This document shows positions 1 through 37,196 of a stretch of 37,196 bases of DNA, in pieces. The notes under the pieces are model-generated. The model ran no database searches. It was not told where the DNA came from and saw only the letters and a list, made by a program, of their open reading frames with translations. Numbering within the stretch: position 1 is the stretch's first letter; every line of letters begins with the position of its first letter. The DNA lies in contig JAFQZI010000106.1 in the NCBI GenBank assembly GCA_017406005.1, positions 1 through 37,196 on the forward strand, in the 5' to 3' direction. The stretch comes from Oscillospiraceae bacterium (lineage in GTDB: Bacteria > Bacillota > Clostridia > Oscillospirales > Oscillospiraceae). The position numbers were made by a program, and so were the translations under genes.

Positions 1-1
1 G

Positions 2-598
2 AACTCCAAAGTAGATGCACTTCCCGGAATTACGGGCCTGAAAGTCGGCAAGTCTCTGGCGGAAAAGAAAGAAGAAATCGTTGCGCAGTCAATGGCAGGG
101 ATTGAGAATGTCCTTGCAGTGACCGGCATTTCTCCGGAGAAAGATTTTACCGGGGCGGCCGGCGGCCTGCTGTTCGGGCTGGAGCAGGTGTTTCCCCATA
201 TCCGGTATACGCTTGGCGGGCTTCATTTCAATCAGGTTCTCGGAATTGAAGAAAAAATCAGGGACAGTGATCTGGTAATTACCGGCGAAGGCCGTTATGA
301 CAATACTGCAGACGGGAAAGCGCCTGCTGTAATTGCCATGCTGGCAAAGGAATACGGAAAAAGAGCCGTGCTGGTCTGTGGCCAGATTGAGAAAAAAGCA
401 GTAAAAAGCTACAGAGGCGGAGTGATCCCCTGCGAGGAGGAACCTCAGTTCCGGGAGCAGGGAATAGAACAGGTTCTGACCTGCCAGGAATATTATGATA
501 CCGTTTCTCTGCCGGAAGCCTATGAGGACTGTATCCGGCTTTTCCGGGAGCAGACACCGCTTCTGATTGCCCGGCTATTCAGAAAGGTCGGCCTTTAG
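2..598 (+). CDS. Glycerate kinase, C-terminal part (gene cut by window start)
   Basis: The frame is open from base 2, so the gene begins before the window; the ATG at 92 is internal. The visible 198 residues match the C-terminal half of the GlxK/GarK-type glycerate kinase family: a glycine-rich FTGAAGGLLFGLE segment, then the family hallmark DLVITGEGRYD followed by GKAP and a strand ending in LVCGQI. The enzyme phosphorylates D-glycerate, normally to 2-phosphoglycerate, in the cytosol. The N-terminal half cannot be judged. The next gene starts 21 bases later on the same strand with no terminator between, so co-transcription is possible. Family assignment is firm; the exact product regiochemistry is inference. 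Confidence 0.88.
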   Translation, partial: NSKVDALPGITGLKVGKSLAEKKEEIVAQSMAGIENVLAVTGISPEKDFTGAAGGLLFGLEQVFPHIRYTLGGLHFNQVLGIEEKIRDSDLVITGEGRYDNTADGKAPAVIAMLAKEYGKRAVLVCGQIEKKAVKSYRGGVIPCEEEPQFREQGIEQVLTCQEYYDTVSLPEAYEDCIRLFREQTPLLIARLFRKVGL

Positions 599-619
599 GC
601 CGTCCGGAAAGGATACAAT

Positions 620-1417
620 ATGAATGATCTTGCGATCCGGATCCTGTCAGCACAGCCCGGAAAGACGCACCTGTTTTCTGTGGGACAGGCTGGTTTTATC
701 TTGAAAAGCAGATCCGGGCAGACTCTCGCCTGGGATTTGTACCTCTCAGAATGCGGGGAACGCCTGGAAGGACATATCGGTTTCAAGCGGCTGCTGCCGA
801 AGCTGCTCTATCCGGAGGAGCTGGTCTTTGATCTTGTCATTACGTCACATTTCCATTTTGACCATTTTGATCCGGATTCCATCCCTGCACTGCTGTCAAA
901 CGGACATACAAAACTGCTCGCCGCGGCAGACTGTGCCGGGCTTGTTAAGGATCTGCATTTGGAACAGGGCAACATCAGCTACGTGAGGCCGGGGGATGTG
1001 ATTGAGTCAGGTGACTTTTCGATCCGATTTGTCAACTGCGATCACGGAACCCTTGCACCGGAGGCAGTCGGCGCTGTGATCACGGTGGACGGCAAAAGAA
1101 TTTTCTTCGCCGGAGATACCTGCTTGAGGCTTGACAGAGCGGAAGAGATCCTCTCAGCAGGAGAGGTTGACATAATGATAGCGCCGATCAACGGTGCTTA
1201 CGGCAATCTAAATGAGGAAGATTGTGCCCGCCTCAGCAAGGCAATACATCCCCGCCTGACGATACCGTGCCATTACGGAATGTTTGCATCCCATGGCGGG
1301 GATCCGGGTGTCTTCCGCCGTTTTATGCAGGAAGAATGCCCGGAGAATGCGTATCTTCTGATGCGGATGGGTGAACAGTTTATAATACCGGAGGTATTCA
1401 ACCATGAAGCCGTTTGA
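620..1417 (+). CDS. MBL-fold metallo-hydrolase (UlaG-like)
   Basis: A 265-residue metallo-beta-lactamase-fold protein. The metal-binding motif H-x-H-x-D-H is seen at residues 77-82 (SHFHFDHFD), followed by further ligand candidates in VNCDHGT, the FAGDT segment and the late IPCHYGMF histidine. The length and the early single-domain layout resemble the UlaG/YtnP-like branch (lactonases and phosphodiester hydrolases), not beta-lactamases proper. The ATG at 620 has a GGAAAGG site just upstream. Its end overlaps the ATP-grasp gene by 14 bases, so the two are translationally coupled. The substrate is unknown; the setting in a polysaccharide locus suggests a sugar-related or lactone substrate, which is inference. 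Confidence 0.8.
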   Translation: MNDLAIRILSAQPGKTHLFSVGQAGFILKSRSGQTLAWDLYLSECGERLEGHIGFKRLLPKLLYPEELVFDLVITSHFHFDHFDPDSIPALLSNGHTKLLAAADCAGLVKDLHLEQGNISYVRPGDVIESGDFSIRFVNCDHGTLAPEAVGAVITVDGKRIFFAGDTCLRLDRAEEILSAGEVDIMIAPINGAYGNLNEEDCARLSKAIHPRLTIPCHYGMFASHGGDPGVFRRFMQEECPENAYLLMRMGEQFIIPEVFNHEAV

Positions 1418-2675
1418 GGGAAAGAAACTACTGTTTTTGGGCGGTAATACGGAAACCGTCCCTCTTGTCAAAATTGCTAATGAACTTGGTGCGGTAACGG
1501 TTGTTTCCAGTTCCAACCCGGAATCAATGGCAAAAGCCTGTGCTGCCGTCAAGTATGATACGGATGCTACAGATATCGCTGCAATGGTGGCGATAGCCAG
1601 AGAAGAGAAGGTTGCGGGAGTTCTGCCCGGGACGGATGATATCTTTGTTCCTGCGTACTGCAAGGTTTGCGATGTGCTCGGTTTGCCGTGCTATGCCAAC
1701 GAGGAAGTCATCGAAGTGTTCGGCTATAAGGACATTTTCAAGGCAACCTGCGAACGATACGGCATTCACGGAGTTCCGGAGTACTATCTGGATGCATCCA
1801 TGAATCCGCGGGATCTGGCAAGGATCCAATATCCTGTTATGGTAAAACCGGTCGATTGCTATTCCGGCATCGGGATGACTGCATGCTGCTCAGAAGCAGA
1901 GCTGCGGCCGGCAGTGGAAAAAGCCATAGCGGCATCAAAGTCGGGCCGGTTTATTGTGGAAAAACTCATGGACTGCGACGATGTCGGCCTGTATTATACC
2001 TTTAAGGACGGTGTTTGCAGCCTTTCGTGTATTTACGATCGCTATACAGGAAAAGAGCGGGTTGCCTTGGGAAATGTTTATCCGTCCAGACATATGGATC
2101 ATTATTATGAGAGAATGCATGACAATGCTCTCCGTTTGTTTAAGGCCATGGGGATCAAAAACGGGGTTCTCCTTGTCCAGGCTTTTTATGAAGATGAAGA
2201 ATTCTACGTTTATGACACAGGCTTCCGCCTTCAGGGGGAGGCATCCAATCTCCTGATCGAGAAGCTGTGCGGCTATGACCAGAGAAAACTGCTGATTTCC
2301 TTTGCATTGACCGGTTCGGAAGGTGAGCTGGATCTCGCTTCTGCAGACAATCCGCGCTTCAACGGCCACTATGCTGCATCCGTCTGGTTCCTCCTGGAAG
2401 AAGGGACAGTCGGGAAAATCGAAGGGATTGAAAGTGCAAAAGATGACAGCCGAGTCATTGCGCTGGTTCAGAGGCTCTTTGAAGGAGACGAGATTTTACC
2501 TTCCTGGATCGGAACGGAACAGCAGGTAATGCTGCGGCTCTTCCTCGTGTGCGGCACAAAACAGGAACTGGCAGAGGCGGTTGCTGAATATCAGGCAAAG
2601 ATCAAAGCTTTCAACATGCAAGGGGAAAATATGCTCGTTGCAGGCTTTGACGCTGCGGCTGCGCTGGAGGTTTGA
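1404..2675 (+). CDS. ATP-grasp domain ligase
   Basis: A 423-residue protein with the carbamoyl-phosphate-synthase-like ATP-grasp layout. It has an N-terminal pre-ATP-grasp Rossmann-like region (LLFLGGNTE, then GVLPGTDD), an ATP-binding segment with YPVMVKPVDCYSGIG around residues 140-155, and a catalytic-loop-like stretch GFRLQGEASN around residue 275, where acidic and Asn residues normally bind magnesium. Such enzymes join a carboxylate to an amine or other nucleophile through an acyl-phosphate. The start lies inside the upstream hydrolase gene, and the next gene (SDR) begins one base after its stop. In surface glycan loci such ligases often make an amide or amino-acid decoration; that role here is inference. 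Confidence 0.82.
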   Translation: MKPFEGKKLLFLGGNTETVPLVKIANELGAVTVVSSSNPESMAKACAAVKYDTDATDIAAMVAIAREEKVAGVLPGTDDIFVPAYCKVCDVLGLPCYANEEVIEVFGYKDIFKATCERYGIHGVPEYYLDASMNPRDLARIQYPVMVKPVDCYSGIGMTACCSEAELRPAVEKAIAASKSGRFIVEKLMDCDDVGLYYTFKDGVCSLSCIYDRYTGKERVALGNVYPSRHMDHYYERMHDNALRLFKAMGIKNGVLLVQAFYEDEEFYVYDTGFRLQGEASNLLIEKLCGYDQRKLLISFALTGSEGELDLASADNPRFNGHYAASVWFLLEEGTVGKIEGIESAKDDSRVIALVQRLFEGDEILPSWIGTEQQVMLRLFLVCGTKQELAEAVAEYQAKIKAFNMQGENMLVAGFDAAAALEV

Positions 2676-2676
2676 T

Positions 2677-3465
2677 ATGGCAGAAAAAAGGCTTGAAGGA
2701 AAGGTCATTGTTATTTCCGGAGGGACATCAGGCGTTGGGAAAACGGCAGCAGAAGAATTTGCTGCTCAGGGTGCTAAAATTGTGATCGGCGGGCGCAATG
2801 AAGAAGCTGCACTGCGCTCTCTCCGGACGATTCGCACCTATGGTTCGGAAGGAATCTTTGTCCATACCGAGCTGACGAATGTTGAAGACTGCAAAAAGCT
2901 CTTCGATGAAGCAGTATCTGAGTACGGCAAAATAGACGGATTTTTCAATTATGCCGGTGTGACCCCGGTTTCTCCGTTGGATACCTGTGACCAGGAGACC
3001 TTTGACAAGGTAATGGATGTCAACTTCCGTGCGGCATTTTTCTGCTGCCAGAATGCTGTCAACCACATGCGGGAAACGGGCGGAGGGACAATTGTTCTGA
3101 CCGGTTCTCCCCATGCCTGGGGCGGAGAAAAAGACCGCGCAGCCTATGCCTGCTCCAAGGGCGTGCTGCTTACCCTGATGGATCATATCTCCAAGAATTA
3201 TGGGGAAGACAGGATCCGCTGCAACTATCTTACCCTCGGCTGGACTCCTACCGAAGGTGAAGTCCGGCTTCGCGAATCCCAGGGTTCGTCTGAGGCTGAG
3301 CTCCGCAGGGAGGCAGCCAAGGTGATCCCCTTCGGCAGAATGAATGAACGCAGTGACTATATCGGCGCTCTGGTTTATCTGATGAGTGACGAATCCTATA
3401 TGCTTTCGGGGAGTATCTTCCGATGCACAGGCGGTTGGTATATCGGCACCTCCATGCAGCAGTGA
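2677..3465 (+). CDS. Short-chain dehydrogenase/reductase (SDR)
   Basis: A classical SDR of 262 residues. The ATG at 2677 is chosen because CTGGAGG lies just before it and it directly follows the ATP-grasp stop; the open frame extends further back only as overlap. Visible motifs are the nucleotide-binding GGTSGVG near residue 15, a variant NYAG where most SDRs have NNAG, a catalytic serine in LTGSPHAWGG and the active-site YACSK (Y-x3-K). The C-terminal FRCTGGWYIG matches the usual end of the fold. It should oxidise or reduce a sugar or polyketide-like hydroxyl/ketone with NAD(P). It is the third gene of the coupled hydrolase/ligase/SDR set, so all three may act on one precursor. Confidence 0.9.
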   Translation: MAEKRLEGKVIVISGGTSGVGKTAAEEFAAQGAKIVIGGRNEEAALRSLRTIRTYGSEGIFVHTELTNVEDCKKLFDEAVSEYGKIDGFFNYAGVTPVSPLDTCDQETFDKVMDVNFRAAFFCCQNAVNHMRETGGGTIVLTGSPHAWGGEKDRAAYACSKGVLLTLMDHISKNYGEDRIRCNYLTLGWTPTEGEVRLRESQGSSEAELRREAAKVIPFGRMNERSDYIGALVYLMSDESYMLSGSIFRCTGGWYIGTSMQQ

Positions 3466-3493
3466 AAACAATTGACAGAGAGGAGAGAACTAC

Positions 3494-4522
3494 ATGAATC
3501 GGGTTCCCTTAAGTGTTGTCATCCCGGTCTATAATGCAGAAGATTATCTTCAGATGAGCGTCGGGGCAATTCTTTCGCAGACCTATCGTAACTTTGAGCT
3601 GATTCTCGTGGATGACGGATCCACTGACAAAAGCGGGGAAATCTGCGAGGAATTTGCGAAGAACGACAACCGGGTCATAGTGTATCATAAGCCAAACGGC
3701 GGGCATTCCTCTGCGGTGAACTACGGGTTGGAACGCATGTCAGGGGAGTTTGTGATGATCTGCGACACGGATGATTATTACGAGCAGGATGCATTTGAGA
3801 TTGCAGTAAACCGGATGGAAGCCTCTCCCGATTGTGACACGATTATTTTCGCCATCTACCGCCCGGACAAGGAACCGATAGAGGATCCGGCCTCCCGTGT
3901 TACTTTCGAGAAGCGCACGATCGACAAATGCCTGCTGTCCGGTCAGACGTATGAATACTGCGATATTGGATTTCATATTGAATCGACCTGGGCGAAAATT
4001 ATGAGAGCGGATGTGATCCGGGAGCACTGCGTCCGCATGCCGGAGCATCTTTTCCTGGATGAGGATGCGGTTTACTGCCTGCATCTTTTCCAGCACTGCA
4101 GGAAGGTGGCTTTTGACAGCCATCATATCTATCATTATGAAATCCGTTACGATTCCTTCTGCCATAAGTATTCCGACGTGGCAGTAAAGATGCTTCCGCT
4201 GATTCTGCAGGAACAGGAACGCTATCTCGAGAGCTATCATCCGAACGATGCGGAATACAGTGCTGCAAATGATCTTGCAGTTTTTTCCTGGTTTAACGAG
4301 GCAGAAGAGCATTATTTCTTTAATGAGCAGAATCCGCATTCCGAGAAAGAAACTTACCGGGAGTATAAGCAGCTGCTGCAGGATCCGACTGTCAGCAGGC
4401 ATGTCAGCAGGATCAAAGCGGGCAAAGGGGATTCTTTGATGCGCAGATTCCGCCTGGCACTTTACAAGCACCCGACTTACCCGATGTTCCGGCTCTATTA
4501 TCGGGCAAAGAAACAGAAATGA
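3494..4522 (+). CDS. GT2 family glycosyltransferase (EpsJ-like)
   Basis: A 342-residue GT-A fold glycosyltransferase of family 2. The N-terminus has the typical SVVIPVYNAEDYL start, then ILVDDGSTDKSG, HKPNGGHSSAVNYG and a DXD-type metal site in CDTDDYY near residues 92-98. The region after residue 230 is less conserved and probably carries acceptor specificity. No membrane segments are evident, so it works on a lipid-linked acceptor at the cytosolic membrane face. A GAGAGGAG ribosome site precedes the ATG. It ends in an ATGA overlap with the epimerase gene, indicating an operon. The donor sugar cannot be read from the sequence. Confidence 0.93.
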   Translation: MNRVPLSVVIPVYNAEDYLQMSVGAILSQTYRNFELILVDDGSTDKSGEICEEFAKNDNRVIVYHKPNGGHSSAVNYGLERMSGEFVMICDTDDYYEQDAFEIAVNRMEASPDCDTIIFAIYRPDKEPIEDPASRVTFEKRTIDKCLLSGQTYEYCDIGFHIESTWAKIMRADVIREHCVRMPEHLFLDEDAVYCLHLFQHCRKVAFDSHHIYHYEIRYDSFCHKYSDVAVKMLPLILQEQERYLESYHPNDAEYSAANDLAVFSWFNEAEEHYFFNEQNPHSEKETYREYKQLLQDPTVSRHVSRIKAGKGDSLMRRFRLALYKHPTYPMFRLYYRAKKQK

Positions 4523-5394
4523 AAAAGCGCATTTTAGTTACGGGTGTTAACAGCTATATTGGCAATGCTTTTCGCAGCTATATGGAACAGTTTCCGGAAG
4601 AAGCTGCGGTGGAGGGAATTTCTGTCCGGAATGATGCATGGAAAACACTGGATTTTTCCGGATATGACTGTGTTTTTGATGTAGCAGGTATTGCCCATGC
4701 GGATACCGGCCATGTTTCGGAAGAGGTTAAGAAACAGTATTATGCCGTCAACTGTGATCTTACCGTTGCTCTTGCAAAAAAAGCAAAAGAGGCGGGAGTG
4801 AGACAGTTCGTCTTCATGAGTTCTGCGATCGTTTATGGAGATTCCGCTCCGATCGGTTTTCAGAGGGTGATTACCCGGGAAACGCCTCCTGCACCGGCTG
4901 ACTTTTACGGAGACAGCAAGCTGCAGGCGGAAAAGGGAATTTTGCCTCTCGGAGATGAACATTTTAAAATCACTATTCTGCGGCCACCGATGATTTACGG
5001 GAAAAACAGCAAAGGGAATTATCCCGTCCTTTCAAAAATGGCGCAGAGTCTTCCGGTTTTCCCTAAAGTAGAGAATCAGCGATCGATGCTTTACATCGGC
5101 AATCTTGTGGAATTTGTTCGCCTGATCATTAAAAATGAAGAAGAAGGATTCTTCTTTCCTCAGAATGAACAGTACAGTAACACTTCACAGCTTGTGCAGA
5201 TGATTGCTGAAGCACATGGAAAGCACGTTATTCTCGTCGGCGGATGTACCGGGCCCCTCAGAGTCCTCAGCCAGGCGACGGGGCTTGTCAATAAAGCCTT
5301 TGGAAGCCTTGCCTATGATATGTCTATGAGCGAATACAAAGAAAATTACCGGAAGTATTCCCTGGAGGAATCCATCCGGCTGACAGAAGGATGA
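4519..5394 (+). CDS. NAD-dependent epimerase/dehydratase
   Basis: An extended SDR of 291 residues. It shows the nucleotide-binding VTGVNSYIG near the N-terminus, DVAGIAHAD where related enzymes have D(V/L)A, a serine in MSSAIVYGDS, and the catalytic YGDSK (Y-x3-K) around residue 134. The closest relatives by motif are UDP-sugar 4-epimerases/reductases of O-antigen loci (WbpV/WbpK-like). It probably makes a nucleotide sugar or a reduced deoxysugar for the neighbouring glycosyltransferases. It overlaps the gene before it and the gene after it by 4 bases each (ATGA), so all three are translated together. Confidence 0.9.
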   Translation: MKKRILVTGVNSYIGNAFRSYMEQFPEEAAVEGISVRNDAWKTLDFSGYDCVFDVAGIAHADTGHVSEEVKKQYYAVNCDLTVALAKKAKEAGVRQFVFMSSAIVYGDSAPIGFQRVITRETPPAPADFYGDSKLQAEKGILPLGDEHFKITILRPPMIYGKNSKGNYPVLSKMAQSLPVFPKVENQRSMLYIGNLVEFVRLIIKNEEEGFFFPQNEQYSNTSQLVQMIAEAHGKHVILVGGCTGPLRVLSQATGLVNKAFGSLAYDMSMSEYKENYRKYSLEESIRLTEG

Positions 5395-6137
5395 GGCCAA
5401 TGCTTGTCAGTGTGATAACCATATGCTTTAACAGCGAAGCTGTCATCAGAAAAACCATAGAATCCGTCCTGAATCAGACGTACGGTGAGATAGAATATTT
5501 AATCATCGATGGCGCATCCAAAGACCGCACGATTGCCATCGCCGAAGAATATACCGAACGTTTTAAAGAAAAAGGCTATGTCTATCGGATCTCCAGCGAA
5601 CCGGACCAGGGAATCTATGACGCGATGAACAAGGGGATCCGGCAGGCTTCCGGCAAGCTCATCGGCATGATCAATTCGGGTGACTGGTATGAACCGGATG
5701 CTGTCGAAACTGCGGTAAAGGCTTATGAAGAAGACCCCTATGATCTGTTCTATGCGGATATCAATCTGATCAGGGAAAACGGAAGCATAATGGTCAAGCA
5801 TTCAAAGATGGACCGTTTCCCGACTTCCCGGCACTGGAACCATCCGACGATGTTTGTGACCAGTGAAACATATCGGGAGCTTGGCCTTTATCGGAATGAA
5901 GGCATCCATGATGATTTTGAATTTCTGCTCCGGGCACGCAGAGCGGGGAAAAAAGTCACGATCGTCAACAAGACAATCGCGAACTTTGTCACGGGTGGTG
6001 CAAGCAATGCAAAGTCTTTCGCAAAATGCAAAAAGCGCTGCCTCGACCGATATCGGGATTACCGGATCAACGGATATTCCCGCCTGGCAATCGTTGAATG
6101 TGTTGCCATTGAAGCGGCAAAATTCATCCTTTCCTGA
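5391..6137 (+). CDS. GT2 family glycosyltransferase (WcaE-like)
   Basis: A compact 248-residue family 2 glycosyltransferase. It begins SVITICFNSEAVI, then YLIIDGASKDRT and SEPDQGIYDAMNKGI, and has INSGDWYEPDA in place of a plain DXD; this NSGDW variant is typical of the WcaE-like colanic-acid-type subgroup. HWNHPTMF and the late HDDFEFLLRA are further marks of that subgroup. An alternative ATG four codons in (MLVSV) is possible, but the first ATG gives the ATGA overlap with the epimerase. It is cytosolic or peripheral to the membrane and adds one sugar to a lipid-linked oligosaccharide. Donor unknown. Confidence 0.93.
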   Translation: MRPMLVSVITICFNSEAVIRKTIESVLNQTYGEIEYLIIDGASKDRTIAIAEEYTERFKEKGYVYRISSEPDQGIYDAMNKGIRQASGKLIGMINSGDWYEPDAVETAVKAYEEDPYDLFYADINLIRENGSIMVKHSKMDRFPTSRHWNHPTMFVTSETYRELGLYRNEGIHDDFEFLLRARRAGKKVTIVNKTIANFVTGGASNAKSFAKCKKRCLDRYRDYRINGYSRLAIVECVAIEAAKFILS

Positions 6138-6151
6138 AGGAGGAAGGTCGG

Positions 6152-6727
6152 ATGTTTAAATTTAACACCTGGCTGGAAAGACCGTTCTTTAAACTGAACG
6201 GAGTCAAGATCGGGAAAAACGTAAAGCTGATCGGCTGGCCGTGCATTTTCCGGTTTCCCGGTTCTGCAATAGAAATTGGGGATGACTGCCTGATCCGCAG
6301 CAATTTCTGGTCCAATCTGATCGGGCTGTATCAGCGCACGATCATTATTGCAAAACGCGGAGGCGTTATACGCATCGGGAAGAATGTCGGAATTTCCGGT
6401 TCTACTGTCTATGCGTGGAACAGTATCGAAATCGGAGACAACACACTGATCGGAGCCAACTGCAAGATCCTTGATTCCGATCTGCACCCGATTGACGCAG
6501 AGGCGCGCAATATCAATAACTGGGACGAAGTAAAAACAGCGCCGATCGTGATCGGTAAAAACTGTTTCATCGGCTGTAATTCTTTAATCCTGAAAGGTGT
6601 TCATCTGGGGGACGGCTGTGTGATCGGCGCGGGGAGCGTGGTGACAAAGGATATCCCGCCGGCCTGCGTTGCAGCCGGAAATCCCGCAAAAGTGATCAGG
6701 AAACTCCCAGGAGTGGCAAACAAATGA
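6152..6727 (+). CDS. Hexapeptide-repeat (LbH) O-acetyltransferase
   Basis: A 191-residue left-handed beta-helix acyltransferase. Repeated hexads of the [LIV]-G-x4 type run through the middle and C-terminal part (IGKNVGISG, IEIGDNTLIGANCKI, IVIGKNCFIGCNSLI), and the end has the standard GAGSVVTKDIP and NPAKVIRK signature. The HPID segment after SDL contains the catalytic-type histidine of the WcaF/maltose-acetyltransferase group. It would use acetyl-CoA to O-acetylate a sugar during polysaccharide assembly. An AGGAGG site precedes the ATG, and the gene overlaps the next by 4 bases. Acceptor is unknown. Confidence 0.92.
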   Translation: MFKFNTWLERPFFKLNGVKIGKNVKLIGWPCIFRFPGSAIEIGDDCLIRSNFWSNLIGLYQRTIIIAKRGGVIRIGKNVGISGSTVYAWNSIEIGDNTLIGANCKILDSDLHPIDAEARNINNWDEVKTAPIVIGKNCFIGCNSLILKGVHLGDGCVIGAGSVVTKDIPPACVAAGNPAKVIRKLPGVANK

Positions 6728-7677
6728 AGCACTTGTTAAAAGCTATTGCATTTGTATTGGTGTTTGTCTTCGCCTTTTTTCTAGTAGTTTATTCTGTCCC
6801 CGATCAGTTTGAGCAGGCTTATCAGAGGGCAATTGTTCGTCAGTATGATTATTACAGGACGATCAAAGGTCACAAGATTGTCTTTATCGGAGAATCCGGG
6901 CTTTCTTTCGGACTGAATCTTGATTATATGGAGGAATTATCCGGTCTTCCATGTGCTATTCTGGGAAACCATTATGGGGAAGGGCTTCTTTTTCAATTAA
7001 ACATGGCAAAATCAAATCTGAAGCCTGGAGATACTGCAGTTATTGTTTACACAAATTACACGATGCCTCCTGGTGAGGCAGAACTGCTTCTTTCTGGGAT
7101 CGGGAAAAGGATTGACTTGTATCGTTTTTTCCCAAAAGAGCTGATGGGAAAAATCATTTTTGGATTTCCTTCCTATTTCAGAAAGAATCTGGATTATTGG
7201 AGGAAATGGGGGTATCATCCTCTAAGCCCATACTTTCTCCCTTCCTATGATGAAAGAGGAAATATGATTCTGCCCAGAGAGGAATGTCTCCTTCCTGAAG
7301 ATTATACACAAGAAGCTGGAGATCATTTCGGATGGGCGGATTTCTGGGTCCAGAAGAGAGATATCGAGCCCGATTTTGTGAATAGTCTGAATAAATTTGT
7401 GTACTGGTGCCGCAGGAGAGATGTAAAAGTTCTTTTTACAATTCCGTGCTATTACGAAAAGGCGATCCCTGACGGATATGATGAAATGATTATGGAAGAA
7501 TTTGACAACGCCCTAAGAGTAGCACTGGATGGGGAATTGATCTCTCATAGCAGGGACTATATTTTCCCACGGGAGTATATGTATGATACTGCGGCACACT
7601 GCAACACGATTGGTGCGAATCACAGGACAGAACTGTTGTATAGAGACCTTTCTCCATATATGGCAACGAAGGAGTAA
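6724..7677 (+). CDS. Membrane-anchored SGNH/DltD-like protein
   Basis: A 317-residue protein with an N-terminal hydrophobic segment (about residues 4-24) that reads as a signal anchor, leaving the rest outside the cell. VFIGESGLSFGL near residue 58 looks like SGNH block I (Gly-x-Ser). Near the C-terminus, D288-x3-H292 within DTAAHCNTIGANHRT looks like the catalytic Asp/His block; the spacing is one residue longer than the classical D-x2-H. Proteins of this kind (DltD, AlgJ, AlgX) partner MBOAT O-acyltransferases and finish acyl transfer to an extracellular polymer. The MBOAT gene four genes downstream supports this role. The DNA is visibly more AT-rich than the genes before it. Family assignment is from motifs only. 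Confidence 0.62.
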   Translation: MKHLLKAIAFVLVFVFAFFLVVYSVPDQFEQAYQRAIVRQYDYYRTIKGHKIVFIGESGLSFGLNLDYMEELSGLPCAILGNHYGEGLLFQLNMAKSNLKPGDTAVIVYTNYTMPPGEAELLLSGIGKRIDLYRFFPKELMGKIIFGFPSYFRKNLDYWRKWGYHPLSPYFLPSYDERGNMILPREECLLPEDYTQEAGDHFGWADFWVQKRDIEPDFVNSLNKFVYWCRRRDVKVLFTIPCYYEKAIPDGYDEMIMEEFDNALRVALDGELISHSRDYIFPREYMYDTAAHCNTIGANHRTELLYRDLSPYMATKE

Positions 7678-7682
7678 CTCAA

Positions 7683-9467
7683 ATGCAGGAACTGGAATAT
7701 CCGTTTCAGGCTCAATTATTGATACGGAAACGAAAGATGCTGAAAAAACAGCTTCTTGAAAAGGGCTCTTTTATAGAGAAGAAAATCGCGGTACTCGGTG
7801 GATCGACTACACATGATATCATTGATATTTTGGAGCTTTTTCTTCTTAATCAGGGAATCCGCGCTTCCTTCTACGAATCGGAGTATGCACAATACTGGAA
7901 TGATGTGATGTTCGACAATCCTGAGCTTCGCCGATTCCAACCGGATGTTATTTTTATCCATACATCAAACAGAAATATATTTTGTTGGCCGGAAGCTTCT
8001 GACAGCAAAGATCAGGTTTATAAAAAAGAAGAAAATCTTTTTGAGCATTTTTCTCAAATGTGGAAGCGGCTGGAATCTGTTTACCACTGCCCGATTATAC
8101 AGAATAACTTTGAATATCCATTTTTTAGGATACAGGGGAATCGGGATGCCTATGATTATCGGGGGAGAGTTCATTTTGTTACAAAAATGAATCTACTGTT
8201 TGCTGATTATGCTTCGGAACACGATGGTTTTTATATCAATGATATTAATTATCTGTCTGCAGATTTCGGCCTGGAGAAATGGGCGGATCCATCCTTCTGG
8301 TATATGTATAAGTATGCACTGTCATTTGATGCAATTCCGTCGCTTGCTTTTAATGTTTCAAACATTATAAAATCAATCTACGGAAAAAACAAGAAAGCTC
8401 TGGCACTTGATTTGGATAATACTCTCTGGGGGGGTATTGTCGGGGATGACGGACCTGAAAATCTCGAAATCGGACAGGAGACTGCTCTCGGTCAGGCATA
8501 TAGTGAGTTTCAGTATTATCTGAAGGAATTGAATCAATATGGTGTGCTTCTTAGCATTATCTCCAAGAATCAGCCAGAAAATGCTGATGCAGGGCTCAGC
8601 CTCCCTCAGATGGTGTTGAAAAAGGATGATTTTGTTTCGATCAAGGCAAACTGGGAGCCTAAAAGTGTCAATCTCTCCCACCTCGCGCAGGAGATCTCGC
8701 TTTTGCCCGAAAGCTTTGTTTTTGTGGATGACAACCCGGCAGAGCGCGAAATCGTTCGTCAACAGTATCCTTCATCCGGGATACCGGTATTGAAGAAGGT
8801 AGAGGAGTATATTTCTGCAATTGACAAATCCGGCTTTTTTGAGGTGACGACTCTTTCCGGAGACGATTTGAAACGCACAGAAATGTATTCGCAGAACCTT
8901 CGGCGAGAACAGCATAAGGAGTTATTTGCGGATTATTCAGAGTATTTAAAGTCTCTTGATATGATTGCGGAAATACATCCGTTCGATAAAGCTGTGCTTT
9001 CGCGGGTGACACAGCTAACAAACAAATCAAATCAGTTTAACCTCACAACGAAACGATATTCGCAGGAAGAAATGGAAGCAATTTCACTCGATAATCGGTA
9101 CATAACTATATATGGCAGCTTGAAGGATTGTTTCGGAGATAACGGAATCGTCGCAGTTACGATCGGAGAAATAAAAGGTGAAGAAGTCGATATTATCCTT
9201 TGGTTGATGTCATGCAGGGTGCTGAAACGGGATATGGAAAAGGCAATGATGGACATGCTGGCTCACGAGGCTGTAAAAAGAAAGCTCACAAAAATCAACG
9301 GTTTTTATTATCCTACCGCGAAGAACGGAATGGTGAGGTCCTTTTACGGGGAATTGGGTTACATAAAGGAATGGGAGGATGCCAACGGAAATGCAAAATG
9401 GGTGCTTGATATTTCTCAGGGATATCAAAACAGGAATACAATAATATCTATTAATCAGGAGGAGTAA
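7683..9467 (+). CDS. FkbH-like HAD-IIIC protein (glyceryl-ACP type)
   Basis: A 594-residue three-part protein of the FkbH family. The N-terminal ~210 residues form an SGNH-like region (VLGGSTTHD near residue 40). The central HAD domain has motif I ALDLDNTLWGG with D243 and D245, and the late acidic motif FVDDNPAERE with D349/D350. The C-terminal GNAT-like part has the family mark NKSNQFNLTTKRY. Characterised FkbH proteins take 1,3-bisphosphoglycerate, dephosphorylate it and load a glyceryl group on an acyl carrier protein. A carrier gene starts 3 bases after the stop, which fits. The clustered VOC and MBOAT genes suggest the acyl group goes to a polysaccharide and not a polyketide; that final step is inference. 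Confidence 0.88.
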   Translation: MQELEYPFQAQLLIRKRKMLKKQLLEKGSFIEKKIAVLGGSTTHDIIDILELFLLNQGIRASFYESEYAQYWNDVMFDNPELRRFQPDVIFIHTSNRNIFCWPEASDSKDQVYKKEENLFEHFSQMWKRLESVYHCPIIQNNFEYPFFRIQGNRDAYDYRGRVHFVTKMNLLFADYASEHDGFYINDINYLSADFGLEKWADPSFWYMYKYALSFDAIPSLAFNVSNIIKSIYGKNKKALALDLDNTLWGGIVGDDGPENLEIGQETALGQAYSEFQYYLKELNQYGVLLSIISKNQPENADAGLSLPQMVLKKDDFVSIKANWEPKSVNLSHLAQEISLLPESFVFVDDNPAEREIVRQQYPSSGIPVLKKVEEYISAIDKSGFFEVTTLSGDDLKRTEMYSQNLRREQHKELFADYSEYLKSLDMIAEIHPFDKAVLSRVTQLTNKSNQFNLTTKRYSQEEMEAISLDNRYITIYGSLKDCFGDNGIVAVTIGEIKGEEVDIILWLMSCRVLKRDMEKAMMDMLAHEAVKRKLTKINGFYYPTAKNGMVRSFYGELGYIKEWEDANGNAKWVLDISQGYQNRNTIISINQEE

Positions 9468-9470
9468 ATC

Positions 9471-9713
9471 ATGGAAAGAACAGGAATCTTCGAAAAACTG
9501 AACGAAGTTTTTAGGGATATTTTTGATGATGAAACAATTACAGTAGGAGAAGAGACAACAGCAGCAGATATCGAAGGATGGGATTCTCTGACGCATATCA
9601 ATCTTCTCGCGACTATTGAGGATGAGTTTGATATTAAGTTTGAAATGAAAGATATTGTAAAAATGAAGAACGTCGGAGAAATGGCAGATCTTATCGAGGA
9701 TCAGCTGAAATGA
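9471..9713 (+). CDS. Acyl carrier protein
   Basis: An 80-residue acidic four-helix carrier protein. The phosphopantetheine attachment motif is GWDSLTHI with Ser39, followed by the usual helix II (LLATIEDEFDIKF) and a late MADLIEDQLK helix. It is a free-standing carrier, separate from fatty-acid acpP by context. It starts 3 bases after the FkbH-like gene with an AGGAGG site, and its stop overlaps the VOC gene start (ATGA). It most likely carries the short acyl group made by the FkbH-like enzyme. A phosphopantetheinyl transferase is not in the window and must be supplied from elsewhere. Confidence 0.95.
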   Translation: MERTGIFEKLNEVFRDIFDDETITVGEETTAADIEGWDSLTHINLLATIEDEFDIKFEMKDIVKMKNVGEMADLIEDQLK

Positions 9714-10096
9714 GGATCCATCATATCGGATATCTCGTGAAGCATATTGAGGCAGCAAGAGAGAGATTTGAAGAATTAGGCTATAACTTAAAAACGGATG
9801 TTGTGAAAGATAAGGAACGTGGTGTTCTTATCTGCTTTATAGAGAAAGATGGATATCTGATTGAGCTGGTCTCGCCTGCAGGAGAAGGTTCATCAGTCAA
9901 ATCTCTGATAAAACGCTACGGGAACACTCCATATCATATCTGTTATCAGGCCGATGACTTTGACAGAGACCTTTCTGAATTGGAGGCTGGTGGTTTTCTC
10001 CGTATCGATAGTCCTTCACCTGCTCCTGCAATAGAGGGAAGAAAAGTTTGCTTTCTTCAAAATTCGCAGATAGGAATGGTAGAGTTGCTGATGTAA
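9710..10096 (+). CDS. VOC family protein (methylmalonyl-CoA-epimerase-like)
   Basis: A 128-residue vicinal-oxygen-chelate protein made of two beta-alpha-beta3 modules. Likely metal ligands are a histidine of the N-terminal IHHIGYLV, a histidine in PYHICYQ at the start of the second module, and a glutamate in the terminal GMVELL. The layout resembles methylmalonyl-CoA epimerase and the small VOC proteins found beside FkbH genes. A role in epimerising or isomerising the carrier-bound acyl group is plausible but not shown. It overlaps the carrier gene by 4 bases. After it come 93 bases without a clear terminator before the MBOAT gene. Confidence 0.82.
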   Translation: MRIHHIGYLVKHIEAARERFEELGYNLKTDVVKDKERGVLICFIEKDGYLIELVSPAGEGSSVKSLIKRYGNTPYHICYQADDFDRDLSELEAGGFLRIDSPSPAPAIEGRKVCFLQNSQIGMVELLM

Positions 10097-10189
10097 ATCA
10101 CTTTGTTTTTTAGTAATTTCGTCAGAAAACAATGGGAGAATTTTGATCTGTCCATGTAAGACTTTTTCCTGAAGAGGGAGATCTGCAGT

Positions 10190-11764
10190 ATGTCATTTGT
10201 CTCGTCCTCCTTTTATCTCATGATGGCCGTGCTGGTGCCTGTTTATTATCTGCTTTTCAGGTTCAAGCCTCAAATTCAGTGGCTTGTACTGCTGGCGGTA
10301 AGTTATATTTTTTATGCTTATTCATCTGCTAAATTTGTCGCCTTTCTTTTGGCATCGACAGTCATCTCATGGATTTTTCCTCTTTTATTTCAGAGAGAGG
10401 AGACACGCCTTGAAGATGCTCTTTTCGGACAGGAGCAGCTGTCTCAGGAGACGAAAAAACAACTGAAAAAAAAGACTGCCTTAAGAAAAAAGTATCTTAT
10501 GGCAGCTTGTCTGTCGTGCAATCTTGGCATCCTTGTCTTTTTAAAATATGCTGGTTTTTTAAACAGAATCGCAGGAGGAAGCTTTGCTTTCCATGTAGCG
10601 CTTCCTCTGGGTATTTCTTTTTATACTTTTCAAAGTCTGGGATATTGTATTGACGTATACAGGGGAATGGTGAATCCGGAAGCCAATTTTCTGAAGCATG
10701 CTCTTTTTATCTGTTACTTTCCCCAGATCAGCCAGGGCCCGATTGGAAAATATGAGAATCTGGGCCCGCAGCTTTTTGCCCCGCATGGTTTTGAAGGACT
10801 AGAGGTCCGAAGAGGGGTTGAGCGCTTTTTAATCGGACTGTTTAAAAAACTGGTAGTGGCAAACAACCTGGGCCTTTTCGTTGATTCTGTTTATAATACG
10901 GTTCCGAATCGCTCCGGGATAGTCCTTGCTCTGGCAACAGTCTTATACGCTTTTCAGCTTTATGCTGATTTTTCGGGTTATATGGACATGGCATGTGGTG
11001 TTTCCCAGTGTCTTGGAATCCAGCTTGCTGAGAATTTTGAAACACCTTATTTTTCTGGTTCTATCAGTGAATTCTGGCGCAGATGGCATATCACCTTAGG
11101 CGCATGGTTTCGTGATTATCTATATTATCCTATCCTGCGATCTTCCACTTTTTCCAAATTAGGGAAGGTGTTGAGAAAAAAGGGGAAGAAAAAGCTGGCG
11201 CAAAAGTTGCCGGTATCTCTTGCTCTTTTTGTGACCTGGTTTCTGATTGGTTTGTGGCATGGTGCTGATTATACGTTCATCTGCTATGGGCTTTATCATG
11301 GGATGTTTATTATCCTTGATACACTCCTGTCGGACTTTTATGAAAAAACAAGGCAGGGACTTTCTGTCGATACGGCATCGTGGTTTTGGACTTCTTTCCG
11401 AATTCTGAGAACTTTTTGCATAACCTGTTTTGGATACATCCTTTTCAGAGCAGACGGTATGTCTACCGCATGGCTTGTGCTGGAGCGTATTTTCAGGTTT
11501 TTCTATTATGAAGGATGGAGCACAGGCTTCTATTCCGAACAGTTTGACATATTCTACTGGTGCTGCATTGCCATTTTGCTTCTTGCACTCTTTGGAATGG
11601 AACTGATCGAACGGAAAGAAAGTGTTATGTTCTGGCTTGACAGGCAAAAGCTCCCAATCAGATGGGGCATTCTATATTTTCTTATCGGCTCTGTCCTTTG
11701 TGTGGTTCTGTTTTCTGATGTCCATGAGGCAAGCGCAGGGAATTTTCTGTATTTTAATTTTTAG
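10190..11764 (+). CDS. MBOAT family O-acyltransferase (AlgI/DltB-like)
   Basis: A 524-residue polytopic membrane protein of the MBOAT family. It has the typical N-terminal run (hydrophobic helices, then SYIFYAYSS), PLGISFYTFQSLGYCIDVYRG, QISQGPI, FWRRWHITLGAWFRDYLYYP and the catalytic GLWHGADYTFICYGLYHG, where the first histidine (about residue 358) is the conserved active-site residue. AlgI and DltB relatives move an acyl group across the membrane onto a polysaccharide or teichoic acid. Here the donor could be the neighbouring carrier protein, as in the Dlt system. GAAGAGGGAGA lies upstream of the ATG. Its partner is probably the SGNH-like protein encoded at 6724-7677. Confidence 0.95.
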   Translation: MSFVSSSFYLMMAVLVPVYYLLFRFKPQIQWLVLLAVSYIFYAYSSAKFVAFLLASTVISWIFPLLFQREETRLEDALFGQEQLSQETKKQLKKKTALRKKYLMAACLSCNLGILVFLKYAGFLNRIAGGSFAFHVALPLGISFYTFQSLGYCIDVYRGMVNPEANFLKHALFICYFPQISQGPIGKYENLGPQLFAPHGFEGLEVRRGVERFLIGLFKKLVVANNLGLFVDSVYNTVPNRSGIVLALATVLYAFQLYADFSGYMDMACGVSQCLGIQLAENFETPYFSGSISEFWRRWHITLGAWFRDYLYYPILRSSTFSKLGKVLRKKGKKKLAQKLPVSLALFVTWFLIGLWHGADYTFICYGLYHGMFIILDTLLSDFYEKTRQGLSVDTASWFWTSFRILRTFCITCFGYILFRADGMSTAWLVLERIFRFFYYEGWSTGFYSEQFDIFYWCCIAILLLALFGMELIERKESVMFWLDRQKLPIRWGILYFLIGSVLCVVLFSDVHEASAGNFLYFNF

Positions 11765-11773
11765 GAGGAGAAG

Positions 11774-13837
11774 ATGACAGCGAGAAATAAAGGGAAAGCA
11801 GCTATCTGCTTCGGGCTTTTTTCAGCGATCTCTTTTCTTTCTGCTTTTGCAAGTATCTGCCTGGGAGTTTCTGCAAAAAGTTGTTTTATTTTTTCAATCT
11901 ATCAGATTTTCCTGATATTTTTCCCGGGTATTGCTGCATTTCTCTGGCTCTATCCGGGAGAGAGAGTCTCTCCCTTCAGTCTTATTTTTCTGTCATTTGC
12001 CATTGGGTATGGGATAAATATCCTTACATATTTTCCTGTTGTATTTATCAGTCCTACGCAGGTGGGGATGACAGTTGTATTGGCAGCCATAACGCTGTTT
12101 TTTGCAATTGGAGCTTTCTGCCGTAGGAAACCGATAGAGATCTTAAAGCTCGGGAAAGAAGATGTATTTTTTATTGTACTGTTTGTCTTGTTTTATGGCG
12201 TTGCTTTTTTCGGATACTGTGGTAATACACTCCCGAGCCTTACAGAACCCTCCATGTATTATCATCAGGATGGGCTCTATTGGGTCGAAAATGCAGCTGC
12301 ACTGAAAATTACATTTCCCCCTCAGGAACTACGCTATAGCGGCATGAGGCTTTTTTATCATTATTTTGCCAGTATCTATGTTGCAGTAGCCAGTTTCATT
12401 ACAGGGATAGACTGTTTTACTATTGCTTATTCTCTATACAACCTCTGCCGTTGCCTTCTGCTTTTCGGTGGGCTGTATTTCGCTTCACAGGTATTTATCA
12501 GTGGGGAAAAAATGCAGATTCTGTTTCTTGTTTCTGTGCTGTTTACCACTGGAATTGAACGATATACCCTCATGAAGTACGTGAATCAGCTGATTTTTCT
12601 GCCTTTCGGGTTTGATATTGCTGTGGGATATGGCGCTTATTTTGCAGCTTTTCTCTATCGACAGTTTAAAACAGCAGTGTTCAGAAAAGATCTGCTTTTC
12701 CTGTCTGCGGTTTCATTGTTCCTTTGTATTGGCCACAAGGCTCCTGTTGCGGTTATTTATATCTTTTTTTCAGGTGTTCTATGTCTGGGATGGCTGTTGA
12801 AAAAGAAGTATAAACACGCATTCTATTATGGGGGAGCCATTCTTGTGGTATTTTTTATTGTGATGATAGGCTGTATTGGGTTCCTTCTTCCGGGAGAAAG
12901 CAGAGTCAGTGCCGGAAGCTTCAGTCTGAATGCCTCTTTGAAAAACACTCATTTTTATGAGATACTGCATGCCTACAGGCGTTTGTCCGAAGCGGGTTCA
13001 CTATGGGATAAGGCAGTATCTGCTGCGACCTGGGGCGGAGCGATGGCTTTGTTCCTTCTGTGTATCCATCCGTTAATGTGGTATATCATGCTCCTTGGGA
13101 TAATAGAAGCATTCCGAGAGAGAAAATGGGACAGTATAAATCTAGCATTGGTCCTTTCAACAATAACGGGTACTGCTCTGGGTGTTTTGAATGAACAGGA
13201 GGGGATGAGCCAGCTTTATTACTGTATAGCCGGTTATGTACCCGGATTTCTGTTCGCTATGAGGAATATTAGCAGGGAAAGAAAAAAAAGGGGCTGGACA
13301 GCTCTGAAAGCTGCCCTTATGGTTTTCTTTCTGATCTGGGGGATGAAAAACTTCTTTGTCGATTCCGGCATGGTAGAAACGGCGGTATTTGTCGGGAAAA
13401 AGATTGTTCGTGGATATTCGGACAACCGCATAGAGGGAGATCCTATATTGGGATATCCTGCAAACAGTCTCCAGCTGTCAGATTATGAGGCTCTTAGTTG
13501 GATCCGGGACAATACCGAAAAAGACTGCCTTATCGTGTCAGACAGAGATGTTCGGCTGGAACAGAGAGTTTATATGTGTTATGGTACTTTCTCCGAGAGG
13601 CAGATGTATCTTGAAGGAGATGTCTATTTATACGGAGCCTACAGCAGGGAGCGGGAGGAAAGACGAGATCGGATCAGATGGCTCTATCTCAATGATGAGG
13701 AAGCATTTGAAAAAATAAAGGCGGATGGCGCTGATTATATTATTCAAACAAAATGGATCAGGCCGGAATACCTCGGCAAAGGCTGTACACCTGTCTTTGA
13801 GAATGAAACCATCAGAGTCTGGAGAATAAATGCCTGA
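11774..13837 (+). CDS. Large polytopic membrane protein, GT-C-like
   Basis: A 687-residue protein with about a dozen hydrophobic segments up to roughly residue 535 and a soluble C-terminal domain of about 150 residues. That domain begins LSDYEALSWIRDNTEKDCLIVSD, a pattern often seen in GT-C-type membrane glycosyltransferases (polytopic body plus small extracellular domain). An early extracytoplasmic loop contains SLTEPSMYYHQDGLYW, which is acidic and may hold catalytic residues. I do not recognise a named family. It starts 9 bases after the MBOAT gene with GGAGGAG, and its last 26 bases overlap the convergent glycosyltransferase gene on the other strand. The likely role is glycan transfer outside the membrane. 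Confidence 0.7.
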   Translation: MTARNKGKAAICFGLFSAISFLSAFASICLGVSAKSCFIFSIYQIFLIFFPGIAAFLWLYPGERVSPFSLIFLSFAIGYGINILTYFPVVFISPTQVGMTVVLAAITLFFAIGAFCRRKPIEILKLGKEDVFFIVLFVLFYGVAFFGYCGNTLPSLTEPSMYYHQDGLYWVENAAALKITFPPQELRYSGMRLFYHYFASIYVAVASFITGIDCFTIAYSLYNLCRCLLLFGGLYFASQVFISGEKMQILFLVSVLFTTGIERYTLMKYVNQLIFLPFGFDIAVGYGAYFAAFLYRQFKTAVFRKDLLFLSAVSLFLCIGHKAPVAVIYIFFSGVLCLGWLLKKKYKHAFYYGGAILVVFFIVMIGCIGFLLPGESRVSAGSFSLNASLKNTHFYEILHAYRRLSEAGSLWDKAVSAATWGGAMALFLLCIHPLMWYIMLLGIIEAFRERKWDSINLALVLSTITGTALGVLNEQEGMSQLYYCIAGYVPGFLFAMRNISRERKKRGWTALKAALMVFFLIWGMKNFFVDSGMVETAVFVGKKIVRGYSDNRIEGDPILGYPANSLQLSDYEALSWIRDNTEKDCLIVSDRDVRLEQRVYMCYGTFSERQMYLEGDVYLYGAYSREREERRDRIRWLYLNDEEAFEKIKADGADYIIQTKWIRPEYLGKGCTPVFENETIRVWRINA

Positions 13838-14768
13838 CTTCTTCCTGTTTCAGCCGAAGCAGTTCCAGTTCAAAGTCCTGCCGGTTTTTACGGTTGATCG
13901 TTTCCAAAATCATACCGGAAAAAATCGACTGTATAGATGCAATCATGATAAACCCGCTTACGATCAGTGTAGGAAAACGAGGAACAAAGCCGGTTCGGAA
14001 ATACTCTGCAAAAACCGGAAGGAAAAGAATCAGAGAGATCCCTGCAAGAACTGCAGAAATGAGCCCGTAAAAAACCAGCGGCTTATAGGTCCGGAACAAA
14101 CGCCATATGGTACGGAGGACCTTTAGCCCATCCGAATAGGTGTTCAACTTGGAAACGCTGTTTTCTGGCCGGTCGTGATAGTCTATGACCACGTTATCTG
14201 TAGCGAGATTCTTATCGATGGCGTGGATGCTCATTTCCGTTTCGATCTCAAAACCTTCTGAGAGTACCGGAAAAGTTTTGACAAACTGGTAGCTGAAAGC
14301 GCGATAACCGGTCAGAATGTCTTTAATATTGCTTTTGAACAGCATATTGATACTTTTTCGGACCAATCTGTTCCCAAAGTTGTGAAACAGGCGCTTGTTT
14401 TCTTCAAAGTAAGTGGAAGAGAGCCGATCGCCTATAACCATATCACATTGATGAGACAGTACTTTCTCAATCATTTCAGGAGCGGCTCCGGCGGGATAGG
14501 TATCATCCCCGTCTACAATGATATAGCACTCGGCATCAATTTCACGAAACATCCTGCGGATCACATTCCCTTTCCCCTGCCGGTATTCATGGCGAACAAA
14601 TGCACCCGCTTCGGTGGCAAGCTCAGCAGTATTGTCCGTTGAGTTATTATCATAAACGTATATTCTGCTGTTGTCCGGGATTACTTTTTGAAAATCCCGG
14701 ACAACTTTTCCTATCGTAAGGGCTTCGTTGTAACAGGGGATCAAAACTGCAACCTTGTCTCTGTTCAT
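13812..14768 (-). CDS. GT2 polyprenyl-phosphate sugar synthase-like (DPM1/GtrB-like)
   Basis: A 318-residue protein with a GT-A catalytic part and a C-terminal membrane part. Seen in order: VAVLIPCYNEALTIG, YVYDNNSTDNT, VDGDDTYP as the metal-binding DXD, GDRLSS, and DILTGYRAF with a following glutamate-rich IETEMS, all typical of dolichyl/undecaprenyl-phosphate mannosyl- or glucosyltransferases. Two hydrophobic helices follow at about 228-251 and 268-291. Such enzymes make polyprenyl-phosphate sugars used by GT-C transferases outside the membrane, and several GT-C-like genes sit nearby. It is the last gene of the minus-strand operon, 7 bases after the previous stop. Confidence 0.92.
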   Translation of the reverse strand: MNRDKVAVLIPCYNEALTIGKVVRDFQKVIPDNSRIYVYDNNSTDNTAELATEAGAFVRHEYRQGKGNVIRRMFREIDAECYIIVDGDDTYPAGAAPEMIEKVLSHQCDMVIGDRLSSTYFEENKRLFHNFGNRLVRKSINMLFKSNIKDILTGYRAFSYQFVKTFPVLSEGFEIETEMSIHAIDKNLATDNVVIDYHDRPENSVSKLNTYSDGLKVLRTIWRLFRTYKPLVFYGLISAVLAGISLILFLPVFAEYFRTGFVPRFPTLIVSGFIMIASIQSIFSGMILETINRKNRQDFELELLRLKQEEVRHLFSRL

Positions 14769-14775
14769 ATCGTGC

Positions 14776-16509
14776 TCAAACTCCTCTCGGTCTTAATGAA
14801 ATTGCAAGGCCCAGAAACAAAGGAAGTGCAGTGGCAAGAGCATAAAAATAATGAAAGGCAGTGATCGGGCCCGCAATGACTGTCAGCCACAGCGCGAAAC
14901 AAATCAGCATAGGGTACAATACGGGAAACTGTTTTTTCAGGGCTAACAGGGCGGCACTGAAAAGATAGAGAATCACAAAGAAACCCATACTAAAAAAGAC
15001 AGATAAAACGGACATCAAAGATATGCTGTCATATAGACTGATCAGAGAGTAACGGAGAGGTGCAAATATCGTGTTCTGTGTGAGATTCAGTCCGTTTGGC
15101 TGATAGATTTCAGCTGTAATGGTGGAAGAGCGTATATTGGGTGACCAGTATCCTCTGGTATGCAGGAGAAAGGCATCCAGATAGGTTCTGGGATAATGGA
15201 GACCGATTCGTATCCAGCTCTTCATATATTTAAAAGGGGAGGCGGAAAAGGAGCCCGAGAGGAAGACGCGGGGATCTTTAATCGGATCAGAGTTGTCAGG
15301 AATGTAGTTATTTGCCAGGATCGAATAGTCGGGAATCACTTCCCCCAGAATTTGGAAATCTGACTCTTCAAGATCCGGATTATCCATGCTTACCACGCGG
15401 GCGAGCATCTGAAGAGGAAGGCTGAGAGCCTCTCCGGATGCAGAGCGGGCAGCTCCTGCAACATCAAAGATGACATACCGGTATCCGGCAACGAGCAACA
15501 GAACAGAGAGGAAGATAATCAGCAGCCGCTTCGCCTGTCTGGAGCAACACAACATCAGCAGTGGAAAACCGACCAGAAAAGCATAATAACCATTGTTCCT
15601 GACAGTACAGAAGAAAAAGAAAAGAAGGATCAGACTGATTATACGGCCTCTGTTTTTCACAGAGGATTTTTCCTCTCGAAGCTCCCGAATCAGCAGAATC
15701 ATAATCAAAAGGACTGCCCCTGCAAAGGGAACATCCTTGTACATTGTCACGGAGTAAAAACCGTTGATAGGATAAAGAGCATAGAAGAGGAAAGCGCAAA
15801 TCTGGATGCCTATACTGGCCCCGTTTTCTGCCAGAAAACAGATACAAAGAGCAAAAAGAATCGCCATTACAGCCATCTGCAGAATAGAATAGACGGCAAC
15901 ACCGGCTTCAAGACCCCCAAATAGAGAGCCGATTGAAAGGCAGATCCTTATCAGAAACTGGTGGATAATCGGATGATGGTTGCTAAGGGGTGACAGACCG
16001 ATCTGCTGACGGATCTCACCGATGGCATCGGAATTGACGTTGCCGGGAAAGCTGGCAAGAAGATACGGCAGCCAGAATAAGAGAATAAACCCTGCGAGGG
16101 GAAGTAGGCAGGCTCTGGAATTGCCGCTCTTGAAAGATGTAAAAGTCGGTTTTCTCAAAAGGACGGATAAAAGCCAGGAGAGCGAATAGAAGAAAAAAAC
16201 AGCCATACCGACAGAACAGGCTGCTGTTCTGAGTGAAAATGTGAAAAGTCCGTTCACACGAAGCTCATGGTCGAGAGCAATCAGTATGCTGTAAAGAATA
16301 CTGAGAATAGCCGAGGCAATTTTCACCGGTTTCAAGGCTTTTTCAGCGTAGAAACGCTGAAAGAAAAGGAAAAGAAGAAAAAAGAGAATTACCCATATCA
16401 GGTTGGGTTCGGAGTAGAAAAAGAAACGAAAAGAGCATGTGCATAGGAAGCTTAATATCGGTATTTCTGCGCGCTTCAGGTTCCTTTTTGTGCACGAAAG
16501 AGAAAACAT
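14776..16509 (-). CDS. DUF6020-like polytopic membrane protein
   Basis: A 577-residue membrane protein with about 12-14 hydrophobic helices. A characteristic external loop near residue 155 reads FPGNVNSDAIGEI and is followed by LSNHHPIIHQFL; the Asp and His pair here is what DUF6020 and other GT-C-like proteins use as acceptor/donor site. A second soluble stretch lies around residues 365-440. It probably moves sugar from a polyprenyl-phosphate donor to a wall glycan. An AGGAGG site sits 5 bases before the ATG. It lies between the mannosyltransferase-like gene and the GT2 gene in one operon. The biochemical role is inferred from family resemblance only. Confidence 0.75.
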   Translation of the reverse strand: MFSLSCTKRNLKRAEIPILSFLCTCSFRFFFYSEPNLIWVILFFLLFLFFQRFYAEKALKPVKIASAILSILYSILIALDHELRVNGLFTFSLRTAACSVGMAVFFFYSLSWLLSVLLRKPTFTSFKSGNSRACLLPLAGFILLFWLPYLLASFPGNVNSDAIGEIRQQIGLSPLSNHHPIIHQFLIRICLSIGSLFGGLEAGVAVYSILQMAVMAILFALCICFLAENGASIGIQICAFLFYALYPINGFYSVTMYKDVPFAGAVLLIMILLIRELREEKSSVKNRGRIISLILLFFFFCTVRNNGYYAFLVGFPLLMLCCSRQAKRLLIIFLSVLLLVAGYRYVIFDVAGAARSASGEALSLPLQMLARVVSMDNPDLEESDFQILGEVIPDYSILANNYIPDNSDPIKDPRVFLSGSFSASPFKYMKSWIRIGLHYPRTYLDAFLLHTRGYWSPNIRSSTITAEIYQPNGLNLTQNTIFAPLRYSLISLYDSISLMSVLSVFFSMGFFVILYLFSAALLALKKQFPVLYPMLICFALWLTVIAGPITAFHYFYALATALPLFLGLAISLRPRGV

Positions 16510-16531
16510 GTTGTCCTCCTGATCATCTGCT

Positions 16532-17827
16532 TTATGCGGAATGTTCTGCGCTCCTTTTCCGAAGAATAAAGCCTGCAGGGAAGCCGCCTTGTCCGATCAC
16601 GGCAAATAACAGCGCACAGCAAAGAAGAATGGCGCAAAGCACAGCAATTGCCCCTGTGGCATTTGTGAGATAGACTCCTCCGACCAGATGAAAATAACGT
16701 TCAAAAATATAGCCGTAATAGCAGAGAAAGGAGCCAAACTGCATACATCCGAAAATGAAGAATGCTGCAGGGCAGCAGGCAAACAAAACGGCGGTAAGCA
16801 CGTCGGCTGTGTAAAAATACCGGTCATGCATATGCGGGAGTAAAAACGGAATCACCATGACCATCAAAACGGTTAGAACCAGAAAAACAGAAGAAGTCAT
16901 TTTGCCTTTCCGGCAGATAAGAAGGCCTGCAATCAGCAGAACTGCCATGGCAGCAAAAGCGCAGAGAATCAGAATGGAGGAAATGCGTTCCGTATTTCCT
17001 CCGCCTTTCATCAGGGCTGTTAGAGATGACGCTGTATAGTTCAGTGCATCTCCGACAGTGTTAGCCTGATCTGCATAGAGTAGGACAGCGTCTTTGATAG
17101 GCCTGCCCAGGAGGACTGCCGGAAAAATCAGAATAAGATAAGTGATAGGAAAAACTCCGAACAGATACCATTTATATTTTTTCCAGACCCAGAGAATTAA
17201 CCAGACCGGCATGATAAAAACAGCCTGAAGTTTGAAACCAAAAGAAAGAGCAATAAAATCCATGGAGAGGACGGGATGCCCTCTCTTTCCCGTTTCAGGA
17301 TCCGGAAGAGCAAGTTCTAAGCCTAGTAAAGCAAGAGAAACAAAAATGCTGTCACATTGTCCCCATACAGCGCTGTTGAGCATCACTGTAGGCAGGAAGA
17401 GGACCAAAAAGAAGCAGACGACAGATGGGAAAGCATTTTTCCCACACTTTCGGACGAGCATCATGGAGGCGTAAGCGAGCAGAATATCAAAAAAAGTACT
17501 CAATAGTTTGATCAGATATAAATCCGGTATGTCTGAGTATGAAAACAATGCCATAAAATACAAATAGGGTATATTATAATTCCCTACAGAGTACTGGAGC
17601 CCCTTAAATCCACCATTAGTTCTGAAAAAATCCACCCATTTTGTAAGAAAGTCTTTATAATCCCATGTTTTATAATAAAAGAAATGGGCGCGAATAAAAA
17701 AAGCGGCGGCAATCAGAATGACAGATAGAATGACAGATCTTCCGGATCGCAGTGTGTCCGCCCGCCACAGGAGGAAAAGAGCGAATAATCCCTCCAGGAT
17801 CAGCAGCAATATTACTCTGAAATCCAT
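16532..17827 (-). CDS. Gpi18-like mannosyltransferase (GT-C)
   Basis: A 431-residue GT-C glycosyltransferase. The start MDFRVILL at 17827 is chosen because a GGAGGGG site lies just before it and the previous gene stops 2 bases upstream; the longer open frame back to 17983 only overlaps that gene. Marks of the COG5542/Gpi18-like group are the external loop TWDYKDFLTKWVDFF, then NIPYLYFMAL, NSAVWGQCDSIFVS, and HDRYFYTAD near the C-terminus. About eleven membrane helices are evident. It would transfer a hexose, in relatives mannose, from a polyprenyl-phosphate donor outside the cell. The donor may come from the GT2 gene at 13812-14768. Confidence 0.85.
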   Translation of the reverse strand: MDFRVILLLILEGLFALFLLWRADTLRSGRSVILSVILIAAAFFIRAHFFYYKTWDYKDFLTKWVDFFRTNGGFKGLQYSVGNYNIPYLYFMALFSYSDIPDLYLIKLLSTFFDILLAYASMMLVRKCGKNAFPSVVCFFLVLFLPTVMLNSAVWGQCDSIFVSLALLGLELALPDPETGKRGHPVLSMDFIALSFGFKLQAVFIMPVWLILWVWKKYKWYLFGVFPITYLILIFPAVLLGRPIKDAVLLYADQANTVGDALNYTASSLTALMKGGGNTERISSILILCAFAAMAVLLIAGLLICRKGKMTSSVFLVLTVLMVMVIPFLLPHMHDRYFYTADVLTAVLFACCPAAFFIFGCMQFGSFLCYYGYIFERYFHLVGGVYLTNATGAIAVLCAILLCCALLFAVIGQGGFPAGFILRKRSAEHSA

Positions 17828-17829
17828 TG

Positions 17830-18984
17830 CTATTCCCCTCCTGACTTTTGAAAAGCGGAAAAATTTGACACAGTAGCGTGTTTTATGGTGTCGAGAACCT
17901 TTTGAATGATAATTGGTACAAGGACTCCCGCCGTAACATACAGAAGTGTTGTGGATGGGAGATCCTTTGGCCAGTAGTTCCACCAGATATTTGATTTATA
18001 AGCTTCCCAATCGAAATAATAAAAAACAGAGGGGAAAACATGGCTTAGCAGACCAAAAACGGTTTTTACTGCCATAAAGCCTAGAAAATGATTAATAGTG
18101 ATGGAATAGGTATTATTGGCAATTAAGTTAACAGCTTTGCTCTTTCCGAACACTGGTTCGAGAAGCGTACAGATCCGAAACCAAAAAGCGACTCCGAGAA
18201 GTCCGGATAAGGTTGGCGTGAAAACTCCATAATAAAACTCTTCACACCAGGAGGGGAAAAAACGAGGCATTTTTCCGTAACGGAGAGAGATAAGGTATTT
18301 TAGGACAAAGATTATAAGAAAATAAAGGCCGGAAGGAATCCTGCGATCATAGGATTCGAAAAAACGCCTGTAATAAATGCCTGCAGCAAAATACGGCACA
18401 AAGTACAAAATACGTACCACGACAAGTTTCCATCCTACATGATGCCCGCACCATCCTTTGCCTGCAAGATAAGAGCCCAATACACCCAATGCAATACCCG
18501 TAAGGAACCAGACTGTTTCGTGGACATGGATGGGAATCTTCGAAATCAGTTTTCTCAGAAGAATATGGATACATTCCAGAAAAAACAGAGACACCATGTA
18601 CCAGCCACCCAGATTATAAAGGAACTGATGCCCGTCATAGAGGGGGCTTACAAGAAGATTCCAGAGGGTAAAATCACCCCCGATAGTAAATCCTTTAAGC
18701 CTGGTGAGCTGCACAAAAACACCATATGCAAAATTATATAGGTAGATAGGGACAAGCAGATGTTTGGTTTTTTTTAACAGATAGCCGCCCACATTTGCTT
18801 CTGCCTTGGAGCTATAAAAATAACCGGATGCAAAAGTGAACATACCCATAAGCATCCCGTCAGTTGGAAACCAGTGCTGCAAAAAGGATAGTGCGGCCCC
18901 GTCAGCATGTTCTTTTACTACTAAAACAATGCCGATAGCATACAGAAGCTTGAAACGGTAGTCAATTTTCCTTTCGCTGGCCAT
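17830..18984 (-). CDS. Acyltransferase family 3 membrane protein (first of two in operon)
   Basis: A membrane protein of about 384 residues in the acyltransferase-3 (OafA/NodX-like) family, with about ten hydrophobic helices. The N-terminal RKIDYRFKLLYAIGIVLVVKEHADG shows the usual spacing from an Arg to the catalytic-type His. I choose the ATG at 18984 (MASERK): the GGAAAGG site at 18994-19000 touches the ATG at 18993 with no spacer but lies 9 bases before 18984. Family members O-acetylate or O-succinylate sugars of surface polymers. It lies 19 bases after a second family member and 2 bases before the mannosyltransferase gene. The acyl donor and acceptor are not known. Confidence 0.82.
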   Translation of the reverse strand: MASERKIDYRFKLLYAIGIVLVVKEHADGAALSFLQHWFPTDGMLMGMFTFASGYFYSSKAEANVGGYLLKKTKHLLVPIYLYNFAYGVFVQLTRLKGFTIGGDFTLWNLLVSPLYDGHQFLYNLGGWYMVSLFFLECIHILLRKLISKIPIHVHETVWFLTGIALGVLGSYLAGKGWCGHHVGWKLVVVRILYFVPYFAAGIYYRRFFESYDRRIPSGLYFLIIFVLKYLISLRYGKMPRFFPSWCEEFYYGVFTPTLSGLLGVAFWFRICTLLEPVFGKSKAVNLIANNTYSITINHFLGFMAVKTVFGLLSHVFPSVFYYFDWEAYKSNIWWNYWPKDLPSTTLLYVTAGVLVPIIIQKVLDTIKHATVSNFSAFQKSGGE

Positions 18985-19003
18985 TAAGGGCATCCTTTCC
19001 TTA

Positions 19004-20014
19004 TTATGCGGATATTAATTTCTTCTGTTTTATAAATTGCAGAAGCTTTTTTGTAAGAGGAGATTCAATAAAGTAAAAGATTATTCCAACGGCAAAGCAG
19101 AGTACCAGATTGATCAGGCATTGCACCCATGTGCTGTGTACAAACAGAAAATGCCCGTCAAACAGTGTCTCCATCCCGTAATAGAAAATCTTCTGTGTGA
19201 GATAGATGTTGAAAGATGCTTTTCCCAGCAATTCCAGTGGTTTGCAGCTCAAATTCGCTTTCTCGATGAACCATCCAACAACGGGCACGATAAACATGGC
19301 AGGAAAGAGCGCTGTGTTTTTCCAGTAAGACTGGAATACCAAAGGCTGATATGACGTATAGCAGAGAATTAGTATCCAGCAAAACCCGAAGATGCCCATT
19401 CCGATTCTGAAGAGATTCGGAATACTATTAATGGAATAGAGAGCAAGATAGCACCCGAAAGCGATGTGGAAAGCATATCTCAGTACAATAAAGGTGTAGC
19501 ATTCCACATTCATACCGTAGGCTTTCTGCAGAAGCTCATAGACAAAGGTTCCTATCCAGCAGATCAGGAGCCCTTTAGCACCTTTTCGCTCTATCAGGAG
19601 ATAGACGAAGGGGACGAAAAAGACAAACTGGAACATAAACGGGATATAGTAGGTACCCGGACCCCATCCACCGGCCAGATACATCAGGAAAAGCTCTGTG
19701 ATGGTTTTGGGAGAAAGAAAAATATGTGCGATGACCTCAACGAGATAAACCATCGTATAGGGTACGGCAAAACGGATCAGTTTGCTGATCAGCTGGGAAG
19801 GAGTAAAAGCCTGCTCCAGGGAATGGATTTGTGCTCTGGAGAAGGATTTGGAGTACAGGTACCCGGAGATGATCATCAGAGTGGGGATTGTCATTTGTAC
19901 CCAGAAAGGAAAGAGCAGTTTCAGCCTCTCGGTTTCTGTCCATTGTGCATGGCAGATCACCACGTTGAACATGACCGCCCCTTTTATAACGTCGATGGTT
20001 GTGTTCCTTTTCAT
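19004..20014 (-). CDS. Acyltransferase family 3 membrane protein (operon leader)
   Basis: A 336-residue polytopic protein with about ten helices. RNTTIDVIKGAVMFNVVICHA at the N-terminus has the conserved Arg and catalytic-type His of acyltransferase-3 enzymes, and TIPTLMIISGYLYS continues the standard pattern. The C-terminal FYFIESPLTKKLL matches the family's usual last helix. It is the first gene of the minus-strand operon, read from the promoter at 20103-20131, with AGGAGG at 20019-20024. It shares overall layout but little close sequence with the next gene, so this is not a fresh tandem duplication. It likely acylates a wall or surface glycan. Confidence 0.85.
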   Translation of the reverse strand: MKRNTTIDVIKGAVMFNVVICHAQWTETERLKLLFPFWVQMTIPTLMIISGYLYSKSFSRAQIHSLEQAFTPSQLISKLIRFAVPYTMVYLVEVIAHIFLSPKTITELFLMYLAGGWGPGTYYIPFMFQFVFFVPFVYLLIERKGAKGLLICWIGTFVYELLQKAYGMNVECYTFIVLRYAFHIAFGCYLALYSINSIPNLFRIGMGIFGFCWILILCYTSYQPLVFQSYWKNTALFPAMFIVPVVGWFIEKANLSCKPLELLGKASFNIYLTQKIFYYGMETLFDGHFLFVHSTWVQCLINLVLCFAVGIIFYFIESPLTKKLLQFIKQKKLISA

Positions 20015-20102
20015 AATGCCTCCTGTGTGTCTTTGGAACGCTCCCGGCTATTGTATCAATAGGATAGTTTTCTCTGAAGTTGTCCTTTATCAGTAAAATA
20101 AA

Positions 20103-20131
20103 AGTATAAACGTTATAAACCGTTGCGTCAA
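20103..20131 (-). promoter_or_regulatory. Sigma-A promoter of the minus-strand acyltransferase operon
   Basis: On the minus strand TTGACG (20126-20131) is followed after 17 bases by TATACT (20103-20108), a near-consensus housekeeping promoter. Transcription would start near 20096, leaving a leader of about 80 bases before the ATG at 20014. The spacer contains two near-identical direct repeats, AACGGTTTATA (20114-20124) and AACGTTTATA (20105-20114), which could bind a regulator. Confidence 0.75.
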
Positions 20132-20319
20132 GATTTTTCCATGAAATGCGCAAGTATCCCGGAAGAGAAAGAACCTGAGACTAAAAGATTCTGTTAATGG
20201 CACAATAAATCATAATAAACAACGTGTTGGACAGAATTTACATTTTGTTTGCTTTTCTTCTTTGGGGAGTTGTAGTATATTTATTATCAAAAGGCAAACA
20301 GCAGCTAATAGCAACTAAC

Positions 20320-20352
20320 TTGAAATATTTTTGAAATATTTTGAAAATTATT
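20320..20352 (+). promoter_or_regulatory. Three 11-base phased direct repeats upstream of LysM promoter
   Basis: TTGAAATATTT occurs twice head to tail (20320-20330 and 20331-20341), followed by the degenerate copy TTGAAAATTAT (20342-20352). The period is exactly 11 bases, about one helical turn, and the last copy ends one base before the -35 box at 20354. This is the geometry of OmpR/PhoB-family response regulator sites; it could instead act as an AT-rich UP element. Confidence 0.6.
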
Positions 20353-20353
20353 G

Positions 20354-20382
20354 TTGCAATTTAGCTGCATTTGCGGTATTAT
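20354..20382 (+). promoter_or_regulatory. Promoter of the LysM protein gene
   Basis: TTGCAA (20354-20359), a 17-base spacer and TATTAT (20377-20382) fit a sigma-A promoter with a moderate -35 box. The expected start near 20389 gives a leader of about 70 bases. The weak -35 directly behind phased repeats suggests activator dependence. Confidence 0.6.
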
Positions 20383-20461
20383 ATCAATCGATATATTAGT
20401 CGCGCGAAAAAGAAGGAAGTTAGTTTACCCGCGAGACGGAAATATACAGGAGGATTATTCT

Positions 20462-23400
20462 ATGAAAACAAACCGTCTGTTAAGTCTCCTGCTTTGCCTG
20501 TGCATGGTGATAACGCTGTTCACCGGCTTTGCAGAGACGGCCAGTGCCGAGGACTATGTCACGTATACAGTCCAAACCGGCGATAATCTCTACACTCTTG
20601 TAGGGAAGATGGGAATGAATTATGGTACGGTAAAGTATGTTATCATGGCTTTGAACGGCTTTACCAATGAAGCGCAGTTAAGCCAGCTTCAGCCGGGTCA
20701 GACAATCATTTTGCCGACGTCTAACCAGGCTGCTGCTTCTTTGGCTACAAAAGCCAATGCTGCGGCTACTACTGCAGTTACAACAACAGCTGCTGCTGCC
20801 GCAACAACGGCAACAACGGCAACAACAACTACGTCTACAGCTGCGTCTACCTATCAGGGGTATACGCCTGCCTATTATCTGGTACAGCATAAGGTGCAGC
20901 AAGGCGAGACGCTCATCAGCATCTGCAAGGCTCTCGGCACGAACTACTATGACTATTCGTCCGTGATCCTCAAGCTGAACAACTTGGACAGTGCCAACAG
21001 CCTGACAGTTGGCCAGACGCTTTGGGTACCCGCAAAAGTAGGTTCCGCCGGTGGGACGATAGCGGTTATCGCATATTCTGTCAAAAATGGTGATACGATC
21101 AGCGGAATCTGTGCTAAGTACGACACGAGCTATGCAAACTACAAGGACGCAGTCAAGGCAGTTAACGCGAAAGTTGCCAATGTTGAAAAACTGAGTGTCG
21201 GCCAGACGGTTTATATCCCGGTCTACACCTCCTACAACAATGCAGTGGCGGGTAATCCCTCCACGGCAGCGGGCACTTCCGGTTCTCCAACCACGAACAT
21301 TGCTACAGGGTATGCCATTGGCTTTACAGTTCCTGAAAGCGCCAAATACGGCAATCCGTTTGCAATTGTCGGCGGCCAGTCGAATGTGACGCGTGCCCCG
21401 GCAGGGACGACGGTTGTTGTCAGACCTAATGCTTATGACGGCTATGCAGTGAAGAGCATTAAGGTTGTCAGGACTGACAGCAATGCACATGTCCAGCTGA
21501 ACGACTATGCCTTTACCATGCCGAGCAGTAACGTCCAGATCTCGATTGAGTATGCAGCAGGCAAGAAGATCCAGAAGATGCCGTCTTCCCACGGTACATT
21601 CGACACCATGGTGTATGGCGAGATGAGCACAACCGGCTTCTATGGCGATAAGGTTGAAATTGTCCCGTATCCGGATTACGGATATGAAATCAAAGAGGTT
21701 ACAGTCAAAGACTCTAACGGGAAGGATATTACGGTTACCCAGAATAGAGATACAGGCGTCTTTGCTTTCACAATGCCGAATCTTGATATCCGTGTTACGG
21801 TAACATTCCAGCCCGCAAACAGCATCCGCCTGTATGCGAATTTCGGGACCTATCGCGGGAACGGTACAGTACTGTTTTATAAAGGCGATGCCCAGGTTAC
21901 TGAGGCCAGCAGGGGCGATACGATCCGCGTAGTGATTGTTCCGGCTGATGGATGGATTATTGATCCTGCAACGACTGAGGAAGGCGGTAAAATTATTCCT
22001 AATCCGAACTTCAACGTTGAAGGATCTACGAAATATCCTCCTGTTGATGGGAAGAAGAGTTTTATTGCAAAGACAGCTCAAAACGAGGCCGAGATTGTCA
22101 AGGTTAATGAATATGTCTACGACATCAAGATCCCGGCTACGGGAACAGCCGGCCCTGTATATGTTGATGTAAACTTCAAGCAGAAGATTCCTTATGCTCT
22201 TGCGAAAGAGAATCTTTCCGGTACGCCGATGTATGGCACGGTTACTTTCACGGTCACAGATCCTGTGACTGGCGAAATCCGCAAGAATGCTGATTATGCA
22301 TTTGAGGGGGATATTGTCGAGATCGTTCCTTATGCCGGAACCAAGGGAGAATACGGCAGAGGGTATGTATCCTATAAATATGATCCTGATGGGGTTGTAG
22401 CGGGATCTGGAACAGATCAGCATACGACTTTGTGGCCGAGCGGTGGAATGTTGCCAGATGCGAATTGGGAAGTCCGTGGCTACAAGTTTAGAATGCCTGC
22501 ATCGTCTGTGAATGTTGAGCCGAGATTCTATGATGATGGTACTGATCCGTATACCATTGCAAGCACAGATGCTGTTGAGATTGACATCGCAGTTATGGAT
22601 AACGAACATGGTACAATTGAGGTTCTTGACTCAACAGGTAAGAACAAGATCCATAAGGCAATTCCGGGCGATACGGTTATTATTCAGGTAACGGCAGACA
22701 AGGGGTATCGTGTCCAGAGAGAGGCATATGGTTCTCCGGTGAAAACACTATACGGCATCTATGTGAACTTCTGTGATAACGGACCGACGCTCACACGGCT
22801 TGATGGCACAGGATCATCCATTTCCTCTTCCGGTATTTCTCCGGGATCCATTAAGTTCCTGGATGAGAAAACGAATGAAACAGGCAATGCTGTGCTGAGA
22901 TTTGAACTGGATACTCCGTTTACGACGGATGGAACAAATCTTTTTGGACTCCCTGTGCAGCTTACAGCTTTCTATGAGCCGTTCAATAGTTCCTATAAAG
23001 ATGGCTCCGACGTAAATGTTACCAGGAATAAGGTTCAGCTCACAACGGCAAATGTTAACGACGGTACTACCTATGGCACTTTCTATGGAAATGAAAGCCC
23101 GGCACTTGCTGTGACGGCTTATGGTAGAAGCGGTAGTTCAAATGTCCAGATGTTTGTGAACGGCGCTGTGGCTCCTGATGGCACAACGGTTCAGGTTGGA
23201 ACGACAGTTGGCTTTGTCTTCACTGTGAAGGAAGGTTATCGGCTTGACAGCGTTTGGAAGACCCGCAAGCAGGGTGGTGGCTATGATAATCAGATGCTTA
23301 CATCTGTCGATGGGATCTATTACTACACCGTAACACAGAAAGATGCAGAAGCCATTGCCGGTGCATCGGGAGAACCAATCATAGAGTTCGAAGTCAGGAC

Positions 23401-23743
23401 AGAAAAGATTGAGGCTAAAAAGCATTATGTGTACTATAGCCTTGTAAATGCACCTGGAAGTGCGAATTATACAATTGCAGTGAACACTGGTAGTGGTGCC
23501 TCTGCGAATCAGGAGGCAAAAGCAGGGGATGTTATTACGCTTACGATTGATAAGCCTGCTGCAATAGGCAGTTCTGGTGATCCGGTATATTCTCTCGCGC
23601 GTGTGATGGTAGGCGGATCTAACCTTTCAAACGGTGACTTGACTGAAGCCGGTGAAAAGTGGGTATACACTTTTGTGATGCCGGATGCAGATGTCACAAC
23701 AGAGGTCGCTTACAAAGAAGCAGTGCTTCTTGATCTGAACTGA
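20462..23743 (+). CDS. Secreted protein with three LysM domains and beta-rich repeats
   Basis: A 1093-residue exported protein. The ATG at 20462 is set by AGGAGG 8 bases upstream and gives a proper signal peptide (MKTNRLLSL..., cleavage likely after ASA at residue 29). Three LysM wall-binding modules follow: YTVQTGDNLYTLV (about 34-87), HKVQQGETLISICK (about 144-192) and YSVKNGDTISGICAK (about 202-254), the first two separated by a Thr/Ala-rich linker. From about 280 to the end there are repeated beta-rich units ending in patterns such as YAFTMPSSNVQI, FAFTMPNLDIRV and YTFVMPDADVTT, like InlB B-repeat or related bacterial repeat domains. No LPXTG or C-terminal anchor is visible, so LysM binding should hold it to the wall. 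Likely adhesin or wall scaffold; exact function unknown. Confidence 0.88.
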   Translation: MKTNRLLSLLLCLCMVITLFTGFAETASAEDYVTYTVQTGDNLYTLVGKMGMNYGTVKYVIMALNGFTNEAQLSQLQPGQTIILPTSNQAAASLATKANAAATTAVTTTAAAAATTATTATTTTSTAASTYQGYTPAYYLVQHKVQQGETLISICKALGTNYYDYSSVILKLNNLDSANSLTVGQTLWVPAKVGSAGGTIAVIAYSVKNGDTISGICAKYDTSYANYKDAVKAVNAKVANVEKLSVGQTVYIPVYTSYNNAVAGNPSTAAGTSGSPTTNIATGYAIGFTVPESAKYGNPFAIVGGQSNVTRAPAGTTVVVRPNAYDGYAVKSIKVVRTDSNAHVQLNDYAFTMPSSNVQISIEYAAGKKIQKMPSSHGTFDTMVYGEMSTTGFYGDKVEIVPYPDYGYEIKEVTVKDSNGKDITVTQNRDTGVFAFTMPNLDIRVTVTFQPANSIRLYANFGTYRGNGTVLFYKGDAQVTEASRGDTIRVVIVPADGWIIDPATTEEGGKIIPNPNFNVEGSTKYPPVDGKKSFIAKTAQNEAEIVKVNEYVYDIKIPATGTAGPVYVDVNFKQKIPYALAKENLSGTPMYGTVTFTVTDPVTGEIRKNADYAFEGDIVEIVPYAGTKGEYGRGYVSYKYDPDGVVAGSGTDQHTTLWPSGGMLPDANWEVRGYKFRMPASSVNVEPRFYDDGTDPYTIASTDAVEIDIAVMDNEHGTIEVLDSTGKNKIHKAIPGDTVIIQVTADKGYRVQREAYGSPVKTLYGIYVNFCDNGPTLTRLDGTGSSISSSGISPGSIKFLDEKTNETGNAVLRFELDTPFTTDGTNLFGLPVQLTAFYEPFNSSYKDGSDVNVTRNKVQLTTANVNDGTTYGTFYGNESPALAVTAYGRSGSSNVQMFVNGAVAPDGTTVQVGTTVGFVFTVKEGYRLDSVWKTRKQGGGYDNQMLTSVDGIYYYTVTQKDAEAIAGASGEPIIEFEVRTEKIEAKKHYVYYSLVNAPGSANYTIAVNTGSGASANQEAKAGDVITLTIDKPAAIGSSGDPVYSLARVMVGGSNLSNGDLTEAGEKWVYTFVMPDADVTTEVAYKEAVLLDLN
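20801..20826 (+). repeat. In-frame 9-base tandem repeat in LysM linker
   Basis: The unit GCAACAACG occurs almost three times in tandem (20801-20809, 20810-20818, then a partial copy). It encodes the Thr-Thr-Ala part of the linker between LysM domains 1 and 2. Since nine bases are three codons, slippage would change linker length without breaking the frame. Confidence 0.7.
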
Positions 23744-23777
23744 TTCGAGAGCAAACTGTAAAAAAACAAATAATAAT

Positions 23778-23812
23778 CAGGGGTGCTGGAAACAGCATCC
23801 CTGTATTTTTTT
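23778..23812 (+). terminator. Rho-independent terminator after LysM gene
   Basis: An 11-base-pair stem, CAGGGGTGCTG (23778-23788) with CAGCATCCCTG (23793-23803), closes a GAAA tetraloop with a single G-T wobble and is followed by TATTTTTTT. It lies 34 bases after the LysM protein stop and ends that transcript. Confidence 0.92.
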
Positions 23813-23813
23813 C

Positions 23814-23842
23814 TTGTTTTTCCGGAAATGATAGGATAAAAT
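23814..23842 (+). promoter_or_regulatory. Possible promoter of the third acyltransferase gene
   Basis: TTGTTT (23814-23819), a 17-base spacer and TAAAAT (23837-23842) lie between the terminator and the next gene. The -35 box is weak (three of six), so this is a tentative call. A promoter is needed here because the preceding terminator is strong. Confidence 0.45.
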
Positions 23843-23879
23843 ATCAGCAGAAAACAGAGAACGCATGGGAGAAAACGGG

Positions 23880-24998
23880 ATGGAGAGAAGAGCACGACAA
23901 TCCAATATAGAGTTGCTACGGATTTTCGCTATGCTGATCATTATTGGGCACCATTTTGCTTTATACGGGGGCCTGGGTGATTGTACAGAGGTCTATTTTG
24001 TCAACAGGGTCTGGATCCAGTTCCTTATGATCAGCGGGAAACTCGGAGTCAGTCTGTTTGTGCTGATCTCCGGTTTTTTTCTGATTAAAATGCCGAAACT
24101 GAGGATGGAGAAGCTTATAAAACTCTGGCTGCAGGTTTTTTTCTGGTCGGTTTTGGCTTATGTGGTATATTGCGTCATTGTGCGATATGCGGGGAATGCA
24201 GATGTTTTCCGCTTTCCTGAACTGGTTAAGAACTGTTTTCCTATTGTAAATCAGCACTGGTGGTTTGCCAGTACATACTTTGTTCTTTATCTTTTTTCAC
24301 CGTTTCTGAACAGATATTTACTATCTCTGGACAAGACCGATTTTCAAAGGCTCCTGATTCTGATGTCGGTTTGCTGGTGTCTGATTCCCACGTTGCTGGG
24401 AAGGACGTTTGAATGTAATCATCTGTTGTGGTTTTTCTACCTGTACAGCTTAGCGGCATATATCAGGCTTTACGGAGTGGAAGAAGCAGTGCCCTGTTCA
24501 GGAGTGGGATGTGCCATTGGAGCGATTCTGCTTGCCTTTGCCGTACTGTTCTGTATTGACCGCGTGAAGATTATTTATTTGAATATGACAAACTATCGGA
24601 CAGGATATGACTACCTGATGGGAGAAAGCGGAGAACAGAGGCTTATGCTTCTGATTATGGCTGTTTCTCTGCTGTTGTTTGTTGGGTTTCTGAAGATAAG
24701 TATTCGAACGAACAGAATTATTAACACTATTTCTTCTGCGACATTTGGAATTTATCTGATTCATGACAATCAGTACATTCGGTCGATACTCTGGTATCTG
24801 ATAAACAGAGGGAAGGAATACAGCATGAGGCCTGTTTTTATTCCGTATTCTGTTGGGGTAATGGCAGCGGTATTTATAGCCTGCATGTTAATTGAACTGA
24901 TGAGAATCCAGATTCTGGAAAAGCATTATCTGAAAGCAGTAAAGCGCATTGGCAGGTTAGTTGAAAACAGATTGGACAGCAGCAGATTAATGGAATGA
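23880..24998 (+). CDS. Acyltransferase family 3 membrane protein (OafA/WecH-like)
   Basis: A polytopic protein of 372 residues from the ATG at 23880 (MERRARQ), which has GGGAGA 7 bases upstream; the in-frame ATG at 23865 would add 5 residues but has a poorer site. NIELLRIFAMLIIIGHHFALYG is a textbook start of the OafA/WecH-type acyltransferase-3 group, with the catalytic-type His pair, and LGVSLFVLISGFFL follows. About ten helices are evident. It probably acetylates a sugar of a surface glycan. It is the third family member in the window and differs from the two minus-strand ones. The next gene starts 10 bases after its stop. Confidence 0.9.
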   Translation: MERRARQSNIELLRIFAMLIIIGHHFALYGGLGDCTEVYFVNRVWIQFLMISGKLGVSLFVLISGFFLIKMPKLRMEKLIKLWLQVFFWSVLAYVVYCVIVRYAGNADVFRFPELVKNCFPIVNQHWWFASTYFVLYLFSPFLNRYLLSLDKTDFQRLLILMSVCWCLIPTLLGRTFECNHLLWFFYLYSLAAYIRLYGVEEAVPCSGVGCAIGAILLAFAVLFCIDRVKIIYLNMTNYRTGYDYLMGESGEQRLMLLIMAVSLLLFVGFLKISIRTNRIINTISSATFGIYLIHDNQYIRSILWYLINRGKEYSMRPVFIPYSVGVMAAVFIACMLIELMRIQILEKHYLKAVKRIGRLVENRLDSSRLME

Positions 24999-25008
24999 GG
25001 CAAAACAG

Positions 25009-26514
25009 ATGGACGGGAGAAAAAATAATTCCATAATGGTTTCAGCAGTATACTGGGGATGGGGAATCTGTATGGCACTCATCCTGGCCCTGATTTTTTT
25101 CTTTTCTGATGATATCTATGCCTGCAAACAGGAATTTGCAAATTTGTTTCTTCTGCTGGTATTGGGCATGGCAGTGTGTTGCGGGATCTGTTGGTTTTTT
25201 ATGCAAAGGAAGAAACAGATCTCCGGTAAACTGGTGATCTTCATCGGCATGATCTTTATGGCGTTTCAGATCTGGCTGATGAAGTATTATGTTTTCCAGA
25301 CAGACTGGGATGTACAGGGAATTATCATGTCGGCCTGGCAGGCAGCAAAAGGGGAAGTAATTGATGCATATACGTTTTCTGTTTATCCGAACAACATTCT
25401 CCTGACTTATTTTTTTTCGAGGATCTTGCGTTTTGGAACGGCACTCGGGCTTGCGGAATATCATGCTTACGATCTTCTGCTTATTCTGCAAAGCTTTCTT
25501 TCTTTTCTGACAGGTCTGCTCTTATTCTATTCAATAGATCGGCTTACAAAGAAAAGAAACATTGCCATTTTTGGTTATGTAATCTATCTTATGTTGATTG
25601 GACTCTCCCCATGGGTATCCATTCCTTATTCGGATGCATTTGGTCTGTTTTTTCCTACGGCTATTCTGGCATTGTATCTTTATTCCGCCGAGGGAAGAGC
25701 ATTTTCTGCCATGAAATGGGCAGGGATCGGATTCCTTGCCTGGTTCGGCTATCAGATAAAGCCTACAGTAATGATCGTTATGATTGCAATAGCTATCATA
25801 GATTTCCTTTCTGCCTGTAGAAACAGAGGATTCATGACACTTGCATTCCAGGCCCTTTTTCTGGCGGGAGGGATTCTGATCTCATCTTTTACAGTCTCTT
25901 TTGCTTATCGGTATTTCGGTTATGAGGTAGATCCGGAAAAGACGTTCGGCCCGGCTCACTTTTTCGCAATGGGGTTGAATGAAGATTCCATGGGGATATG
26001 GGCTGCGGAGGATGTCAATTACTCAGAGGCAGTTCTTACTGCGAAAGAAAGAACACAGGCAGATCTTGAACTTGCCAAAGAACGCATTTCGAATATGGGA
26101 TTACGCGGACTTATGAGACAGTATAAAAGGAAGCTTTTGACCAATTTCAATGACGGGACGTTTGCCTGGGCACAGGAAGGAGATTTCTTCCGGATCATTC
26201 TTGAAACCAGTAACGAAAAATTGGCAGAGAAAATCAGGAGTTTCTATTACACTGACGGTTCACATTACAGGTTATTCCTCAATTCTGAGCATGCCATCTG
26301 GCTTGCAGTAATGGTCTTATCTTTTTTCTCCTGTTTTACAGAAAAGAACGAAAAAATTGCGGTTATTATGCTGACTTTGCTGGGATTTGTTCTGTATGGC
26401 CTTCTCTTTGAAGCAAGGGCAAGATATGTGTACATTTTCAGCCCATTCTTTATCATCCTTGCTGTGTCAGGGTTCTGTGAACTTGGAAAATGGGGAAAAA
26501 GATTCTCTACGTAA
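25009..26514 (+). CDS. Polytopic membrane protein, GT-C-like
   Basis: A 501-residue protein with about 11-12 hydrophobic helices. A first external loop contains FQTDWDVQGIIMSAW (around residue 92), with an acidic residue pair as found in GT-C glycosyltransferases; YPNNILLTYFFSRI and SPWVSIPYSDAFGLFF continue that layout and resemble Gram-positive wall glycan transferases. A soluble stretch lies at about 305-415, before the last helices. I do not recognise a named family. It forms a two-gene unit with the acyltransferase before it, so it may add a sugar to the same polymer. No clear terminator follows within the 157 bases before ychF. Confidence 0.7.
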   Translation: MDGRKNNSIMVSAVYWGWGICMALILALIFFFSDDIYACKQEFANLFLLLVLGMAVCCGICWFFMQRKKQISGKLVIFIGMIFMAFQIWLMKYYVFQTDWDVQGIIMSAWQAAKGEVIDAYTFSVYPNNILLTYFFSRILRFGTALGLAEYHAYDLLLILQSFLSFLTGLLLFYSIDRLTKKRNIAIFGYVIYLMLIGLSPWVSIPYSDAFGLFFPTAILALYLYSAEGRAFSAMKWAGIGFLAWFGYQIKPTVMIVMIAIAIIDFLSACRNRGFMTLAFQALFLAGGILISSFTVSFAYRYFGYEVDPEKTFGPAHFFAMGLNEDSMGIWAAEDVNYSEAVLTAKERTQADLELAKERISNMGLRGLMRQYKRKLLTNFNDGTFAWAQEGDFFRIILETSNEKLAEKIRSFYYTDGSHYRLFLNSEHAIWLAVMVLSFFSCFTEKNEKIAVIMLTLLGFVLYGLLFEARARYVYIFSPFFIILAVSGFCELGKWGKRFST

Positions 26515-26554
26515 AATACTGCTCAATGAGTCGGCTTCCTGAAAACAATAATCG

Positions 26555-26583
26555 TTGAGAAAAGCTTACTGGTGTGATATAAT
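26555..26583 (+). promoter_or_regulatory. Promoter of ychF, extended -10 type
   Basis: TTGAGA (26555-26560), a 17-base spacer and a perfect TATAAT (26578-26583) preceded by TGA, which gives the extended -10 TG. Transcription should start near 26590, leaving a leader of about 80 bases. This is one of the strongest promoter matches in the window. Confidence 0.85.
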
Positions 26584-26671
26584 TTACTGGCAACAGAAGG
26601 TCCGGGGCGATTTGCGTTTTGCCGGGTACTCCAACTGGGAGAAAATGATCTGTTACGGAGAATGAAGTAAT

Positions 26672-27763
26672 ATGAAATTAGGTATTATCGGGTTGCCGAA
26701 TGTCGGCAAATCGACTCTTTTTAATGCGATAACCAATGCCGGTGCACAATCGGCCAACTTTCCTTTCTGCACAATCGAACCGAATGTGGGTATGGTTACG
26801 GTACCGGATGAGCGGGTTGATTTCCTCGCCGGGCTTTATAACCCCAAAAAAGTGACCAATGCGGTCATCGAGTTTGTGGATATCGCAGGGCTCGTGAAAG
26901 GAGCAAGCAAGGGCGAAGGCCTGGGCAACAAGTTCCTGGGCGACATCCGGACGACGGATGCAATTGTCCATGTGGTGCGCTGCTTTGATGACGAAAACAT
27001 CATCCATGTAGAAGGCGGAGCGGATCCACGCAGGGATATTGAGATCATCGACATGGAGCTGATCCTGGCGGACATGGAGATGATCGAGCGTAGGATCGAC
27101 AAATCCATGAAGGCTGCCAAAGGGGATAAGAAATTCCTCCATGAGGCGGAAGTTTTCAAAGCCCTTTATGAACACCTCAATGACGGAAAGAGTGCACGCA
27201 GCTTTGAATGCGACAAGGAAGATGCCGAGATTATAGCCACATCCGACCTGCTGACCATCAAGCCGATCATCTATGCTGCTAATATGGATGAAGACGGTAT
27301 TGCAGACTATGAAAACAATGCCTATTATCGTGCTGTTGCAGAGATTGCCGATGCAGAAGGCGCAAAGGTTCTTCCGATCTGTGCCAAGATGGAAGAAGAA
27401 ATGGCGGAGCTGGATGCGGAAGACCGGCAGCTCTTCCTGGAGGAGATGGGGCTCAGTGAGTCCGGCCTTGACAGGATGATCAAGTGTTCTTATGATCTCC
27501 TCGGGCTCATTTCCTTCCTGACCTGCGGTGCAGATGAGTGCCGTGCCTGGACCATACGCAAAGGAACAAAAGCCCCCCAGGCAGCGGGAAAAATCCATAG
27601 TGACTTTGAACGCGGGTTTATCCGGGCGGAAATCGTGGCTTTTCGTGACCTCAAAGAGTGTGGAAGTATGGCAGCTGCGAAGGAAAAAGGCTTGCTCCGG
27701 TCAGAAGGAAAAGAATATGTTATGCAGGACGGAGATGTCACTCTCTTCCGTTTCAATGTGTAA
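26672..27763 (+). CDS. ychF: Redox-regulated ATPase YchF (OBG-like)
   Basis: A 363-residue Obg-family P-loop protein of full normal length. It shows the Walker A motif GLPNVGKST (residues 7-15), the switch region NFPFCTIEPNVG, the G3 motif DIAGLVKGASKGEGLGN, and a changed G4 motif (YAANMDED), which explains why YchF prefers ATP to GTP. A coiled-coil region lies in the middle, and the C-terminal TGS domain begins near LISFLTCG and ends GDVTLFRFNV. It binds ribosomes and takes part in stress and translation control in the cytosol. It has its own strong promoter and is a conserved core gene, marking this region as chromosomal backbone. Confidence 0.97.
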   Translation: MKLGIIGLPNVGKSTLFNAITNAGAQSANFPFCTIEPNVGMVTVPDERVDFLAGLYNPKKVTNAVIEFVDIAGLVKGASKGEGLGNKFLGDIRTTDAIVHVVRCFDDENIIHVEGGADPRRDIEIIDMELILADMEMIERRIDKSMKAAKGDKKFLHEAEVFKALYEHLNDGKSARSFECDKEDAEIIATSDLLTIKPIIYAANMDEDGIADYENNAYYRAVAEIADAEGAKVLPICAKMEEEMAELDAEDRQLFLEEMGLSESGLDRMIKCSYDLLGLISFLTCGADECRAWTIRKGTKAPQAAGKIHSDFERGFIRAEIVAFRDLKECGSMAAAKEKGLLRSEGKEYVMQDGDVTLFRFNV

Positions 27764-27817
27764 TCTGATTGCCGTAAAACGGAAGCGGCAAAATTAATCA
27801 TACATTGGAGGCGCTTT

Positions 27818-28246
27818 ATGATAGCTATTGCATGTGACCACGGTGGATATCAGTACAAACAGATGCTGATGCAGCATCTCAAAGACAGAGGAATTGAATA
27901 CAAAGACTTTGGTGCCTGGTCGGAAAAATCCTGCGATTATCCTGATTACGCACGCCCTGTCGCGGAAGCTGTGGCAGCTGGTACCTATGAGAAAGGGATC
28001 CTGATTTGCGGAACGGGAATCGGTATGTCAATTGCAGCAAATAAAGTGCACGGAATCCGTGCAGCTGTCTGTGGGGATGCGTTCTCCGCCAAAGCAACGC
28101 GCGAGCATAATGATGCCAACATCCTCTGCATGGGAGCGCGTGTGATCAGTGAGGCGAAAGCGCTTGAGATAACGGATATTTTTCTGGATACACCGTTTTC
28201 CGGAGACGCACGGCACATCAGAAGAATCTCGAAGATTGAGCCCTGA
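27818..28246 (+). CDS. rpiB: Ribose-5-phosphate isomerase B
   Basis: A 142-residue RpiB/LacAB-family isomerase. Marks are the N-terminal IAIACDHGGY, the phosphate-site SCDYPDYARPV, the catalytic-cysteine loop LICGTGIGMSIAANK and REHNDANILCMGARV. It interconverts ribose 5-phosphate and ribulose 5-phosphate in the pentose phosphate pathway; length and motifs fit RpiB better than the LacA/LacB subunits or allose isomerases, but a related sugar phosphate cannot be ruled out. A TTGGAGGCGC ribosome site precedes the ATG. The next gene starts 2 bases after its stop. Confidence 0.93.
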   Translation: MIAIACDHGGYQYKQMLMQHLKDRGIEYKDFGAWSEKSCDYPDYARPVAEAVAAGTYEKGILICGTGIGMSIAANKVHGIRAAVCGDAFSAKATREHNDANILCMGARVISEAKALEITDIFLDTPFSGDARHIRRISKIEP

Positions 28247-28248
28247 GC

Positions 28249-29400
28249 ATGGCACGTCGCTCAGAGTTTTATAAAGGCAGGCGCAAAAAAAGAAATATTG
28301 CCATCATTCCGGGTGTTATCCTTCTTCTGATCTTCAGTGTCGGGATTGTCCTTTTCTACAGCACACAGAAGTATGCCGTGGTTTCCGACGATGGGGTCGC
28401 GGTGGAGCTTCCGTTGCTCACCTCCGGTGAAGCAGCTTATGATGATGAGGGAAATGAGACTAGAGTTTTTGAGTCGGTGTCGGTTAATATCCAGTTTGAA
28501 GAGGCGGATTATTCCGATGTTCCTGCCGTAGCGGGAAAAGGAATTCAGCCGATCCGTGCAATCTTTGTCCCTTATGATGATATTTCGGAAGAAAAGATCA
28601 CGGGCTATGCCAATCGTCTTTCCAGCGGTAACGCACTGCTTCTCGAACTGAAGCGAAAAGACGGTTATCTTGCCTGGTTTTCTGAATCCCAGGTTGCCGG
28701 CGCTTATGGGCTGAATATGATGCTGCCCGAGAAGAAAGACGAACTGATTGCCATCGTTTCAGAGCTGAAAGCGAACAATGTTTATGTGGCAGCGCAGATC
28801 AGCTGCTGCATGGATGAGCTTCTCGGTTCCAGAAGCGAGAATTTCTGCCTGAAGAACCAGTACGGCAACAATTATTATGATGAAAACGGATACTGGCTCG
28901 ACCCGTACAGCACAGTTGTGCGCAATTATGCCGCACAGCTTGTTCAGGAACTCTGGGATATGGGGTTCGACGAAGTTGTTCTCAACAATGTGATGCATCC
29001 CGTGGCAGAGCCGATCGAGAATGCAGACGGTACAAAAACGGAAACCGTTCTTTATACCAGAGAGATGTCTACTATTCCGACTCCGTTGGGAGCTGTGAGC
29101 GGGTTTGCAGTCAATGTTGCGGAACAGCTGGAAGACCGGGAAGAAGGGAAAAGGCTTTCGATCTATATCAACAGCCCCACGGCACTTGTGCGTGCGGACA
29201 AAGCGAACGGCCAGGATACGGAACTGTTTTTCAAACTCTATGACCGAGTTTATTACAATACCGATAAATACGCCTATACCTTCAACGTGCAGGATATAGA
29301 ACCGCTCTGTACCGTCGGCAGTATCAAGAACCGTTTTGTGCCGGTTGTCATCAACTATCTGCCCGATAATACATCGTGGATTCTGGTGGACCAGGAATAG
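28249..29400 (+). CDS. Membrane-anchored DUF4015-type glycosyl-hydrolase-like protein
   Basis: A 383-residue protein with a positively charged N-terminus (RRSEFYKGRRKKRN) and one hydrophobic anchor at about 19-42; the rest is extracellular. From about residue 95 it reads like the DUF4015 putative glycosyl hydrolase TIM-barrel: IRAIFVPYDDI, ALLLELKRKDGYLAW, VYVAAQISCC, YWLDPYSTVVRNYA and LWDMGFDEVVLNNV near residues 225-250, where acidic residues sit at strand ends. The domain is divergent, as one usual pattern (ending in a DYIRFP-like motif) is replaced by NNVMHPV. It may act on the wall glycan. It lies between rpiB and a VanZ gene in one operon. Confidence 0.7.
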   Translation: MARRSEFYKGRRKKRNIAIIPGVILLLIFSVGIVLFYSTQKYAVVSDDGVAVELPLLTSGEAAYDDEGNETRVFESVSVNIQFEEADYSDVPAVAGKGIQPIRAIFVPYDDISEEKITGYANRLSSGNALLLELKRKDGYLAWFSESQVAGAYGLNMMLPEKKDELIAIVSELKANNVYVAAQISCCMDELLGSRSENFCLKNQYGNNYYDENGYWLDPYSTVVRNYAAQLVQELWDMGFDEVVLNNVMHPVAEPIENADGTKTETVLYTREMSTIPTPLGAVSGFAVNVAEQLEDREEGKRLSIYINSPTALVRADKANGQDTELFFKLYDRVYYNTDKYAYTFNVQDIEPLCTVGSIKNRFVPVVINYLPDNTSWILVDQE

Positions 29401-29413
29401 GTTCGGGTGATTT

Positions 29414-29857
29414 ATGAAACAGTTGCGTTCCAAAAGGATCCTGACTGCCGTGATCCTCTTTACGCTTGCGGTGATCTGGGGGCATTCCCTTTTGGGGAGA
29501 GAGGCATCCTCCGAGGAGAGCAGTTTTGTGATGGATCTGCTCACACCGCTTCTGGAAGTGGTTGTTGGCAAGGGCAACGTCACGGAACATCTGGTCCGGA
29601 AGCTTGCACATTTCTGTGAGTTTTTTGTATATGGCATAGAACTCCAGCTTTTCTTTGCCCTCTCAAAAAGCAGGAAGAATGCATTCCTTCTTGCTCTTTC
29701 CCATGGCCTTTTTACGGCTTTGGTGGATGAGACGATCCAGATTTTTTCCGGACGTGGGCCGATGATTCAGGATGTCTGGCTTGATTTTTCTGGAGTGGCA
29801 GTCGGGGCATTGATAACACTTGCTGCCACAGCGTTGAAAAAAGATAAGAAACCATAA
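29414..29857 (+). CDS. VanZ family membrane protein
   Basis: A 147-residue protein with four hydrophobic helices. It carries the VanZ marks RKLAHFCEFFVYG after the first loop and DETIQIFSGRGPMIQDVWLDFSG in the third part. The first helix is followed by a short external loop. VanZ relatives give low-level teicoplanin resistance, and other members are common in Gram-positive chromosomes without known role. Here it lies 13 bases after the DUF4015 gene, so the two probably share a transcript. No van cluster genes are present, so a resistance role is not implied. Confidence 0.88.
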   Translation: MKQLRSKRILTAVILFTLAVIWGHSLLGREASSEESSFVMDLLTPLLEVVVGKGNVTEHLVRKLAHFCEFFVYGIELQLFFALSKSRKNAFLLALSHGLFTALVDETIQIFSGRGPMIQDVWLDFSGVAVGALITLAATALKKDKKP

Positions 29858-29883
29858 TCATTTTAATATGGAGGTTCAGTATA

Positions 29884-30339
29884 ATGAATATTGAGAGAAG
29901 AATCGAAGAACTTGGGATCCGTCTGCCGGATTCCTCTCCGCCAAAGGCGATGTATATTCCGGTTAAGCAGGTTGGCAATACCCTCTTTGTCGCGGGGCAG
30001 ATCCCGATGGCAGACGGTGTGATGCTCTATCCGGGCCATGTCGGTGAAGAGGTGACGCTGGAACAGGCACAGGAAGCTTCCAGGCAGTGCATTGTCAACA
30101 TGCTCTCTGCACTTCGAACCTATCTTGGAGATCTTGACAGAGTAAAGAACATCGTGAAAGTTCAGGCTTTTGTCAGCAGCAGGATCGGTTTTAATCAGCA
30201 GCATATCGTAGTCAACGCTGCTTCACAGCTTCTTTATGATATTTTTGGAGAAGCGGGCCGCCACGCAAGGACTGCCGTCGGGGTCAATCAGCTCCCGATG
30301 GATGCGCCGGTAGAAATTGAAGCTATAGTAGAAATCTGA
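29884..30339 (+). CDS. RidA family protein
   Basis: A 151-residue protein of the RidA/YjgF family, slightly longer than the classical 125-130 residues because of an N-terminal extension. It has GNTLFVAGQIPM, LEQAQEASRQC, VKVQAFVSS and the C-terminal RTAVGVNQLPMDAPVEIEAIVE. The end keeps the family glutamate, but the usual arginine-containing CRAAV-type substrate site is replaced by ARTAVGV. It may deaminate enamine/imine intermediates or belong to one of the paralogous Rid groups with other roles. GGAGG lies 9 bases before the ATG. It is followed by the terminator at 30356-30392. Confidence 0.9.
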   Translation: MNIERRIEELGIRLPDSSPPKAMYIPVKQVGNTLFVAGQIPMADGVMLYPGHVGEEVTLEQAQEASRQCIVNMLSALRTYLGDLDRVKNIVKVQAFVSSRIGFNQQHIVVNAASQLLYDIFGEAGRHARTAVGVNQLPMDAPVEIEAIVEI

Positions 30340-30355
30340 AAATAATATACAGCAG

Positions 30356-30392
30356 ACCCGGATATCTGAAACAGGATACCCGGGTTTGTTTT
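30356..30392 (+). terminator. Terminator after RidA gene
   Basis: ACCCGG with ATATC (from 30356) pairs with GATA plus CCGGGT downstream, one A-C mismatch inside the stem and a short AT-rich loop; TTTGTTTT follows. It separates the housekeeping-like unit from the redox operon. Confidence 0.75.
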
Positions 30393-30410
30393 CGCCCCGA
30401 TACCAAATAC

Positions 30411-30439
30411 TTGACGTTCCCGACTTAATAGACTATAGT
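30411..30439 (+). promoter_or_regulatory. Promoter of the redox operon
   Basis: TTGACG (30411-30416), a 17-base spacer and TATAGT (30434-30439) each match five of six consensus bases. The start would be near 30446, leaving a 40-base leader with AAGGAGG before the ATG at 30486. The six genes downstream have no other obvious promoter. Confidence 0.8.
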
Positions 30440-30485
30440 TATCCTATAAGTTTTTGCTGTGGTAAGGAAGGAGGAATTCTCTCTC

Positions 30486-32564
30486 ATGTATGATATGTTG
30501 CTGTCTCCGATGAAAATAGGCAGTATGACCGTAAAAAACCGCACGGTAATGACGGCTGCAGAATTCAGCCTTGGGCAGACAAACGGCAAACCTACGGAAC
30601 GATTAATGGATTATTATGAGGAAAGGGCAAAAGGCGGGGTAGGCTTAATCATTCCTGGGATTTGCCGTGTCAATGATATGGGCGGTGCATCGACTTTTAC
30701 GCAGCTCGCCATGAGCCATGACTATCATATTGAACCAATGCGTGAATTTGCCGAACGCATCCATCGGCATGGTGCGAAACTGTGCATTCAGCTTCATCAT
30801 CCGGGCCGGCAGGGGATGGCCAGTGCCATTAATTCCTTACCGTTTGTGATTCCGGTTGCCGACCGGTTTCCGGGCGTCATGGATCAGATTTTCAAATGCA
30901 CGCCTCTGCTGCTTGGAATGGAAGCCAAAGGGATTTGCTTTTCCGTCCAGGCACCTTCCAAGGTGGAACTTGCCAAACACGGTGCAACGAGAATGCATGC
31001 CATGTCAAAAAAAGAAATGCATGCGCTCATTTCCGACTTTGTTGAAGCTGCTGTACGCTGTCAAAAAGCAGGAGTCGACTGTGTTGAACTCCATGCCGGA
31101 CATGGCTATATTATCCAGCAATTCCTCTCTCCTCATACCAATCGACGTACGGATGAATACGGCGGCAGTTTTGAAAACCGCTTGCGTTTTCTCACGGAGA
31201 TCATTCAGGGAATTCGGGAGCACTGCGGGCGTGAATATCCGCTTACCGTCAGGTTGACCGTTGACGAGATGTATGCGCGTATCGGACGGGCAGGCATCGG
31301 TTATGACCTGGAAACAGGAAAGCAGATCGCAAAGCGGCTGGAAGAGTTGAGTGTGGATGCGATCAATGTGACTTCTGCCTGCTATGATGCCTATAATTAC
31401 TGGCTGGAGCCGACCTCCTTTGAACCGGGCTGGCGTAAATATCTTGCACGTGAGATCAAAAGCGTGGTTTCTATTCCAGTGATTGCAGCAAATGTCATTC
31501 GGACACCCGAGCAGGCTGAACAACAGCTTGAAGAAGGTGATCAGGACTTCGTAGCATCAGCGCGCACGTTTATCTGTGACCCTCATTGGGTTAATAAGGC
31601 TGCTGAAGGCCGCCAGGATGAGATCCGCCGCTGTATCGGATGCCTCAATTGTATCCGTTCGTTTATGACAAATGCTGGAATCGGCAAACCGGGCGAATGC
31701 GCACTGAATATGAGCGTGGCAAGAGAAAAGATGTACTTCAGTATGCCGCGGGACGGTGAAGGCAGAAAAATCGTAGTGATCGGTGCCGGGCCGGCAGGGC
31801 TTACTGCGGCGCAAACGCTTGCCATGCGTGGTTTTGACGTGAGTGTCTTTGAAAAGGAGCAGAAACCCGGTGGGCAGGTATTAACTGCGGCAGAGTGCCA
31901 TCTAAAAGATAAACTTTACTGGTGTATTGAGGATCTGATTGTAAATGCTCAAAAAGCCGGAGCAACCATCAGGCTCGGATGCGAGCTGACTGCAAAGGAA
32001 ATTGCTGAGATGGATCCTTGGGCTGTTATAGTATCAACCGGGGGTGAGCCAATCCGTCCAGGCTCGATTTCAGGGATAAACGGTGAGAATGTCTTTACCG
32101 CACCGCAGATCATTCATCGGGAAGAGATATTGAAAGACTCAAGAGTTGTTGTGGCAGGTTCCGGTATGACAGGGCTTGAAACAGCAGAAATTCTGAATGA
32201 GACAAACAATCAGATCACGGTTATTGAGATGGCAGATGAAATTGCTCCGGGCACCTGGTTCCAGCTTGTAGATGATGAGATGGAGCGTCTGGCTGGCACC
32301 GGTACACAATTTGAACTGAACACAAAACTGCTTGCAGTAGACAGCAAATTTGTCACGGTAGAGGATGTCAGGACCGGTGAGCAGCGACGGATCCCGGCGG
32401 ATTATCTGGTTCTTTCGCTTGGTGTGCGGCCTGCGGGCAATCTTGCCCGAGAGCTTGATCTGCTGAGTGTTCAGCGTATCTATTGCGTAGGCGATGCGGT
32501 GAAGAGCGGCACCATAGCGGATGCCTGCCACAGTGCCTATGATACCGTAATGGCTATTCTTTAA
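30486..32564 (+). CDS. Old-yellow-enzyme/Fe-S/FAD reductase (dienoyl-CoA reductase/BaiCD-like)
   Basis: A 692-residue flavoenzyme. ATG 30486 (MYDMLLSPMKIG) is preferred over the GTG at 30459, as AAGGAGG lies 11 bases upstream. Residues 1-~350 form the FMN TIM barrel, with HAGHGY (H203, H206) and HTNRRTDEYGGS. A [4Fe-4S] site follows with C383, C386, C389 and C405 (C-x2-C-x2-C-x15-C, closer to trimethylamine dehydrogenase spacing than to FadH). Then come an FAD-binding motif IVVIGAGPAGL (~429) and a second NAD(P) motif VVVAGSGMTGLE (~553). Relatives reduce conjugated C=C bonds of enoyl-CoA, steroid or enoate substrates. Between GRQG and QAPS there are ~45 residues, where FadH has about 8, giving a larger substrate-side insertion. 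The substrate is unknown. Confidence 0.9.
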   Translation: MYDMLLSPMKIGSMTVKNRTVMTAAEFSLGQTNGKPTERLMDYYEERAKGGVGLIIPGICRVNDMGGASTFTQLAMSHDYHIEPMREFAERIHRHGAKLCIQLHHPGRQGMASAINSLPFVIPVADRFPGVMDQIFKCTPLLLGMEAKGICFSVQAPSKVELAKHGATRMHAMSKKEMHALISDFVEAAVRCQKAGVDCVELHAGHGYIIQQFLSPHTNRRTDEYGGSFENRLRFLTEIIQGIREHCGREYPLTVRLTVDEMYARIGRAGIGYDLETGKQIAKRLEELSVDAINVTSACYDAYNYWLEPTSFEPGWRKYLAREIKSVVSIPVIAANVIRTPEQAEQQLEEGDQDFVASARTFICDPHWVNKAAEGRQDEIRRCIGCLNCIRSFMTNAGIGKPGECALNMSVAREKMYFSMPRDGEGRKIVVIGAGPAGLTAAQTLAMRGFDVSVFEKEQKPGGQVLTAAECHLKDKLYWCIEDLIVNAQKAGATIRLGCELTAKEIAEMDPWAVIVSTGGEPIRPGSISGINGENVFTAPQIIHREEILKDSRVVVAGSGMTGLETAEILNETNNQITVIEMADEIAPGTWFQLVDDEMERLAGTGTQFELNTKLLAVDSKFVTVEDVRTGEQRRIPADYLVLSLGVRPAGNLARELDLLSVQRIYCVGDAVKSGTIADACHSAYDTVMAIL

Positions 32565-32600
32565 AACAAATAAAAGTAATGATTAGGAGAGTGAAGAGAT

Positions 32601-33428
32601 ATGATCTCGTATAAAAACATCATCGTTACCGGAGCATCGAGTGGAATCGGGAAATCCATTATGGAGGAATTGCTGGAGCAGGAAGGAAACCGTATTCTTG
32701 CTGCCTGCCGCCGTGCTGAAAAGGTTGCAGGATATGGGGAAAATGTTGTCCCGTTTTCCTGTGATCTAAGTACACAGGAAGGAATGGATGCCCTGTTTGC
32801 AAAAGCAGAAGAATTGTTCGACAAGGTTGACATCTTTTTCTGCAATGCAGGTGCACCGTACTATGAGCGCTTTGATTATGAAGACTGGAATCGTATTGAG
32901 AGCATTTTCCGGGTCAACACCATTTCCCATATTTATGCTTACTCGAAATACCTTCACCACCTCAACGGGCGGGAAGGACGGCTGGTATACACCATTTCAG
33001 CCATGGGTGAAATGGCATTGCCCGGTTATGCGCTCTATGCTGCTACAAAGTTTGCTATGAAGGGATTTCAGCAGGCGATTCGCGATGAAACGCCGGACAA
33101 TCTGAAGATTACCTGTGTCTATCCCGTCTCGACCAAGACAAACTTCTTTAACGTTGGCGGCGGGGGCCGTAAGGTTGAGCCGCCGTTTCCCGTACAGGCG
33201 CCGGAGAAAGTCGGTAAAGCTGTTGTCAAGGGTGTGAACAAGCTCAAAGAGCATATTTATCCCTGTTCAGCATATTTGCCGAGTAAGTATCTGATGAAAG
33301 TTGTCCCGCCTGTCAAATCGATGTACGTCGGAGCCCAGAAAAGAAAACTCCACCGCTTTGTCAAACGCCTGAAAGCGGAGGAGGAAGGAATTCTTGAAAA
33401 TATGAAACTGAAGCATACAATGAAATGA
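32601..33428 (+). CDS. Short-chain dehydrogenase/reductase in redox operon
   Basis: A 275-residue classical SDR. The nucleotide site is VTGASSGIG near residue 10, FFCNAGAP gives the NAG motif, and the catalytic residues are S133 (TISAMG) and the Y146-x3-K150 of YAATK. The C-terminal ~70 residues are unusually basic and long (KYLMKVVPPVKSMYVGAQKRKL...), which may give membrane or hydrophobic-substrate contact. It would act on a hydroxyl or ketone, and the order OYE then SDR parallels pathways that reduce an unsaturated ketone and then its carbonyl. It starts 36 bases after the OYE gene, with AGGAGAG upstream of the ATG. Confidence 0.9.
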   Translation: MISYKNIIVTGASSGIGKSIMEELLEQEGNRILAACRRAEKVAGYGENVVPFSCDLSTQEGMDALFAKAEELFDKVDIFFCNAGAPYYERFDYEDWNRIESIFRVNTISHIYAYSKYLHHLNGREGRLVYTISAMGEMALPGYALYAATKFAMKGFQQAIRDETPDNLKITCVYPVSTKTNFFNVGGGGRKVEPPFPVQAPEKVGKAVVKGVNKLKEHIYPCSAYLPSKYLMKVVPPVKSMYVGAQKRKLHRFVKRLKAEEEGILENMKLKHTMK

Positions 33429-33440
33429 GGAGGAAGCATC

Positions 33441-34583
33441 ATGGGAAATATTCATGACATTACCCGCGACGCCTTTATGCTGAGAGGACCGCTTTCCAAA
33501 AAGGGTTACGACTGGTGGTGGCATTCTCTGACCGCTGAACATGCCGAGACCGGCGAGAAAAAGCCTTTTTATATCGAATTTTTCGCCTGTAATCCGGCAC
33601 GTGCCAAGGATGAACCTGTCATTGTCTGGAACGACCCCGAAAAACAGAAGCAGGGTATTCTGCCTTCTTATGTGATGGTCAACGTCGGTTACTGGGGAGA
33701 GGACCATGGACAGCTTCATAACTTTTACCCCTGGAAGGATGTAAGCCTGCATCCTGATGCACCTTTTGCGATCTCATGCGGCGGATGCACCTGTTCGGAA
33801 ACACACACGGAGGGCAGTGTAAGTGTTACACCGGAGCAGGTGAGAGAACATCCGGAGTGGATGTGTGACGCCGGGAGTATGAGCTGGAAGCTCGACATCG
33901 ACAAACAGATTGCTTTCCATGTCGGCTATGGTGCGAGCAGGTTTTTCCGGAATATCAACGCGTTTGAGATGTTCTGGCACGCTGAAGGAATGAAGACCAA
34001 ATACAGCGGCGAGATTATTCTCAACGGAGTGAAGTATCTTGTCCGTCCGGAAACCTGTAACGGATATGCTGACAAGAACTGGGGCGGCGACTTTACTTCT
34101 CCATGGGTCTGGCTTTCAAGCAATGATCTCAGGAGCCGCATCACCGGAAAGAAATTGGAAAACTCCGTCTTTGAGATTGGGGGCGGTCGCCCGAAGATCG
34201 GCCCTGTTGCATTGAACCGAAAACTGCTGGGCGAGTTCTACTATGAGGGGAAGGACTATGAATTCAACTTCTCAAAATTCTGGACTCTTTCCGGTACAAA
34301 GTTTGATTGTGAAGAGACGGAAGATGAAATCCATTGGCATGTTGTGCAAACAACGGCGAAGGCGAAGCTTGACACGGAGATTCGATGCAGGAAAAAGGAT
34401 ATGCTGAATATTAATTATGAAGCCCCGACCGGGCTCAAACGACATAACCGCCTTTGGAATGGAGGAACCGGAACAGGTGTGCTGAAGCTCTATGAACGCG
34501 GCCTGTTCGGGAAAGAGACCCTGATTGATGAAATTGAAGCAGTCAACATCGGCTGTGAGTTCGGAGAATACGACAGCGTATGA
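33441..34583 (+). CDS. Tocopherol-cyclase-like (calycin) protein
   Basis: A 380-residue protein without signal peptide or membrane helices. The segment GYADKNWGGDFTSPWVW (about 206-225) closely resembles the hallmark (A/G)YAEKNWG...WFW of plant and cyanobacterial tocopherol cyclase, and YDWWWHSLTAEH at the start with beta-rich repeats fits the two-barrel calycin fold shared with CrtC/AttH-like hydratases. Tocopherol cyclase closes the chromanol ring of a prenylated quinol. Here the ligand is unknown: the fold binds large hydrophobic molecules, which could be a quinone, terpenoid or steroid. It starts 12 bases after the SDR and overlaps the AOR gene by 4 bases, so it is a fixed part of the operon. 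Fold call moderate; activity is inference. Confidence 0.7.
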   Translation: MGNIHDITRDAFMLRGPLSKKGYDWWWHSLTAEHAETGEKKPFYIEFFACNPARAKDEPVIVWNDPEKQKQGILPSYVMVNVGYWGEDHGQLHNFYPWKDVSLHPDAPFAISCGGCTCSETHTEGSVSVTPEQVREHPEWMCDAGSMSWKLDIDKQIAFHVGYGASRFFRNINAFEMFWHAEGMKTKYSGEIILNGVKYLVRPETCNGYADKNWGGDFTSPWVWLSSNDLRSRITGKKLENSVFEIGGGRPKIGPVALNRKLLGEFYYEGKDYEFNFSKFWTLSGTKFDCEETEDEIHWHVVQTTAKAKLDTEIRCRKKDMLNINYEAPTGLKRHNRLWNGGTGTGVLKLYERGLFGKETLIDEIEAVNIGCEFGEYDSV

Positions 34584-36559
34584 CTTCTTTCATGGGAAAG
34601 ATTCTTCGAGTGGACCTGGTCACGCAGACTGCAGACAGTATCAGTGTTCCACCGGAGATTTATGAGGCAGTTCTTGCCGGCAAAGGGTTGGAGGCATGGT
34701 ATCTTTACAGCCATATTCCTGCAGGAGCCGATCCTCTCGGGCCGGAGAATATTCTCGCTTTTGCAGCAGGAGCACTCTGCGGCACCGGTGCATTTCTGAC
34801 CGGGCGCTGGACTGTAGCCTGTAAGAGTCCGCTGACCGGCGGTTGGGGAGATGCCAATTGCGGGGGGCTCTTTGCACCGGCTATCAAACAATGTGGTTAT
34901 GATGCAATCTTTATTTCCGGAATTGCTGAAAAGCCGGTCTACCTTTTCTGCGACGGGAAGAACGTAGAAATACGTGATGCTTCCGCCTACTGGGGGCTTG
35001 ATGCCACAGAGACGGAAAAGGCGCTGCATGCGGATCTTGACGGAATATGCCGTAAAAAACCCTGTATTGCATGTATTGGTCCAGCCGGAGAAAAATGCTC
35101 CTTCATCTCCGGTATCTGCAACGAAGGTGGGCGCATTGCTGCACGCAGCGGCGTCGGGGCTGTCATGGGCAGCAAAAGGCTTAAGGCTGTGGTGCTCGCC
35201 GGCGCGAAGGCAATTCCCTGTGACGACCCGGCGAAGGTTAAGGCACTTTCGAAGGAGTTGGGGGAGAAGCTTTTAAAAATGACGTTGCCCACCGGTCTTG
35301 GTGTCCTGATTGGCGCGGGCGGAACAATGATGGGGCATTTGCCTAGTATTCCGCTTGATGGTTCTCTTACTTCTTATATGTTTCGCGAGTGGGGGACGCA
35401 GGCGAATACCTCTCTCGCAATCACGAGTGGAGACGGGCCGATCAAAAACTGGAGCGGGACACCGCATGATGTGCGTCTGATGGATCTGGTCTATAACCCG
35501 GAGCATATCAATCGAATAGAAACAGTCAAATATCACTGTTACTCCTGTCCTCTCGGCTGTGGCGGAAAGCTGAACATCCGTGGAAGGAAGTATGCAGAGT
35601 TTGATGAGACACATAAACCGGAGTATGAGACGATTGAAGCATTCGGCCCGTTACTTATGAACTGGAGCCTCGATTCCATCTATCAGCTCAATGAGCTTTT
35701 AAACCGTGCGGGGATGGACACCATTTCAGCCGGCAACACCGTCGCATGGGCAATTGAATGCTATGAAAACGGACTTTTGACAAGGGATCAGACGGACGGT
35801 CTGGAGCTCACATGGGGTAATACCGAAGCTGTCCTTCAGCTTGTAAAAAATATGATTGCTCGTAAAGGTTTCGGGGGTGCCATAGCTGACGGCGTGAAAC
35901 GCGCTTCGGAAAAGTTTGGAGGCAAAGAATATGCCATGCATATTGGCGGGCAGGAGCCCGGCATGCATGACGCCCGCAACGATCCACAGTTGGGGATCCA
36001 TTTCGTGGCAGAACCGGCTCCGGGGAAGCACACCGTTGGAATGAGCATCGAATACAGTGCCATGAGCCTGTGTGATATATGCTCCTGGGCACCGCCTGCC
36101 AAACCGCATGCCAAATCCCGCGATGTGGAAGACCTGGAGGATATTGCGCTGATCTCCAAAGCCAATGCCTGCTATACAATGCTCACTGACGGCGCAGGCG
36201 GGTGCTATTACGGGCAGATGATGGGGGTCCATATGTGGAAACTCATAGAGTATCTGAATGCTGCAGAAGGATGGAACTATGACGGAGACCACTATATAGA
36301 AATCGGAGAACGTATCCAGGCTTTACGGCAGCTTTTCAATATCAAGCAGGGTTTTGACCCGGCTGCTGTCAAGCTGCCTGATCGCATGCAGGGGATTCCT
36401 CCTCTCCCTTCAGGACCGCTCAAGGGGATTACGCTGCGCAATCGTGACCAGGTTTCTGCTCACTGGAGGGCATTCGGCTGGGATGACAAAACCGGAGTTC
36501 CTCTCCCGGACACAGTAAAACAGCTTGGGATCGACAGGTTGACGGAGGTGATATTATGA
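34580..36559 (+). CDS. AOR-family tungsten/molybdenum oxidoreductase
   Basis: A 659-residue aldehyde:ferredoxin oxidoreductase family protein of normal length. The N-terminal domain has the bis-pterin site region TGRWTVACKSPLTGGWGDAN followed by GYDAIFISGIAEKP. The [4Fe-4S] cluster ligands are C320, C323 and C327 (HCYSCPLGC) and C542 in DGAGGCYYG. Family members bind tungsten or molybdenum by two pterins and oxidise aldehydes or reduce acids, and some (BamB-like) act on aromatic acyl-CoA. Cytosolic, with electrons passing to ferredoxin. It shares ATGA overlaps with the genes before and after it, and the ferredoxin and MoaD-like genes downstream supply electron transfer and cofactor assembly. 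Substrate is not known. Confidence 0.93.
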   Translation: MTSFMGKILRVDLVTQTADSISVPPEIYEAVLAGKGLEAWYLYSHIPAGADPLGPENILAFAAGALCGTGAFLTGRWTVACKSPLTGGWGDANCGGLFAPAIKQCGYDAIFISGIAEKPVYLFCDGKNVEIRDASAYWGLDATETEKALHADLDGICRKKPCIACIGPAGEKCSFISGICNEGGRIAARSGVGAVMGSKRLKAVVLAGAKAIPCDDPAKVKALSKELGEKLLKMTLPTGLGVLIGAGGTMMGHLPSIPLDGSLTSYMFREWGTQANTSLAITSGDGPIKNWSGTPHDVRLMDLVYNPEHINRIETVKYHCYSCPLGCGGKLNIRGRKYAEFDETHKPEYETIEAFGPLLMNWSLDSIYQLNELLNRAGMDTISAGNTVAWAIECYENGLLTRDQTDGLELTWGNTEAVLQLVKNMIARKGFGGAIADGVKRASEKFGGKEYAMHIGGQEPGMHDARNDPQLGIHFVAEPAPGKHTVGMSIEYSAMSLCDICSWAPPAKPHAKSRDVEDLEDIALISKANACYTMLTDGAGGCYYGQMMGVHMWKLIEYLNAAEGWNYDGDHYIEIGERIQALRQLFNIKQGFDPAAVKLPDRMQGIPPLPSGPLKGITLRNRDQVSAHWRAFGWDDKTGVPLPDTVKQLGIDRLTEVIL

Positions 36560-36783
36560 CAAAGAAGAAGCCGGTGTTTGACTATCTTCTCTGTGTCAGC
36601 TGCGGAATCTGTGCGCAGGCGTGTCCTGTGTCTGCCATCGGCATGATGAAGGAGGGGAAAAGCGGAAAATATCGTAATCTGTTTCCGGAACTTGTTAAAG
36701 ACAATTGCATTGGCTGCGGCAGATGTGCGGATTCCTGCCCGATGGATGTTATCCGAATGGAGGAAGCGGACAGTGAGAGTTAA
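36556..36783 (+). CDS. 2[4Fe-4S] ferredoxin
   Basis: A 75-residue ferredoxin-like protein with two complete cluster motifs, CVSCGICAQACP (C13, C16, C19, C23) and CIGCGRCADSCP. A short 20-residue insertion of charged residues (KEGKSGKYRN) separates them, longer than in the classical clostridial ferredoxin. It should be the electron partner or small subunit of the AOR-family enzyme, whose gene it overlaps by 4 bases (ATGA). Cytosolic. The same gene also contains the ribosome site and start of the next gene. Confidence 0.95.
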   Translation: MTKKKPVFDYLLCVSCGICAQACPVSAIGMMKEGKSGKYRNLFPELVKDNCIGCGRCADSCPMDVIRMEEADSES

Positions 36784-37006
36784 AATCCTTCCGCCGCATG
36801 GCAGTGACCGAAGCATGCTTGACGAGCGATCCTGGGCAGATCTGCCGGAAGGCACCACCGTGCGTGATACCCTCCGCCTTATCCGTTGCAGCCCGCTGAA
36901 AGCAAAGGTTTTGCTGATCAGTGTCAACGGCGAACGCAGCCCGCTGGATCGCGAGCTGCGTGAAGGTGATGTTGTAGGCTTCTTTTTCCCGATTTCCGGC
37001 GGCTAA
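36773..37006 (+). CDS. MoaD/ThiS-like sulfur carrier protein
   Basis: A 77-residue ubiquitin-fold protein with a GTG start at 36773, which has GGAGG at 36759-36763 (9-base spacing). The longer frame from 36692 would lie inside the ferredoxin gene and has no site. VRVKILPPHG at the start, LPEGTTVRDTLRLI, VNGE and DREL..GDVVGFFFPISGG give the MoaD/ThiS pattern, including the C-terminal Gly-Gly that is adenylated and thiocarboxylated. It probably donates sulfur for the pterin cofactor of the AOR-family enzyme, as such proteins often sit beside AOR genes. Its gene overlaps the ferredoxin end by 11 bases and is followed by a terminator. Confidence 0.88.
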   Translation: MRVKILPPHGSDRSMLDERSWADLPEGTTVRDTLRLIRCSPLKAKVLLISVNGERSPLDRELREGDVVGFFFPISGG

Positions 37007-37009
37007 ATA

Positions 37010-37054
37010 AAAAAGTTCTTAATTCCTCAAAACAAGAAGAATTAAGAACTTTTT
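37010..37054 (+). terminator. Terminator at the end of the redox operon
   Basis: A 16-base-pair stem (37010-37025 with 37039-37054; left arm starts AAAAAGTTC, right arm ends GAACTTTTT) with a 13-base loop. T and A runs at both ends make it usable from either strand, so it may also end transcription of the minus-strand tRNA or element gene. Confidence 0.88.
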
Positions 37055-37057
37055 CTA

Positions 37058-37087
37058 TGCTCCAGCGGGGACTCGAACCCCGCTGGA
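37058..37087 (-). other. tRNA 3' fragment, probable attachment site (attR-like)
   Basis: Read on the minus strand this is a T arm with loop TTCGAGT closed by CGGGG/CCCCG, followed by the acceptor 3' strand CTGGAGC and discriminator A. The inner part forms a perfect 10-base inverted repeat (TCCAGCGGGG at 37061-37070 with its complement at 37078-37087). The sequence on its 5' side is not tRNA-like: no D arm or anticodon arm is present. A 3' tRNA fragment of this kind is left where an element has integrated into a tRNA gene; the intact tRNA would be at the other end of the element, beyond the window. Confidence 0.6.
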
Positions 37088-37107
37088 TTTGCTGACTATA
37101 CCAGTAT

Positions 37108-37196
37108 TTACTGGGGGTTTTGATTTTCATTAGTAATTCCGTTAGCAATTAGGCCATTAAAAAATTCGTTGATCTTCTCCGCGTATTCCACCTTGC
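37108..37196 (-). CDS. C-terminal end of an element gene, possibly integrase (cut by window end)
   Basis: An open minus-strand frame enters at 37194 and stops with TAA at 37108-37110. It gives 28 residues, KVEYAEKINEFFNGLI... ending NENQNPQ. A helix then a polar tail is what tyrosine recombinases often have at their end, and int genes commonly sit next to an attachment site, here 21 bases away. The visible part is too short to prove the family. A small inverted repeat CCAGT/ACTGG overlaps the stop. Confidence 0.4.
   Translation of the reverse strand, partial: KVEYAEKINEFFNGLIANGITNENQNPQ

Follow-up and report, generated by a model that had tools for sequence, protein, structure and literature searches.

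Conversions of the kind discussed here have been described in the rumen and in Lactobacillus. In the rumen, phytol is turned into phytanic acid by way of dihydrophytol and phytanal (PMC7551613); reduction of a C=C bond, oxidation of an alcohol and oxidation of an aldehyde are needed, and section 4 of that paper names no bacterial genes for this conversion. Linoleate saturation in Lactobacillus (CLA-HY, CLA-DH, CLA-DC, CLA-ER) follows, in the available part of PMC13365329, a logic of hydration or isomerisation, short-chain dehydrogenase and enone reductase, without an aldehyde-oxidising step. Among individual enzymes, BaiCD, bilirubin reductase and 2,4-dienoyl-CoA reductase combine a flavin barrel with Fe-S cysteines and an NAD(P)/FAD domain. 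Kievitone hydratase, Fsa2/CghA/Phm7 and 25-phosphosteroid lyase are AttH/CrtC/tocopherol cyclase-like double-lipocalin enzymes whose substrates, going by structure titles, are prenylated, polyene or steroid.

The window, by which we mean the whole stretch analysed, comprises 37,196 nt from Oscillospiraceae bacterium GCA_017406005.1 (contig JAFQZI010000106.1, positions 1-37,196, forward strand). It holds an operon with the enzyme types that the rumen phytol conversion needs. These genes appear to encode a pathway not characterised before, in which a fatty molecule of plant origin, perhaps the phytol of chlorophyll, is both reduced and oxidised and in which a so far unstudied enzyme family, here called CAL, takes part. 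The features are as follows.

30411..30439, + strand: promoter-like site TTGACG-17-TATAGT, 10/12 match (consensus only)
30486..32564, + strand: OYE-type ene-reductase (OYE), 692 aa; PF00724 235 bits, PF07992 99 bits; GGAGG before the ATG
32601..33428, + strand: short-chain dehydrogenase/reductase (SDR), 275 aa; PF00106 112.6 bits
33441..34583, + strand: CAL, predicted AttH/CrtC/tocopherol-cyclase-type fold, 380 aa; below every Pfam and NCBIfam cut-off
34580..36559, + strand: aldehyde:ferredoxin oxidoreductase family protein (AOR), 659 aa; PF01314/PF02730
36556..36783, + strand: two-cluster ferredoxin (Fd), 75 aa; Fer4 domains
36773..37006, + strand: MoaD/ThiS-like sulfur carrier (MoaD), 77 aa, GTG start, C-terminal GG; PF02597
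37010..37055 (about), + strand: terminator of the operon, an AT-rich hairpin with a U-run at the end of its 3' arm
37058..37087, - strand: stretch resembling the 3' half of a tRNA (read by eye), a possible attachment site beyond the operon

All six genes were confirmed where an earlier note on this DNA had placed them, and domain searches agree with its calls for OYE, SDR, AOR, ferredoxin and MoaD. OYE and SDR are 36 bases apart, SDR and CAL 12; as the note had it, the last four genes overlap, by 4 (CAL/AOR), 4 (AOR/ferredoxin) and 11 bases (ferredoxin/MoaD). An alternative in-frame GTG for OYE, at 30459, lacks a good ribosome-binding site, and the GTG at 36773 is our pick out of several in-frame MoaD starts, the PF02597 score of 31.6 bits having been obtained on the longer frame 36692-37006.

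The first two genes form the core of the operon and its tightest pair. OYE consists of a flavin barrel with a C-terminal FAD/NAD domain and Fe-S cysteines (Cys 383/386/389/405), and both its PF00724 score and a His-x-x-His-Gly-Tyr motif (HAGHGY at 203; H203/H206/Y208) place it among the OYE-family ene-reductases. In these enzymes the HxxHGY motif has a carbonyl- or substrate-binding role; it is missing from both of the closest solved structures, NCR and 2,4-dienoyl-CoA reductase. The protein falls below the NCBIfam cut-offs for BaiCD (401/825 bits), long bilirubin reductase (382/750) and mycofactocin OYE_2 (412/793), and differs from BaiCD and bilirubin reductase both in these scores, about half of the equivalog cut-offs, and in being fused to SDR in Mogibacterium-type loci. 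SDR is a classical member of its family (GASSGIG at 11, YAATK at 146). It adjoins OYE in 10/10 own-family genomes with a close OYE, and in 12 Mogibacterium-type loci the two make up a single protein of ~1000 aa with no stop between them, so that they likely have a substrate or product in common.

CAL is a strong yet separable partner of this pair. The Pfam family Tocopherol_cycl (PF14249) matches residues 173-276 only, at 23.5 bits (23.2 in the genome search) against a cut-off of 26.6; we therefore rejected CAL as an established tocopherol cyclase, and a guess at its fold needed structure. The predicted structure is a double-lipocalin, two-barrel calycin fold of the AttH/CrtC/tocopherol-cyclase type over the whole protein, which bears out the fold that the earlier note had proposed and offered for checking. 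TM-scores are just 0.39-0.51 among the best nine Foldseek rows, and the best solved match by sequence is an unrelated protein (E 0.63). Unlike its fold relatives, with which it shares 6-13% identity, CAL lies below the Pfam cut-off and is tied to redox enzymes. The family looks new; the enzyme types of the operon are known, and their combination looks new. A possible selenocysteine (in-frame TGA) in CAL of two genomes (G033, G186) was discarded, since no stop interrupts the aligned part of the protein, and CAL was not found on plasmids in PLSDB at E 1e-5.

How firmly do these genes keep company? Among own-family genomes, a close OYE occurs in 8/8 with a CAL at least 66% identical (our own included) and in 2/292 others (Fisher 3e-14), a contrast to be read knowing that this identity cut was picked after the data had been seen, that only the three best OYE candidates per genome were scored and that our Fisher tests ignore phylogeny. 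CAL and OYE-SDR lie on different contigs in four of these eight. In the Butyrivibrio genus, OYE-SDR is found in 4/4 genomes with an operon-clade CAL and in 0/75 others (Fisher 6.7e-7). The remaining 45 CAL genomes of the two samples are without an operon-type OYE (5/30 own-family CAL matches are fragments), and two congeners (G109, G264) have OYE-SDR without CAL. A tree of 117 CALs (121 before removal of duplicates) places 60/60 OYE-near CALs in one clade of 80 rows (support 99) and none among the 37 rows outside it, the placement of four long branches (L110, L111, L112, L116) being unsure. Two CALs lost in ORF calling (L036, L047) are absent from clusters and tree and were counted by tblastn; three pairs of loci (L113/L045, L114/L074, L115/L102) are apparently the same contigs, both members being counted in the tblastn locus survey; and unlabelled neighbour genes are unreliable because the ORF picker is crude. 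CALs without OYE occur in the Butyrivibrio genus and in genomes of 4.5-7.6 Mb, so CAL has some activity apart from the operon. Conservation, fusion and co-occurrence led us to reject a chance neighbourhood.

The fourth gene encodes an AOR by sequence: it has both AFOR_N and AFOR_C (PF02730, PF01314), the 4Fe-4S cysteines (Cys 320/323/327/542) and E350 and H484 as equivalents of Glu313 and His448 of 1aor. 1aor is the P. furiosus enzyme, in which these cysteines, Glu313 and His448 have functional roles. Ranked by score, it comes first among nine solved matches (310.8 bits) and BamB, the class II benzoyl-CoA reductase, last (160 bits). Unlike 1aor, this AOR is part of an operon of six genes that includes a ferredoxin and a MoaD of its own. 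AOR-Fd-MoaD is nonetheless an optional, detachable module: it is missing from many OYE-SDR-CAL loci, and in four loci of the Butyrivibrio genus an aldehyde dehydrogenase (ALDH) follows CAL in the position of AOR, AOR being absent from all three searched genomes of these loci. A homologue of this ALDH at another locus (L064), 62-64% identical to three Butyrivibrio ALDHs, resembles benzaldehyde, class-3 and fatty aldehyde dehydrogenases. AOR and ALDH appear to exclude one another (0/33 versus 7/29, p 0.003), a biased figure because five of the seven ALDH genomes were chosen for ALDH beside CAL and the AOR genomes for AOR. Close forms of AOR and of ALDH are both absent from 22/32 chosen genomes, and an acid step is therefore not essential. 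The replacement of AOR by ALDH suggests aldehyde oxidation rather than the carboxyl reduction that the earlier note had also envisaged. Its view of the six genes as one working set holds in that the set is conserved, in varying forms, across many ruminant-gut bacteria; it does not hold as a fixed unit, and the separation in relatives that the note had named as a counter-check is partly seen. The set is modular.

From the gene set, the catalytic motifs, the predicted CAL fold, the co-occurrence, the fusion and the ALDH in the position of AOR, we infer an order of reactions, a class of substrate and a chemistry for CAL. We tentatively favour, with a probability of about 0.35, a gut pathway, encountered mostly in genomes from ruminant guts, that acts on an allylic alcohol, enal or enone of plant origin and hydrophobic character and in which SDR, OYE and CAL are followed by AOR or ALDH and phytol is the likeliest single substrate; the hydrophobic, unsaturated substrate of the earlier note is thus kept as the best guess. 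SDR would oxidise the alcohol to an unsaturated carbonyl (or work in reverse) and OYE would use NAD(P)H to reduce the conjugated C=C; a saturated aldehyde or alcohol would result from the two enzymes together. CAL might bind the greasy substrate and carry out a cofactor-free acid-base step at a C=C, be it isomerisation, hydration or the reverse. AOR would take the aldehyde to the acid, the electrons being recovered as reduced ferredoxin by the operon's own ferredoxin, and MoaD would help to supply the pterin cofactor of AOR; in some relatives a class-3-like ALDH may perform the acid step, and others would do without it. On chemistry and habitat, the candidate route that fits best is from chlorophyll-derived phytol through dihydrophytol and phytanal to phytanic acid. 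In its favour, source statements for 80 named loci mention ruminants in 31 cases and horse faeces in one; against it, 16 of the 30 titles that name an organ of goat, sheep or buffalo refer to the intestine and not to the forestomach. CAL has no obvious job in the phytol reading, and Mogibacterium-type clusters also hold an amidohydrolase, an Fe-dependent alcohol dehydrogenase and an HGD-D pair, which the pathway proposed here leaves partly unexplained. Rather unlikely, in our view, is a broader reading in which the operon supplies the genes so far missing for the biohydrogenation of phytol to phytanic acid in the ruminant gut, and in which CAL founds a new family of cofactor-free gut isomerases, hydratases or lyases of plant prenyl lipids; its other branches would carry out similar chemistry, perhaps the isomerisation of fatty acids, throughout the gut Firmicutes.

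There are other scenarios that might account for the same genes. The operon might serve biohydrogenation of unsaturated fatty acids, with CAL as a cofactor-free isomerase or hydratase, SDR making a keto acid from a hydroxy acid and OYE reducing the enone, steps that parallel the hydratase/dehydrogenase/isomerase/enone reductase route of Lactobacillus (PMC13365329, available part). CAL would then be a candidate for the apparently unassigned linoleate isomerase of Butyrivibrio, a gene that was not found in a B. fibrisolvens strain or in other Butyrivibrio according to the available part of PMC6249431. That CAL is present without the other genes in numerous genomes, as might be expected of an isomerase that detoxifies, and occurs in 27/79 genomes of the Butyrivibrio genus speaks for this idea. 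Against it, PMC6249431 also reports an oleate hydratase, which is another candidate for a hydration step. The latter count cuts both ways, however: it is just a third, and isomerisation is regarded as widespread in the Butyrivibrio group. AOR or ALDH would moreover be left without a role, and we regard this scenario as improbable. The Lactobacillus hydratase, isomerase and enone reductase belong to protein families other than those of the operon.

Equally doubtful is that two unrelated modules, an OYE-SDR-CAL pathway and an AOR-Fd-MoaD unit for aldehyde detoxification or electron supply, simply became co-transcribed. The many loci without AOR-Fd-MoaD would fit, as would the further, diverged AOR copies in several genomes; against it, the unit accompanies CAL in both Oscillospiraceae-type and Mogibacterium-type loci despite shuffling of other cluster genes, and ALDH takes its place in the four Butyrivibrio-genus loci. 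Nor do we think it likely that the operon reduces ring compounds (sterols, bile acids, triterpenoids or other enone-forming plant compounds), with SDR making a ketone, CAL shifting or creating a C=C, OYE reducing the enone and AOR or ALDH acting on a side-chain aldehyde: such an aldehyde is an additional assumption, OYE reaches about half of the equivalog cut-offs, and the neighbours selected for scanning included no recognisable gene for bile acids or sterols. Handling of tocopherols or quinones, in which CAL would open or close the chroman ring or hydrate the phytyl C=C of plant tocopherols to give tocopherolquinols (reportedly electron donors for biohydrogenation in Butyrivibrio), is very improbable, since the weak Pfam match and the agreement in fold at superfamily level are offset by a score under the cut-off and by an OYE-SDR fusion and AOR/ALDH that would go unexplained.

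In the open-licence PMC literature searched, the gene set is undescribed by title or abstract start; no paper there combines tocopherol cyclase with aldehyde ferredoxin oxidoreductase or tocopherolquinone with Butyrivibrio, tocopherol cyclase and rumen return only papers unrelated by title, and the available part of PMC7339423 holds nothing on genes. If the proposed pathway is real, it connects bacteria of the ruminant gut, largely without cultures so far, with a conserved conversion of lipids or terpenoids and makes CAL a new enzyme family on a versatile fold. It would then also provide, through three Butyrivibrio strains (MC2021, AE3009 and VCB2006) and the natural OYE-SDR fusion enzyme, a directly testable gene set for rumen chemistry to which we saw no genes assigned, be it the formation of phytanic acid or the biohydrogenation of unsaturated fatty acids.

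Concerning expression, the terminator claimed for the operon is strong: its hairpin folds at -21.7 kcal/mol (z -6.5), equalled by 0/200 shuffles, and is absent from the GC-rich terminator scan list because it is AT-rich. The near-consensus promoter is present as a 10/12 match but constitutes weak evidence, because 15 sites in the region scanned match at 9/12 or more, compared with an expected 7.0 +/- 2.4. The tRNA-like stretch comes after the end of an ORF that could, by eye, be an integrase C-terminus. ARAGORN calls no complete tRNA, and no Rfam family exceeds its gathering score within the window. In relatives, a tRNA lies near the operon in 7/19 loci scanned, and the kinds differ: tRNA-Gly 340 bases after MoaD (L033), tRNA-Val about 330 bases before OYE (L040), tRNA-Ser 1.3-2.2 kb before OYE (L046-L049) and tRNA-Leu 4.7 kb after MoaD (L054). 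Such variety may leave room for an insertion site. Together with the presence of CAL in 3/6 and of OYE in 4/6 sampled genomes of the genus, it makes plausible the earlier suggestion that the operon is accessory in the species.

The operon is a real, conserved and modular pathway with a new protein family, here called CAL (the 380-residue protein of predicted AttH/CrtC/tocopherol-cyclase-type fold and its homologues), and for it we can name candidate substrates only. Each enzyme it encodes belongs to a known kind; a search of open-access papers did not turn up the combination. Window sequence and domain searches give the following layout:

29884-30339, RidA-like gene upstream of the operon (domain search)
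30486-37006, six genes in one direction: OYE (ene-reductase), SDR (short-chain dehydrogenase/reductase), CAL, AOR (aldehyde:ferredoxin oxidoreductase family), ferredoxin, MoaD
37058-37194, minus strand, tRNA 3'-half-like stretch adjoining the last 28 residues of an ORF, which may be the C-terminus of an integrase; the contig terminates there

Gaps of 36 and 12 bases are followed by overlaps of 4, 4 and 11, so that the overlaps an earlier note claimed for the last four genes are borne out by measurement. The terminator it called strong is convincing (hairpin z -6.5, equalled by none of 200 shuffles). Its near-consensus promoter exists as a 10/12 match, but matches of at least 9/12 occur at about twice the expected number in the scanned region. 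A hairpin-like stretch with a T-rich tail, judged by eye and absent from the terminator scan, follows the RidA-like gene. The source genome is a draft (completeness 92.9%, contamination 6.6%), but relatives bear the same gene set, which rules out an assembly artefact. In six relatives (L046, L047, L048, L049, L040, L033) the operon has tRNA genes of differing kinds at distances of 0.3-2.2 kb, a pattern that an insertion hot spot might produce.

The association of OYE, SDR and CAL follows CAL ancestry. Our neighbourhood set comprised 123 loci (three pairs apparently identical contigs), 88 of them with at least 3.5 kb on each side of CAL; among these 88, close OYE and SDR share the stretch with CAL in 43/52 loci where CAL shares at least 70% identity with that of the window, in 3/6 at 65-70% and in 0/30 below 65%. 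On a CAL tree of 117 rows, a single clade of 80 rows (support 99) takes in all 60 CALs with OYE within six genes; the 37 remaining rows have no such neighbour, and the label changes 14 times versus 39.4 in shuffles. Gene orders include OYE-SDR-CAL-AOR-ferredoxin-MoaD, CAL-SDR-OYE and OYE-SDR-CAL-ALDH (aldehyde dehydrogenase), and OYE and SDR form a single stop-free open frame of 968-1055 codons in 12 Mogibacterium/Crickella-type loci.

Whole genomes agree. Of 300 genomes from the window organism's family, 30 have CAL (own genome counted; five of these CALs are fragments). Scoring the three best OYE candidates per genome, 15 pass E 1e-130, ten at least 68% identical to the window OYE and the other five 42-50%. 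All 8 genomes whose CAL reaches 66% identity (own genome counted) have the close OYE, against 2/292 of the remainder (G109 and G264) and 0/22 other CAL genomes (Fisher 3e-14 and 1.7e-7 against the latter two groups, with a 66% cut set after the data were seen and kinship ignored). SDR adjoins OYE in all ten; OYE and CAL lie on separate contigs in G130, G191, G169 and G220. In the Butyrivibrio genus, CAL occurs in 27/79 genomes and OYE in 4/79, exactly those with operon-clade CAL and none of the 23 with other CALs.

The idea that all six genes are one working set holds in part: two congeners of the window's organism (G109 and G264, loci L190 and L191) keep OYE-SDR with no CAL at E 1e-5, and AOR-ferredoxin-MoaD is an optional module. 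Four Butyrivibrio-genus loci (L069, L073, L078, L171) carry ALDH in its place after CAL, and AOR is absent at E 1e-10 from their three searched genomes. An ALDH homologue at L064, which shares 62-64% identity with three of the four, best matches an unspecified aldehyde dehydrogenase (291.5 bits), followed by benzaldehyde (252.6) and class-3 and fatty aldehyde dehydrogenase (239.6). Among 32 chosen genomes, close AOR orthologues occur in 3, close ALDH in 7, both in none and neither in 22; 30 further AOR-positive genomes hold no close ALDH, with one 36% match only. The combined exclusion (0/33 versus 7/29, p 0.003) comes from a biased sample, because the AOR genomes, and five of the seven with ALDH, were selected for these genes. 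Aldehyde-to-acid chemistry as an add-on step has modest support from these data.

The 692-residue OYE joins an FMN barrel to a Pyr_redox domain (domain search), has four cysteines (383, 386, 389, 405) and falls far under the BaiCD, bilirubin reductase and mycofactocin cut-offs in a family profile comparison. Its nearest solved chains, NCR and 2,4-dienoyl-CoA reductase, have AIVGY and GSEGY where it has HAGHGY (position 203), which we take to be the carbonyl-binding pattern of enal/enone reductases. SDR shows GASSGIG and YAATK motifs. AOR aligns best, among solved chains, with 1aor, and its Cys 320, 323, 327 and 542, Glu 350 and His 484 coincide with corresponding positions there. Ferredoxin and MoaD are ordinary family members by domain search. 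A second, diverged AOR (32% identical) lies elsewhere in the own genome (G000:C118:25096-26886).

What might the pathway act on? SDR and OYE would pair for alcohol-carbonyl conversion and C=C reduction, CAL would transform a greasy unsaturated substrate without a cofactor, and AOR or ALDH would finish by oxidising an aldehyde. A review reports a rumen route from phytol through dihydrophytol and phytanal to phytanic acid (PMC7551613), which calls for the activities assigned to these enzymes, a match of chemistry rather than proof. As to habitat, among the best 80 of at least 581 CAL matches in named genomes, 31 titles state a ruminant source and one a horse; many others bear RUG codes, presumably rumen genomes, and the 30 naming a goat, sheep or buffalo organ divide into forestomach (14) and intestine (16).

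A main rival to the phytol reading is fatty acid biohydrogenation. CALs that lack an OYE would fit an isomerase, and a B. fibrisolvens genome paper found no linoleate isomerase gene, though it reports an oleate hydratase (PMC6249431); biohydrogenation leaves no role for AOR or ALDH.

CAL also occurs without OYE, SDR, AOR or ALDH nearby (L138, L166-L170, most of L116-L132 and L174-L185), with no partner gene widely conserved, and must have a function outside the operon. Such CALs come from many genomes, among them 4.5-7.6 Mb ones belonging to another family of the phylum. Overall, CAL is present in 6/75 genomes of one genus with genomes of that size, and in 4/398 of a phylum-wide sample (own genome counted). 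In two Butyrivibrio-genus genomes (L172:8347-10017 and L173) a non-operon-clade CAL has a divergent ALDH and a DUF362 protein on its flanks.

Mogibacterium-type clusters additionally hold an amidohydrolase and an Fe-dependent alcohol dehydrogenase, the latter fitting alcohol/aldehyde chemistry. Seven (L059, L066, L056, L057, L058, L061, L071) carry a 2-hydroxyacyl-CoA dehydratase-like (HGD-D) gene pair, which suggests a low-potential reduction step; in two it is internal:

L059:6893-9621, HGD-D pair between ferredoxin and MoaD
L066:11406-14134, HGD-D pair between ferredoxin and MoaD

The amidohydrolase and alcohol dehydrogenase repeatedly lie between CAL and AOR (L061:9214-10788, L056:9116-10390); in some loci the amidohydrolase lies upstream of OYE instead.
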